From: Clostridia bacterium
GTDB taxonomy: Bacteria; Bacillota; Clostridia; Oscillospirales; Acutalibacteraceae
DNA: 52,468 bases
Assembly (NCBI GenBank): GCA_017631795.1
Contig: JAGBSO010000042.1
Span: 1 to 52,468 of the forward strand
Direction of reading: 5' to 3'
The notes beneath the pieces were generated by a model. The model had not been told where the DNA came from. It made no database searches and was given only the letters and a program-made list of their open reading frames with translations. The position numbers and the translations under genes are program-made. Shown here piece after piece: positions 1 through 52,468 of this stretch (its first letter is position 1; each line of letters opens with the position of its first letter).

Positions 1-1245
1 GTTGCCGTTTTTTGTGATAGTGAGTTTTGGCACGGGTATGACTGGGAACACAAAAAAGAAGAAATTAAATCTCGCAGAGATTTTTGGATCCCAAAAATCG
101 AACGTAATATGCAACGAGATATTGAAGTTACCGAAAAACTTACAGCTGACGGTTGGACTGTTCTCAGATTTTGGGGCAGAGATATTAAAAAGAACCCCGG
201 CAGATGTGCGGATGTGATAGAAAAGGCGGTTAAAGGAAAAATGCCAATGTATAAATCAATAGACTTATTTGCCGGTATCGGCGGAATACGCTTAGGTTTT
301 GACAGAGCCTTCGGCAAGAATATAGAAACTGTTTTTGTGAGTGAGTGGGATGAAAATGCTCAAAAGACTTACAAAGCTAATTTTACCGATGATTTTGAAA
401 TTGCCGGTGATATAACAAAAATTGAGGAAAAAGATATACCGTCTTTTGATATTTGTCTTGCAGGCTTCCCTTGTCAGGCGTTCAGCCTTGCAGGTCAGCG
501 CAAAGGCTTTGAAGATAATTACAAAGGATTGTGCAGAGGTACATTGTTTATGGATGTAGCTCGCATTTGTGAACATCATAAACCTAAAGTTATCTTCTGT
601 GAAAATGTTAAAGGTCTTGTAATTCATGACAAAGGCAGAACATTTAAAGTTATAACAAAAACTTTTCAGGATTTAGGGTATACGGTTTACAGCCAAGTAT
701 TAAACAGTAAAAACTTCGGTGTTCCGCAGAACCGAGAAAGAATATATCTTGTAGCTTTCAGAAACGATATAGCTCCCGATAATTTTATGTTCCCTGTAAC
801 AACCGACGATACAAAGAGAATTAAAGATATTATTGAAGAAGAAGCCGTTCCTGCAAAGTATTATCTCAGTGAAACATATCTTCAGACTCTGAAAAATCAC
901 AAAGCACGTCATGCTGCAAAAGGAAACGGTTTCGGTTATGAAATCAGAGCTTGGGATGATATTGCCGGTGCGATTGTTTGCGGTGGTATGGGCAGAGAAA
1001 GAAATCTCGTTGTTGACGAACGTCAGAAAGACCTTACTCCTACAACACATATAAAAGGTGAAATCAACAAAGAAGGTGTTCGTAAAATGACACCGAGAGA
1101 GTGGGCTCGTTTGCAGGGATTCCCTGACTCATTCAAGCTTCCTCTTGCAGATGTTCATCTTTATAAGCAATTCGGAAATAGCGTTACTGTAAATGTTATT
1201 GAAGCAATAGCCGAAAAAATCAAGGAGGTGCTTGATAATGCCTAA
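1..1245 (+). CDS. Vsr-type endonuclease fused to HpaII-like cytosine-5 DNA methyltransferase (5' partial)
   Basis: One uninterrupted frame runs from the window edge to 1245. The first ~75 codons are the C-terminal half of a very-short-patch-repair (Vsr) endonuclease: FWHGYDW, RRDFWIPKIERN and GWTVLRFWGRDIKKN are typical of the family, which nicks T:G mismatches left by deamination of 5-methylcytosine. The rest is a complete C5 methyltransferase with motif I DLFAGIGGIRLGF, catalytic PCQ (about 469-477), ENV, QNRERIYLV and the closing GNS. Its target-recognition part (KGNGFGYEI, GGMGRERNLV, TPTTHIKGE) closely resembles what I recall of M.HpaII, so CCGG is the likely target. No stop separates the halves, but AAAGGA at 232-237 sits 9 nt before ATG 247, so a free methyltransferase could also be made from an internal start. 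The true N terminus lies outside the window. It overlaps the downstream endonuclease gene by 8 bp. Confidence 0.88.
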   Translation, partial: VAVFCDSEFWHGYDWEHKKEEIKSRRDFWIPKIERNMQRDIEVTEKLTADGWTVLRFWGRDIKKNPGRCADVIEKAVKGKMPMYKSIDLFAGIGGIRLGFDRAFGKNIETVFVSEWDENAQKTYKANFTDDFEIAGDITKIEEKDIPSFDICLAGFPCQAFSLAGQRKGFEDNYKGLCRGTLFMDVARICEHHKPKVIFCENVKGLVIHDKGRTFKVITKTFQDLGYTVYSQVLNSKNFGVPQNRERIYLVAFRNDIAPDNFMFPVTTDDTKRIKDIIEEEAVPAKYYLSETYLQTLKNHKARHAAKGNGFGYEIRAWDDIAGAIVCGGMGRERNLVVDERQKDLTPTTHIKGEINKEGVRKMTPREWARLQGFPDSFKLPLADVHLYKQFGNSVTVNVIEAIAEKIKEVLDNA

Positions 1246-2329
1246 ATTGTCAGGAAATAAAGGCGAATGGAGCGAAATTTATGTCCTTTTCAGATTGCTT
1301 GAAATAGGAAAATTATATGCCGCAGACGCTGACCTCAATAAAATTGAAGGCGTGTTTTATAACATTTTGAATATTATAAGAACAGAGAATATCGGTGATT
1401 TGTCTTTCAGAATTGATAATGCCGAAAATAAAATCAGTATCATCAAAACAGACTCAGAAGAAATACTTCTGACGGTAGATAAAACCGAATTTAAAGCTGC
1501 TGCCGATAAGTTGTATCAGGAAATAGTAAACGCAGAGACTTCTACTTTTGTATTAGAAGATACGGAAGCATTTTTAGATAAGATTTTTATTAACACATTA
1601 AAAGCAAAGTCAACAGATAAGGCTGATATCAGAATGAAAATTCACGATATCAATTCAGGAATTGAATCCGTACAGGGATTCAGCATTAAATCAAGATTAG
1701 GCGGAGCTTCAACACTTATCAATGCCGGCAAAACAACAAATTTCTTATATGAAGTTATTGGAAACATTGATGACAGTGTAGCGGAAACATTTAACACTTG
1801 CTCTAAAAAATTCAAAGACAGATTTAATTATTTGCAGACTCAAAACTGCAGTCTGAAATTCATAAAAGCAGACCACGGTGTTTTCGAAAGCAATCTCTTA
1901 CTTCTTGACGGAAGCTTGCCGGAGATATGTGCATACATGCTGGTTGATTATTATTCAAGCGGCATTAACAAAGTTGCGGTTTCTCTTGCTAATGTTTCAG
2001 AAAAGAATCCGCTTAACTTTAATCTTGTAAACGGACAGCCATTCTATGAATACAAATTCAAGAAACTGCTTACGGAATGTGCGCTCGGTATGTTGCCCTC
2101 AACTCCGTGGAACGGAAAAGCAGATGCTACGGGCGGATACATTATCGTAAGAGAAGACGGTGAGGTTTTGTGTTATCACCTGTTTAATCGTAACGAATTT
2201 GAAGATTATCTTGTAAGCAACACAAAGTTTGAAACTGCAAGTACAAGCCGTCATCAGTTCGGTGACATTTACAAAGAAAACGGCAAGTATTACATCAAGC
2301 TTAATTTACAAGTCAGATTTATTAAGTAA
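1238..2329 (+). CDS. HpaII-family type II restriction endonuclease
   Basis: The 363-residue product matches the RE_HpaII family from the N terminus (GNKGEWSEIYVLFRLL, GKLYAADADLN) to the central block GFSIKSRLGGASTLINAGKT. Family members cut C^CGG and protect the host with a C5 methylase. ATG 1238 is chosen over the earlier TTG at 1232 because AAGGAGG at 1222-1228 is spaced correctly for it; this gives an 8-bp overlap with the Vsr-methyltransferase ORF and implies translational coupling. Genes for an HpaII-like methylase, its endonuclease and a Vsr nuclease sitting together matches what is known of HpaII-type loci. The ORF is full length with no frameshift, so the nuclease is probably functional. 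Specificity CCGG is inferred from homology only. Confidence 0.85.
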   Translation: MPKLSGNKGEWSEIYVLFRLLEIGKLYAADADLNKIEGVFYNILNIIRTENIGDLSFRIDNAENKISIIKTDSEEILLTVDKTEFKAAADKLYQEIVNAETSTFVLEDTEAFLDKIFINTLKAKSTDKADIRMKIHDINSGIESVQGFSIKSRLGGASTLINAGKTTNFLYEVIGNIDDSVAETFNTCSKKFKDRFNYLQTQNCSLKFIKADHGVFESNLLLLDGSLPEICAYMLVDYYSSGINKVAVSLANVSEKNPLNFNLVNGQPFYEYKFKKLLTECALGMLPSTPWNGKADATGGYIIVREDGEVLCYHLFNRNEFEDYLVSNTKFETASTSRHQFGDIYKENGKYYIKLNLQVRFIK

Positions 2330-2335
2330 TCGGTT

Positions 2336-3274
2336 ATGTTAAAAGTCGGAAGTTTATTTGCAGGCATCGGCGGTATTGATTTAGCCTTTGAACAGGCAGG
2401 TTTTGAAATTGCGTGGGCTAATGAGATTGATGCTGCCGCTTGCAAAACATACAGACACAATTTCCCGAAAACAAAACTTGTTGAGGGCGATATAAGAAAT
2501 CTTGATGCGAAAGCTCTCGAAAAAGTCGATGTGTTAACTGCAGGTTTCCCGTGTCAGTCATTTTCGGTATGCGGCAACCAAAAAGGATTCAAGGATTCAA
2601 GAGGTAATCTTTTCTTTGAGATAATGCGAATAGCAGATGAACTGCAACCGCAAATTGTTTTCTTGGAAAATGTTGCAAATCTTACCGAACATGATAACGG
2701 AAAGACATTTAATGTAATTCACAATGAGCTCGCAAACAGAGATTATTTCATAAGATATCTTATTGCGGATGCTTGTGATTACGGTGTTCCGCAACACAGA
2801 ACAAGGACATATATCGTTGCTTTTAAGTCGAAGGCGGCTTGTGATAAGTTTAAGTTCCCTGAAAAATGTGAGCTTACGAAGCACATATTTAATGTTATTG
2901 ATAAGACAGTAAAAGCTGATGATTCACATTATCTTTCACCCGACTCATATCAATACAAAAAATTGCTACCCGCAATAACAGACGAAGAGCAAATATATCG
3001 TTTTTCAGATTACGGTATTCAGAAGAGTAAAGACGGAATATGTTTTACGCTTAAAGCCAATATGGGCACCTGGAGAGACAGAGTTCCGTTTATAAAAGAT
3101 AATTACGGAATAAGGAAGATCACACCGCAGGAGTGTCTTGCACTGATGGGGTTCCCGAAAGAATATTCTTTCCCCGATACCGTGCCGCAAAAAGAGCAGT
3201 ATAAACAGTGTGGGAATAGTGTGGTAGTGTCAGTGATTAGAATGATTGTTGAAGATATTTACAAAGTAATATGA
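2336..3274 (+). CDS. DNA (cytosine-5) methyltransferase, second in the operon
   Basis: A compact 312-residue C5 methyltransferase. Motif I is GSLFAGIGGIDLAF, the catalytic nucleophile is Cys73 in AGFPCQSFS, ENV starts at Glu111, motif VIII is GVPQHRTRTYIVAF and motif X is GNSVVVSVI. The start lies 6 bp after the HpaII-family endonuclease stop. Its variable region (about residues 170-265) is unlike that of the first methyltransferase, so it probably recognises something other than CCGG. It could protect against the HNH enzyme further downstream, or be a second methylase of the HpaII-type locus. No nuclease is directly attached that is clearly its own. Base composition resembles the two genes before it rather than the AT-richer methyltransferase after it, which suggests that the first three genes arrived together. 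Confidence 0.85.
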   Translation: MLKVGSLFAGIGGIDLAFEQAGFEIAWANEIDAAACKTYRHNFPKTKLVEGDIRNLDAKALEKVDVLTAGFPCQSFSVCGNQKGFKDSRGNLFFEIMRIADELQPQIVFLENVANLTEHDNGKTFNVIHNELANRDYFIRYLIADACDYGVPQHRTRTYIVAFKSKAACDKFKFPEKCELTKHIFNVIDKTVKADDSHYLSPDSYQYKKLLPAITDEEQIYRFSDYGIQKSKDGICFTLKANMGTWRDRVPFIKDNYGIRKITPQECLALMGFPKEYSFPDTVPQKEQYKQCGNSVVVSVIRMIVEDIYKVI

Positions 3275-3301
3275 AAGTATAAAATTAAAGGATTTTGTTA
3301 A

Positions 3302-4552
3302 ATGAGAATTATTGATTTGTTCTCCGGTGCTGGAGGTTTGACTTTTGGTTTTTATTATAGAATAAAAGGAACTCGTTTCGTTAGAAACAGAAAAAACTCA
3401 TTTGTTTTTGCAAATGAGTTTGATTCTCATGCCGCAAAAGCCTTTTCTGCTAATTACCCTGACATAAAGATGTTAAATCAGGACATAAAAACATTGGATG
3501 CTGATAGAATCACAGAATTAATAGGAAAAGAACCTGTCGATCTTATTATTGGAGGTCCACCATGTCAGTCGTTTAGTACCGTAGGTCAAAGAGTATACGA
3601 TGATAAGGCAATGATGTATGAACAATATCTCAGAATCCTTAGTATAGTTCGTCCTAAAATGTTCCTTTTTGAAAATGTAAAGGGTATTCTTTCTATGAGA
3701 GAAACTTTTTATAAAACTGACAAAGAGGGAAACATTATTTATAAAAAAACCAAAAATGCAGAAACTGGCCGAGAAAGAAAAAAACCAATTGTAGATCATT
3801 ATGGGGAATACATAATTGAAATCATTAAAGAAAAATTCAGCAAAATTGATAATGAATTAGGCTATACAATATTTACTGAAATTCTTAATGCTGTTGATTT
3901 TGGAGTTCCTGAAAATAGGGAACGTGTTTTTATCGTTGGTATTCGCAATGATTTAGAAATAACTTGGAAGTATCCAGAACCATTAACAACAGATAAAATA
4001 AGTATAAAAGATGCTATTTCTGATTTGCCATCAGTTGGTGAGGGTGAAGAAATAACTGAATATGATCAAAATCCTAACAACGATTATCAAAGATTAATGA
4101 GAAGTAATAGTCAAAAAATTACTTGCCATTTTTGTGGAACATACGGTGATAAAATTAGAACAGTAATTAAAAATGTTAAGCAAGGGCAAGGTAAAGATGA
4201 TTTTAACAAACTTATTGAAAAAGGAATTGTTGATAAGAAGTATAAGCTTACATCGGGTTTTTCAAATACATATGGAAGATTGATAGAAAATCAACCTTGC
4301 ACTACTATTACAAATAACATGACTACTCCTTCTGGATTGCGTTGCATTCATTATGAACAAAACAGAGCGTTAACACCACGTGAAGGAGCACGTATACAAT
4401 CATTTCCTGATTGGTTTATATTTGATGGTGAAAAAGCCAATATCACTACTCAAATAGGTAATGCCGTACCACCGCTTTTAGCAATAAGAATAGCCCAACA
4501 GATTGAAAAAGTATTAGATGGAGTTGAAAACTATGGAAGAAAGCATCAATAA
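3302..4552 (+). CDS. DNA (cytosine-5) methyltransferase paired with the GHKL-TIR ATPase
   Basis: A 416-residue C5 methyltransferase with DLFSGAGGLTFGF, catalytic Cys88 in GGPPCQSFS, ENVKGIL, GVPENRERVFIVGI and closing QIGNAVPP. It is longer than the previous one through an insert near residues 130-170 and a large target-recognition region (about 235-345) with a CHFC pair. The gene is distinctly AT-richer than the three upstream cassettes, suggesting separate acquisition. Its 3' end overlaps the start of the next gene by 20 bp, so the two are very likely translationally coupled and act together. In a self/non-self scheme this enzyme would mark host DNA while the ATPase partner responds to unmarked DNA; that role is inference. 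Target sequence unknown. Confidence 0.87.
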   Translation: MRIIDLFSGAGGLTFGFYYRIKGTRFVRNRKNSFVFANEFDSHAAKAFSANYPDIKMLNQDIKTLDADRITELIGKEPVDLIIGGPPCQSFSTVGQRVYDDKAMMYEQYLRILSIVRPKMFLFENVKGILSMRETFYKTDKEGNIIYKKTKNAETGRERKKPIVDHYGEYIIEIIKEKFSKIDNELGYTIFTEILNAVDFGVPENRERVFIVGIRNDLEITWKYPEPLTTDKISIKDAISDLPSVGEGEEITEYDQNPNNDYQRLMRSNSQKITCHFCGTYGDKIRTVIKNVKQGQGKDDFNKLIEKGIVDKKYKLTSGFSNTYGRLIENQPCTTITNNMTTPSGLRCIHYEQNRALTPREGARIQSFPDWFIFDGEKANITTQIGNAVPPLLAIRIAQQIEKVLDGVENYGRKHQ

Positions 4553-6671
4553 AATTGATTTTACCTTTGGATGGTTAGCGTTGAAATTATTGGGAAAAAG
4601 TTTATATTCAAATGCATGGAGTGCCATTTCTGAACTTGTTGCAAATGGTTTTGATGCTAATGCCAAAAATGTTTATGTATATATCAATAATATTGATAAA
4701 GCAAACTCCACTATTGAATTGTTTGACGACGGTGATGGTATGGATGAAGCAGGAATGCAAACTTATGTCCGAGTCGGTTTCAATAAACGTGAAGGAAAAA
4801 CTAGCAAATCAGATGATTATCTACCTATGGGTAGAAAAGGTATAGGAAAACTTGCAGCGTTATATTTATCAGAAAACTATTATTTGCTTTCTAAAACTAA
4901 TCATAGTGATTTGAAATGGCAAATGATGTATAGAGAAAATGCAGATGATGAACAGGAACATCCTTTTTTAAGCCAAACTAACGAAGAAATAAAAATCATA
5001 TGTGATGACCAATGGAATAAGTGCAAAACGGGTACAATGATTCGCATGAATAATGTTAACTTATGCGGGTTAGGCGATGTTGCTGTTGATGCCTTATCAA
5101 GAAAGCTGTCAAACTTTTTCGCTCTAGATTCTATGAATGAACGCCAAATTCATTTGTGCGTCGTAAGTAGATATACAGATCCTATTAAGTTTGAATCCGT
5201 AAAAAAAGAAATAGCTTTCAATAACATGGCTTTTTTAGACTATAAAAAAGATAGCGTATCGTTATTAAAACAGACTATAGAGAATTGTGCAAAAAATGTT
5301 ATAGAATTTCCCTACTCAAAATTAAATGGAAATCAAACTTATAAACATTCTGTAGAAATAGAAGATTTCAATTCTATTGAAAATATTAATATTACCGGTA
5401 AAATCAAGTGTATCAACCTTGAGGGAAATGAGGTAGAAAAAGAATACAAACTTACAGGTTGGGTAGGTTTGCATAGTACAATCGAAGAAAAATTGGCAGA
5501 AAAGAATGATCCTTTGTTTACTAGAAACAAATTCTATAATCCCATACAACTTAGACTGTATGTAAGAAACAAACTCGCAATGGAAAACTTTCTTACTGTA
5601 ATTAACAACACTCAAGCTTTTGTTAATTACATCGAGGGAGAGATTCATTTTGATGTTTTAGATGAGGACGATTTGCCCGATATTGCAACATCCAATCGTC
5701 AAGGATTAGATGAGCACGACAACAGAGTCCAAAAATTAGTAGAGATTGTAAAGAAAATTGTTAATAACCTTATTAGCAAAAGGACAGATTTAGCCAATAA
5801 GATAAAAAAAGAGCAAGAAGAATTGCTTAGAAAACAAGAAGATAATGCAAAAAAGCAATTTGTTAAAGAGATTGAAACTGAGGTCGATAGTTTTTCAAAT
5901 CTTTCCAACGATCAAAAAGACACATTGACCACACTTGTCTCTAACAAAATCAAAGGAGATGTTACTCCTAAGAGTGATTATATAGTTTTTATTTCACATT
6001 CTAGTGAAGATAAAATTATTACAAACTTTATTTATCACTTGTTAAAAGCAAAGGGAGCTAACGATAAAGAGTTTTTCTACACTTCACGTGAAGACAACGT
6101 AGAACAATATAATGATGTAAACTCTCTAGCCACTCAAATAAAAAACAATATTTTAAAAGATAATGTTCTTTTACTATATTTAACGAGTTCAGCATATAAA
6201 GCAAGTGAATTTTGTATGTTTGAAGGAGGAGCAGGTTGGGCAACACGTAGTGTTGGTGAATATATATCTTTGGCACTCACATATCCTGAAATGCCTCAAT
6301 TTATAACAAACGGAAAGTTAGAATTTACTTTTGAGAACAATCGCAGTCTACCGTTAGATAGAAAAACATATCTCTTTTTGATAAAGATGTTTAATAGAAT
6401 AATTGAACACTTAAATGCAGGCAGACGTGCGAACGGTGAAGAAGAAATGCAGCTATTTGCTGAACCCAACATACCCACAGATATCGAATTAAATCGTACT
6501 GGTGAAGATATTACTAAGTATATGGATAATGATATTCTTGAGCATTGGGGATTTTACATTGCTAATAATGTGGCTGATTATATGAATAAACGTTATCCCA
6601 AAAAGACTGTTGAAGAATTGCAACTAGAAATCTCTAAGCTGCAAAAAGAAATTGAGATTTTAAATTCTTAA
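4533..6671 (+). CDS. GHKL ATPase (MORC/paraMORC-like) with C-terminal TIR domain
   Basis: The N-terminal ~400 residues are a GHKL (gyrase/Hsp90/MutL) ATPase: N-box Glu34 and Asn38 in ISELVANGFDA, Mg/ATP motif FDDGDGMDE and the lid GRKGIGKLAA. A Lys/Glu-rich coiled segment follows near 420-460, then a TIR-type domain from about residue 482 (DYIVFISHSSEDK). The stretch FCMFEGGAGWATR holds Glu564 where catalytic TIR enzymes have their NAD-cleaving glutamate. The C terminus is another coiled coil. ATG 4533 is preferred to 4518 because GGAG at 4520-4523 lies 9 nt upstream. Prokaryotic MORC-like ATPases are known in restriction-modification neighbourhoods. Here the effector appears to be a TIR module in the same chain, next to a C5 methyltransferase. 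NADase activity is a prediction. Confidence 0.8.
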   Translation: MEESINKIDFTFGWLALKLLGKSLYSNAWSAISELVANGFDANAKNVYVYINNIDKANSTIELFDDGDGMDEAGMQTYVRVGFNKREGKTSKSDDYLPMGRKGIGKLAALYLSENYYLLSKTNHSDLKWQMMYRENADDEQEHPFLSQTNEEIKIICDDQWNKCKTGTMIRMNNVNLCGLGDVAVDALSRKLSNFFALDSMNERQIHLCVVSRYTDPIKFESVKKEIAFNNMAFLDYKKDSVSLLKQTIENCAKNVIEFPYSKLNGNQTYKHSVEIEDFNSIENINITGKIKCINLEGNEVEKEYKLTGWVGLHSTIEEKLAEKNDPLFTRNKFYNPIQLRLYVRNKLAMENFLTVINNTQAFVNYIEGEIHFDVLDEDDLPDIATSNRQGLDEHDNRVQKLVEIVKKIVNNLISKRTDLANKIKKEQEELLRKQEDNAKKQFVKEIETEVDSFSNLSNDQKDTLTTLVSNKIKGDVTPKSDYIVFISHSSEDKIITNFIYHLLKAKGANDKEFFYTSREDNVEQYNDVNSLATQIKNNILKDNVLLLYLTSSAYKASEFCMFEGGAGWATRSVGEYISLALTYPEMPQFITNGKLEFTFENNRSLPLDRKTYLFLIKMFNRIIEHLNAGRRANGEEEMQLFAEPNIPTDIELNRTGEDITKYMDNDILEHWGFYIANNVADYMNKRYPKKTVEELQLEISKLQKEIEILNS

Positions 6672-6689
6672 CATAAAAGGAAAATGCTT

Positions 6690-7103
6690 ATGATAAAACA
6701 ACTAACCCACGACCCGATTTTCCTCAGCCTGAAATCGGAAGTCGCAACAAAAGAAGATTTACAAGTTGCTGAAGACTTGTTTGACACTCTTGTTGCTCAT
6801 AAAGACGGCTGTGTTGGTATGGCTGCTAATATGATTGGTGAGCGAAAACGCATTATTGCCTTTGATAATGAAGGTACATATATGGTTATGTTTAACCCTA
6901 AGATTGTCAAAAAATCAGAGCCATACGAAACTGAAGAAGGTTGCCTTTCTCTGCTTGGCGGTCCTCGTAAGTGCAAGCGTTATAAGACTATAAAAGTCCA
7001 GTGGCAGACAGCTGAATTTCAGACCCGCATCAAGACTTTCACAGGCTTTCCTGCACAGATAATTCAGCACGAAATTGCCCATTGTGACGGAGTTTTAATA
7101 TAA
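6690..7103 (+). CDS. Peptide deformylase-like protein
   Basis: A short 137-residue member of the peptide deformylase family, metalloenzymes that remove formyl groups from nascent N-terminal Met. The three family motifs are visible: GCVGMAANMIG, EGCLS (metal Cys) and QHEIAHCDG (two metal His and the catalytic Glu). The usual HExxH is intact, but the Asp of the common HEIDH form is Ala here, as the first motif also ends in N instead of Q. This short type is widespread in gut Clostridia beside normal Def enzymes. ATG 6690 is chosen because AAAGG at 6676-6680 is 9 nt upstream; ATG 6684 is too close. It sits 18 bp after the GHKL-TIR gene and 18 bp before the HNH gene, an odd position for a housekeeping enzyme. 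A role in the defence operon is possible but unproven. Confidence 0.78.
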   Translation: MIKQLTHDPIFLSLKSEVATKEDLQVAEDLFDTLVAHKDGCVGMAANMIGERKRIIAFDNEGTYMVMFNPKIVKKSEPYETEEGCLSLLGGPRKCKRYKTIKVQWQTAEFQTRIKTFTGFPAQIIQHEIAHCDGVLI

Positions 7104-7121
7104 AAATTAAGAGGAAAAAAT

Positions 7122-8150
7122 ATGGACGAAAAAGGATTTAGATGTTGGCTTCAGCAAGAAGGATACAATAACGGTACAATTAATTCCAGGGTGAGTAATT
7201 GTATTCGTGTATGTGATGCTGAAGGAGATTTGGATGAACATTATTTTGTTGATAAATGCAATTCATTGTTAGAAAAATTGACATACACTGTTGCTAATCA
7301 GCGCAATAGCGATAAACCAAAACATTGTATTCCTATAAAAGGTAATATGTTTAATGGCACAGCTACATTAAAACAAGCTGTTAATTTATATATAAAATTT
7401 TTAATGGATACAAAGTTTACCCAAACTGAAATAATGGCTAACAAAAAAACTATTGAAAAAGAAGTTGTTAAAAAAATTGTCACCACATCTCCAAAAACTT
7501 TAGATTCATATGCCCAATTTCTTGAATATTTTGATATTGACAAAAAATTGTTTTATGACTTTGGAATTGATAATACCATTTATGCATCACCAGAGTATGC
7601 TTATGAACAATGGAAAAAGCTAAAAAACCAGCTTTTAGAAAACAAACCGCTAACCATCAGAGGCTACGGAAGACAAGGAAAACATACAGAATTGTATTTT
7701 AAGTTATATTCTTATTTGTTTGATAACAGCAACATAAATGAGGATAAAACCAACAATGCTGTTCCGCGTAAAAATATACAATCCGCTACAGGTCACAGAA
7801 CAAACATTACACTTTTCAACTATCAGTGTTCTCATATTTTTGGACATACTAAGAACCCTCTGTTATTTGAAGCAGTTTGGAATATATGCTTTACTCCCAA
7901 ACTATTTGACCCATTAACCGGGCATGAAGCTAAGGGGCCTTGGCCTGAAGAGTACCAACGCATATTTATTGACAAATCCCAGCAGCGTTTTGAAAAATGT
8001 ATACTTGATTATAATGAATTTGTGAAAACAAAAAACATCTTAGAAAGAATTCCGAGATTCGTGGAAACTTTAGTCGGCGAGTATGACAGCATTCTTCTTG
8101 GAAAGTTTCAAGAAGACGCACTTGCCGAATGGCAAGAAATACGTATCTGA
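7122..8150 (+). CDS. HNH-type putative restriction endonuclease
   Basis: A 342-residue protein I recognise as restriction-endonuclease-like rather than by a named enzyme. The C-terminal third has a conserved HNH-like array: His238 in SHIFGHTKN, Asn254 in VWNI, and His268 in GHEAKGPWP. The N terminus (about 1-95) looks like the helical SAM-like domain of tyrosine integrases (GYNNGTINSRVSNCIRVCD), a part often prefixed to mobile nucleases. Spacing of 18 bp to the deformylase-like gene and shared direction put it last in the operon that starts before the window. With three methyltransferases upstream and only one other endonuclease, it may be the cognate cutter of the second or third methylase. 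It is AT-rich like 3302-6671. Substrate and partner are inference. Confidence 0.6.
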   Translation: MDEKGFRCWLQQEGYNNGTINSRVSNCIRVCDAEGDLDEHYFVDKCNSLLEKLTYTVANQRNSDKPKHCIPIKGNMFNGTATLKQAVNLYIKFLMDTKFTQTEIMANKKTIEKEVVKKIVTTSPKTLDSYAQFLEYFDIDKKLFYDFGIDNTIYASPEYAYEQWKKLKNQLLENKPLTIRGYGRQGKHTELYFKLYSYLFDNSNINEDKTNNAVPRKNIQSATGHRTNITLFNYQCSHIFGHTKNPLLFEAVWNICFTPKLFDPLTGHEAKGPWPEEYQRIFIDKSQQRFEKCILDYNEFVKTKNILERIPRFVETLVGEYDSILLGKFQEDALAEWQEIRI

Positions 8151-8188
8151 TTTTTCAATATTCTGAAAGCTTGTTTAAAACCCAATAT

Positions 8189-8608
8189 TTATAAATTGAT
8201 TATATGTTTATTTAACCTCTCCGCCATTTCCTTAAACTGTGCCGCACCACCAAAATTGTGTGTTACATAGGTAACAACCACATCCGACTGTTGTATCATC
8301 CATTTATTCCGCCAGGAGATTGCGAAGCGTTTTGGGACGGTTTCAAGGCCTTCGGGGTAGATTGTGTTTGATAAGTTGTCGTACTTATTCTTCTCTGTTG
8401 GGAGATAGGCTAAAACAACGCTGTAGGTTATGGAGTAGGTGTGAGACAGGTCTTCAAGCTGGCGACGAACCATAGTGTCAAAATTGCCGTTGTTGCCTAC
8501 ATAAAACACAGTTACATTTTTATTTTCAATTAAATTTATCAGAGTCGACCTCAGGGTCGGCTCTATTTCTTTTGGTGTGTCCTTGTGACCAAAGAAGGCA
8601 CAAACCAT
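8189..8608 (-). CDS. SLOG-family (DUF1273-like) protein
   Basis: A 139-residue Rossmann-like protein of the SLOG/DUF1273 group (YpsA relatives). Characteristic strings are FFGHKDTP at the N terminus, FYVGNNGNFD, VVLAYLPT, VPKRFAISWRNKWMI and the C-terminal NFGGAAQF. SLOG proteins bind nucleotides or nucleotide-derived ligands, and several work in defence or recombination. The gene is divergent from the XRE regulator and starts immediately beside the array of GATATATC boxes, so it is very likely a target of that regulator. Shine-Dalgarno AGGTGG lies at 8615-8620 on the minus strand. Ligand and function are unknown. Confidence 0.75.
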   Translation of the reverse strand: MVCAFFGHKDTPKEIEPTLRSTLINLIENKNVTVFYVGNNGNFDTMVRRQLEDLSHTYSITYSVVLAYLPTEKNKYDNLSNTIYPEGLETVPKRFAISWRNKWMIQQSDVVVTYVTHNFGGAAQFKEMAERLNKHIINL

Positions 8609-8627
8609 AAAATACCACCTCTTATAT

Positions 8628-8726
8628 GGGATATATCGTAATTATAGCACACAAAATACAACTATGCGATATATCCCACACGATTTATCGTAGATTTTAT
8701 TAAACTTAAATCAGCGATATATCGTA
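8628..8726. promoter_or_regulatory. Divergent control region with four operator-like boxes
   Basis: Four near-copies of a palindrome built on GATATATC lie between the SLOG and XRE starts: 8628-8640 (GGGATATATCGTA), 8666-8677 (GCGATATATCCC), 8680-8692 (ACGATTTATCGTA) and 8714-8726 (GCGATATATCGTA). The last one abuts the ribosome site of the XRE gene. Spacing, symmetry and placement at a divergent promoter beside a small HTH gene fit an autoregulated switch. Which protein binds is inference. Confidence 0.7.
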
Positions 8727-8740
8727 AAGGTGGTATGGAC

Positions 8741-8983
8741 ATGACTGTTAAACAAGCGGTTGAAAAGAGAATCATTGAACTCTGTAATGAAAGAAATATT
8801 GCAATAAATGCACTCGCAAACCTTTCAGGTGTTGCACCTTCAACTTTTTACAGTATGCTTAATGAAAAGAGTCAGAACCCCGGTGTTGCATCAATCAAGA
8901 AATTATGCGACGGTCTTGAAATTAGTATCAGAGAATTCTTTGACAGTGATTTATTTGATGATTTGGAACAAGAAATAAAGTGA
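8741..8983 (+). CDS. XRE-family HTH transcriptional regulator
   Basis: An 80-residue single-domain Cro/CI-type repressor. The helix-turn-helix is seen in NIAINALANLSGVAPSTFYS followed by the family's usual helix around SIKKLCDGLEISI; the C terminus is acidic. ATG 8741 is used because AAAGGTGG ends at 8733, while ATG 8735 would sit almost on it. A GATATATC box immediately precedes the ribosome site, so autorepression is likely, and the divergent SLOG gene is the probable co-regulated target. It may also control the large nuclease-like gene starting at 9081, which carries the same AAAGGTGGT ribosome site, although no box is visible there. Confidence 0.85.
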   Translation: MTVKQAVEKRIIELCNERNIAINALANLSGVAPSTFYSMLNEKSQNPGVASIKKLCDGLEISIREFFDSDLFDDLEQEIK

Positions 8984-9080
8984 TTTATAAATAATCTATT
9001 TTAATATAGTTGCTATTTTACAAGATGGTATGAGAAACTTATAAGCAATAACACATGGTTATACTAAAGGTGGTGTTTTA

Positions 9081-10655
9081 GTGGATATTCGGGATGTTGA
9101 AAAAATAATAGACGAAGCTCACAAAGGGCTTGATTTTTTCAAAACAAATAGAATGCAAGCAGTGTATTCTATATTATCGGTCTTTGAATATACGTGCAGT
9201 TCAATCATGATGGCAAGCGTCCTAAATCCGTTTGCATTAAAAAACATTACGGATTTAATGGATGCATTGAATATGGCATTAACATGGATAAATAAACTAT
9301 GCCCTATTTCTAACGATAGTGCTATCCAACTGGAAATATCAGAGGAATGCAATCAACAGTGTAGTGACCTTTTGAACAATTACGCATACCCTTACTCTGT
9401 AATTTGTAGCGGATATATAGCATACTCTAGAAAACGTTTCAGTGCAAATGTTATTGATAATTGTGTCACCTTTAATCTGTCTGATAACCAAAATGATTCA
9501 ACATGGAATGATATTCTTAGAGAAGCTACAAACAATGATTTAGGTAATTTGTCTGCTCTTGTTAATCCTTACGAGTTGTTGAGAGCAAGTGGCGAGATAA
9601 AAAAACATTCTACTATAGAAAACAGAATGTTGTGTTACGATCTGTCCGTCGATGTATTTGATACATTTGAAAAGATGGCGCGTGCTCAGTGGGAAGCCAC
9701 AAAGACCTTGCCAGAAAACTGGAAATTTGAGAAATTTTCTTTGGCCGAATATAAAGAGTTTTGGATTGCTTTAACTTCGTTGTGCTATGTGCATCTTTGC
9801 AGCTGTTTTTGCATTGAAGATCAGTTACTCAAATTGAAAAACAGTACTATAGTACAAAGCAAACAACATATTGTTGATTTCATCAAATTACGGACTGAAC
9901 TTGATGAAAGAAAGATACTGACGCTTATTGACTACATTACCTATGAACCACAAAAGACAAATGTTGATATCATGTACCAACCTATAATTGCGTTGAACGA
10001 TAGCACTATAATCATTACCCCTACTCTATTTATGGGTTCTCGTCCTGAACGGAATTTACTGTCAGTAGTAAGCACAAGAGGAGACAAGGAATACTTCAAC
10101 GAAGTTAATGATTTGGAAGGTTTGATGGTTTCAGAGTTGGAATCCTATGTAAAATCAGAATATATAGCAAAACATAAACATTTGCGTGATGATTTGCCAG
10201 ATCTCGATTTTGCAGTTTTAGATGAAGAGACTAACTCAGCTTTAATTTGTGAAACAAAGTGGTTTGCACCTGCTGACTCTTCAAAAGAGGTATATGCCAA
10301 GGAAGATGAAATAAATCATGGTTGTCAGCAAGTTGAAAATATCATGGCATATGCTATGTCTGACAAAAAACATTTCTTCAAGCAAGTGTTCGGTATTGAA
10401 AGCGGAGAGAGTATTGATCTGTTTTGGTGTGTTGTTGCCAAACATAATATTCGCACACAGAATAAAATCGTCCCTGTAATAGATTTGAAGCGAATTGAAG
10501 TACTTCTTTCTTCCAATTCACTTAACACCGTTTTTCACTGCATCCGGAATCATGAATACGAGATCAAGATGCCCGAAGATGTGTCGATTACATATCAAGA
10601 AATAAAATACGCTGGATTTAAGTTCAAAATACCTGCACTTTGTTTTGGGGTATAA
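9081..10655 (+). CDS. Large hypothetical protein with C-terminal PD-(D/E)XK-like nuclease motif
   Basis: A 524-residue protein from a GTG start (AAAGGTGG at 9066-9073). I do not recognise a named family. The N-terminal ~330 residues are mostly helical, with several Cys and no clear motif. The C-terminal third has the layout of a PD-(D/E)XK nuclease: Asp376 in PDLDFAVLD, then Glu391 and Lys393 in ICETKW, with a downstream helix holding Gln-rich GCQQVENIM. This resembles the nuclease core of restriction or Card1/DUF-type defence proteins. No methylase or helicase is fused. It follows the XRE gene by 97 bp and ends just before a bidirectional terminator. A defence role is suggested by the neighbourhood only. 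Confidence 0.6.
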   Translation: MDIRDVEKIIDEAHKGLDFFKTNRMQAVYSILSVFEYTCSSIMMASVLNPFALKNITDLMDALNMALTWINKLCPISNDSAIQLEISEECNQQCSDLLNNYAYPYSVICSGYIAYSRKRFSANVIDNCVTFNLSDNQNDSTWNDILREATNNDLGNLSALVNPYELLRASGEIKKHSTIENRMLCYDLSVDVFDTFEKMARAQWEATKTLPENWKFEKFSLAEYKEFWIALTSLCYVHLCSCFCIEDQLLKLKNSTIVQSKQHIVDFIKLRTELDERKILTLIDYITYEPQKTNVDIMYQPIIALNDSTIIITPTLFMGSRPERNLLSVVSTRGDKEYFNEVNDLEGLMVSELESYVKSEYIAKHKHLRDDLPDLDFAVLDEETNSALICETKWFAPADSSKEVYAKEDEINHGCQQVENIMAYAMSDKKHFFKQVFGIESGESIDLFWCVVAKHNIRTQNKIVPVIDLKRIEVLLSSNSLNTVFHCIRNHEYEIKMPEDVSITYQEIKYAGFKFKIPALCFGV

Positions 10656-10691
10656 TAGAATAAAGCAGAAAATAGAACTCAATAGTGGCTT

Positions 10692-10727
10692 AAGCCCTGA
10701 CCGTTAAAAGTCAAGGGCTTTTCTTAT
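10692..10727. terminator. Bidirectional intrinsic terminator
   Basis: AAGCCCTGAC pairs with GTCAAGGGCTT (one-base bulge) across an 8-nt loop and is followed by TTTTC. It ends the nuclease-like gene on the plus strand and can serve the convergent TnpV cassette, whose stop lies at its edge. Confidence 0.75.
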
Positions 10728-11089
10728 GCATATATTAACTCGTTACATACTATTTCTGAGACTCTTTCTTGGATGCTGTTCATTCGTCGTGCCCATTCGA
10801 GTTGATTTTGGGATTTGAGTTGTTCGGTGATGTTTTCGGATTTAATCATTTGGGCAACGAGGGTGTTGAACATCTGCCGGGCTTTGGTGTCGATTTGGGC
10901 GCAGTGTTGGTAGAGCTTGCCTTGAGCGAGGAGAGTTGTGAAGAGTACGGGGTTATATTTTTGTAAGTAGTCCTTATACATCACACCCCATTTGCCGAGG
11001 CGGACAGTTGATTCTTCAGGCGGGAGTCTGAGGTTGGGTATTTTATAATCTCCGGCTTGGCGATATGTGATTTTGATTTCGTTTTCCAT
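10724..11089 (-). CDS. TnpV family transposon-encoded protein
   Basis: This matches the TnpV family carried by Bacteroides and Clostridia mobile elements: ITYRQAGDYKIPNL, LGKWGVMYKDYLQKYNP, LFTTLLAQGKLY, LEWARRMNSI and the closing IVCNELIY. About 121 residues, the usual size. Function is unknown; the genes travel with integrative elements and genomic islands. ATG 11089 has AGGA 8 nt upstream. An alternative ATG at 11098 would overlap the previous stop as ATGA but has the ribosome site touching it. Last gene of a three-gene minus-strand cassette. Confidence 0.85.
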   Translation of the reverse strand: MENEIKITYRQAGDYKIPNLRLPPEESTVRLGKWGVMYKDYLQKYNPVLFTTLLAQGKLYQHCAQIDTKARQMFNTLVAQMIKSENITEQLKSQNQLEWARRMNSIQERVSEIVCNELIYA

Positions 11090-11094
11090 AGTTT

Positions 11095-11373
11095 TCATCC
11101 TTTCTTGTTTTCAATAAAAGTGTCGTATGTGAATCTTGCTCCGAGTCTGAAGCCGGTGGTGAAGCTGTCTGCATTGCAGAGGCTTGAAAATTTGATGCAT
11201 GTTGCTACATAGTCGGTGAAAAGCTCTCTATCCTTATCAGCGAGGAGTGATGTCAGTTGTTCCTCTTTGTCGGCAAGCTCACTCAGGCTCTTTTTAATCT
11301 TTACCGTCAGGTTGGTGGTACACTCCTGCGGCTCGATGTTTCCGTAGTAAAAATCTTCAATAAAGTCAGACAT
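11095..11373 (-). CDS. DUF6809-like mobile-element protein
   Basis: A 92-residue helical protein with DFYYGNIEPQE at the N terminus and FTTGFRLGARFTYDTF near the end, the pattern of the DUF6809 family found next to TnpV in Clostridia islands. Its AAGGAG ribosome site overlaps the stop of the preceding small gene. It overlaps or abuts tnpV, so the three are one transcript. Role unknown. Confidence 0.75.
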   Translation of the reverse strand: MSDFIEDFYYGNIEPQECTTNLTVKIKKSLSELADKEEQLTSLLADKDRELFTDYVATCIKFSSLCNADSFTTGFRLGARFTYDTFIENKKG

Positions 11374-11384
11374 ATTATCACTCC

Positions 11385-11543
11385 TTATCTTTCGGATTTA
11401 TTGATAATTTTAATGAGTAGCTCGTCAACATCTTCTGTAGGGATACCGTCCGAGAGAAGCATATTTCGGAACTCATTCATACCGTTGATTAAAAGGTTAC
11501 ATTCAAAATCTGTGAGCTTCAGTTTGGTTTTCTTATTAAACAT
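11385..11543 (-). CDS. Small mobile-cassette protein (52 aa)
   Basis: A small ORF, clearly real by context: ATG at 11543 has a strong AAGGAGG site 7 nt upstream (plus strand 11551-11557), and the product runs MFNKKTKLKLTDFECNLLI to DELLIKIINKSER. Small proteins with KTKLKLTD near the start and VDELLIK near the end accompany DUF6809 and tnpV in other Clostridia islands. It is the first gene of the cassette and begins right after an inverted repeat that can hide its ribosome site. Confidence 0.7.
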   Translation of the reverse strand: MFNKKTKLKLTDFECNLLINGMNEFRNMLLSDGIPTEDVDELLIKIINKSER

Positions 11544-11549
11544 AAAAAT

Positions 11550-11587
11550 ACCTCCTTGTATTTGGTAATACCATTTTACAAGGAGGT
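11550..11587 (-). promoter_or_regulatory. Hairpin sequestering the ribosome site of the mobile cassette
   Basis: Read on the minus strand, ACCTCCTTGTA pairs perfectly with TACAAGGAGGT (11 bp), and the loop contains a further TGGTA/TACCA stem. The right arm is the ribosome site of the 52-residue gene, so translation of the cassette should be blocked when the hairpin forms. There is no T-run, so it is not a terminator. Confidence 0.7.
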
Positions 11588-11621
11588 CTGTGTTTTGTCG
11601 AATGTGCGGGTTAGCAATATA

Positions 11622-12998
11622 TCATTGGGTGTTTTTGTTTTGCTTAAATTTAACAGGATTAATAAAATCGTTGTCTGATGATACTTCTGTCTTTTTGATT
11701 TCTTCTCTGATTATCTCTTCAATAAGCATGTCTTGTTTTTCGACGTTAGAGAGTTTTGTAACAAGATTTATACAGGATAAATATCTTTGATATTCAGAAA
11801 GTGCCTTGTGATATAAATTCATTTGAGAAAGAGATTTTTTATAAACAAGGAGTATTGTGCCAGCAAAGATTTCTACAATTGCTCCTCCTATAGACCCTAT
11901 AACAGGAATAAGAGAATTTTGTGCAGAAAAAACTGGGAATATAGGACTGATAATAGCAAATATTATAATCGCAATGCCTAAGAAACAAATTGCGATAGCC
12001 CAACGGAATGAAGTTGTTGCTTGTTTTTTGCTTATATCATAATAGCCTTTCATTTGTTTCCAATTAAATTTAAGATGTCCTAAAGGCAAATATTCCTCTT
12101 CGCCCATAGCATTTGATATTTCTGAATCAATAGCATCGTATGTATTATTGGCGTTTTTATCACTATTGGTAAAGAGTTGTAATACAGAATCTATAATATC
12201 AATTGGCAAAAAATCAAAAAAAGGATTTAGGAACTTTTTGTTACTATATTCTCTTTCTAATATTTCTAAAAGAAAATCTGTGGCTTTATCTGTTTTTGTA
12301 GGGTTCTTTGCGTTTGACAGTGACATATCTAATTCTTTGTTAAATTCTATTTTTTCTTTTTGTTCTTTTTTTCTCTTGTATTTATCAATTGAAAAGAATA
12401 CTGAAAAAATAAAACAGAGGACGGTAATAAAAGAAAGAGCGATTAGCATAAATTCTGCGGAAGATTTATAGTAAACACTGTCACCAAAATATAAAACTGA
12501 TACCGCGCAAAAGATGATTGCTACATATATCAACATCAACAAAAGTATAGCATTAAATTGTTTTCTTGCTTTTTGTTGTTTTTCCTTATATCTTTTTACA
12601 GATAATTCGGTAATACTCAAATAGTTAATAAAATCCTCCATATCTATTTGGTGATCAGAGTTAAGCAAAAACTCAATATCAATAGGTACATTGTCAATAA
12701 CTTTTTTAGATTGTGAATCAGAAAATATCCAGAAAAATCTATATTTTCTGTTTTTATTGGTGCTTTGCAATAATTTAAAGTATTCTAAATTTTCTTTTAT
12801 ATACTTTTTGGTACACACAAAAATTACAACATCAGTTTTTATTTCAAAATTTTTTATACGACGAAAAAAGTTGTTTCCGTCGTTTTTGAAAAGTGGGTAT
12901 TCGCAAATATCCCAATCGGGTTTTGATTTTGATATTTCACTATTAATGCTTTTAACTATAGAAGAACCATCCGTTGCATATGTTATGGTAATATTCAT
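11622..12998 (-). CDS. Membrane protein with TIR-like N terminus and TRADD-N-associated-type membrane domain
   Basis: A 458-residue protein. Residues 1-130 look TIR-like (ITITYATDGSSIVKSI, then TDVVIFVCTKKYIKENL), with two membrane helices at about 149-171 and 181-203. After an acidic linker, a second module carries helices at about 333-354 and 362-386, inside the conserved setting KGYYDISKKQATTSFRWAI and LYHKALSEYQRYLSCINLV. That second module resembles the TRADD-N-associated two-helix domain used in predicted bacterial conflict proteins. A membrane-damaging or signalling effector is the likely class. No catalytic glutamate of an NADase TIR is obvious. It stands alone between the TnpV cassette and ssrA, AT-rich like other island genes. 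Confidence 0.6.
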   Translation of the reverse strand: MNITITYATDGSSIVKSINSEISKSKPDWDICEYPLFKNDGNNFFRRIKNFEIKTDVVIFVCTKKYIKENLEYFKLLQSTNKNRKYRFFWIFSDSQSKKVIDNVPIDIEFLLNSDHQIDMEDFINYLSITELSVKRYKEKQQKARKQFNAILLLMLIYVAIIFCAVSVLYFGDSVYYKSSAEFMLIALSFITVLCFIFSVFFSIDKYKRKKEQKEKIEFNKELDMSLSNAKNPTKTDKATDFLLEILEREYSNKKFLNPFFDFLPIDIIDSVLQLFTNSDKNANNTYDAIDSEISNAMGEEEYLPLGHLKFNWKQMKGYYDISKKQATTSFRWAIAICFLGIAIIIFAIISPIFPVFSAQNSLIPVIGSIGGAIVEIFAGTILLVYKKSLSQMNLYHKALSEYQRYLSCINLVTKLSNVEKQDMLIEEIIREEIKKTEVSSDNDFINPVKFKQNKNTQ

Positions 12999-13111
12999 AT
13001 TTATCTATCCTTTAACTTTATATTTTGCAATGTTTAGTAAGCAATAAAATTTTTAAACATTATACCATATTATTGCTATTATCTCAACAATTTTCGACAC
13101 GCATTAAAAAC

Positions 13112-13142
13112 AAAAAAACCAAGGCTATTTCTAACCTTGGTT
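13112..13142 (-). terminator. Intrinsic terminator downstream of ssrA
   Basis: On the minus strand AACCAAGG pairs with CCTTGGTT and runs into a T-tract (plus-strand A-tract 13112-13118). A second stem, TTCAC/GTGAA plus GGCG/CGCC, lies between it and the tmRNA 3' end at 13168-13190. Confidence 0.8.
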
Positions 13143-13220
13143 CTTGTCTTTTTGTCAGAGTTCCACTTTCACGGCGAAGCCGCCTGTGAAGAAATAGTAG
13201 GTGTTCGTCTGACTTGTGTT

Positions 13221-13572
13221 TGGTGGAGATGGCGGTATTCGAAACCGCGTCCGAAAATTCATTCTCTCAGCTTTCTACGAGCGTAGCCGATAAATTAAAT
13301 CTCTCCCTTTATACGCCTGTCGGCAGGCTTATATCGGGACAGCTCCGTTATGCATGACGGGTTACGGAGACGCTTGCCCGTTCACGTTCACTGCTGATCG
13401 ACGCCTTATCCCGGTCCGCAGTACTCTCAGGTAAGACGGCAGCTATTAAGCAGCTGCTAAAACAGTTTTATTAGTGTCGTTTATTTTTAATAAACTTGCG
13501 ATTTTTATAGAGGTACCGCACCTCTGCTCGCTTACCGGGATTCAAAATCCCCGTCGAAATCCTTTCATCCCC
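13221..13572 (-). ncRNA. ssrA: Transfer-messenger RNA (tmRNA)
   Basis: The minus-strand transcript begins GGGGATGAAAGG, carries the conserved GGATTTCGACGGG near its 5' end and finishes with a tRNA-like T arm (GCGGTTTCGAATACCGC) and CATCTCCACCA. The 5' GGGGATG pairs with 3' CATCTCC (one G-U pair) to make the acceptor stem. The tag frame is at 13446-13499 and encodes ASLLKINDTNKTVLAAA with a TAA stop, so rescued proteins end in LAAA. tmRNA frees stalled ribosomes together with SmpB, encoded next door. Length about 352 nt, one-piece form. The island lies directly past its 3' end. Confidence 0.95.
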
Positions 13573-13703
13573 TCGTCGTCGTAAACTTCGCATCAATCGT
13601 TTCCGTGCGAGCACGAAAAGCTCTTTCGCTTCGTTACTCCTCCTCTCCCCAAAAAGCTTACGCTTTCCGGGGGCCCCGATTGATTATATATCAATTAAAC
13701 TGT

Positions 13704-14168
13704 TTACTGATTTCTTAAAGACATGTTGCGTTCGATTTCTCTGTTGGCACTCTTTTTTGCAGCATCTTCACGCTTGTCATAGAGTTTTTTACCTTTACAA
13801 AGACCGATAAGCACTTTTGCTTTGCCTTTTGTGAAGTAAACCTGCAGAGGTATTATCGCATAACCCTGTTGTTTTGTCAAGCCGAAAAGTTTTAGTATTT
13901 CTTTCTTGTGCATCAGAAGTTTTTTCGGTCTCATGGGGTCACGGTTAAAGATGTTACCGTGGTCATAGGGTGAAATATGCATTCCGTTGACAAAAATTTC
14001 ACCTTTTACGATATTACACCATGAATCTTTGAGATTTATTTTTCCCTGTCTTACGGATTTGACTTCTGTACCGAAAAGTTCAATTCCTGCTTCATAAGTT
14101 TCTTCCACAAAATAGTCATGATAGGCTTTTTTGTTCTGAGAAACGATTTTGTGATCATTTTTTTCCAC
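13704..14168 (-). CDS. smpB: SsrA-binding protein SmpB
   Basis: SmpB binds tmRNA and delivers it to stalled ribosomes. The family body is complete: KIVSQNKKAYHDYFVEETYE, GIELFGTEVKSVRQGKINL, HISPYDHGN, RPKKLLMHKKEI and the basic tail KGKKLYDKREDAAKK. A GTG start at 14168 has GGAGG 7 nt upstream; the in-frame ATG at 14189 would place the ribosome site inside the coding region, so the GTG is preferred, giving 154 residues, the normal length. It lies 131 bp upstream of ssrA on the same strand, the classic smpB-ssrA arrangement. Confidence 0.95.
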   Translation of the reverse strand: MEKNDHKIVSQNKKAYHDYFVEETYEAGIELFGTEVKSVRQGKINLKDSWCNIVKGEIFVNGMHISPYDHGNIFNRDPMRPKKLLMHKKEILKLFGLTKQQGYAIIPLQVYFTKGKAKVLIGLCKGKKLYDKREDAAKKSANREIERNMSLRNQ

Positions 14169-14258
14169 GTTAACACCTCCGTGAATCAATCATTGTGTGT
14201 GTTTTGATGTTTTGTCTTATTTTAACAGATATATCCCGCTCTGTGTAAAATGCAATTT

Positions 14259-15947
14259 TTACATTACTTCAGGAGCAGACAGTTTCATCATTGTCAGCAC
14301 GTTATATAATACATCCTTGACGCATTTGCAAAGGAATAATCTTGCTTCCTGAAGATTTTTATCTTCGATATCGCAACGGCATGCATTATAGAATTTATGG
14401 AAAAGTGTTGAAAGCTCAAGAGCGTATCTTGTGATTCTTGAAGGATCAAGTGACTTTGCGGCACTTTCGATTTCGCCTGTAAGTGATGAAATGTATCTGA
14501 TAAGTTCTTTTTCTTCAGATGCTGTGAGAAGCTGTGCGTTTTCTGCGGAGCAACCGTTGAATTCAACACCCTTTTCGCTCATCTTTCTGAAGATGCTGCA
14601 GATTCTTGCGTGTGCATACTGACAGTAGTAAACGGGGTTTGAACTTGATTCTTCGATTGCAAGGTCAAGGTCAAAGTCGCAATGAGTGTTTGCCTCTCTC
14701 ATGTTGAAGAAGAATCTTGCTGCGTCGATGGGTACTTCGTCGAGAAGAGTAACAAGAGTGATTGCCTTGCCTGAACGTTTTGAAAGTTTTACAGTTTCAC
14801 CTTTTCTTACAAGACGTACCATCTGCATGAGCACAACTTCGATTCTTGAGGGATCAACACCGAGAGCCTGGATAGCACCTTTGAGTCTGGGCACATAACC
14901 GTGATGGTCTGCACCGAGAATGTCAATCGCTCTGTCAAAACCTCTTGTAACAAGCTTATTATAATGGTATGCAATATCGGGAACGATATATGTGAAGAAA
15001 CCATTTGAACGGCGGAGAACAAAGTCCTTATCACAGCCGAACTGCTCAGCCTTGAACCAGAGTGCACCGTCAAGTTCGTATGTGTAGCCCTTTTCTGTAA
15101 GCATATCAACAACTTTCTTTGCTTCGCCTGAGTTGTGGAGTGTGCTTTCTCTGAACCATGTGTCGTACTTGATTTTGTATTTGAGAAGGTCTCTTTCAAG
15201 TCCCTGAACATTAAGGGGAAGAGCATACTCAACGAGAGCATTTCTTCTCTCTTCTTCAGTAGCATTTATGTATTTGTCGCCGTGAATTTCTGCAAAATTC
15301 TTTGCGTGGTCGATGATGTCCTGACCGTGATATGCGTCTTCGGGCATTTCCATGGGATCGCCGAAGTGCTGTTTGTAACGGACATCAAGTGACAGACCGA
15401 ATTTTTCAATCTGATTACCGCCGTCGTTTACATAGAATTCTCTTTCTGAATGATAACCTGCCCATGAGAGAATTTCTGCAAGGCAGTCACCCATAGCACC
15501 GCCACGGGCGTTACCGATGTGCATGGGGCCTGTGGGGTTTGCTGAAACGAACTCAACAAGAGCGGATTTGCCCTTGCCGTATTCTGAATGACCGTACATT
15601 TCGCCTTTGTTTTCAACATCAAAGAGAATGTCTGCATAGTAAGCTGAACCGAGAGTGAAGTTGATGAAACCTGCACCTGCAGCTTCGATTTTGTTGAAAT
15701 ATGTACCTTCAAGCTCTGCATTTTCGCAAAGAGCAGCAGCAATTTTCATGGGAGCTGTTCTGAAAACTCTTGCTGAAACCATAGCTGCGTTTGTGGAGTA
15801 GTCACCGTGTGTTCTGTCTGCGGGAACTTCCACTTTGAATTCGGGAGCTTCGCCTTCGGGAAGCTGACCGTTTTCAATTGCCTTTGCCATTGCTTTTTTT
15901 ATGATGTCATAAATCTGATTTTCTGCTTTTTTTACAATATAACTCAT
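14259..15947 (-). CDS. argS: Arginyl-tRNA synthetase
   Basis: A class I synthetase charging tRNA-Arg, 562 residues. The HIGH signature is in SANPTGPMHIGNARGG, the KMSKS-like loop is KLSKRSGKAITL, and the C-terminal anticodon-binding domain is intact (YCQYAHARICSI, ELSTLFHKFYNACRC). The N-terminal domain that contacts the tRNA D-loop is present (ADRTHGDYSTNAAM). ATG 15947 has AAGGA about 10 nt upstream. It is downstream of the ywiB-like gene by 18 bp, the same order as in Bacillus (ywiB-argS). Confidence 0.96.
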   Translation of the reverse strand: MSYIVKKAENQIYDIIKKAMAKAIENGQLPEGEAPEFKVEVPADRTHGDYSTNAAMVSARVFRTAPMKIAAALCENAELEGTYFNKIEAAGAGFINFTLGSAYYADILFDVENKGEMYGHSEYGKGKSALVEFVSANPTGPMHIGNARGGAMGDCLAEILSWAGYHSEREFYVNDGGNQIEKFGLSLDVRYKQHFGDPMEMPEDAYHGQDIIDHAKNFAEIHGDKYINATEEERRNALVEYALPLNVQGLERDLLKYKIKYDTWFRESTLHNSGEAKKVVDMLTEKGYTYELDGALWFKAEQFGCDKDFVLRRSNGFFTYIVPDIAYHYNKLVTRGFDRAIDILGADHHGYVPRLKGAIQALGVDPSRIEVVLMQMVRLVRKGETVKLSKRSGKAITLVTLLDEVPIDAARFFFNMREANTHCDFDLDLAIEESSSNPVYYCQYAHARICSIFRKMSEKGVEFNGCSAENAQLLTASEEKELIRYISSLTGEIESAAKSLDPSRITRYALELSTLFHKFYNACRCDIEDKNLQEARLFLCKCVKDVLYNVLTMMKLSAPEVM

Positions 15948-15965
15948 TATTTATCCGTCCTTGAT

Positions 15966-16376
15966 TTATTCCAGTGTTATGATTAACTCGTTTTCACTTG
16001 CAACACCGCCGTAGAAGTCAATGGTGTATCTGAGTTCGAGTGTTCCTTTACCGTCTGTGATGTCTGATGCAACTTTCTGAGCTGAAATGCCGATGAGCAT
16101 TGAGCCGAAAGGTGACTGATACTGACAGTTGTGGCGTTTGCCCATTTCGATGGTCATTTCCGTGTTGAATGCACCTGTGCGGAGCATTGAAGCGCAAGTT
16201 CCTTTGACGTCGATGATTGTGTGACAGCCTTTGAGTTCATCATACTGTTCATCATATTCGATTCTGTATCCGTCAAGATATGCTTCCCATGTGCCGCGGG
16301 TAGTCATTTCATAAGATTCCTTGCTGCCGTCCACGGTGTGGGAATCTTTTATTGTCAGAAGAATGTCTTTTTTCAT
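15966..16376 (-). CDS. DUF1934 (YwiB-like) beta-barrel protein
   Basis: A 136-residue protein of the DUF1934/YwiB family, lipocalin-like small barrels of unknown role. Family features are the start ILLTIKDSHTVDG, the middle KGTCASMLRTGAFNTEMTIEMG and the end FYGGVASENELIITLE. It lies between ddl and argS with 2 and 18 bp gaps, so they form one operon. Conserved linkage with argS is a known feature. Confidence 0.85.
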   Translation of the reverse strand: MKKDILLTIKDSHTVDGSKESYEMTTRGTWEAYLDGYRIEYDEQYDELKGCHTIIDVKGTCASMLRTGAFNTEMTIEMGKRHNCQYQSPFGSMLIGISAQKVASDITDGKGTLELRYTIDFYGGVASENELIITLE

Positions 16377-16378
16377 TT

Positions 16379-17434
16379 TTATCTTTCCAATGCTAATTTT
16401 ATAAGTCTGTCAACAAGCTCATCGTAGGGGATTCCGTAAGCACCGAAGAGTTTTGAGTACATGCTGATTGATGTGAATCCGGGAAGAGTGTTGATTTCGT
16501 TGAGAAGAACAGCACCGTCTGAATGTCTTACAAAGAAGTCGACTCTTGAAAGACCTGTGCAGCCGAGAGCTTTGTATGATCTGATTGCCTGAGCTCTGAT
16601 TTCTTCGCTGAGTTCTTCACTCATTTCTGCAGGGATGCAGAGTTTTGAAGCAGCATCGATGTATTTTGCTTCGTAGTCATAGAATTCGTTTGCGGGAAGA
16701 ATTTCACCGATAACTGATGCGATGGGGTTTTCGTTGCCGAGAACAGCACATTCAACCTCTCTGCCTTCGATGTTTTCTTCTGCAACGACTTTGTCGTCTT
16801 CTGCAAAAGCAACTTCCATTGCCTTGTAGATTTCTTCTTTTGTCTTTGCCTTTGAAATGCCGACAGATGAACCTGCATTTGCGGGTTTGATGAATACGGG
16901 CAGACCGAGATAATTCACACAGTCATCTGCAAATTTTTCTTTGTCTTCGGCATAATCCCATTTTGAAACTGCAAGCCATTTTGCCTGTGCGATCTTTGCG
17001 TTGTCTGCAGTCATGTTTGTGACAGCTTTGTCCATGCACATTGCACTTGCGAGTGTTCTGCAACCCACATAGGGAAGTCCTGCAAGTTCAAGAAGCCCCT
17101 GAACAGTACCGTCTTCACCGTTTTTGCCGTGAAGAACGGGGAAAACAACATCGATTGAGATTTTTTCCAAGCCTTCTGATCTGAATACATTTATGCACTT
17201 TTCGCCGAAGTCAGTTGAAATCGCTGCGGGTGTGCATTTTCCCCCAAGCCATCTGTTGTCGGGGATGAGATCGATGTCATCTTCAAAAAGGAACCATTTT
17301 CCTTCTTTTGTGATACCCATGAGTACGGGATTGTATTTATCTTTCGGCATATTTGTGATAACAGCATGTGCACTGCGGAGTGAAACTTCATATTCACTTG
17401 ATTTACCGCCGAAAAGAACAAGAATATTTTTCAT
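16379..17434 (-). CDS. ddl: D-alanine--D-alanine ligase
   Basis: ATP-grasp enzyme making the D-Ala-D-Ala end of peptidoglycan precursors; 351 residues. Motifs: LFGGKSSEYEVSLRSA, FPVLHGKNGEDGTVQGL, FIKPANAGSSVGISKA, FYDYEAKY and EINTLPGFTSISMY. The tyrosine of DYEAKY is that of normal D-Ala-D-Ala ligases, not the D-lactate type, so vancomycin-type target change is not indicated. First gene of the ddl-ywiB-argS operon; its own promoter is not obvious in the AT-rich upstream sequence. Confidence 0.95.
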   Translation of the reverse strand: MKNILVLFGGKSSEYEVSLRSAHAVITNMPKDKYNPVLMGITKEGKWFLFEDDIDLIPDNRWLGGKCTPAAISTDFGEKCINVFRSEGLEKISIDVVFPVLHGKNGEDGTVQGLLELAGLPYVGCRTLASAMCMDKAVTNMTADNAKIAQAKWLAVSKWDYAEDKEKFADDCVNYLGLPVFIKPANAGSSVGISKAKTKEEIYKAMEVAFAEDDKVVAEENIEGREVECAVLGNENPIASVIGEILPANEFYDYEAKYIDAASKLCIPAEMSEELSEEIRAQAIRSYKALGCTGLSRVDFFVRHSDGAVLLNEINTLPGFTSISMYSKLFGAYGIPYDELVDRLIKLALER

Positions 17435-17606
17435 AATTATTTCTCCAAAATTTATTTAATGTTAAAGTATATGAAAACACATATAAATTCATTATACAAT
17501 TATAAATATAATGCACCTTAATGTCAAGAGTTTTACTTTGTGAAAATGTTTACAAAAATACAAACATAGCAATATGTACAATTTTGCAAATTTGCAAAAA
17601 TTCATC

Positions 17607-17635
17607 TTGACAATAGACAGTTGATTAAATATAAT
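17607..17635 (+). promoter_or_regulatory. Perfect sigma-A promoter for the giant adhesin
   Basis: TTGACA at 17607-17612 and TATAAT at 17630-17635, separated by 17 nt, match the consensus exactly. Initiation near 17642 leaves a 5' leader of about 190 nt before the ATG at 17832. The remaining AT-rich sequence 17435-17606 shows no gene. Confidence 0.85.
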
Positions 17636-17642
17636 AAAATAT

Positions 17643-17831
17643 GTATCAGTGTAATTATCCGTTATTATGCCTACGGGCATAATTCTCAAGGAAAACACTC
17701 AGGCTAAAAGGAAACAGAGTTTTCCGAAGTCCGGGCAGAAAGTCAGGTCAGGGGCTTTCCGGGCAGAGAAAAACAGCTGTTTACCGAAGCCGTTACGAAA
17801 AAATCCTTTCAAAATCAAAGGAGGAAATTTT
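17643..17831 (+). promoter_or_regulatory. Structured 5' leader, class unknown
   Basis: About 190 nt with much higher GC than the promoter side. Visible stems: ATGCC/GGCAT around a TACG loop at about 17667-17680; GGAAAAC+CTC with GAG+TTTTCC enclosing AGGCTAAAAGGAAACA (about 17690-17725); a CCGG/AAAG...CTTT/CCGG stem (about 17730-17765); and AACAGCTGTT. It ends in AAAGGAGG before the start codon. It looks like a regulatory RNA but fits no riboswitch consensus I can name. Confidence 0.45.
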
Positions 17832-20800
17832 ATGTTTAACAATGTTAAAGCAAAGAAAAGACTTACTCAGGTTCTTATTGCATTTGTTATCATCTGCATG
17901 TCAGTAACCGGTAGCTTCCTTCTGCTTGAAGATTCAATTGACGCTGTTCATGCTGAAGACAGAACAGTCAGCACACAGGGTCAGTGGAACAATGTCATGT
18001 CAGAAGCTGCAAGCGGTGGTACATGGAACGTTACTCTTGGCGGTAATATCAATCTTACAAGTGTAACAGGCGGTAAGCTCAGTGCTGTCCCCGCAGGTGC
18101 AACAGTCAACCTTGATCTTGCTGGTTACAGCATTACATGGGACTATGCTCAGACCAGTGGTGACTGGAACGGCAACCTTATGGCTACCAGCTACACATCA
18201 GGTACATATGCAAGCGGTGAATACTGGGGTTTCATTACAAATAACGGTACTCTTAATATCCGTGGTACAGGTACTATCAGAAATAAGAAGATCCATATCA
18301 CAAGACAGAAATCAGACAAGGATAATGCTGTACAGAGACTTGCTACAATCGTAAACAACGGTACTCTTTCTGTTGTTGATACTGTTACAATTGAAGCATA
18401 TCTTACTTCTGTTCATAACTCAGAAACATCATGGTCAACTGCATCATACAGTGACAACTATCTTTACAACTTCGGTATTTACAGTAACGGCGGTACTGTA
18501 AACTCAGCTGCAAAGATCAGAGTCGGTGGTCTTGCAGGTACATCTCAGACAGGTACATCAGGCCGTGCATACAACCATTGTTACGGTATTTACGGTAACA
18601 ACAGTGCTGCTGTCAATGTTACAGGCGGTACTATTTATGTTGACTCTTTCTCCGGCGGTTTCATGGAAACAGGTTCAGGTGAAAAGGCTCATATCTATGC
18701 ATCTTCTGTCGGTGTTTTCGGTAACAGCGCAAAGATTACAGGTAACACAACAATCAATGTTCTTGCAAAGAACTGGGAATATCAGGATCAGAACTCAAAC
18801 ACATGGAAGAGCGGTATTGACCACCTTCTTTCAGTCGGTGTCATGTACGTAGGTTCAAACTATCCCGTAATCGGTCCCTCTGTTGACGTTGTTGCTTCAT
18901 TCGAGCATATCGGTGATAACGAAACACAGGTTTATGTTCCCGGTCACAGCGGTTTGTCATGGTCAGGCGTTTATTCTGACGGTGGTGCAGGTAACATCAG
19001 CCACGTTGCTGCCCCCATCGGCGGTATTGCAAGCAACCCCGTAAACAACATTGGTGCTCATACAAGTGAAACAGACTACGGTGCTGCTTTCTTCGGTAAC
19101 TCATCTCCCTATGAAAGTGTCAAAGACAGACCTCAGTATATGACAACACAGTCATACAATTCAAATAAAAAGACAACAATTTCCGGTCCCAGAGTCGACA
19201 ACGGTTCAAACGACAGCACACGTATGACTGCTGCTATCGTTAACGGTGCTCCCGGTAACACAGGCAGCGGCGGACTTACAAATGCAGACTCAGGTAACCC
19301 CGGTGACAAGAGCCCCGCAGCATCAGGCTTCAAGAAGGGTTCACAGTATCTTGTTGTTTACCGTTTCTATAAAGATGTAAATAATATCGAATCTGTATCA
19401 TTCAGAGCTGACACATCAAAGCTCAAGAATGAAGCAAGCATCACTGTAGGTGCAACTACAAATGCAACAAACGGTATTATGCCTGACGGTGATACAAAGA
19501 TTCAGTATGTCAGTGGTGGCGAAACAATCAATTCAAACTTCTATGAATTCAAGGGTGCATACTACGAAACTGTAGAATCTGCAAACTCAGGTCTTGTAAA
19601 CAGATTGAATGATGTTGCAAACGGTAGTGCAAAAACACCTTCCTTGTGGGCAGGCTCAAAGGGTATTCTTCCCAATGACGGTGTTACAGTTTCAAACGAC
19701 AAGGATAATGCTATCATTATTTACCTTGACTATCAGAAGCTTGACCCTGCAACAGTTGATGTTGTTGCAGCAGATAAGGGCACAGGTATCACAGCAGGTA
19801 CAGATACAACATCTTTCACAGTACCTTATACAGGTGCACAGATTATCCCCGGCACAGACTTTGATATCGGTATCATCGATACAACAAATGAGAAGGTTGT
19901 AACAGAAGATTACAACTACAAGAGAGAATCCAACTCATCAAAAATCAATGTTGAATACGAATATACTTCAGATAACGCAACATGGAATGCAGGTCTTCCC
20001 AAGGATGTCGGTACATATACCATCAGAGTAAAGGTTGGCGGCGATGATGTTACATATAACCGTGCAGCTGCAACTGTAAATCTTACAGCTACCATTACTC
20101 CCGCAACTGTAACAATTTCAGGTCCTAACTCAAAATCTGTTGTTTACGGTTCAACATATGCAGAAATTTTTGATTTCAGTGCATATACAGCGAAAAACAA
20201 GAGCGGTGCTACAGTAAACGGTACATGGTCTCTTGAAGGTGCTGTTTCCACAGCAGTTCCTGATGTAGGCAACTATACAAATCTTAAGATTGTATGGAGA
20301 CCCACTTCAGCAGACGGCAGAAACTACGGCACAGCAGAATATCCCGTAACTCTTGCAGTTACTCAGAGAGCTGTTACAGTCAAGATCGGTTCAGGTACAG
20401 CAACATACGGTGAAGCTAAGTTTGCTTCAAACGATTTCATTACATTTGAAAATCTTCCCGCTGCTGATAACAACAAGACAGCAGACTGGATTGCAAACAC
20501 AAGATTTACTGTTGAAGGCGCAAACGGAACAAGTGAGTTCGCTGCAGGTCTTCCCGTAGGCAGCTACAAGCTCAAGATCGAATCAACTAAGTTCGGCGGA
20601 GCAACAAACCAGAACTATGCATTTTCATTCACTGACGGTACTCTTACAGTGCAGAAGAAAGATCTTTTCTACACAGCAGAGGCTGCAGGCAAGACATATG
20701 ACGGAAGCAAGGATGTTACTGTAACTCTCAGATATTCAGCAGGTATCTTCGGCGGAGATCCCTTTGATACAGTATACTATAATGTTCCCGGTACAATGGC

Positions 20801-23800
20801 ATCTGCAAACGCAGGTGAAAACAAGGTTACAGTTGACATATCAAAGATTACAGTCAACTCAAACTACAACCTTGTAGTCGGCAATGCTGATACTGTTACA
20901 GCAGTTGTTGCAAAGGCTGATCCCACAGGTGTTGCAGTCGTTGCAAAACCCGCAGTAGTAACATACGACAAGACAAAGACTCTCAATACAATTACTCTTG
21001 ATCCCACAGCAACAGCTCTTGCAGGTACATGGGCTTGGGAAACAGCAACAGCTGTTCCTCATGTAGGTCAGACAAAGTATGTTGCAGTATTCACTCCCGC
21101 AGATACAACAAACTACAACACTCTCAAGCAGGATGTAACTCTTACTGTTGAGAAGAAGGATGTTGAAGTTACTGTTGACGCTATCACAGTTACATACGGT
21201 GACAATGTTCCCGTTCTTACTATCAAGTACAACGGTTTCACAGGCGGCGACACTCTCGCATCAATTGAATACGAAGGTAATGCAACAGCATCTACAACAT
21301 ACACACCCGGTAGTGGCGTAGAAAAGAAATATCCCATTTCAGTTGCAACTACACTCGAATCAGAAAACTACAACTTTGTGAAGAAAGACAGTGAAATCAC
21401 TGTTACTCCCAAGGCTCTTACTGTTACAGCAGCAGACGACAGCATCGTTTACGGTACTTCAGTTCCTGAATACAATGTAGCAGACGTAACAGCAACAGGC
21501 TTCTATGGCAGCGATTCACTCAGCTCAATCAACGCAACAGTAAAGGTAACTACAACTTACATTGCAGGTACAGTTACAGGTAAAGTCGGCACATATCCCA
21601 TCAACGTTGAAGTAACAACAGCTAACAAGAACTACAACATCACAACTGTTGCAGGTACTCTTACAGTTACTAAGGCTGTTCTTACAGTTACTCCCAACGC
21701 AAAGACAATCACATTCGGTGCAGATGTTCCCGAATACACAGTTGCCGGTACAGATTATGCTGTAACAGGCTTTGTAAACGGTGATACTCTTGCAAGAGTT
21801 ACTATCACAGGTACTCCTGTATTCACAACAGCATACACAAGCGAAAGCTTTGTAAACTCATATCCCGTAACAGCAGTTGTTACAAACATGTCTTCTGCTA
21901 ACTACTCATTCGTTGGTGCTTCAGGCACAATCAAGGTTGTAAAGGCAGATCCCAAGGTAACAACAGCTCCCACAGCTACAGTTGTTAACTCACATTCACT
22001 TGCTGATGCTGCATTCAGCAACACAGCAGTTGTTGTTAACCCCAATGACAGTGCAGTAAATGTTCCCGGTGCATTCGCATTTACAAACAGTGCATCTGTT
22101 CCCGCATGGGGCTCATCAAACAGCTATGAAGCTGTATTCACACCCGATGATACAATCAACTACAATACAGTTAAGGTTAACGTAAAAGTTACAGTTACTG
22201 TTAAGGCAATCAGTGGTACTCCTGTTATCCAGGGTTCAGCAATGGCAGGTTCAACTCTTACAGTAAGCCTTGCAGCTATGGATCCCACAACAGCATCAAG
22301 CTACACATATCAGTGGTATGTAGGTGGCGTAGCTGTTGCAACAGGCAGCTCATATGAAATCAAAGAAGCTGATATCGGCAAGACAATCTATGTTGTTCTT
22401 ACAGCCGTTGAAGCAAACGGTTTCACAGGCAAAGCAACATCAGCAGCAACAGATGCTGTTATCAAGGCTCTTCTTGAAACAACAGCAGCACAGCTCAATG
22501 TTGTTCTTCCCACAGGTGTTGTTTACGACGCAATGTCACACGCAGCAACTGTTACTATCAAGGACGGTTACAATCCTCAGTACTTCGGTAATATCACTGT
22601 TAAGTACAACGGTTCAACAGATGCTCCCACAGCAGCAGGTACATACGCTGTTACTGTTGACGTAAGCACTCCCGATGAACCCGCAGGCGGATATCCCGAA
22701 AACACATACTACGGTCCCGCAACAGGTATCGCAGTAGGTACAATCACAATTGCACGTGCTCCTTACACAGTTACTGTTCTTGCAAATGACAAGATTTATG
22801 ACGGTACTGTAACAGCAACAGCTACAATCACAGGCTCAGGTCTTAAGAATGAGACTGATGACGTTTACCTTGCAGACACTGCAAGATATTCATTCGCAAA
22901 TGCAAACGCAGGCGCAAACAAGCCCATCACAGTAACAAACGTTGCTCTTCTCGGTAAAGATGCAGGTAACTATGAAATCGTTATCGAACCTACAACAGCA
23001 GCAATCCTTCCCAGAGTTATCTATTACAGAGCAAGTGGTGTGGATAAGTTCTATGACGGATTGAATACAGTTGCAGTTGAATTCACATATGATGCAGGCA
23101 AGAACGGTACAAACAGTGACTGGGGTTATGCTTCAGTTGATAACGCTTCAACAGTTTACCTTACAAACGGTACTGCTGTTGCAACTGATGTAAATGCAGG
23201 CGAAGGCATTATCATTGCTGAAATCAAGGCAACTCCTTCAGGCACAAGCTCAAACAACTACGAATTCAGAATTTCAAACGAAGCTACTGCAACAGTTAAC
23301 ATCAAGAAGGCTCCTGTTGCATTAACAACTCCCGTTATCAGCGGTATTGTATACGATTCAACAAAGCCTCTTAGCACAATCGACCTTTCACATCTCAACA
23401 CATCAGAAGGTTACTGGGCATTCAATGATACAACTATCGTTCCCACAGTTAAGCAGAAGTCATATGCAGCAACATATTACTCAAAGAATGCTAACTATGC
23501 GGATGAAACAGCAGGTACAATCACTGTTAATGTTACACCCAAGGAAGTTATCCTTACAGCAGATGACAAGACTGTAACATACGGTGCAAATGCTCCCACA
23601 TACACTATCTCTGCTTCAGGTTTCACAGGTTCCGATACACTTGCAATGATCGGCGGTAACATCAGTGCAATAAGCACATATGCTCCCGGTTCAGATATCG
23701 GTTCTTACACAATCAGAATCACAGAAGCTCTGACAAGAGATAACTACACATTCGTAACACGTGACGGTTATCTTATAGTTGCACACGCAACAATCAACAT

Positions 23801-24722
23801 CACTGCATCAGCAGTTGATAAGATCTACGACGGTAACACAAATGTTACAGTTAACTTCTCCAAGCTCAGCACTGCTGCAGGCGTTTTCGCAAACGACCTT
23901 GGTAAAGTTGGTCTCAGCTTTGAAAAGACAACAGGTCAGGCAAAGACTGCAAACGCAGGTTCAACAACTGTATCTTACACAGCTCCCACTCTTATCGGTG
24001 ACAAGGCTAAGAACTACCAGCTTAATGTAACTCCCAAGACAGGTGTTCTTACAGTTGTAATTGCAAAGGCTGACCTTGCAGATGTTGTATTCCCCACAAA
24101 CGGTCAGGTTGAGTACGGTTATGATCTTTCATACGCAACATTCGAAACTGAAGGTGTCGGTGACGGTACATTCGAATACGAAAACGCAAAACTCACTGTA
24201 CCCGGAGATCTCGGTGTTTATAACACATATAAAGTTATCTTCACACCCACAGATCCCAACTACAACACTCAGGAAGATTACGTAACACTTAATGTTATCA
24301 AGTGTACTCTTAACTACGTAGTCGGTATTTCAGGTAAGCTTCAGGAAGGTCAGACACTCACTGTTGTTACAACAGGTCTTCCTGCAAAGGCTACAGATTT
24401 CATCAGCTATCAGTGGTACAGATACGATGGCGAAGAGTTTGTTGAAATCAACGGTGCAAACGGCAAGAACTATGTTGCAACTGATAAGGATATCGGTTAC
24501 ACACTTGTTGTTATGACATCATTTGACGGCAGCGCTCCTTACATCTTTGCTGACGGAGTTGTTGATGAGGTTGAAGGAATTTTCGGTATCTGCGGTGAAT
24601 CCGAAGATACAATCAAGGAAATCAATCTCACATTCTGGCAGAGACTTATGAATTGGCTCTACAGAATCATCGCAGTTCTCACAGGTGTTCAGCTTGGTGG
24701 CGGACTCGGTTTAGGCGGCTAA
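17832..24722 (+). CDS. Giant secreted adhesin-like protein with MBG/YDG and Ig-like repeats
   Basis: A 2,296-residue surface or secreted protein. ATG 17832 follows AAAGGAGG; the in-frame ORF extends upstream but without a ribosome site. A signal peptide spans about residues 1-40 (KRLTQVLIAFVIICMSVTGS, cleavage near HAED). Residues about 40-480 look like a right-handed beta-helix rich in GGT and N-G turns. From about 635 to 2,250 there are some 18 units of about 80-95 residues: MBG-type (VTYGDNVP, VYGTSVPEY, VTYGANAPTY), YDG-type (KTYDGSKDVTV, KIYDGTVTATA, KFYDGLNTVAV, KIYDGNTNVTV) and Ig-like (YTYQWYVGG, ISYQWYRYDG). There is no LPXTG and no SLH domain; the chain ends in FWQRLMNWLYRIIAVLTGVQ and a Gly-rich tip, a possible amphipathic anchor. 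Binding partner unknown. Confidence 0.88.
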   Translation: MFNNVKAKKRLTQVLIAFVIICMSVTGSFLLLEDSIDAVHAEDRTVSTQGQWNNVMSEAASGGTWNVTLGGNINLTSVTGGKLSAVPAGATVNLDLAGYSITWDYAQTSGDWNGNLMATSYTSGTYASGEYWGFITNNGTLNIRGTGTIRNKKIHITRQKSDKDNAVQRLATIVNNGTLSVVDTVTIEAYLTSVHNSETSWSTASYSDNYLYNFGIYSNGGTVNSAAKIRVGGLAGTSQTGTSGRAYNHCYGIYGNNSAAVNVTGGTIYVDSFSGGFMETGSGEKAHIYASSVGVFGNSAKITGNTTINVLAKNWEYQDQNSNTWKSGIDHLLSVGVMYVGSNYPVIGPSVDVVASFEHIGDNETQVYVPGHSGLSWSGVYSDGGAGNISHVAAPIGGIASNPVNNIGAHTSETDYGAAFFGNSSPYESVKDRPQYMTTQSYNSNKKTTISGPRVDNGSNDSTRMTAAIVNGAPGNTGSGGLTNADSGNPGDKSPAASGFKKGSQYLVVYRFYKDVNNIESVSFRADTSKLKNEASITVGATTNATNGIMPDGDTKIQYVSGGETINSNFYEFKGAYYETVESANSGLVNRLNDVANGSAKTPSLWAGSKGILPNDGVTVSNDKDNAIIIYLDYQKLDPATVDVVAADKGTGITAGTDTTSFTVPYTGAQIIPGTDFDIGIIDTTNEKVVTEDYNYKRESNSSKINVEYEYTSDNATWNAGLPKDVGTYTIRVKVGGDDVTYNRAAATVNLTATITPATVTISGPNSKSVVYGSTYAEIFDFSAYTAKNKSGATVNGTWSLEGAVSTAVPDVGNYTNLKIVWRPTSADGRNYGTAEYPVTLAVTQRAVTVKIGSGTATYGEAKFASNDFITFENLPAADNNKTADWIANTRFTVEGANGTSEFAAGLPVGSYKLKIESTKFGGATNQNYAFSFTDGTLTVQKKDLFYTAEAAGKTYDGSKDVTVTLRYSAGIFGGDPFDTVYYNVPGTMASANAGENKVTVDISKITVNSNYNLVVGNADTVTAVVAKADPTGVAVVAKPAVVTYDKTKTLNTITLDPTATALAGTWAWETATAVPHVGQTKYVAVFTPADTTNYNTLKQDVTLTVEKKDVEVTVDAITVTYGDNVPVLTIKYNGFTGGDTLASIEYEGNATASTTYTPGSGVEKKYPISVATTLESENYNFVKKDSEITVTPKALTVTAADDSIVYGTSVPEYNVADVTATGFYGSDSLSSINATVKVTTTYIAGTVTGKVGTYPINVEVTTANKNYNITTVAGTLTVTKAVLTVTPNAKTITFGADVPEYTVAGTDYAVTGFVNGDTLARVTITGTPVFTTAYTSESFVNSYPVTAVVTNMSSANYSFVGASGTIKVVKADPKVTTAPTATVVNSHSLADAAFSNTAVVVNPNDSAVNVPGAFAFTNSASVPAWGSSNSYEAVFTPDDTINYNTVKVNVKVTVTVKAISGTPVIQGSAMAGSTLTVSLAAMDPTTASSYTYQWYVGGVAVATGSSYEIKEADIGKTIYVVLTAVEANGFTGKATSAATDAVIKALLETTAAQLNVVLPTGVVYDAMSHAATVTIKDGYNPQYFGNITVKYNGSTDAPTAAGTYAVTVDVSTPDEPAGGYPENTYYGPATGIAVGTITIARAPYTVTVLANDKIYDGTVTATATITGSGLKNETDDVYLADTARYSFANANAGANKPITVTNVALLGKDAGNYEIVIEPTTAAILPRVIYYRASGVDKFYDGLNTVAVEFTYDAGKNGTNSDWGYASVDNASTVYLTNGTAVATDVNAGEGIIIAEIKATPSGTSSNNYEFRISNEATATVNIKKAPVALTTPVISGIVYDSTKPLSTIDLSHLNTSEGYWAFNDTTIVPTVKQKSYAATYYSKNANYADETAGTITVNVTPKEVILTADDKTVTYGANAPTYTISASGFTGSDTLAMIGGNISAISTYAPGSDIGSYTIRITEALTRDNYTFVTRDGYLIVAHATINITASAVDKIYDGNTNVTVNFSKLSTAAGVFANDLGKVGLSFEKTTGQAKTANAGSTTVSYTAPTLIGDKAKNYQLNVTPKTGVLTVVIAKADLADVVFPTNGQVEYGYDLSYATFETEGVGDGTFEYENAKLTVPGDLGVYNTYKVIFTPTDPNYNTQEDYVTLNVIKCTLNYVVGISGKLQEGQTLTVVTTGLPAKATDFISYQWYRYDGEEFVEINGANGKNYVATDKDIGYTLVVMTSFDGSAPYIFADGVVDEVEGIFGICGESEDTIKEINLTFWQRLMNWLYRIIAVLTGVQLGGGLGLGG

Positions 24723-24745
24723 TTGCTTAACTTTATAACATTTGA

Positions 24746-24773
24746 CCCATCGGGATTTCCCGATGGGTTTTTT
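24746..24773 (+). terminator. Intrinsic terminator of the adhesin gene
   Basis: CCCATCGGG pairs with CCCGATGGG over an ATTT loop, followed by six T residues. Confidence 0.92.
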
Positions 24774-24795
24774 GTGTGCATTTATCGGACATTTC

Positions 24796-24863
24796 AAACA
24801 TATGTGCGATTTTCCTGTTGACAACAGAACATCTGTTTGTTATAATAAGAAAAACATTTGTTC
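24796..24863 (+). promoter_or_regulatory. dinB promoter with LexA-type SOS boxes
   Basis: TTGACA 24818-24823 and TATAAT 24841-24846 with 17-nt spacing. Three sequences resemble the Gram-positive LexA box GAACN4GTTC: AAACATATGTGC (24796-24807), GAACATCTGTTT (24827-24838, inside the promoter spacer) and AAACATTTGTTC (24852-24863). The last two differ from consensus by one base each. Repression by LexA and induction after DNA damage are expected. Confidence 0.75.
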
Positions 24864-24876
24864 TGTGGTGATATAT

Positions 24877-26112
24877 ATGCGTACAATCTTACATTCTGAC
24901 CTGAATAACTGCTTTGCAAGTATAGAGTCGATTTCACATCCCGAATACAGGGAAATTCCCTTTGCTGTTGGCGGTGATGAAGAGCTCAGACACGGTATTA
25001 TACTTGCAAAAAACGAAATTGCAAAAAAATACGGCATAAAAACAGGGGAGCCGTTGCTGTCTGCCCGTCAGAAATGCCCTGAACTGAAAGTTGTGAAGCC
25101 CAATTTTGAATTATATGAAGAATATTGCAGTGCAGTGCGGAAATTATACTATGAATACACCGATCAGGTTGAACCATTCGGAATGGATGAAAGCTGGCTT
25201 GATGTGACCGGCAGTGCATCACTTTTCGGTGACGGAGAAAAAATTGCTCATGAACTCAGAAACCGAATAAAGAAAGAATTTGACCTTACAATATCCGTGG
25301 GAGTTTCTTTTAATAAAGTTTTTGCAAAACTCGGAAGCGACCTGAAAAAACCTGACGCAGTAACTGTAATATCACAGGAAAATTACAAAGAAAAAGTCTG
25401 GACTTTGCCCGTTGAAGACCTGCTTTATGTGGGCAGAGCAACGAAAGCGAAACTGAACAGGGTAGGGATAAAAACAATAGGTGAACTGGCAAACACGTCA
25501 GAAACTTTTCTGTGTTCGTTGTTCGGAAAAAACGGCAAAATGCTTTATCTTTTTGCAAACGGTCTTGAATCTTCGCCTGTGAAGAAACTTGATGAACGCG
25601 ACATTATAAAAAGTCTCGGAAACAGCACAACAACACCCAGAGACATGAAAAATGAAAAGGATGTAAGACTGATTTTTAATCTATTGTCGGAGCAGGTGTG
25701 CAGGAGGCTGAGAAGTCACGGTCTCAGATGCAGTGTCGTGCAGATTCATCTCAGAAGTAATGACCTTTGCAGTTTTGAACGTCAGATGCATCTTTCATCA
25801 CCTACAGATATTTCGGGAGATGTCTGCAATGCCGCAATGGAGTTGTTGCAGAAAAATTACAGTTTTTATATGCCGCTCAGGTCTGTGGGTGTCAGAGCCG
25901 CAGAGTTATCAAAAGCTGACGATCCTGTTCAGCTTTCATTTTTTGCTGATGCGGAAAAACAACAGAAGCTGAGGAAAATCGAAATGGTAAAGGATGTAAT
26001 CAATAACAGATACGGTAATTATTCCCTGTGCAGAGCAGTTTTGCTCTCAGACAGGTCTTTGTTGCCCGAATATGACCCTGCAAGTGTCACATCATGTTTC
26101 AGAAGTCACTAA
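24877..26112 (+). CDS. dinB: Y-family DNA polymerase IV
   Basis: Translesion DNA polymerase of 411 residues. It starts MRTILHSDLNNCFASIE, the catalytic Asp motif of the Y family, with the second acidic site in FGMDESWLDVTG. Thumb and little-finger domains follow (GVGRATKAKL-like LYVGRATKAKLNRVGIKT; SLGNSTTTPRDM). A beta-clamp-binding motif, QLSFF, is near the C terminus. Translation from ATG 24877 is supported by family alignment; the ribosome site is weak. SOS boxes lie in its promoter, consistent with damage induction. Confidence 0.93.
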   Translation: MRTILHSDLNNCFASIESISHPEYREIPFAVGGDEELRHGIILAKNEIAKKYGIKTGEPLLSARQKCPELKVVKPNFELYEEYCSAVRKLYYEYTDQVEPFGMDESWLDVTGSASLFGDGEKIAHELRNRIKKEFDLTISVGVSFNKVFAKLGSDLKKPDAVTVISQENYKEKVWTLPVEDLLYVGRATKAKLNRVGIKTIGELANTSETFLCSLFGKNGKMLYLFANGLESSPVKKLDERDIIKSLGNSTTTPRDMKNEKDVRLIFNLLSEQVCRRLRSHGLRCSVVQIHLRSNDLCSFERQMHLSSPTDISGDVCNAAMELLQKNYSFYMPLRSVGVRAAELSKADDPVQLSFFADAEKQQKLRKIEMVKDVINNRYGNYSLCRAVLLSDRSLLPEYDPASVTSCFRSH

Positions 26113-26129
26113 AAAATATTTCAAACACC

Positions 26130-26158
26130 TTGAAATAACCATGTCAACGGGGTATAAT
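26130..26158 (+). promoter_or_regulatory. Promoter of the sugar-kinase operon
   Basis: TTGAAA at 26130-26135 and TATAAT at 26153-26158, 17-nt spacer, 32 bp before the PfkB kinase start and its GGAGG site at 26179-26183. Confidence 0.75.
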
Positions 26159-26190
26159 TATAATGAATAAAAATAATCGGAGGCATTTAT

Positions 26191-27291
26191 ATGTCATTAA
26201 TTCAGTTGAAGAAAAAAGAAGATTGTATGTTTGATATGATTTCTCTCGGAGAAGTCATGCTTCGTCTTGATCCCGGTGAAATGAGAGTAAGAAATGCTCG
26301 TCAGTTCACAGTATGGGAAGGTGGCGGAGAATATAATGTTGCACGTGGTCTGCGCCGTTGTTTCGGCATGAAGACTGCTGTTGTAACAGCTCTTGCAGAT
26401 AACGATGTTGGTCGTCTTGTTGAAGATTTTATTCTTCAGGGCGGTGTTGACACATCATTCATCAAGTGGGTACCCTATGACGGCACAGGCAGAAAAGTCA
26501 GAAACGGTCTTAATTTCACAGAAAGAGGTTTCGGCATCAGAGGTGCATCAGGTGTTTCAGACAGAGGTAACACTGCTGTTTCTCAGCTTAAACCCGGTGA
26601 TATCGACTGGGATTATATTTTCGGCACACTCGGAGTAAGATGGCTCCATACAGGCGGTATCTTTGCTGCACTTTCAGAAACAACAGCAGAAGTTGTTGTT
26701 GAGGCTGTCAAGAAGGCAAAGGAATACGGCACAATTGTTTCTTATGACCTTAACTACCGTCCTTCACTCTGGAATGATATCGGCGGCAAGGCAAAGGCTC
26801 AGGAAGTCAACAAGACTATCGCACCTTATATTGATGTTATGATTGGTAACGAAGAAGATTTTACAGCTTGTCTCGGTTTTGAAATTGAAGGCAATGATGA
26901 AAATCTCAAAGAGCTCAATCTCGACGGTTATGTCAAGATGCTCGGTGAAGTATGCAAGGTTTATCCTAACTTCAAGGTTATTGCAACAACTCTTCGTACA
27001 GTAAAGACTGCAACTGTCAATGACTGGAGTGCAATGGTTTATGCAAACGGCGAAGTTTATAAGGGTCTTGAGCTTCCCGGTCTTGAAATCCTTGACAGAG
27101 TCGGTGGCGGTGACTCATTCGCATCAGGTCTTGTTTACGGTCTTATGACTTATGATGATGCTCAGAAAGCTGTCAACTACGGTGTTGCACACGGTGCACT
27201 TGCAATGACAACACCCGGTGACACTTCAACAGCAAGACTCAAAGAAGTTGAAGGCATCATCGGCGGTGCAGGAGCAAGAGTACAGAGATGA
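26191..27291 (+). CDS. PfkB-family sugar kinase (2-keto-3-deoxygluconate kinase-like)
   Basis: A 366-residue ribokinase-fold kinase. Signature parts: ISLGEVMLRLDPGE at the start, GGGEYNVARGLRRCFG, SYDLNYRPSLW, IGNEEDF and the C-terminal catalytic block RVGGGDSFASGLVYGL containing the base Asp. The long insert with KVRNGLNFTERGFGIR resembles 2-keto-3-deoxygluconate kinases used in uronate and pectin breakdown, but no aldolase or uronate isomerase lies alongside, so the substrate is uncertain. GGAGG sits 7 nt before ATG 26191. The stop overlaps the next gene as ATGA. Confidence 0.82.
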   Translation: MSLIQLKKKEDCMFDMISLGEVMLRLDPGEMRVRNARQFTVWEGGGEYNVARGLRRCFGMKTAVVTALADNDVGRLVEDFILQGGVDTSFIKWVPYDGTGRKVRNGLNFTERGFGIRGASGVSDRGNTAVSQLKPGDIDWDYIFGTLGVRWLHTGGIFAALSETTAEVVVEAVKKAKEYGTIVSYDLNYRPSLWNDIGGKAKAQEVNKTIAPYIDVMIGNEEDFTACLGFEIEGNDENLKELNLDGYVKMLGEVCKVYPNFKVIATTLRTVKTATVNDWSAMVYANGEVYKGLELPGLEILDRVGGGDSFASGLVYGLMTYDDAQKAVNYGVAHGALAMTTPGDTSTARLKEVEGIIGGAGARVQR

Positions 27292-27872
27292 TGAGCAGTC
27301 ATTTTTATGCTTTTCTTTCACGGATGAAATATATAAACCGTTGGGCACTTATGCGTAACACAAGTGCAGACACACTCAGTCAGCATTCACATGAAGTGGC
27401 TGCAATAGCTTATGTGCTTTGCGTTATCGGTAACAGACGTTACGGCAGGGATTACAACGGTGAAAGAGCGGCTTTGCTCGGTCTTTTTCATGACATGCCT
27501 GAAATTATCACAGGCGACCTGCCCACACCCGTGAAATATTTCAATCCCGAAATCAAAGAAGCCTATAAAAAAGTGGAAGCAGTGGCATCAGAAAAACTTC
27601 TTGCCACACTTCCCGAAGATTTAAGAGCTGATTTTGAATTCCTTTTTGATGAAAAGGAAAGTGACGAAACTCTGTGGAAAATTGTGAAAGCTGCGGATAA
27701 ACTCTCTGCGCTTGTAAAGTGCATTGAAGAGAGAAAAGCAGGAAATATGGAGTTCGCAAAGGCTGAACAATCTACTTTTGAATCAATAAAAAATATGAAT
27801 ATGCCCGAAGCAGACGATTTTATAAAAGATTTTCTTCCGGCATATGAGCTGACACTTGATCAGCTTACATAA
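27288..27872 (+). CDS. yfbR: YfbR-like 5'-deoxynucleotidase (HD domain)
   Basis: HD-superfamily phosphohydrolase that removes phosphate from deoxynucleoside 5'-monophosphates. It aligns with E. coli YfbR residue for residue in the active site: Arg18-Trp19 in INRWALMRN (Trp19 selects against ribose), His33, His68-Asp69 in FHDMPE, and TGDLPTPVKYFN. 194 residues. ATG 27288 overlaps the kinase stop; ATG 27291 is possible too. Fits dNTP-pool housekeeping. Confidence 0.92.
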   Translation: MMSSHFYAFLSRMKYINRWALMRNTSADTLSQHSHEVAAIAYVLCVIGNRRYGRDYNGERAALLGLFHDMPEIITGDLPTPVKYFNPEIKEAYKKVEAVASEKLLATLPEDLRADFEFLFDEKESDETLWKIVKAADKLSALVKCIEERKAGNMEFAKAEQSTFESIKNMNMPEADDFIKDFLPAYELTLDQLT

Positions 27873-27885
27873 ACAAGGTGATAGT

Positions 27886-28434
27886 ATGATACATAACGAA
27901 ACTATTGATAATATTCTCACAAGAAGAACAATCAGGGATTACACTCCTGAGCAGATAACTGATGAGCAGTTGGAGACTCTTCTTGAATGTGCCATGTGGG
28001 CACCCAGCGGAAGAAACGGTCAGCCTTGTCATGTGAGAGTTGTGCAGAGCAAGGAAATGCTTGATGAAATGAATGTGGACTTCAAAAATCTTGTCGGTTG
28101 GGATACTCCTGCTTACACAAACTGGGACAAAAATCCGTTTTATCAGAATGCACCCACTGTTTTCTTCATTTATGCAGAAGGCAACAGCCATATGGATGCA
28201 GGTATCATGGTTGAAAATATCGCAATTGCAGCAAAAGGAATGGGTCTGGGCTCCGTTATTATTGCAAGTATCGGCGGACTTCTTTCAGCACCCGAAGGAC
28301 TGAAATGGAAACAGAAGCTTGACATTCCCGAAGATTATAAATTCCTTATCGCATGTGCAGTCGGCAACGGTTGTGAAGACCCTGCTCCTAAACCCCGTAA
28401 AAAAGAACAGTTTAAGGTTATAAAGGCAGACTGA
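27886..28434 (+). CDS. Nitroreductase-family FMN oxidoreductase
   Basis: A 182-residue nitroreductase-fold flavoprotein. The N terminus has RRTIRDYTPEQITDEQL and the FMN-contacting AMWAPSGRNGQPCH; the C-terminal half has MDAGIMVENIAIAAKGMGLGS and IACAVGNG. Such enzymes use NAD(P)H to reduce quinones, nitro compounds or flavins; the substrate is not predictable here. ATG 27886 follows AAGGTGAT at 27875-27882; the longer upstream reading has no ribosome site. Gap of 13 bp from yfbR implies the same operon. Confidence 0.88.
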   Translation: MIHNETIDNILTRRTIRDYTPEQITDEQLETLLECAMWAPSGRNGQPCHVRVVQSKEMLDEMNVDFKNLVGWDTPAYTNWDKNPFYQNAPTVFFIYAEGNSHMDAGIMVENIAIAAKGMGLGSVIIASIGGLLSAPEGLKWKQKLDIPEDYKFLIACAVGNGCEDPAPKPRKKEQFKVIKAD

Positions 28435-28435
28435 T

Positions 28436-28711
28436 ATGAAAACAGAACTTTACCTTGCGGTTTATCTGGTGCTGATTTCAATTGTTTCTGTTATCATTAC
28501 AGTGTATGACAAATCCGCATCAAAAAGAAAAAAATGGCGTATTCCCGAAAATGTGCTCATGCTTTTTGCGTTTTTCGGCGGTGCAACAGCCATGTACGGC
28601 ATGATGCAGCTGATACGTCATAAGACAAAGCATAAAAAATTTATGATAGGTCTTCCGGTGTTTATTCTGATGCATCTTGCAGGAATTGTCTATGTTATAT
28701 ATTTTTTATAA
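28436..28711 (+). CDS. DUF1294 small membrane protein
   Basis: A 91-residue integral membrane protein. Three hydrophobic segments surround the family's cytoplasmic signature DKSASKRKKWRIPENVL and RHKTKHKKF. Function unknown for the family. Starts 1 bp after the nitroreductase stop, with AAAGG upstream; last gene of the 26191-28711 operon. Confidence 0.85.
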   Translation: MKTELYLAVYLVLISIVSVIITVYDKSASKRKKWRIPENVLMLFAFFGGATAMYGMMQLIRHKTKHKKFMIGLPVFILMHLAGIVYVIYFL

Positions 28712-28720
28712 GCAATAAAA

Positions 28721-28744
28721 AAAGCTCCCTTTTCAGGGAGCTTT
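28721..28744. terminator. Bidirectional intrinsic terminator
   Basis: AAAGCTCCCT pairs with AGGGAGCTTT around TTTC, with an A-tract before and T residues after. It separates the convergent DUF1294 and dockerin-protein genes. Confidence 0.9.
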
Positions 28745-28760
28745 CATTTTATGTTTTTGA

Positions 28761-29795
28761 TTATTCCTGAGGAACGAGAGCCATAAGGTCTGTGATAAAT
28801 GCCATAACACCAACTGTGTTTTTGCTGTCGTAACCTGTCAGGCTGAGCATTCTGCCGGGGATTCTGCTTGTGAGTTCGATGATATCAAAAAGTGTGCCTT
28901 CGTTTCCGTCTGTATCAATCATGTTGATGCATTTTACATCATCACCGATTGCATAGAATGCAAGCTGACCATCCTGAACATCAAATGTGTATACATCGCA
29001 TTCTTCACCTTTGTATTCACCCTTTGAATAGTAGGGCTTTTCAGTTGTTGTTGTGAAAGAAAAATCAAGCTCATCAAAAATGCTTACATCTACCAATTCT
29101 GTAAGATCAAGACCCAATAAATCTTTGATGCTTGCGATTGTGTCATCATCAAGGATGAAGATTTTTTTCTTGCCTTCTGCATCTGTATACTTTATGTGCA
29201 TTGTGTTTGAAAGCTGCATGATGCTGATTTCAAGGGGATCTTCGCCTTCAATGATTGGAAGATATGTTGAGAATTCATAACCCTTTTTGCTGTCGACAGC
29301 CATTTTCATTACAGAAGTATCGTCTTCTGTGCCCATTGCAGCTTCAAGGTAATATTTACCGCTGAAAAATGCATCGATTGCTTTGGGGTATGTGTCTGTA
29401 ACAACTTTTTCGGGAGCTGTTGTTGACTCTGTTGTTGTTTCAGTTGTTGTTTCTGTGGTTGTTTCAGTTGTTGTTTCTGTTGTTGCTTCTGAAGAGGTTG
29501 TATCTTCTGTGGGCATTTCGGGAAGTTCTTCAATCTTTGCAGAAGCTCTGAGAATGATTCTTGCATCGCTTGCAGAAATTTTCCCGTCAAAATTCACATC
29601 AGCCGCAATTTTTGCATCTTCTGTGAGAGTTTCAAGTTTTGCAGATGCTCTGAGTGCTACACGGGCATCAGAAGCTGTGAGTTTTCCGTCGTTATTGACG
29701 TCACCGAGCTTGATGCTGTCTGCACTTGCAAGCATGAATGCGGATGAGAATATAAGTGTGAAAGTCAGAATGAGTGCAACGATTTTTTTGTTCAT
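28761..29795 (-). CDS. Secreted protein with N-terminal dockerin type I-like module
   Basis: A 344-residue exported protein. A signal peptide covers about 1-25. Residues 31-90 form a dockerin type I-like pair of calcium loops: DVNNDGKLTASDARVALR and DVNFDGKISASDARIILR, each with the loop acidic positions and a following helix. A Thr/Glu repeat linker (about 95-128, mainly ETTT units) leads to a unique 200-residue C-terminal domain that I do not recognise; it has alternating strands like LolA/LppX-type lipid-binding folds, but that is a guess. Dockerins normally bind cohesins and are usually C-terminal. No cohesin or scaffoldin is in the window. Ends at the bidirectional terminator. Confidence 0.82.
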   Translation of the reverse strand: MNKKIVALILTFTLIFSSAFMLASADSIKLGDVNNDGKLTASDARVALRASAKLETLTEDAKIAADVNFDGKISASDARIILRASAKIEELPEMPTEDTTSSEATTETTTETTTETTTETTTESTTAPEKVVTDTYPKAIDAFFSGKYYLEAAMGTEDDTSVMKMAVDSKKGYEFSTYLPIIEGEDPLEISIMQLSNTMHIKYTDAEGKKKIFILDDDTIASIKDLLGLDLTELVDVSIFDELDFSFTTTTEKPYYSKGEYKGEECDVYTFDVQDGQLAFYAIGDDVKCINMIDTDGNEGTLFDIIELTSRIPGRMLSLTGYDSKNTVGVMAFITDLMALVPQE

Positions 29796-29907
29796 TGTTG
29801 TGCTTTCCTTTCTTTTATAATATACAATATTTACTTAATTATATCATATCATATATTTTTCCTTTTTACAACACCCAAAATTTGTGTTTGTTTTTCATTT
29901 TTTGCTG

Positions 29908-29936
29908 TTGACTTATTTTTGTTGCTGTGTTAAAAT
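29908..29936 (+). promoter_or_regulatory. pheST promoter
   Basis: TTGACT at 29908-29913 and TAAAAT at 29931-29936 with 17-nt spacing, directly ahead of the T-box leader. Confidence 0.75.
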
Positions 29937-29941
29937 GTTTC

Positions 29942-30193
29942 CGATATATAAATGCGTTGACGGCGTGTAAGTAGCCTTCACGTAGCCCGAAAGAGAGTGG
30001 TCATCATCGGCTGTAAGTGACCTCGGTACCGTGAATTGTGAATTTCAGCGTCTGAGCTTTCTGTGAAAACATTGATTAAGCAGAATGTAACCGCTGCATT
30101 AAAGCGGACGATGAGTGCAGAAATTTTTTATTTCTGAATTCGGGTGGTACCACGGTTTATTTTCCGTCCCGTTTATTCCGGGACGGTTTTTTT
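29942..30193 (+). promoter_or_regulatory. T-box riboswitch controlling pheST
   Basis: This leader accounts for most of the 426-bp gap. A conserved GAGTGCAGAAA-type region precedes the T-box core CGGGTGGTACCACGG (30141-30155), whose bulge pairs with the acceptor end of uncharged tRNA. The terminator CCGTCCCG/CGGGACGG plus T-run follows at 30164-30193. A Phe specifier UUC is available at 30044-30046 on the 3' side of stem I. Uncharged tRNA-Phe should favour the antiterminator and read-through into pheS. Confidence 0.92.
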
Positions 30194-30221
30194 ATTTGTA
30201 AATAATGAAAGGATGATATAA

Positions 30222-31247
30222 ATGGATCAGACAAAAGAACTTCTCATAAAGTTTGAAGAAGCTCTTGCAAACGCAGATTCATCAGAAGCTCTTGAAGTGC
30301 TTCGTGTTGAATATTGCGGCAAAAAAGGTCATGTGGCAGGTCTTATGGGTATGCTCAAATCTGTACCCAACGAAGAAAAAAAGGCATTTGGTCAGGCAGT
30401 CAATGAAGTCAAGCAGGAAATTGAAAAGAAACTTGCCGAGGCTCAGGCTGAAATCGTAAAGAAGGAAGAACAGAAACTTATTGATTCTGCAGAAGATTAT
30501 GACGTTTCTCTTCCCATGGATATGGAAATGGGTTCATATCACCCCATCACACTTATCCAGAGAGAAGTTGAAGAAATCTTCCGCACAATGGGCTTCACAA
30601 TCGAAGATTTCTCAGAAATCGTTGATGACTTCAACTGTTTCGAAGCTCTCAATATTCCCAAACATCACCCCGCAAGAGATATGCAGGATACATATTATCT
30701 CTCAAGCGGTCAGCTTCTCAAAACACACACATCAGCTGCTCAGAATTCAATCATGAAGAAGTACGGAGCACCTCTTCGTTCAATATTCCCCGGCAGATGT
30801 TTCAGAAACGAATCAACAGACGCAAGCCATGAAAACACATTCTTCCAGATGGAAGGTATCATGATTGATGAAGACATCTCAATCTCAAACCTTATCTACT
30901 TCATGAAGACTATGCTTTCAGAAGTTTTCGGTCAGGATGTTACAGTCAGACTCCGTCCCGGTTTCTTCCCCTTTGTTGAACCCGGTTTCGAGCTTGATAT
31001 CCAGTGTCTTGTTTGCGGCGGTGAAGGTTGTCCCACATGTAAGCATTCAGGCTGGCTTGAACTCTGCCCCTGCGGTATGATTCATCCCAATGTTCTTGAA
31101 TACGGCGGAATCGACACAGAAAAATACACAGGCTTCGCATTCGGTCTCGGTCTTACAAGACTTGCAATGATGAAGTACGGCATCAAGGATATCCGTATTC
31201 TCAATTCGGGTAACCTTAAATCACTTTCACAGTTTATAGGTAAATAA
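30222..31247 (+). CDS. pheS: Phenylalanyl-tRNA synthetase alpha subunit
   Basis: Catalytic subunit of the class II alpha2-beta2 PheRS; 341 residues, normal length. Class II motif 2 is seen in FPGRCFRNESTDASHENTFF, motif 3 in FAFGLGLTRLAMMKYGI, and the substrate pocket in LKTHTSAAQ. A coiled coil occupies the N terminus. ATG 30222 follows AAAGGATGAT. Directly controlled by the T-box leader and followed by pheT after 15 bp. Confidence 0.97.
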   Translation: MDQTKELLIKFEEALANADSSEALEVLRVEYCGKKGHVAGLMGMLKSVPNEEKKAFGQAVNEVKQEIEKKLAEAQAEIVKKEEQKLIDSAEDYDVSLPMDMEMGSYHPITLIQREVEEIFRTMGFTIEDFSEIVDDFNCFEALNIPKHHPARDMQDTYYLSSGQLLKTHTSAAQNSIMKKYGAPLRSIFPGRCFRNESTDASHENTFFQMEGIMIDEDISISNLIYFMKTMLSEVFGQDVTVRLRPGFFPFVEPGFELDIQCLVCGGEGCPTCKHSGWLELCPCGMIHPNVLEYGGIDTEKYTGFAFGLGLTRLAMMKYGIKDIRILNSGNLKSLSQFIGK

Positions 31248-31262
31248 GGAGGAAAGAGAATA

Positions 31263-33620
31263 ATGTTTGTTTCAATGAACTGGATCAACGAATATGTTGA
31301 TCTCAGCGGTCTTGATATTGAGGAGCTCATTCACAGATTCACTCTTTCCACCGCTGAAGTAGAAGATATTTATTACAAAGGCAACGATATCAGAAATGTT
31401 GTTGCAGGTAAAATTATTTCGGTAGAAAATCATCCCAACTCAAAGAAGCTTCATCTTCTCAAAGTTGACGTAGGCACAGAAGTTCTTGACATCGTATGCG
31501 GTGCACCCAACGTAAGAGAAGGTATGGTTGTACCCGTTGCCAAGTCAGGCGGCAGAGTTTGTGCAGGTGAAATCACAAATGCAGTTGTTGCAGGTTATGA
31601 GTCATTCGGCATGTGCTGTGCAGAATCAGAGCTTGGCATCAGCGATGACCATTCAGGTCTTATGGAAATCTTTGATGATGTGGCACTCGGTACAGATATC
31701 TGTGACATCTATCCCATCAAGGACATCATCTTTGAAGTTGATAACAAATCACTCACAAACCGTCCTGACCTCTGGGGTCATTACGGTATCGCAAGAGAAT
31801 TCTCAGCTATCACAAAGAGACCTCTCAAGGCTCTTGATATTGATATGAGCGAATATGACGGCGAAGAAATTCCCGTTGAAATCATGAGCGATGCAGTTTA
31901 CAGATATTCTGCACTCCGCATCAACAATATCAAGAAGTCAGTAAGCCCCGTTGCAATGAGAATCAGACTTTTCTACTGCGGAATGAGAGGCATCAATCTT
32001 CTTGCTGACCTTACAAACTACCTTATGCTTGAAATGGGTCAGCCCATGCACGCATTTGACGGCACAAAAGTTCAGTCAATCGGTGTAGGTATGGGTGAAA
32101 ACGGCACAAAATTCACAACACTTGACGGTGTTGAGAGAGATGTTGATGAAAACACTCTTCTCATTCTCAATAACAACGAGCCTGTTGCTGTTGCAGGTAT
32201 CATGGGCGGTCTTGATTCAGAAATCGTCGGCAATACAGACTCAGTTGTGCTTGAATCAGCAAACTTTGACGGTGTATGCGTAAGAAAGACATCATCAAGA
32301 ATGGGTCTTCGTACAGATGCTTCCGCTCGTTACGAAAAAATCCTTGACCCCGAAATGACAGTTACAGCTATCCGCCGTTTTGTCAAGCTTCTCAAGGAAA
32401 TCGATGACGGTGCAGTTGTTGTTTCAAAACTTGCAGACGCATATGCAAAGAAATATCCCGAAATCGAACTTTTCATCGATAAGAAGTATGTTGACAGATA
32501 CACAGGTATCGATTTCAGCAATGAGCAGATTGAAGAAACTCTTGTTTCTCTCGGATTCAAGGTAACAGCTGAAAACGACGGCTTCAAGGTTATCGTACCC
32601 TCATGGAGAAGCACAAAGGATGTTACAATCAAGGCTGACCTTATCGAAGAAATCACAAGAATTTTCGGTTATGATAACTTTGAAATCAAGACAACACTCA
32701 GCGCACTCAAGCCCGTAAGAGCTGAAGCTGTAAAGAGTGAAGACGCAATGATCAAAGATCTTCTTGTAAATAAGTTCAAACTTCACGAAGTTCATTCATA
32801 CATCTGGTGTGACGGTAAGAAGTATAAGAAGCTGGGTATTGATGTTGAAGAAAACTGTACAATTCTCAACATTCCCACTCCCGAAAACGGCACAATCAGA
32901 AATTCAATGATCCCCACACTTCTCACAATCGCTTATGAGAACAAGTCATTCGCTCCCACATTCGGTATTTTTGAATGCGGACGTGTTGTTGACGGTTACC
33001 TCGAAAACGGTTACTGCAACGAGAGAAGAAGACTCGGTGTTGTTCTTTATGACAAGATCGGCACAGAAAAGGATCTTTATTTCAAGATGCTCAATATGCT
33101 CAAGTTCATCTTCCGTGACATCAAGCACGACGATGCAGATTTCAGCAAGGCTGTTACAGTTTCTCACGCATATCAGCATCCCAAGAACACAGCAGTAATC
33201 AGCTATAAGGGCGAAAAACTCGGTGAAATGTTCACACTTCATCCCATGAACAACCAGAAGCTTGATAAGAATGCTGCTGTTGTATGTGCAGAAATTGATC
33301 TTGACAAGTTCTTTGCTGTAGCAGTTGCAGATGCAAAGTATGCAGATCCCTCAAAGTTCCCCGCAATCGACTATGACCTTTCACTTGTTATCGCAGATAA
33401 GAAGTATGCAGATATCAAGAAGACATGGGAAAGCAAGAATATCGCAGAGCTTACAGGCGCAAAGGTTATCGATATGTTCGATGACGGCACCACAAAGAGT
33501 ATGGCAGTCAGACTTTCATTCTCAGCTCCCGACAGAACACTTGCTATGGATGAAATCCAGGCTCATATCGACGCAATCCTTGATTCACTTAAGGAAATCG
33601 GCGTAGAACTTAAGCAGTAA
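31263..33620 (+). CDS. pheT: Phenylalanyl-tRNA synthetase beta subunit
   Basis: 785-residue beta subunit carrying the tRNA-binding EMAP-like domain near 40-150 (GKIISVENHPNSKKLHLLKV), B3/B4 editing domain (RYSALRINNIKKSVSPVAMR), B5 and catalytic-like core, and the anticodon-recognising FDX-ACB domain at the end (AIDYDLSLVIADKKYADI). GGAGG is placed before ATG 31263. Forms the tetramer with the product of pheS. Ends ahead of a strong terminator. Confidence 0.97.
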   Translation: MFVSMNWINEYVDLSGLDIEELIHRFTLSTAEVEDIYYKGNDIRNVVAGKIISVENHPNSKKLHLLKVDVGTEVLDIVCGAPNVREGMVVPVAKSGGRVCAGEITNAVVAGYESFGMCCAESELGISDDHSGLMEIFDDVALGTDICDIYPIKDIIFEVDNKSLTNRPDLWGHYGIAREFSAITKRPLKALDIDMSEYDGEEIPVEIMSDAVYRYSALRINNIKKSVSPVAMRIRLFYCGMRGINLLADLTNYLMLEMGQPMHAFDGTKVQSIGVGMGENGTKFTTLDGVERDVDENTLLILNNNEPVAVAGIMGGLDSEIVGNTDSVVLESANFDGVCVRKTSSRMGLRTDASARYEKILDPEMTVTAIRRFVKLLKEIDDGAVVVSKLADAYAKKYPEIELFIDKKYVDRYTGIDFSNEQIEETLVSLGFKVTAENDGFKVIVPSWRSTKDVTIKADLIEEITRIFGYDNFEIKTTLSALKPVRAEAVKSEDAMIKDLLVNKFKLHEVHSYIWCDGKKYKKLGIDVEENCTILNIPTPENGTIRNSMIPTLLTIAYENKSFAPTFGIFECGRVVDGYLENGYCNERRRLGVVLYDKIGTEKDLYFKMLNMLKFIFRDIKHDDADFSKAVTVSHAYQHPKNTAVISYKGEKLGEMFTLHPMNNQKLDKNAAVVCAEIDLDKFFAVAVADAKYADPSKFPAIDYDLSLVIADKKYADIKKTWESKNIAELTGAKVIDMFDDGTTKSMAVRLSFSAPDRTLAMDEIQAHIDAILDSLKEIGVELKQ

Positions 33621-33638
33621 TATATCTTAAATAACAAA

Positions 33639-33668
33639 ACAGAGAGTCCGCAAACTCTCTGTTTTTTT
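33639..33668. terminator. Intrinsic terminator after pheST
   Basis: ACAGAGAGT pairs with ACTCTCTGT across a 5-nt loop, with a T7 run after it. It also lies just downstream of the convergent anti-sigma operon. Confidence 0.9.
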
Positions 33669-33670
33669 GT

Positions 33671-34192
33671 TTATCTTTTTGCAATTTTTCCGGCAATTGT
33701 GCCGAGAATAGGCGGTGTGAAAAATATCATCAACGGTATGTCATATATGCAGAAGTAAAAAATCAAGTGAAAGATAAAAACCGGAATAAGAACAAAAAGC
33801 ACTTTGTACTTGCTTGTGAACGAAAGGAACATTGCGGCACTCATTGTAAGTATGTTGTAGCTGAAAATCAGAAACAGTAAAAACATGCTTGTGTCAATAA
33901 ATATTGCGCTGAATACACCAAGAATGATACATGTGCTCATCATTACTGCACAGGCAATAATAAGGAACTTTTTGAAAAAAACTGTTTTGATTTTGCGATC
34001 AACGGTTTTTGTATCGGAAAGTGCGGTGCTGTTTCCCCCTGTTATATCGGTGGTCATGTCTGAAAGCAAAGTTCTGCAATTCTTGCAATTGTCCGTGTGA
34101 TGAATAATGCAGTTTTTTGTGTATTCACTGCATTTGCCGTCTGCATACATCGGCAGAAGGTCTGCAATTATATCGCAACTTAAGTTTTTCAT
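33671..34192 (-). CDS. Zinc-finger (zf-HC2) multi-span putative anti-sigma protein
   Basis: A 173-residue membrane protein. Its N terminus has the anti-sigma zinc motif: Cys6, then HTDNCKNC (His-x3-Cys-x2-Cys). Four hydrophobic spans follow, two of them close together near 75-115 and two near 125-165. It is the last of three genes headed by an ECF sigma factor and lies 4 bp after the other zinc-finger protein. Either could be the partner that holds the sigma factor at the membrane; having two is unusual. Confidence 0.75.
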   Translation of the reverse strand: MKNLSCDIIADLLPMYADGKCSEYTKNCIIHHTDNCKNCRTLLSDMTTDITGGNSTALSDTKTVDRKIKTVFFKKFLIIACAVMMSTCIILGVFSAIFIDTSMFLLFLIFSYNILTMSAAMFLSFTSKYKVLFVLIPVFIFHLIFYFCIYDIPLMIFFTPPILGTIAGKIAKR

Positions 34193-34196
34193 GTCA

Positions 34197-34847
34197 TCAC
34201 CAACCTGTTTCGAGGGGAATTATAATCCACTCACCGTCAAGCAAAGCTGCACCGAAAACCATATCTACATCCATATCCATAAATCTGTTGTAATGATAAT
34301 AATAACCCACATTGCAGTAAAGCAGTAATTCTTTTTCAAAAGTCACATCTGCATATTCGTCAGGGAAATTTAAAAAGTATTTTAATTCTGTCAGAGCTGT
34401 GGAAAATCTTATTTTGTTTAAAACAGAACCGTCAAAATGGCTTGAATCATGTACGGTATGTTTTAGTTCTTTTATAATCAGTTCCACATCTTCGTCAGAA
34501 AGGTTTTTTATATATTCTGTGCCTGTGATCTGTGCATCAGAAGTTATACACGGCGGTAAAAAAAGATCGGGAAATAAGACGGTTGTAAAACAAAATGGAA
34601 TAAGTGAAACTGCAAGGACAAAGCAGATTATAAAAGTTGCTTTTCGTGAAATGCGTTTTTTTACTTTTTTGAGCACTTTTTTCTCTTTGCTGACAACAGG
34701 CACACCGTTTGTTTTAGCATGAATGAGATTTCTGCATTCGTCGCATTCTGAAAGATGTTCTTCAATGAATTTTTTTGAATCTTCGCTGCATATTCCGTCT
34801 TTGTAAAGGTCATAAAGATCTCTGAAAATTTCACAGTTTTCAGCCAT
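34197..34847 (-). CDS. Zinc-finger anti-sigma factor, single span
   Basis: A 216-residue protein with an N-terminal zf-HC2 motif (Cys5 and HLSECDEC), a basic juxtamembrane stretch KKVLKKVKKRISRK, one membrane helix at about 70-92 and an extracytoplasmic domain of some 120 residues that I do not recognise. Its start overlaps the ECF sigma gene by 8 bp, the usual coupling of an ECF sigma factor and its cognate anti-sigma, so this is the more likely direct partner. Confidence 0.8.
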   Translation of the reverse strand: MAENCEIFRDLYDLYKDGICSEDSKKFIEEHLSECDECRNLIHAKTNGVPVVSKEKKVLKKVKKRISRKATFIICFVLAVSLIPFCFTTVLFPDLFLPPCITSDAQITGTEYIKNLSDEDVELIIKELKHTVHDSSHFDGSVLNKIRFSTALTELKYFLNFPDEYADVTFEKELLLYCNVGYYYHYNRFMDMDVDMVFGAALLDGEWIIIPLETGW

Positions 34848-35322
34848 TTTTGTTTCCCTCCCTTAGTTTCCTGATAATCTGTTCCTTTGCTCTGTAAAAT
34901 GTCACTCTTGCCCAGCTTTCGGATTTGTCAAAAAGCTTGCTGATTTCTTTAAGTTCAATTTCGGCAAAAACATGAAGCATAAAGACTTCTTTGTACGGAT
35001 CATCAAGCGAATGAAGATGAAGCATAATTTCTTTTGTCTGTTCTTTGTCATCAATTGTCAGAACAAAATCATTTTCGCTTTCGGGGAAAGAATTATCACG
35101 CTTTTTCTCTTTTCGGCAATAGGAATAATAAAGATTCTTCGCAATCTGACAAAGCCATACGGAAATATCGCAATCACCGCGGAATGAATCAATTTTGATT
35201 ATTGCTTTACAGAATGTTTCGCTTGTCAGTTCCTGCGCCAGAAATTCGTTGCGGCACAGCGAGAGAAGATAGCCGTATACTTTTTTTGCGTTTTCTTTAT
35301 AGATTTGTTCAAACTCGTCCAC
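34840..35322 (-). CDS. ECF-type RNA polymerase sigma factor
   Basis: A 160-residue sigma-70-family ECF factor with region 2 (FLAQELTSETFCKAIIKIDSF) and region 4 (DPYKEVFMLHVFAEIELKEI, then SESWARVTFYRAKEQI helix-turn-helix). Start is GTG 35322 preceded by a GGGGG-rich stretch. It heads the operon with two zinc-finger membrane proteins. A TTGACA on the minus strand (about 35403-35408 on plus) could be part of its promoter, but no good -10 is clear. Stimulus unknown. Confidence 0.88.
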   Translation of the reverse strand: MDEFEQIYKENAKKVYGYLLSLCRNEFLAQELTSETFCKAIIKIDSFRGDCDISVWLCQIAKNLYYSYCRKEKKRDNSFPESENDFVLTIDDKEQTKEIMLHLHSLDDPYKEVFMLHVFAEIELKEISKLFDKSESWARVTFYRAKEQIIRKLREGNKNG

Positions 35323-35423
35323 TTTGCCGCCCCCATTTCATAAGTATGATGCAGAAAATGTCTTCGCGTTACAAGTTTATCTTATCATTATGAGAAAATG
35401 TTTGTCAATCGTAAACAAAAAAA

Positions 35424-35451
35424 CCTGATTCAATGCCGAATCAGGATTTTT
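35424..35451. terminator. Intrinsic terminator
   Basis: CCTGATTC pairs with GAATCAGG over AATGCC, with a T-run on the plus side and an A-tract (T-run on minus) before it. On the minus strand it ends the DUF896 gene, whose stop codon lies inside the stem. Confidence 0.85.
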
Positions 35452-35656
35452 TATTTTTTCTTGTTACCTTTTCTTTTGAGCCGTCGGGACGAAGAATTGT
35501 TGTGTTTTCAAGATGTCCCACAAGCGAAGCCTTTACTGAATCGATATATTCTCTTCTGAGAACAGCCTGTTCAGCTTTTTCTTCCTCTGTAAGACCTGCT
35601 TCTGTTTTTGATTTTCTTGCAAGCTCATTGATTCTGTCAATTTTTTTCTGTTCCAT
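35441..35656 (-). CDS. DUF896 (YnzC-like) small protein
   Basis: A 71-residue Firmicutes protein of the DUF896/YnzC family: MEQKKIDRINELARKSK, GLTEEEKAEQAVLRREYID and LENTTILRPDGSKEKV. These proteins form short helical hairpins and some are SOS-linked; biochemical role unknown. ATG 35656 follows AGGTGAT; the longer ORF upstream is not homologous. The stop overlaps the terminator stem. Confidence 0.9.
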   Translation of the reverse strand: MEQKKIDRINELARKSKTEAGLTEEEKAEQAVLRREYIDSVKASLVGHLENTTILRPDGSKEKVTRKNKKS

Positions 35657-35708
35657 TTTTATCACCTGAGATATTTTAACCCATTTGCAAAAAAATTTCA
35701 ATATCTAC

Positions 35709-35736
35709 TTGAAGAATTGTTATTTAATTGTATAAT
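35709..35736 (+). promoter_or_regulatory. galT operon promoter
   Basis: TTGAAG at 35709-35714 and TATAAT at 35731-35736, 16-nt spacer, with GGAGG at 35764-35768 before the galT start. Confidence 0.75.
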
Positions 35737-35776
35737 ATAAGTAATATGGAATTTCAGCCCCACGGAGGTTTTATTT

Positions 35777-37258
35777 ATGAATATTTTTGATGCTGTAAGA
35801 CAGCTCCTTGACTACGGTGAAGGTGTACTTTTTGAAAAAGAAGACAGAGTTTACTGTCAGAATCTCATTCTTGACGTGCTCGGTCTTGATGCAATGGAAG
35901 ACGGTGCCGCAGGTGATGCAGAGCTTTGCGAAATCCTTAAAGTCATGCTCGACTATGCCTGTGAAAAGGGCATTATCGAAGACAGTGTTACATACCGTGA
36001 CCTGTATGACACAAAAATCATGAACTGCATGATGCCCAGACCTTCTGAAGTTATAAAGAAGTTCAATGCTCTTTATGCAGAGAATCCCGAAAAGGCAACT
36101 GAGTATTATTATGAACTCAGCAGAAAATCAGACTATATCCGTACATACAGAGTGCGCAACGATATGAAGTGGATAGCTCCCACACCTTACGGTGACATGG
36201 ACATCACAATCAATCTTTCAAAGCCCGAAAAAGACCCCAAGGCTATTGCTGCTGCGGCAAAAATGAAAGCTGCATCATACCCCAAGTGTATGCTTTGCAA
36301 GGAAAATGAAGGTTATGCAGGCAGAGTCAATCACCCTGCAAGAGAAAATCACAGAATCATTCCCCTGACAGTTGACGGCGGTGACTGGTTTATTCAGTAT
36401 TCACCTTATGTTTATTATAATGAGCATTGTATCGTTTTCAACGGTGCTCACACACCCATGAAAATAGACAGAAGTGCTTTCAGAAAGCTTTTTGATATCG
36501 TAAAATATCTTCCCCATTATTTCGTAGGCTCAAATGCAGACCTTCCCATTGTAGGCGGTTCAATTCTTTCACATGAGCATTTCCAGGGCGGTCACTATGA
36601 ATTCGCAATGGCAAAAGCTCCTGTCGAAGAAAATATTGCATTTGCAGGTTATGAAGATGTTTCTGCAGGTATCGTAAAATGGCCCATGACAGTTATCCGT
36701 CTTGCAGGTGAAGATACAGACAGAATCGTTGACCTCGCAGATAAGATTCTCGTTGCATGGAGAGGCTACACAGACGAAGAAGCATTCATTTTTGCCGAAA
36801 CAGATGGTACTCCCCACAACACAATCACTCCCATTGCAAGAAAACGTGACGGCAAGTTTGAGCTTGACCTTGTTCTTCGTAACAATATCACAACAGCACA
36901 GTATCCCGACGGTGTTTATCATCCCCATCCCGAGCATCATCACATCAAGAAAGAAAACATCGGTCTTATCGAAGTTATGGGACTTGCTGTTCTTCCCGCA
37001 AGACTTAAATCAGAAATGGAAAATCTCGCAAAGGCTATTGTTGAGAATGCAGACATCAGAGCAGACGAAGTGCTTGAAAAACATGCTGACTGGGTTGATA
37101 TGCTCAAAGCAAAACATGATATTACTGCAGAAAATGTTGACAGCATCATCAAAGAAGAAATCGGTATCGTATATTCAGAGATTCTTGAACAGTGCGGTGT
37201 TTTTGCAAGAGATGAAAAGGGCAGAGCACAGCTTAAAAAATTCACGGAAAGTGTATAA
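35777..37258 (+). CDS. galT: UDP-glucose--hexose-1-phosphate uridylyltransferase (Firmicutes type)
   Basis: A 493-residue GalT of the long Firmicutes class (GalT_2), a Leloir-pathway enzyme swapping UMP between UDP-glucose and galactose-1-phosphate. N- and C-terminal domains are both present; the catalytic histidine motif is SILSHEHFQGGHYEF, with CMLCKENEGY earlier and HPHPEHHHIKKENIG later. No galK or galE accompanies it. It starts a four-gene plus-strand operon with spacings of 12, 3 and 4 bp. Confidence 0.94.
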   Translation: MNIFDAVRQLLDYGEGVLFEKEDRVYCQNLILDVLGLDAMEDGAAGDAELCEILKVMLDYACEKGIIEDSVTYRDLYDTKIMNCMMPRPSEVIKKFNALYAENPEKATEYYYELSRKSDYIRTYRVRNDMKWIAPTPYGDMDITINLSKPEKDPKAIAAAAKMKAASYPKCMLCKENEGYAGRVNHPARENHRIIPLTVDGGDWFIQYSPYVYYNEHCIVFNGAHTPMKIDRSAFRKLFDIVKYLPHYFVGSNADLPIVGGSILSHEHFQGGHYEFAMAKAPVEENIAFAGYEDVSAGIVKWPMTVIRLAGEDTDRIVDLADKILVAWRGYTDEEAFIFAETDGTPHNTITPIARKRDGKFELDLVLRNNITTAQYPDGVYHPHPEHHHIKKENIGLIEVMGLAVLPARLKSEMENLAKAIVENADIRADEVLEKHADWVDMLKAKHDITAENVDSIIKEEIGIVYSEILEQCGVFARDEKGRAQLKKFTESV

Positions 37259-37270
37259 AACGGTGATAAT

Positions 37271-37921
37271 ATGAGAAGATTCTTTAATGACGGAATGACA
37301 GTTCTTTTTCAGGGCGACAGCGTAACTGACTGCGGTCGTGACAGAAGCATCGCATCAGGCATGGATTGCATGGGTAACGGTTATCCTAAGATTTTTGCAG
37401 AAATTTACAACACTCTTTTCCCTGACAATAAAGTGACATTTGTAAACAGAGGCGTTTCGGGCAACAGAACAAATCATCTTCTTGACAGATATGAAGAAGA
37501 TTTCAAAGCTGTGAATCCCGATTTTATCTCCATTATGATTGGTATCAACAACACATGGAGAAACTTTGACGGTCATGAGGATTATTGCTCTGCCGAAAGA
37601 TTTGAGAATGAATATGAAGAGCTTCTTTCAAAAATCAAGGCAGATATGCCCGATGCAAAAATTCTTATAATTGAACCTTTTGCATTTACTGCACATCCCG
37701 AAAGAAACACATGGCAGGAAGACCTTGACAGCAAGAGAGATGCGGCAAAACGCCTTGCATTCAAGTATGCAGACTGGTATATCCCCATGTATGAGATTCT
37801 GACTGAAGCTTCAGAGACAGAATTTGATATGTATGACCTTTCAGCAGACGGCGTACATCCCGCACCGCTGGGTCATTCTGTGATTGCAACAGAAATTTTA
37901 AAGACATTGGAAATTATCTGA
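37271..37921 (+). CDS. SGNH/GDSL hydrolase
   Basis: A 216-residue esterase-fold protein with no signal peptide, so cytoplasmic. Block I has the nucleophile Ser17 in FQGDSVTDCGRD, block II Gly in NRGVSGNRT, block III Asn in IGINNTW, and the catalytic Asp-His in SADGVHPAPLGH. Probably removes acyl or acetyl groups from sugars, which would fit its place between galT and an acyltransferase-like gene. Substrate unproven. Confidence 0.9.
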   Translation: MRRFFNDGMTVLFQGDSVTDCGRDRSIASGMDCMGNGYPKIFAEIYNTLFPDNKVTFVNRGVSGNRTNHLLDRYEEDFKAVNPDFISIMIGINNTWRNFDGHEDYCSAERFENEYEELLSKIKADMPDAKILIIEPFAFTAHPERNTWQEDLDSKRDAAKRLAFKYADWYIPMYEILTEASETEFDMYDLSADGVHPAPLGHSVIATEILKTLEII

Positions 37922-37924
37922 TTT

Positions 37925-38647
37925 ATGAATTCTGAAACCACACCAAAACAGCATAATGAAAAGAAAAAGCGCATTGAGATAATCGATGCGCTTCGTGGTT
38001 TTGCCGTTATTATGATGGTATGCCACCATTTTCTTTATGACATGGTGGAGTTTCTTGATGCTCCCGAATGGCTTTTTGAAAACCCTGTTTTTGATATTTT
38101 ACAGCCGTTTTTTGCGTCTGTTTTTATTGTGCTTTGCGGTATATCGTCAAACTTTTCAAGAAGCATCATAAAAAGAGGTGCCTTTCTTCTGACTGTGGCA
38201 ATCTGCATAACGGGAGTCACGATGCTCATTGATATGCCGATAGTTTTCGGAGTGCTTCATCTTCTTGGTGTGTGTATGCTGTTTTACGGTGTAACGCATA
38301 AACTGTGGGAGAAGATTCCCAAACCCCTTATGCTGATTTTCTGCATAGCAGGTATTATCATTTCTTCATATTGCGTAAAGAATATAGAAATTCAGTCTGA
38401 GCATCTGTGGATATTCGGTTGGCGATATAAAGGCTTTGTAAGTTATGATTATTTTCCGCTTTTTCCGTGGCTGTTTGTTTTTCTTTCCGGTACATGGCTG
38501 GGGTATTATGTGAAAGAAAACAGATTTCCCGCATGGTTTTATAAAGCAAGAATTCCCGTGCTGTCATTTATAGGAAAACACTCTCTTGTTGTGTATATCA
38601 TTCATCAGCCCATTCTTTATGGACTTGTGTTACTGTTGGGAGGATAG
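37925..38647 (+). CDS. DUF1624 (heparan-glucosaminide acetyltransferase-like) membrane protein
   Basis: A 240-residue multi-span membrane protein. The N-terminal hallmark RIEIIDALRGFAVIMMVCHH contains the catalytic-type His pair, followed by about six membrane helices and the terminal HSLVVYIIHQPILYG seen in the acyltransferase-3/HGSNAT group. Likely transfers an acyl group across the membrane to a sugar. It starts 3 bp after the SGNH gene. Confidence 0.85.
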   Translation: MNSETTPKQHNEKKKRIEIIDALRGFAVIMMVCHHFLYDMVEFLDAPEWLFENPVFDILQPFFASVFIVLCGISSNFSRSIIKRGAFLLTVAICITGVTMLIDMPIVFGVLHLLGVCMLFYGVTHKLWEKIPKPLMLIFCIAGIIISSYCVKNIEIQSEHLWIFGWRYKGFVSYDYFPLFPWLFVFLSGTWLGYYVKENRFPAWFYKARIPVLSFIGKHSLVVYIIHQPILYGLVLLLGG

Positions 38648-38651
38648 AAAA

Positions 38652-39605
38652 ATGAAAACTGCGTTGATTATATCTGCCTGCATTATCGGTGTTGCCGTGA
38701 TTGTTTTGTTTGTGCTGGCAGACTTTTTCTATGAAGTTGTTCTTAATATGAAAGTCGTCAGGAAATATGCAAAAAAGTTCAATATGTATGACGACACGAT
38801 TATAAATCTTTTCCGTAAAAATCCGCTTTACAGTGAAAGTATGAAATGGTTTCTGAAACTTAAATTGCAGGATACCGTAATAAAGAATGACAAGGGCAGA
38901 AATGTTCACGGCTATATTATTGAAAATGAAAACAGGACAAACAGATGGGCAATCTGTGTGCACGGTTATATGGGTGCACCCAGCATTCAGGCTCCCTATG
39001 CAAAACATTTTTATGATAAGGGCTACAATGTGCTGTGTCCCTCTCTTCGTGCTCATGGTGAGGATGAAAACAGATATTGCTCAATGGGGTGGCACGACAA
39101 GGATATTGTTGTTGCTTGGATAAAATATCTTGTTGAAAAATATCCCGACTGTGAAATTGTTCTTCACGGAATTTCAATGGGTGCATCAACAGTCATGCTC
39201 GTTACTGGTGAAAAACTTCCGTCAAATGTGAAGTGTGCCGTTTCCGACTGCGGTTTTGCATCCTGCAAAGACCAGTTTGTGCATGTTATGAAAAACAGAA
39301 TGAAAATCCCCGTGTTCCCGTTTTTTCAGCTGGGAAATGTCATCTCTGTTGTCAGGGGCAACCTGAATTTCATGAAGTGCAGCTCGGCACAGGCTGTTGC
39401 AAAATCAGTAACACCAACGCTTTTTATCCATGGCACTGCTGATGATTTTGTCCCGTATCATGTGATTGAGGATGTATGGGAAGCCTGCTCTGCCGAAAAG
39501 GAAAGACTTGATGTGGAAGGTGCAGCTCATGCGGTATCTCTTGCTCATGCTCCTGAATTGTATCTTTCGGCAATGGATAATTTTGTTTCAAAATATATTA
39601 CATAA
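38652..39605 (+). CDS. Membrane-anchored alpha/beta hydrolase
   Basis: A 317-residue alpha/beta-hydrolase with one N-terminal membrane helix (LIISACIIGVAVIVLFVLA). The oxyanion region is VHGYMGAP; catalytic Ser175 lies in HGISMGAS, an acid at Asp264 or Asp265 in HGTADDFV and His293 in EGAAHAVS. ATG 38652 has GGGAGGA upstream (about 38639-38645); the longer reading overlapping the previous gene lacks a ribosome site. Last gene of the galT operon. Substrate unknown, probably an ester or acylated sugar. Confidence 0.9.
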   Translation: MKTALIISACIIGVAVIVLFVLADFFYEVVLNMKVVRKYAKKFNMYDDTIINLFRKNPLYSESMKWFLKLKLQDTVIKNDKGRNVHGYIIENENRTNRWAICVHGYMGAPSIQAPYAKHFYDKGYNVLCPSLRAHGEDENRYCSMGWHDKDIVVAWIKYLVEKYPDCEIVLHGISMGASTVMLVTGEKLPSNVKCAVSDCGFASCKDQFVHVMKNRMKIPVFPFFQLGNVISVVRGNLNFMKCSSAQAVAKSVTPTLFIHGTADDFVPYHVIEDVWEACSAEKERLDVEGAAHAVSLAHAPELYLSAMDNFVSKYIT

Positions 39606-39633
39606 AAAAACAGGCAGTCTTCTGACTGCCTGT
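39604..39633. terminator. Bidirectional intrinsic terminator
   Basis: ACAGGCAGTC pairs with GACTGCCTGT around TTCT; the A-tract at 39604-39610 supplies the T-run for the minus-strand gene that follows, and it also lies at the end of the galT operon. Confidence 0.85.
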
Positions 39634-39648
39634 AATTGTTTGGTTGAA

Positions 39649-40083
39649 TTAAGCTGCGAAGCTGAAGAGAGATGCGAACATATCAATGAACATCTGGAAA
39701 AGGCTGCGCACAAGAACGATGATAGATGCAAACATGTTTGACTGTTCTTCTTCCATATTGAAGAAAACTTTGACCATGTGATCTGAGTTGATGTCAGAAA
39801 TTGTGTAAACACCGTGAATGTCGGGTTCGATTTCTGCCATATCAAGCTGAACAATCAGGAAAGTATCTGAATAGCCTTCTGAAACTTCAATTGTGAATTT
39901 GAAGTCTTCGCCGGGAAGAACATATCTTTCGTATCCTGCAAGAGGAACGATTTTGATGTTTTCTTCATCGCTGATGTCGTAATCAATGTAGTAAGTCTGG
40001 TATTCGCTGGCTGCGTATGAACAAACAGCAAAAGCAGAGAAAGTAAGAAGTATTGCAAGCGCAACTGAAAGGATTTTTTTCAT
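39649..40083 (-). CDS. Small secreted protein with hydrophobic C-terminal tail
   Basis: A 144-residue exported protein: signal peptide to about residue 25 (ILSVALAILLTFSAFAVCSY), an acidic middle with PGEDFKFTIEVSEGYSDTF, and a C-terminal 28-residue stretch (MFASIIVLVRSLFQMFIDMF then ASLFSFAA) predicted to be an amphipathic or membrane-bound helix. The middle resembles a small Ig-like strand domain. I know no function. ATG 40083 has GGAGG 8 nt upstream. The C-terminal tail is comparable to that of the giant adhesin. Confidence 0.75.
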   Translation of the reverse strand: MKKILSVALAILLTFSAFAVCSYAASEYQTYYIDYDISDEENIKIVPLAGYERYVLPGEDFKFTIEVSEGYSDTFLIVQLDMAEIEPDIHGVYTISDINSDHMVKVFFNMEEEQSNMFASIIVLVRSLFQMFIDMFASLFSFAA

Positions 40084-40232
40084 TATTCTGACCTCCGTAA
40101 ATTTTGAATTCAATATGAATATATTATACATATAAATCAACATTAAATCAATAGCTTTTTTACAAAAACAGGACATTTGATTTTTTCTTTGTAAATATAA
40201 TCCTTTTCTGTGTTATATTTTTCTCAAAATTA

Positions 40233-40262
40233 TTGACAATCTGATCAGACTTGTAGTATAGT
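40233..40262 (+). promoter_or_regulatory. Promoter of the Ser-rich membrane protein gene
   Basis: TTGACA at 40233-40238 and TATAGT at 40257-40262, 18-nt spacer; AGGAGAGG ribosome site follows at 40293-40300. Confidence 0.7.
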
Positions 40263-40305
40263 ATTAAGGTAAAATGTCTAAAACTGTATGTTAGGAGAGG
40301 TTTTA

Positions 40306-41364
40306 ATGTCTATTGATAATACAACACCCGTTGTAGAAACCGAAAATGAAGTTCTTACACAGGCAGTTCCTGCAGTAAAAACAAAGAAGGAACTCAAGAA
40401 AGAACGTAAAGAAATCAAAAAACATAAAAAAGAAATTAAAAAGGAAGCAAGATTGCATTCTGCAAAGATGGCAAAGTTCAACCGCTTTGTTACGGTTGCA
40501 GTATCAGTTCTTGTTATTATTGCAATGCTTGTCTGCACTTTCAGCGCAATAAAGATCACAAAGAGCATCAGCAGCGGTGCTACTGTTTCAGCAGACGCAG
40601 GTAATGCAGCCAGTGCAGACAATTCAGTATCATCAGACAGCTCATCATCTTCATCATCTTCATCAAGCAGCTCATCTTCAGATTCAGCAGATAATGTTGC
40701 AGATGCTCCCGCAGGTGATGCAGGTGCAGCAGACCTTTCAACAAAAGAAGGTGTTGTTGAATATTACAAGAAAGCTCATGCAAAAGTTCTTGCAGAAGCA
40801 AAGTCTGCTACAAGAACATATGACAACCCCACAAACTACGAACAGTACCTTGAAGTTGGCGGTAACGATACTCTTGCAAACGTTGCAAAGCAGCTTATGG
40901 GTATGTTTATGAAAGAGAATACAGAACCTCTTGTTTGCACAGGTGCAGATATCGCAACAAACTTCCCTCCCTCACAGAACAGTTGCGAAGGTCTTACAGC
41001 AGATATGATCAAAGATTTCAGCTGTAAAGAAGAAGGCGATAACTACATCATCACTCTTACTCTCAACAGTTCAAAGGAAGCTCCTGACCTTGGCGATAAT
41101 GCAGGTCATCTTGTAAGCATTGTTGATGCAAAGACTGTTGAAGATGCAGCTGCAGGTTTTGTATCTTTCACAGGTCTCAGAAATGAATACATCGCTCCCA
41201 CAGTTACAGCAACAATAAACAAAGCAACAGGTCAGATGACAGCTCTTGAGACACTTACTCCCTCATACATGAAATTTGACAAAGCAACAGTTGCTTTCGT
41301 TGTAAACGTAAACAATGTCGGTCTCGGTCTTCAGTATGAACAGAAGTGGACAATTGAATGGTAA
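40306..41364 (+). CDS. Membrane-anchored protein with poly-Ser linker
   Basis: A 352-residue protein. A Lys/Glu-rich cytoplasmic N terminus (about 20-55, KTKKELKKERKEIKKHKKEI) leads to one membrane helix (TVAVSVLVIIAMLVCTFSA), then a linker with a run of 14 Ser, then an exported domain of about 230 residues with no family I recognise. ATG 40306 is preferred since the ribosome site at 40293-40300 lies between it and the upstream ATG 40288. The Ser run is encoded mostly by TCA/TCT and could vary by slippage. Confidence 0.78.
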   Translation: MSIDNTTPVVETENEVLTQAVPAVKTKKELKKERKEIKKHKKEIKKEARLHSAKMAKFNRFVTVAVSVLVIIAMLVCTFSAIKITKSISSGATVSADAGNAASADNSVSSDSSSSSSSSSSSSSSDSADNVADAPAGDAGAADLSTKEGVVEYYKKAHAKVLAEAKSATRTYDNPTNYEQYLEVGGNDTLANVAKQLMGMFMKENTEPLVCTGADIATNFPPSQNSCEGLTADMIKDFSCKEEGDNYIITLTLNSSKEAPDLGDNAGHLVSIVDAKTVEDAAAGFVSFTGLRNEYIAPTVTATINKATGQMTALETLTPSYMKFDKATVAFVVNVNNVGLGLQYEQKWTIEW

Positions 41365-41380
41365 TTAACCGATAAATGAA

Positions 41381-41411
41381 AGAACAGGTGCATGGTGCAC
41401 CTGTTCTTTTT
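41381..41411. terminator. Intrinsic terminator
   Basis: AGAACAGGTGCA pairs perfectly with TGCACCTGTTCT over a 3-nt loop, then TTTT. It serves the Ser-rich gene and touches the stop of the convergent lipoprotein gene. Confidence 0.88.
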
Positions 41412-41739
41412 ATCTGTCTGTTCTTTTTGTTGTGTCTGCAATTCTGTCGCCGGCTCTTTCTGCAGCATCTCCGATATCTTCTGCCACATCGCCCACACCG
41501 TCTGCAACATCTCCGACTGCATCACCCAGTGCAGAATTCTGACTTGTGGATTCAGGTGCACCGGCATTGCTATCTGTTGTTGCCATGTTTGTTGTTGTCT
41601 GAGCCTGTGATGTGGTTACAGGTTTTGTTGTTGATGTGCTGTCATTCATCAGATTGTTGTCTTTATCCTTGTTACAACCTGTGAATAAAAGTGTAATTGC
41701 CGCAATAAGAGCAAGAAAAGTTACTGCTGTTTTTTTCAT
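41410..41739 (-). CDS. Small lipoprotein
   Basis: A 109-residue lipoprotein: signal peptide with lipobox LLFTGC (Cys22), then a Thr/Ser-rich stretch and a helix with period-4 repeats GDAVGDVADGVGDVAEDIGD that would be amphipathic. No known family. Minus strand, followed on its own strand by the terminator at 41381-41411. Surface location likely; role unknown. Confidence 0.72.
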   Translation of the reverse strand: MKKTAVTFLALIAAITLLFTGCNKDKDNNLMNDSTSTTKPVTTSQAQTTTNMATTDSNAGAPESTSQNSALGDAVGDVADGVGDVAEDIGDAAERAGDRIADTTKRTDR

Positions 41740-41817
41740 TCAGTCGCTTCCTTTCGGATTGATTTCAATTGAAGTATTGTCCTGTCAGATTAAAAATATA
41801 CACTCATCAGAAAAAAA

Positions 41818-43173
41818 TTATCTTGTCAGTGTGCCGCCGTCGGAGTACAGAAGAATCTTGATATCTGCTTCGTTACCTGTTTCTGCATCAATGTATACAA
41901 GAACATCGTTTCCGCTTTTGTCGCTGCAAAGGAATTCATAAGCGAAGATTTCACTTCCGTCTTCCATGGGAATGAACGCCGTCTGACTGCTTTTTACCGT
42001 CAGAGTGCTGCTGATATTGCTTTTTGCTTTTTCTTCTGTGATTGTGTTGTCAGGAATTGAGCGTGAAGTGTGATTCATCAGATAGCCCGTGCAGTCCACG
42101 GATACAATCTCACCCTTATCAAGAGAAACGCTTACTTTGATAAGATCGGAATAACAGATCACGTCTTCATGAGTATATGCAAAATTTATTGTGCATATAC
42201 CGTCGTTGTCGAAGAAATAACTGTCTGTCATGGAATCAAAACCGTGTTTCTGCAGATATTTCTTTGCAATTCCGACTGCTTCTTCTTCCTTGATTTTTGT
42301 TTCGCCCGAAAACTTGTCAGACAGGAGATAAAGAAGATATCCGCCTTTTTTTGTTACAGCCACAGTTGTTCCTTCATAATAGAATACAAAAGCTTCTATT
42401 CTGCCTTTTTCAGATTCGGATTCAATAAGTTTGTTTTCTTCTATACCCGAAAACAAAGATGCGAGTTTTTTTGCTTCGGCGGAAGAAATTTCTTCTTTAT
42501 CTTTAAGAAATGCGGATTCTTTTTTTATGATGTTGTCGGCAAAAGGTCCGTCATAAATCAATGTAGGGTAGTCGGCAAAGGATTTTTCCGCATCCGTCAT
42601 TGCGTTGGAATATGAGAGCGACAAATCGCCCATGTCTGTGATTTTGCTGAGTGTTGATACGGTGTCTTCAAAGTCAATGCTGCCCGAATACATGACTTCC
42701 TCCATGTAGCTTATCTGTTCGGAAAGATTTGCGGCATATTCATAAAGCTGTTTCAGTTGTTCATGGTCTTTGTCGGACAATTTCTGCCCGTTTGAAACCT
42801 TTTTGTTGACAGACTGAACGAAGTCGCTTGCCTGGGTGAGAAACTTGTTCAGAGTGCTGAGCTGAGTTTCACCTGCATTCAGTTCGGAAAGGCAGTTTTT
42901 TGCTCCTGCCGAAGCTTTGCACAGGGAAAGCGATAATCCCGATGTCATTGTCGATGTGTTTGCATATTGCATTTTGCGCAGATCGTTTTCCAGAGAGTCA
43001 ATATATGATGCGAGAGATGCCACTGTTCTCTGATGTGCAACGGAGAGTTCTCTTGCATAATTCACAGCTTTTACAGTCTGTGTTGTGCCCCAGATTGCCA
43101 GCACTGCCACGGTTGCGATGATATATGATATGATACGTATCGTTGTTCTTTTTTTAAGACCGCTTGTATTCAA
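41818..43173 (-). CDS. ypeB: Germination protein YpeB
   Basis: A 451-residue YpeB family protein: one N-terminal membrane helix (ISYIIATVAVLAIWG), a long coiled helical part (VNYARELSVAHQRTV), then PepSY-type repeats (EEAVGIAKKYLQKHGF; TEEKAKSNISSTL). In Bacillus and Clostridia YpeB is needed for spore-cortex lytic enzyme SleB. Here no sleB is beside it. TTG 43173 is chosen because AAAGGAG sits 9 nt upstream; TTG 43182 is too close. Indicates a spore-former. Confidence 0.82.
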   Translation of the reverse strand: MNTSGLKKRTTIRIISYIIATVAVLAIWGTTQTVKAVNYARELSVAHQRTVASLASYIDSLENDLRKMQYANTSTMTSGLSLSLCKASAGAKNCLSELNAGETQLSTLNKFLTQASDFVQSVNKKVSNGQKLSDKDHEQLKQLYEYAANLSEQISYMEEVMYSGSIDFEDTVSTLSKITDMGDLSLSYSNAMTDAEKSFADYPTLIYDGPFADNIIKKESAFLKDKEEISSAEAKKLASLFSGIEENKLIESESEKGRIEAFVFYYEGTTVAVTKKGGYLLYLLSDKFSGETKIKEEEAVGIAKKYLQKHGFDSMTDSYFFDNDGICTINFAYTHEDVICYSDLIKVSVSLDKGEIVSVDCTGYLMNHTSRSIPDNTITEEKAKSNISSTLTVKSSQTAFIPMEDGSEIFAYEFLCSDKSGNDVLVYIDAETGNEADIKILLYSDGGTLTR

Positions 43174-43293
43174 AAAAATCAACTCCTTTGAAGGTATTTT
43201 TTGAATACGGATGAATCATATTCATAAAAATTTTTCCCAAAAATAATGATTTGCGGCATAAAATGTTCGAATGGTCAGATTGGCTGAAATTGC

Positions 43294-43367
43294 TTGTTAA
43301 AAATTTATCATTTTTTCTGCAAAAATGCGTTAAAGGTGTAGATTTCTTTGAAATTATATGTTATAAT
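43294..43367 (+). promoter_or_regulatory. Hydrogenase-operon promoter with Rex-like box
   Basis: TTGTTAAAAATTTATCA at 43294-43310 resembles the Rex operator TTGTTAAN4TTAACAA, with mismatches confined to the right half. An extended -10, TGTTATAAT, lies at 43359-43367, without a clear -35. Rex senses NADH/NAD+ and commonly governs fermentative and hydrogenase genes in Clostridia, so redox control is plausible. The 250-bp gap holds no gene. Confidence 0.55.
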
Positions 43368-43432
43368 GACTTAGCATGTATAAATATCTGTTCGGCAATT
43401 AAGCCGATACATTGATTGGAGGATAAATTTCT

Positions 43433-43927
43433 ATGAAAAAGAAAATCAGCACAATGCCTTTCACAGGTACACCTGAGCAGGAAGCTCAGCTCAAGGAAGT
43501 TATCGCAAAGTATGCAGGTGACAAGAGCAACCTTATGGCAGTAATGCAGGAAGCTCAGGGTATCTACGGCTACCTTCCCAGAGAAGTTCAGGTTATGATC
43601 GCTGAAGGTATGAATGTACCCCTTGAAAAGGTTTACGGCGTTGCAACATTCTATGCGCAGTTCTCACTTACACCCAAGGGCAAGTACAATATTTCAGTTT
43701 GTCTCGGTACAGCTTGTTACGTTAAGGGTGCTCAGCAGCTTATCGATAAGCTTGAAGAATGCCTTGGCATCGCAGCAGGTGAATGCACAGAAGACGGTAA
43801 ATTCTCACTTGAAGCATGCCGTTGTATCGGTGCTTGCGGTCTTGCTCCCGTTCTTACAGTTAATGAAGACGTTTACGGCAGACTTGTTGCAGACGATATC
43901 CCCGGCATTATCGCAAAGTACGAATAA
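43433..43927 (+). CDS. hydC: Hydrogenase NuoE-like subunit (HydC/HndA)
   Basis: A 164-residue thioredoxin-like [2Fe-2S] subunit of the soluble [FeFe]-hydrogenase complex. The helical N terminus (GIYGYLPREVQVMIAEGMNV, VYGVATFYAQF) and the cluster cysteines CLGTAC and CRCIGAC are typical. In bifurcating hydrogenases it passes electrons with the NuoF-like subunit. GGAGG precedes ATG 43433. First gene of the operon ending at 51661. Confidence 0.93.
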   Translation: MKKKISTMPFTGTPEQEAQLKEVIAKYAGDKSNLMAVMQEAQGIYGYLPREVQVMIAEGMNVPLEKVYGVATFYAQFSLTPKGKYNISVCLGTACYVKGAQQLIDKLEECLGIAAGECTEDGKFSLEACRCIGACGLAPVLTVNEDVYGRLVADDIPGIIAKYE

Positions 43928-43970
43928 TTCTTGTTTTATATTAAATTGTCGGTGAGAGGATAAGGTCCTT

Positions 43971-44324
43971 ATGAAAATCGGAACAATCAGAGATCTGCTT
44001 GAAGCTACGGTAATCTGTGGCGAAGATATGCTTGATAATGAAGTTCATTCTGCTTGCGGAAGTGACATGATGAGCGATGTTCTTGCATATGTCAAAGACC
44101 AGGCGGTTCTGCTTACAGGCCTTGTGAATTCACAGGTTATAAGAACTGCGGAAATGATGGATATGGTTTGCCTTGTTTTTGTCCGGGGTAAAAAGCCTAC
44201 TCAGGAAATGATAGATCTTGCTTCAGACAGCGGAATGGCAATCCTTGCTACAGACATGCGCCTTTACGAAGCTTGCGGAAAGCTTTATGTGAATGGTCTT
44301 GTCGGAAACGGCAGGAAAGCATGA
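43971..44324 (+). CDS. DRTGG-domain protein (first copy)
   Basis: A 117-residue protein with the DRTGG fold (beta/alpha, nucleotide-associated), seen in ICGEDMLDNEVHSACGSDMM and AILATDMRLYEACGKLY. A second related copy is at 46017. DRTGG proteins recur in [FeFe]-hydrogenase loci; function unknown. Overlaps the next gene as ATGA. Confidence 0.8.
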   Translation: MKIGTIRDLLEATVICGEDMLDNEVHSACGSDMMSDVLAYVKDQAVLLTGLVNSQVIRTAEMMDMVCLVFVRGKKPTQEMIDLASDSGMAILATDMRLYEACGKLYVNGLVGNGRKA

Positions 44325-44743
44325 GTGAATCATTGATATTCCATTTCGATGTGGACGGCGAAGATTTTACTTCTGCAGGTCAGGCATCGGTTCAGGTAAA
44401 AAAGAATCTCAGACGTTTGGGAATATCTCCTGAAATCATAAGGCAGGTTTCCATTGCAATGTATGAGGGCGAAATCAATATGGTGATTCATGCGGGCGGC
44501 GGTGAAGCCGATGTTGTTGTGAGTGAGGATAAGATTGAAATTATCCTTGCAGACAAAGGTCCCGGAATTGCCGATATTGACCTTGCAATGCAGGAAGGAT
44601 TCTCCACAGCCACCGATTCAGTCCGTTCGCTGGGCTTCGGCGCAGGAATGGGACTTCCGAACATGAAACGCTATACCGATGAAATGACAATTGATTCGGT
44701 TGTAGGCGAAGGTACTACTATCAGGATGGTAGTAAATTTATAA
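44321..44743 (+). CDS. RsbW/RsbT-like GHKL ATPase
   Basis: A 140-residue histidine-kinase-like ATPase of the anti-sigma/serine-kinase class: N-box YEGEINMVIHAGG, G1 DKGPGIADIDLAM, G2 GFGAGMGLPNMKRYTDEM. No transmembrane part. Such proteins are switch kinases or ATP sensors; here embedded between hydrogenase genes, suggesting it modulates the sensory hydrogenase homologue encoded next. ATG 44321 overlaps the DRTGG stop. Confidence 0.83.
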   Translation: MSESLIFHFDVDGEDFTSAGQASVQVKKNLRRLGISPEIIRQVSIAMYEGEINMVIHAGGGEADVVVSEDKIEIILADKGPGIADIDLAMQEGFSTATDSVRSLGFGAGMGLPNMKRYTDEMTIDSVVGEGTTIRMVVNL

Positions 44744-44761
44744 AAAGAAAGCGGGATTAAA

Positions 44762-46027
44762 ATGTATAAGCATTCGGTTGAGCTTGATGTAAGCAAATGC
44801 ACGGGCTGCACAACCTGTCTGCGTCATTGTCCCACAGAAGCTATCAGAATCCGTGACGGTCATGCTGTCATAAATGAAGACAGATGTATTGATTGCGGTG
44901 AATGTATCAGAGTTTGTCCGAACAACGCAAAGAAGGCAATGTGTTCAAAGTTTGAACATTATCAGGATTATAAGTGGAAAATCGCACTTCCTGCTCCGTC
45001 TCTTTACGGTCAGTTTGACAATCTCGAAGATGTGGATACCGTTCTTCAGGGGCTTCTCGATATCGGATTCGACGATGTTTTTGAGGTTGCAAAGGCTGCT
45101 GAATACGTAACGGAATACACAAGGCTTTATCTGAAATCCGAGGGTATAAAAAAACCTGTTATCAGCTCGGCTTGTCCTGTTGTTGTAAGGCTCATATCTT
45201 TAAGATATCCTTATCTCAGGGATAACCTGATACCCATTCTTCCGCCCATAGAAATTGCTGCAAAAATGGCAAGAAAAAAGGCAAAGGAAGAACATCCCGG
45301 GCTTAACGATTCAGACATCGGACTTTTCTTTATTTCTCCCTGTCCCGGCAAGGTGAGTTACATCAGAAACGGTTTCGGCGAGTACAAAAGCGAAATCGAT
45401 GTTGTAATTTCACTCAAAGATGTTTATTTCAAACTTATCGCCGCAATGAAGAGAGATAAAAGTCCTGAGATTGCATCTGAAACAGGAATGATAGGTGTCG
45501 GCTGGGCATCCAGCGGAGGCGAATCCTCGGCTATTCTCAATGATGATTATCTTGCGGCAGACGGCATTGAAAATGTCAACAAAGTGCTTGATGCCATAGA
45601 AAACGGCAATATTCCCCAACTTGAATTTGTGGAGCTGAATGCCTGTACGGGCGGTTGTGTAGGCGGTGTTATGACGATTGAAAATCCGTTCATAGCAAGA
45701 ACACGTCTTCACTCTGTCAGAAGATATCTTCCCGTATCAGTCAACAGACTTCCCAAAGGCACTCACTATATTCCCGAAAATATTCTGTCATATGAACTGC
45801 CCGAATATACACCGATTTCACGGCTCGGCAAGAGTTTCAGCGAATCGATGCGAATGATGGCTGAAATTCAGGATATAAGGCAGACTCTTCCGGGGATTGA
45901 TTGCGGAGCCTGCGGGTCACCGACCTGTAAAGCTTTTGCAGAAGATATAGTAAGAGGCCAGGCGGATATAAGTCTTTGCCGTGTTATAAATTGTTCCCGA
46001 AAAGGAGAAGCAGAAAATGACAGTTAA
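44762..46027 (+). CDS. Sensory-type [FeFe]-hydrogenase homologue
   Basis: A 421-residue iron-sulfur protein. Two [4Fe-4S] ferredoxin motifs (Cys13/16/19/23 and Cys42/45/48/52) precede a hydrogenase large-subunit C-terminal domain whose H-cluster cysteines are kept: Cys138 in SSACPVVV, Cys194 in ISPCPGK, Cys295 and Cys299 in NACTGGCVGG. The surrounding residues differ from catalytic enzymes (no TSCxPxW, no MPC), as in the sensory group. A further four-Cys motif closes the protein (DCGACGSPTCKAF). There is no PAS domain. Proposed role: H2 or redox sensing. Encoded with regulators rather than next to HydA. Confidence 0.83.
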   Translation: MYKHSVELDVSKCTGCTTCLRHCPTEAIRIRDGHAVINEDRCIDCGECIRVCPNNAKKAMCSKFEHYQDYKWKIALPAPSLYGQFDNLEDVDTVLQGLLDIGFDDVFEVAKAAEYVTEYTRLYLKSEGIKKPVISSACPVVVRLISLRYPYLRDNLIPILPPIEIAAKMARKKAKEEHPGLNDSDIGLFFISPCPGKVSYIRNGFGEYKSEIDVVISLKDVYFKLIAAMKRDKSPEIASETGMIGVGWASSGGESSAILNDDYLAADGIENVNKVLDAIENGNIPQLEFVELNACTGGCVGGVMTIENPFIARTRLHSVRRYLPVSVNRLPKGTHYIPENILSYELPEYTPISRLGKSFSESMRMMAEIQDIRQTLPGIDCGACGSPTCKAFAEDIVRGQADISLCRVINCSRKGEAENDS

Positions 46028-46343
46028 TGAATTGTGTGAAAAATGCGGTTTTTCGGCTGTCGTTCTTGCAGATGGTGACAGGGAAGTTGCGGGATGTTAT
46101 ATCGGTGATTTGCTCAGCTGGGTTATGGGCAGAGCAAAAGGTGACGATGCATGGATAACAATAATGTCCAACATCAATATCATTGCCGTTGCGTCTCTTG
46201 CAGATGTTTCCTGCATCATTCTTTCTGAAGGTGTTACGGTTGACAGTGATATCATCGAAACAGCAAAACAAAAAGAAGTAAATATTCTTTCATCATCATT
46301 GCCTTCATACGAAACGGCAGTCAGGGTTTCAGAGCAGATATGA
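46017..46343 (+). CDS. DRTGG-domain protein (second copy)
   Basis: A 108-residue relative of the DRTGG protein encoded at 43971 (VLADGDREVAGCYIGDLLSW, SLPSYETAVRVSEQI). Starts 11 bp inside the 3' end of the sensory hydrogenase gene and overlaps the PHP gene by 4 bp, so these proteins are made in step. Ligand unknown. Confidence 0.78.
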   Translation: MTVNELCEKCGFSAVVLADGDREVAGCYIGDLLSWVMGRAKGDDAWITIMSNINIIAVASLADVSCIILSEGVTVDSDIIETAKQKEVNILSSSLPSYETAVRVSEQI

Positions 46344-47089
46344 ACAAGTATTATTACGACCTTCATATTCACTCATGCCTTTCACCTTGCGGTGATGACG
46401 ATATGACTCCGAACAACATTGCAGGAATGGGCGTCCTTAACGGACTGAACATCATGGCTCTTACGGACCATAACACCTGCAAAAACTGTCCCGCATTTTT
46501 TAAAGCGGCAAAGAAAAACGGAATCATTCCCGTGGCAGGCATGGAGCTTACAACAGCGGAAGATATTCATGTTGTCTGTCTGTTCGAAGAGCTTGAAACT
46601 GCGATGGCATTTGATGAATTTATACAGAGCCGCAGAATGCTTATTCCTAACCGCACGGACATCTTCGGTTTTCAGCAGATTATGAATGAAAACGACGAAG
46701 TTATCGGTGAAGAAGAATATCTTCTTTCCAATGCGACGGATATCATGATTGATACTGTCTGTGAACTCGTAACGGAGCACGGCGGAATCTGTTATCCTGC
46801 TCATGTGGACAGAGATGCAAACGGAATAATTGCAATGCTCGGTACTTTTCCCGATTATGACTACATGGAGTTTGATACTGCAGAGTTTCATTCGGGAGAG
46901 AATATTGAAAAATATGATGAAATGTATCCCAATCTCGGAAATACGCTCAAGGTTGTGTCATCAGATGCTCACTACCTGTGGGATATAAAAGAGAAGAAGG
47001 AATATTTTGAAATAGATGATGAGCCGTACAGCAGTGCTCTCGTCAGAAAAAAACTTTTTGAGATTTTAAGAAAAGGGAAATCGCTATGA
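46340..47089 (+). CDS. PHP-domain metal-dependent phosphoesterase
   Basis: A 249-residue PHP protein with the metal-binding set DLHIHSCLSPCGDDDMTPNN, LTDHNTCKNCPAF, GMELTTAEDIHVVCLF and SSDAHYLWD. PHP proteins hydrolyse phosphoesters, often of nucleotides. Its constant company with DRTGG and ATPase genes in hydrogenase loci suggests a nucleotide signal, but the substrate is unknown. ATGA overlap with the next gene. Confidence 0.87.
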   Translation: MNKYYYDLHIHSCLSPCGDDDMTPNNIAGMGVLNGLNIMALTDHNTCKNCPAFFKAAKKNGIIPVAGMELTTAEDIHVVCLFEELETAMAFDEFIQSRRMLIPNRTDIFGFQQIMNENDEVIGEEEYLLSNATDIMIDTVCELVTEHGGICYPAHVDRDANGIIAMLGTFPDYDYMEFDTAEFHSGENIEKYDEMYPNLGNTLKVVSSDAHYLWDIKEKKEYFEIDDEPYSSALVRKKLFEILRKGKSL

Positions 47090-47634
47090 AAGAACTTTCA
47101 CTGAATATTCTTGATATAGCCAAAAATTCCGTAAAGGCGGGAGCAGACACAGTTTATGTGACGCTTACCGAAACAGCCGATATTTTCACAATGAAGATAA
47201 GCGATAACGGCTGCGGAATGAAAGCGGATTTTCTTAAAACCGTAACGGACCCGTTCAGTACAACCCGTACAACACGAAAAGTGGGAATGGGAATTCCGTT
47301 TCTGAAACTTGCAGCCGAACAGACAGGCGGAAGTTTCAGTATCGAATCAAAGCACGAAAGTGATTATCCCGAAGACCACGGTACGGTGACAACGGCTGTT
47401 TTCGATAAAAACAGCATAGATTTTACACCGCTTGGTGATATTGTTTCGAGCATCACAACTCTCATACAGGGCAGTCCCGATATCCGATGGATATTCAGTC
47501 ACACAACCCCTGACGGAGAAGTTTCGCTTGATACTCAGGAGCTTAAAGATGTTCTCGGAGATGTTCCCCTTGATAATCTTGAAGTCATTCTGTGGATAAA
47601 AGGATATCTCGAAGAAGCTTATGAAAATTGTTGA
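47086..47634 (+). CDS. GHKL (HATPase_c) ATP-binding protein
   Basis: A 182-residue stand-alone ATPase domain of the sensor-kinase type: N-box LNILDIAKNSVKAGAD, G1 SDNGCGMKADF, F box DPFSTTRTTRKVGMGIPFL. No histidine phosphoacceptor or membrane region. The C-terminal 60 residues are unique. Second ATPase of the regulatory block. Confidence 0.83.
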   Translation: MKELSLNILDIAKNSVKAGADTVYVTLTETADIFTMKISDNGCGMKADFLKTVTDPFSTTRTTRKVGMGIPFLKLAAEQTGGSFSIESKHESDYPEDHGTVTTAVFDKNSIDFTPLGDIVSSITTLIQGSPDIRWIFSHTTPDGEVSLDTQELKDVLGDVPLDNLEVILWIKGYLEEAYENC

Positions 47635-47637
47635 TTT

Positions 47638-47664
47638 TGCATTGTGCATTCTGCATTGTGCATT
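47638..47664 (+). repeat. Short GCATTGTGCATT repeat
   Basis: GCATTGTGCATT and CTGCATTGTGCATT stand head to tail in the gap between the regulatory block and the structural hydrogenase genes. A low-complexity repeat; it may be one copy of a dispersed element. Confidence 0.5.
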
Positions 47665-47699
47665 AAATATGTAATTTATATGAAAGGATAAGATAGAGT

Positions 47700-48065
47700 A
47701 TGAAATCATTGGCTGAACTTGCTGCAATCAAAGAAAAGATGCAGAGCAAAGTTGTCCTTCGTGAAGGCAGCAGCGATACAAGAGTAGTTGTAGGTATGGC
47801 TACATGCGGTATCGCAGCAGGCGCAAGACCCGTTCTTAACGCATTCGTTGAGGAGGTTGGCGCACAGGGCCTTGCAGGCAGCGTTATGGTAACACAGACA
47901 GGCTGTATCGGTATCTGTCAGTACGAACCCGTTGTTGAAGTTTACGAAGCAGGCAAAGAAAAGATAACATACGTTAAGATGACTCCCGAAAAGGCAAAGG
48001 AAGTTGTTGAAAAGCACCTCAAGGGTGGCAAAGTTATCGACGAATATACTATTTCAAAAGTATAA
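47700..48065 (+). CDS. Small [2Fe-2S] thioredoxin-like protein (HndB type)
   Basis: A 121-residue ferredoxin of the thioredoxin-like [2Fe-2S] group (MATCGIAAGA, TQTGCIGICQYEPV) as in the HndB subunit of NADP-reducing hydrogenases. It lies between the regulators and the NuoF-like gene, so it is probably an electron-transfer subunit of the complex. AAAGGAT precedes the start. Confidence 0.88.
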   Translation: MKSLAELAAIKEKMQSKVVLREGSSDTRVVVGMATCGIAAGARPVLNAFVEEVGAQGLAGSVMVTQTGCIGICQYEPVVEVYEAGKEKITYVKMTPEKAKEVVEKHLKGGKVIDEYTISKV

Positions 48066-48100
48066 TATTTTCATTGTAATATAAGTTGGAGGTAAAAAAT

Positions 48101-49900
48101 ATGATTCGTTCCCAGGTTCTGATATGCGGCGGTACAGGCTGTACATCATCGGGCAGCGTTACTCTTATTGAAGAATTTGAGAAACGCATTGAAGAAAACG
48201 GTCTCTCAGAAGAAGTAAAAATTGTTCAGACAGGCTGTTTCGGTCTTTGTGCATTAGGCCCTGTTGTTATCGTATATCCCGACGGTACATTCTATTCAAG
48301 AGTTGAGAAGGATGACGTTGCAGAAATCGTTTCCGAACATCTTCTCAAGGGTAGAACAGTTGATCGTCTTGTTTACTCAGATGTTGATGAAAGCGTTAAG
48401 GAAGAAGCTCTTAATGTTTCACTCAGCGACACAACATTCTATAAGTCACAGAAGCGTGTTGCTCTTCGTAACTGCGGTGTTATCAATCCCGAAAGTATCG
48501 AAGAATACATCGCTATGGACGGTTACGCAGCTCTCGGTAAGGCTCTCACAGAGATGACTCCCGAAGATGTTATCCAGACAATCAAAGATTCAGGTCTTCG
48601 CGGCAGAGGCGGCGGCGGTTTCCCCACAGGTCTCAAGTGGAGCTTCACAGCAGCACAGCCCAAAGGCCAGAAATATGTAGTATGTAACGCTGACGAAGGT
48701 GACCCCGGTGCATTCATGGACCGTTCAGTTCTTGAAGGTGACCCCCACTGCCTTGTTGAAGCTATGGCTATCTGCGGTTACGCAACAGGCGCTTCAGAAG
48801 GTTATGTTTACGTTCGTGCTGAGTACCCCATTGCTGTTGCTCGTCTTCAGAAAGCTATTGACGATGCAAGAGAATACGGTCTTCTCGGTAAGGATATCTT
48901 CGGTTCAGGCTTCGATTTCGATCTCTTCATCCGTCTCGGTGCTGGTGCATTCGTTTGTGGTGAAGAAACAGCTCTTATGACATCAATCGAAGGTAACCGT
49001 GGTGAACCCCGTCCCCGTCCTCCCTATCCCGCAATCAAGGGTCTTTTCGGCAAGCCCACAACAGAAAATAACGTTGAAACTTTTGCTAACGTTCCCCAGA
49101 TTATCCTTAAGGGTGCTGAATTCTTCAACACAATGGGTACAGAAAAATCAAAGGGTACAAAAGTTTTTGCTCTCGGTGGTAAAATCACAAACACAGGTCT
49201 TGTTGAAGTTCCCATGGGTACAACACTGCGTGAAATCGTTGAAGTTATCGGTGGCGGTGTTCCCGGCGGAAAGAAGTTCAAGGCAGCTCAGACAGGTGGC
49301 CCCTCAGGCGGTTGTATCCCTGCATCAATGCTTGATATCGAAATCGACTATGACAACCTTGTTGCACAGGGTGCAATGATGGGTTCAGGCGGTCTTATCG
49401 TTATGGACGAAACAGACTGTATGGTTGATATCGCTAAGTTCTTCCTTGATTTCACAGTTGATGAATCATGCGGTAAGTGTACTCCCTGCCGTATCGGTAC
49501 AAAGAGACTTTACGAAATCCTTGAAAAGATCACAAGCGGTAACGGTACTCTTGAAGACCTTGACGAAATGGAAAAGCTCTGCTATTACATCAAAGAGAAC
49601 TCACTCTGCGGTCTCGGTCAGACAGCTCCCAACCCCGTTCTCTCAACATATCAGAGATTCAAGGACGAATATATTGCTCACGTAGTTGATAAGAAATGTC
49701 CCGCAGGCGTATGTAAAGACCTTCTTACAATCACAATTGAAGCAGACAAGTGTAAGGGTTGTACTCTTTGTTCAAGAGTTTGTCCCGTTGGTGCTATTGA
49801 AGGTACTGTCAAGAATCCTCACGTTATTGATCCTGCAAAGTGTATCAAGTGCGGCGCTTGTATCGAAAAATGTAAGTTCAAAGCAATCGTAAAGAAATAA
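48101..49900 (+). CDS. hydB: Hydrogenase NuoF-like subunit (HydB/HndC)
   Basis: A 599-residue flavoprotein subunit. N-terminal [2Fe-2S] thioredoxin-like domain (LICGGTGCTSSGS, TGCFGLCALGP), then the NADH/FMN site (RGRGGGGFPTGLKWSF, NADEGDPGAFMDRS, GAGAFVCGEETALM), a [4Fe-4S] site (SCGKCTPCRIGTKRL) and two C-terminal ferredoxin motifs (CKGCTLCSRVC, CIKCGACIEKC). It takes electrons from NADH; with HydA it is thought to perform flavin-based bifurcation. ATG 48101 follows GGAGG. Confidence 0.95.
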   Translation: MIRSQVLICGGTGCTSSGSVTLIEEFEKRIEENGLSEEVKIVQTGCFGLCALGPVVIVYPDGTFYSRVEKDDVAEIVSEHLLKGRTVDRLVYSDVDESVKEEALNVSLSDTTFYKSQKRVALRNCGVINPESIEEYIAMDGYAALGKALTEMTPEDVIQTIKDSGLRGRGGGGFPTGLKWSFTAAQPKGQKYVVCNADEGDPGAFMDRSVLEGDPHCLVEAMAICGYATGASEGYVYVRAEYPIAVARLQKAIDDAREYGLLGKDIFGSGFDFDLFIRLGAGAFVCGEETALMTSIEGNRGEPRPRPPYPAIKGLFGKPTTENNVETFANVPQIILKGAEFFNTMGTEKSKGTKVFALGGKITNTGLVEVPMGTTLREIVEVIGGGVPGGKKFKAAQTGGPSGGCIPASMLDIEIDYDNLVAQGAMMGSGGLIVMDETDCMVDIAKFFLDFTVDESCGKCTPCRIGTKRLYEILEKITSGNGTLEDLDEMEKLCYYIKENSLCGLGQTAPNPVLSTYQRFKDEYIAHVVDKKCPAGVCKDLLTITIEADKCKGCTLCSRVCPVGAIEGTVKNPHVIDPAKCIKCGACIEKCKFKAIVKK

Positions 49901-49915
49901 GGAGGAACGGATAAA

Positions 49916-51661
49916 ATGGCTGATGTTAATGTAAAAATCAACGGTAAAGAATATACCGTTCCTGCCGGCAGCACAATTCTTGAAGCTGCACGAATTGCAG
50001 GTATAAATATTCCCACACTCTGCTATCTCAAGGAAATCAACGCAATCGGTGCTTGCCGTATCTGTGTTGTTGAGGTTAAAGGCGCAAGAAGCCTTGTTGC
50101 AGCTTGTGTGTTCCCCGTAAACGAGGGTATGGAGATTTTCACAAATACTCCTAAAGTTATTGAAGCAAGAAAGACAACTCTCAAGCTTATCCTTTCAGAC
50201 CATAAGAAAGAATGTCTTTCATGTGTAAGAAGCGGAAACTGCGAACTTCAGCAGCTTTGTGCAGATTACGGTATTGAAGATACAACTGCTTTTGCAGGTG
50301 TTACAAATAAGTATGATATCGACGCTTCTGCATCACACATGACACGTGACAACGAAAAGTGTATCCTTTGCCGTCGTTGCGTAGCTGTTTGTGAAAAGAA
50401 TCAGGGCGTAGCTGTTATCGGTGCAAACAACAGAGGTTTCGATACAAACATCGGTTGTGCATTTGATTATGACCTCGGTGATGTTGCTTGTATCTCTTGC
50501 GGTCAGTGTATCACAGCTTGTCCCACAGGTGCTCTTGCAGAAAGAGACGATACTCAGAAAGTATTCGATGCAATCAACGATCCTGAAAAGATCGTTCTCG
50601 TTCAGACAGCTCCCGCAGTAAGAGTTGGTCTTGGTGAAGAATTCGGTATGCCCATCGGTACTGTTGTTACAGGCAAGATGGTTTCAGCAATCCGTGCTCT
50701 CGGTGTAGATAAGGTATTCGATACAAACTTTGCTGCTGACCTTACAATCATGGAAGAAGCAACAGAGTTCCTCGGCAGATACACAAAGAAGGAAAATCTT
50801 CCTCTCATCACATCATGTTCACCCGGATGGATCAAGTACTGCGAACACTACTATCCCGAAATGATCCCCAACCTTTCATCATGTAAGTCACCTCAGGGTA
50901 TGTTCGGTTCTGTTGCAAAGACATACTATGCACAGAAGGAAGGCATCGATCCCAAGAATATCTTTGTTGTCAGCGTAATGCCCTGTACAGCTAAGAAGTT
51001 CGAGGCTGAAAGAATGGATCACACTGCAGTTGAAGGTCTTGCAGATATCGATGCAGTTGTTACAGTCCGTGAACTTGCAAGAATGATCAAGAAGGCAGGC
51101 ATCATGTTCAATATGCTTCCCGACGGTGAATTCGATGCTCCCTTCGGACTCGGTTCAGGTGCAGGTACAATCTTCGGTGCAACAGGCGGTGTTATGGAAG
51201 CTGCTCTTCGTACAGCTTACGAAACACTTACAGGCGAAGAACTTGAAAAGCTCGAGTTCTCAGATGTACGTGGTACAGAAGGCATCAAGGAAGCAACTTA
51301 CACAATCGCAGGCAACGAAATCAAGGTTGCAGTTGTTTCAGGTACTGCTAATGCAGGCAAACTCCTTGATATGATCAAGGCAGGCGAAAAGTCATATGAC
51401 TTCATCGAAGTTATGGCATGTCCCGGCGGTTGCGTAAACGGCGGCGGTCAGCCCGTTCAGCCCGCATCAGTTATCAACAACTACGATGTAAGAGCTCTCC
51501 GTGCTGCAGGTCTTTATGAAGACGATAAGAACCTTCCCATCAGAAAGTCACACCTTAATCCTGATGTTAAGGCTGTTTATGCTGAATTCTTCGGCGAACC
51601 CAACAGCCACAAGGCTCATGAAATCCTTCACACAGGCTACACAGCAAGAAAAGTATATTAA
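49916..51661 (+). CDS. hydA: [FeFe] hydrogenase catalytic subunit (HydA)
   Basis: A 581-residue iron hydrogenase that makes or consumes H2. Domains: [2Fe-2S] ferredoxin-like N terminus (IPTLCYLKEINAIGACRICV), His-Cys3 cluster (HKKECLSCVRSGNC), two [4Fe-4S] sites (CILCRRCVAVC, CISCGQCITAC), then the H-cluster domain with Cys301 in TSCSPGW, Cys357 in MPCTAKKFEAER, Cys502 and Cys506 in MACPGGCVNGGGQ. The residue after Cys301 is Ser rather than the proton-relay Cys of TSCCPGW enzymes, as in some other group A subtypes. Last gene of the operon. Confidence 0.96.
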   Translation: MADVNVKINGKEYTVPAGSTILEAARIAGINIPTLCYLKEINAIGACRICVVEVKGARSLVAACVFPVNEGMEIFTNTPKVIEARKTTLKLILSDHKKECLSCVRSGNCELQQLCADYGIEDTTAFAGVTNKYDIDASASHMTRDNEKCILCRRCVAVCEKNQGVAVIGANNRGFDTNIGCAFDYDLGDVACISCGQCITACPTGALAERDDTQKVFDAINDPEKIVLVQTAPAVRVGLGEEFGMPIGTVVTGKMVSAIRALGVDKVFDTNFAADLTIMEEATEFLGRYTKKENLPLITSCSPGWIKYCEHYYPEMIPNLSSCKSPQGMFGSVAKTYYAQKEGIDPKNIFVVSVMPCTAKKFEAERMDHTAVEGLADIDAVVTVRELARMIKKAGIMFNMLPDGEFDAPFGLGSGAGTIFGATGGVMEAALRTAYETLTGEELEKLEFSDVRGTEGIKEATYTIAGNEIKVAVVSGTANAGKLLDMIKAGEKSYDFIEVMACPGGCVNGGGQPVQPASVINNYDVRALRAAGLYEDDKNLPIRKSHLNPDVKAVYAEFFGEPNSHKAHEILHTGYTARKVY

Positions 51662-51676
51662 TTTTATTTCCATAAG

Positions 51677-51708
51677 CAGTCACTGTTTTTACAGTGGCTG
51701 TTTTTTTG
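51677..51708 (+). terminator. Intrinsic terminator of the hydrogenase operon
   Basis: CAGTCACTG pairs with CAGTGGCTG (one G-U pair) around TTTTTA, followed by a T-tract. Confidence 0.88.
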
Positions 51709-51769
51709 TTTAACATATTCCGCATGAAAATTAAATATAATAGACTATCTTGATTTTAGGGGTGGTCTG

Positions 51770-52297
51770 ATGAAAAAATTTGTTTCAGTTTTTTTATGTT
51801 TTATAATTCTTTTCGGTTTTTCTGCATGTACGGAAGAAGCAAGACCCGATATGACTGCATTATCAGAGCGTCTTGCTCTTATAAATGAATACTACGCATT
51901 TGATTATTTTGATGCAGTTATATATGACGGTGCATATCATGTGTATTTCAGTCTTTGCTCGGAAAATGATGTATTGCTGTCTTTGCATACAGATGAAGCG
52001 GGAAATATTGATGATGTAACAATCACGGCTGTTGCTGAAAAAATGAAAACCGACGGCGAGCGGAACGCATATATGAATTTTTCATCCGCTGTTATAGACA
52101 GTTTTACAAGCCTTAGTGAAAAAGATGTAAAGGAAAAAGAAAAAAGCCTGAGCTACAGAAAGCCCGGGCTGTATTTTTCTGATCTGTACGAAACATATTC
52201 CGCATTAAGATATAACTTTGTGTTCTCCTCGAATTCAGAGTATATAAGTCTTTACTGCGAATATACGGAAATTATGGAAGTGACGGATAAACAATAA
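51770..52297 (+). CDS. Lipoprotein of unknown function
   Basis: A 175-residue lipoprotein: signal peptide and lipobox FGFSAC (Cys20), then a compact domain with YHVYFSLCSENDVLLSL and SYRKPGLYFSDLYETYSA. No family recognised. Preceded by GGGGTGG and a TATAAT at 51736-51741 without a good -35. Stands alone after the hydrogenase operon. Confidence 0.78.
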   Translation: MKKFVSVFLCFIILFGFSACTEEARPDMTALSERLALINEYYAFDYFDAVIYDGAYHVYFSLCSENDVLLSLHTDEAGNIDDVTITAVAEKMKTDGERNAYMNFSSAVIDSFTSLSEKDVKEKEKSLSYRKPGLYFSDLYETYSALRYNFVFSSNSEYISLYCEYTEIMEVTDKQ

Positions 52298-52327
52298 TTT
52301 AGCGAAGCAGGAATTAATTGATATATC

Positions 52328-52442
52328 GTAGGGGCGATGATTCATCGCCCGGCACGAATGTGCATTTTCCGAAGGAAAATTAAACGGCAGAGCCGTTATT
52401 GTTCGCTTTGCTCACAATCGGGCGTTGGATCAACGCCCCTAC
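52328..52442. repeat. MITE-like repeat with nested hairpins
   Basis: The ends are matching inverted repeats: GTAGGGGCGATGATTCATCG at the left, and a near-identical GTAGGGGCGTTGATCCAACG read inward from the right. Each end folds on itself (GGGCGATGA/TCATCGCCC type). In between, ATTTTCC/GGAAAAT and CGGC/GCCG stems occur. GTAGGGGCG elements are dispersed in many Clostridia and other genomes. Non-coding; 52298-52327 and 52443-52468 show no gene. Confidence 0.75.
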
Positions 52443-52468
52443 AGGCTTGATTTTAATTCCTGCAATTA

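Follow-up and report, generated by a model that had tools for sequence, protein, structure and literature searches.

A cytosine methyltransferase gene overlapping a GHKL ATPase-TIR fusion gene in a Clostridia bacterium: a candidate restriction-modification pair with a predicted NAD+-destroying effector

Introduction

Proteins in which a GHKL-S5 ATPase module is followed by a C-terminal TIR domain were named paraMORC4 in 2008 by Iyer, Abhiman and Aravind, who placed them in restriction-modification neighbourhoods and noted an Hx[ST]xD motif in them (PMC2292703). The TIR domain was proposed there, from sequence only, to be a nuclease or a ligand-binding domain, and the available portion of that description makes no mention of TIR NADase activity. 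Related ATPases have been described with other tails. In the BbrUII/HgiDII family of restriction enzymes the tail is a nuclease and a C5 methyltransferase is adjacent; M.HgiDII has been reported as a 5mC methyltransferase that marks GTCGAC (PMC5867850). The HEF_HK/Response_reg_2 systems combine an N-terminal HATPase_c_3 chassis with a histidine-kinase tail and a nearby C5 methyltransferase (PMC8011034), and paraMORC ATPases with a Ymh-type HEPN tail have been reported in restriction-modification neighbourhoods (PMC3710099). VcSduA (paraMORC3, Shedu type I-D), in which a GHKL ATPase carries a C-terminal PD-(D/E)xK nuclease, was found by experiment to be anti-phage, and its ATPase and nuclease residues were both required (PMC12137116). 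The TIR activity of SpbK, an NADase, requires head-to-tail assembly (PMC12847820).

Here we describe a gene pair in a 52,468-nucleotide stretch of DNA (contig JAGBSO010000042.1; the window) from a Clostridia bacterium of the family Acutalibacteraceae. The second protein of the pair is like paraMORC4 in having GHKL, S5 and C-terminal TIR in one polypeptide, in its Hx[ST]xD motif, and in its restriction-modification neighbourhood, where a C5 methyltransferase gene overlaps it and an HpaII-type system is adjacent. As in the BbrUII/HgiDII family, a C5 methyltransferase is encoded next to it and its ATPase half, of GHKL-S5 type, is homologous to theirs, but its tail is a TIR rather than a nuclease, and it does not reach the full-length score of the family model NF050001. 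The HEF_HK systems are similar in their N-terminal chassis and nearby methyltransferase and differ in the kinase tail. VcSduA likewise joins a GHKL ATPase to a C-terminal effector, which is a nuclease, and the available text mentions no methyltransferase partner for it; the Ymh-type proteins resemble ours in having a toxin-like tail in a restriction-modification setting, the tail being HEPN and not TIR. The TIR domain of the window is like that of SpbK in its fold, in the position of a Glu, and in a GxxW at the filament interface. SpbK has its own four-helix N-terminal domain, which binds a phage portal protein, where the window protein has the GHKL-S5 half, and a methyltransferase partner is not described in the available part of the SpbK paper (PMC12847820).

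The architecture has been known since 2008 as paraMORC4. This corrects a preliminary description of this DNA, which named no characterised system of the same architecture, although in the open full-text literature, which covers few subscription papers and no bioRxiv preprints, we recognized no experimental study of a GHKL-TIR protein, and the available portions of PMC9122126 and PMC12926258 contain no such system. What we add is the reading of the TIR domain as an NADase, the comparison of nuclease, kinase and TIR tails, and the exchange of methyltransferase partners.

Results

Anatomy and setting of the gene pair

Both genes are present as the preliminary description had stated, namely a C5 methyltransferase whose reading frame overlaps by 20 bp that of a GHKL-ATPase/TIR fusion (Table 1). 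The fusion gene has an alternative upstream ATG at 4518, which would give a protein of 717 residues. The ATG at 4533 is the preferred start because its Met is kept in at least 90% of 43 aligned rows and because GGAG at 4520-4523 lies nine bases upstream of it. Residues of the fusion protein are nonetheless counted here from 4518, and the Glu564 singled out earlier is thus the same residue as our Glu569, the difference being due to the two start codons. The methyltransferase matches PF00145 (E 2e-65) and the PADLOC model MTase_II (E 1.8e-101), and contains PPCQ with Cys88 and ENV with Glu124, which we take to be motifs of such enzymes.

Table 1. Coordinates of the gene pair and its parts in the window (residues in 717-residue numbering).
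Feature	Position	Strand	Basis or remarks
C5 cytosine DNA methyltransferase, 416 aa, proposed self-marking partner	3302..4552	+	PF00145, PADLOC
Overlap of methyltransferase and ATPase-TIR genes, 20 bp	4533..4552	+	
GHKL-S5 ATPase fused to TIR, 712 aa	4533..6671	+	
GHKL ATPase domain	4563..5120	+	~residues 16-201; motif residues E39, N43, D46, D70, G72, G74, G105-K111
S5/transducer-like region	5121..5822	+	~residues 202-435; fold matches, conservation
Predicted helical linker	5721..5948	+	residues 402-477; secondary structure of model
TIR domain	5973..6437	+	~residues 486-640; HxSxD motif H494-D498
Codon of candidate catalytic Glu569 (Glu564 from 4533)	6222..6224	+	aligns with SpbK Glu192

The pair lies within a low-GC island (1-13220; GC 0.347 versus 0.417 beyond) on the 3′ side of a tmRNA gene (13221-13572), and the HpaII-type restriction system (109-3274) adjoins it. 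A search of the genome for a second copy of the 20-base tmRNA 3′ end, allowing up to two mismatches, found none that would mark an element boundary. A TnpV gene is located near the pair. A protein encoded on the opposite strand at 8189-8608 is SLOG-like, with a weak YpsA match below the cut-off. The genes that follow the fusion gene (peptide-deformylase-like, 6684-7103; unknown, 7122-8150) were considered as members of the same unit and rejected, as the other 16 TIR loci compared do not share them.

An ATPase half shared with restriction enzymes

The MORC and MutL fold matches of the 717-residue model extend to approximately residue 430, and R350 and K352 of the S5/transducer-like region are invariant. 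NF050001, the NCBI model of the BbrUII/HgiDII restriction enzymes, matched the window protein with E 7.2e-52 and 176.8 bits, which is far below the model's cut-off of 550 bits. Ten relatives were scanned with the same model. The three with nuclease tails exceeded the cut-off across nearly the whole model (L065, 797 bits; L064, 719; L055, 668), whereas the match ended at position 365-437 of 659 in the five with TIR tails (L003, L042, L006, L044, L037) and likewise in two kinase-tailed ones, L030 and L018. The TIR thus occupies the place of the nuclease on a restriction-enzyme chassis. We conclude from these profile matches that the ATPase half of the window protein is homologous to the front of the BbrUII/HgiDII enzymes, with a predicted TIR replacing the nuclease tail; this agrees with the earlier proposal of a TIR at the nuclease position of a restriction-type ATPase.

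Relatives were found by alignment-based scans; scans of the genome and viral contigs with one sequence as the query returned none. A profile scan of genome contigs with two ATPase-half peptide patterns gave 512 relatives, of which the best 80 (L002-L081), a non-random sample, were kept, each locus being counted by its best ATPase gene. The tails of these 80 fall into separate families on clustering: 29 TIR, 23 histidine-kinase modules, 23 nucleases, and 5 proteins truncated before the tail. The tail of the window protein clusters apart from the nuclease tails. With a 90% identity threshold, there are 27 groups among the 29 TIR proteins and 20 among the 23 kinase proteins. Pfam identified a second HATPase_c in the tail of all five kinase-type proteins examined, and the gene next to the kinase-type ATPase gave a weak receiver-domain match in four of the eight loci examined; by description, these loci resemble the HEF_HK architecture (PMC8011034). 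The two nuclease tails examined gave weak Shedu or PD-(D/E)xK matches, below the cut-off. Among the best 80 of 81 relatives in a viral collection, 67 carry the nuclease tail and 13, some of them truncated, do not match it; none of these 80 has a TIR tail.

Linkage to a C5 methyltransferase

A C5 methyltransferase gene lies no more than 150 bp from the ATPase gene in 27 of the 29 TIR loci, in all 23 kinase loci and in 22 of the 28 nuclease or truncated loci among the best 80 of 512 relatives. In the same 80 stretches, only 39 of 613 other genes of at least 150 aa are as close to one, which rules out chance adjacency for the TIR loci. The linkage proposed earlier is thus borne out, and the opposite pattern, ATPase homologues found mostly without a linked methylase, was not seen. 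In 22 of the 27 linked TIR loci the methyltransferase gene is upstream on the same strand, overlapping in 16 of these; the remaining five (L006, L007, L011, L023, L029) are arranged otherwise. As to the two exceptions, L042 has a C5 methyltransferase gene 449 bp away, and none was detected in the 17.7-kb stretch of L039, where a Vsr gene is present. The 27 include L010 (Companilactobacillus tucceti), in which the methyltransferase frame is open and the ATPase-TIR gene is broken into three pieces. Were the methyltransferase a safeguard against the effector, decay would be expected to run in this direction, though L010 is a single case.

No third gene family within 5 kb is common to more than three of 16 TIR loci and the window, in a clustering in which L039 entered the methyltransferase cluster through its Vsr gene only; most of the small shared families come from two pairs of near-identical loci, L006/L023 and L027/L037. 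For this reason a partner effector is not apparent, and the system is a two-gene unit without a visible third effector. PADLOC gave no match to a ThsA-type effector (Thoeris) among seven window proteins other than the three methyltransferases.

The TIR domain and its candidate catalytic residue

Since the matches listed for the 717-residue model fell on the ATPase half, the TIR domain, which received no Pfam call above the cut-off, was modelled alone for fold comparison. The closest solved fold was that of the NADase SpbK. The second to fourth ranks were animal signalling TIRs, so that NADase activity cannot be read from the fold by itself. Glu occupies the catalytic position in all 30 TIR-tailed sequences, which, together with the SpbK fold, supports the earlier suggestion of a TIR domain predicted to deplete NAD. 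Other positions are less constant. The window sequence H494-S495-S496-E497-D498 (HSSED), which follows the first strand of the TIR, corresponds to the Hx[ST]xD motif, and in the wider class the His is present in 26 of 30 sequences, Ser496 in 10 and Asp498 in 20. The positions of SpbK Ser121 and Ser122, modelled as NAD contacts in that protein (PMC12847820), are Ser in 9/30 and 10/30, respectively.

Exchange of methyltransferase partners

The methyltransferase closest to that of the window, among those found, belongs to a kinase-type locus, L030: the two enzymes are 76% identical and the ATPase halves 43%. For the nearest TIR-type kin, L002 and L003, the order is reversed, with 56% identity between methyltransferases and 67-68% between ATPase halves. 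Trees were built by a quick method for the window together with 46 loci that we chose from the 80 (18 TIR, 20 kinase, 8 nuclease); L042, with no methyltransferase within 150 bp, was left out. The TIR label changes twice on the ATPase-half tree and six times on the methyltransferase tree, at least four of these changes being forced by well-supported branches. The window methyltransferase groups with five from kinase-type loci (support 99). Its union in one clade with those of L002 and L003, a grouping that we named after seeing the identities, was rejected (p-AU 1.15e-6). Loci other than the window contribute to the pattern: still other methyltransferase branches are represented in L004, L029, L006/L007, L009/L037 and L011, and the enzyme of the nuclease-type L064, 29% identical to that of the window, is on another branch. 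The methyltransferase tree joins long branches, which leaves its deep placements unsure. Judging from these identities and trees, TIR and kinase systems have swapped methyltransferase partners, and the pair, which had been thought to move as a unit, has not always stayed intact.

In the group around the window, the recognition domain (TRD) of the methyltransferase is in many cases kept almost as well as the catalytic core. The identities of TRD and catalytic core between the window methyltransferase and that of L030 are 70% and 79%, and those with L002 are 58% and 58%; for L005, L008 and L056 the TRD/core values are lower, at 49/58, 46/57 and 38/55%. These values suggest that the closer systems may share a target sequence, in which case an exchange of partners would be harmless. 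Exchange as such counts against private restriction-modification pairs, because different recognition sequences would not tolerate it. We also compared segments of the ATPase half with the TRD by partial correlation in 26 systems, in which the TRD varies little and the pairs are not independent. The largest value was 0.23 when the methyltransferase core was controlled for, and 0.44, at residues 36-65, when the whole ATPase half was controlled for. With so little TRD variation among non-independent pairs, no segment of the ATPase half clearly tracked the TRD as a recognition element would.

Distribution

In 300 genomes of the family, relatives at E 1e-80 occur in three: that of the window, that of L164 (a distant TIR type, 36% identity) and that of L163 (kinase type, 44% identity). 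A C5 methyltransferase is encoded in the stretch around each of them. Close relatives of the methyltransferase (E 1e-120, 398 family genomes) and of the ATPase-TIR protein (E 1e-80, 398 genomes of the phylum) were limited to the window's own, and plasmid and phage records gave no ATPase-TIR match at E 1e-30 or 1e-10. This sporadic distribution fits horizontal spread.

Discussion

We propose, with a probability of roughly 60%, that the two genes form a restriction-modification pair whose effector, on encountering target sites that lack methylation, destroys NAD+ and leaves the DNA uncut. The methyltransferase would mark the host sites and, being encoded first, with the effector second in an overlapping frame, could do so ahead of any effector action. 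A dimer of the ATPase would clamp and inspect DNA, on the model of MutL, MORC and the homologues with nuclease tails. ATP-driven closure on an unmarked site might then gather the TIR domains, which, arranged head to tail as in SpbK, would form a composite active site; NAD+ would fall, and the infected cell would stop before phage release. Several observations weaken this proposal: the exceptional loci L039 and L042, the tolerated exchange of partners, the TRD differences, the lack of an ATPase segment that clearly covaries with the TRD, the variable Ser positions, the animal signalling TIRs that rank just below SpbK in fold, and the lack of a TIR form among the 80 viral loci.

Among the alternatives, the one that survives best is that the ATPase-TIR protein senses another phage cue, such as a phage protein or the inhibition or loss of the methyltransferase, with the methyltransferase serving as bait or restrainer. 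SpbK, whose trigger is a protein of the phage portal (PMC12847820), offers a precedent, and both the tolerance of partners from different methyltransferase branches and the lack of an ATPase segment clearly covarying with the recognition domain are as such a guard would have it. We nevertheless consider it unlikely, given that the homologues with nuclease tails fall within a family curated as restriction enzymes, for which M.HgiDII has been reported to mark GTCGAC (PMC5867850), and that unmodified DNA is the simplest cue that the systems could share.

It is less probable still that the TIR domain acts other than by depleting NAD+, whether as the nuclease or ligand-binding domain suggested by Iyer et al. 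(PMC2292703) or by making a nucleotide signal that acts on an effector whose gene lies elsewhere. Other bacterial TIRs do produce signals (PMC12847820), and a weakly SLOG-like protein is encoded nearby, at 8189-8608; against this stand the NADase SpbK as the closest solved fold, the invariant Glu, and the lack of a third gene family common to the TIR loci. Addiction is a known behaviour of restriction-modification pairs, and the rarity of relatives in the family and the direction of decay in L010 are compatible with it, but a mainly selfish module, in which methyltransferase loss unmasks host sites, the TIR kills, and phage defence is secondary, seems very improbable to us, as its trigger would be identical to that of NAD+-destroying restriction, the pair adjoins another restriction system, and L010 is one case.

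The preliminary interpretation is thus partly supported by the comparisons made here, with DNA sensing, NAD+ cleavage and phage protection standing as predictions; the comparison of three tails and the exchange of methyltransferases sharpen the hypothesis of an NAD+-depleting restriction system. A broader proposal, to which we give about even odds, is that the ATPase chassis reads methylation as an interchangeable sensor module with nuclease, phospho-relay or TIR NADase outputs, between which methyltransferases are traded, and that a whole branch of restriction enzymes swapped scission for suicide. If so, bacteria would re-wire a single self/non-self test of DNA to different immune responses. 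The natural tail types permit one kind of sensor to be compared with three outputs, and NAD+ loss would give a simple readout of the DNA feature that GHKL ATPases of the MORC type recognize. Restriction-modification is the usual example of a defence that spares the cell. Were the TIR triggered by unmethylated DNA, a methylation-based self/non-self test would feed directly into NAD+-depletion immunity, and the oldest known bacterial defence would be joined to TIR immunity.

Neighbouring genes and relatives of the ATPase-TIR gene

The window opens with two adjacent C5-based systems. The nuclease part of the first frame was called as DUF559 by Pfam, its likeness to Vsr being our judgement by eye. 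These genes fall within a low-GC island (1-13220) that stops where the tmRNA gene has its 3′ end. A search of the genome revealed no further copy of this tmRNA end, and no integrase was found among the scanned proteins of the island. The stretch surrounding the CyanoTRADDas_TM gene has a GC content of 0.275.

Features of the window around the methyltransferase and ATPase-TIR pair
Position	Strand	Feature	Remark
1-1245		Vsr/DUF559-like nuclease (C-terminal part) fused to C5 methyltransferase	Frame open at contig start
1232-2329		HpaII-type restriction enzyme	Follows fused frame
2336-3274		Second C5 methyltransferase	Follows HpaII-type enzyme
6684-7103		Small extra peptide-deformylase-like gene	NF006670 match
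8189-8608	minus	SLOG/YpsA-like protein	Weak match, below cut-off
10724-11098		TnpV	Inside low-GC island
11622-12998	minus	Protein carrying a CyanoTRADDas_TM domain	PF20712, E 2e-11
13221-13572	minus	tmRNA gene

Downstream of the ATPase-TIR gene, the peptide-deformylase-like gene begins only 12 bp past its end and is not common to the 16 other TIR loci compared with the window. In Thoeris, NAD-derived signals are bound by SLOG domains. It is conceivable that the SLOG/YpsA-like protein is linked to the ATPase-TIR system; its gene is not conserved across the TIR loci compared (the 16 and the window).

Among relatives from the viral collection (L082-L161, the best 80 of 81), 67 carry a nuclease tail and none a TIR tail. 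As for TIR loci in other genomes, an Erysipelotrichaceae genome has a single methyltransferase between two different GHKL-TIR genes (L029:3990-9631), and in Companilactobacillus tucceti the methyltransferase gene is open and the adjoining ATPase-TIR gene is split in three (L010:7923-9997).
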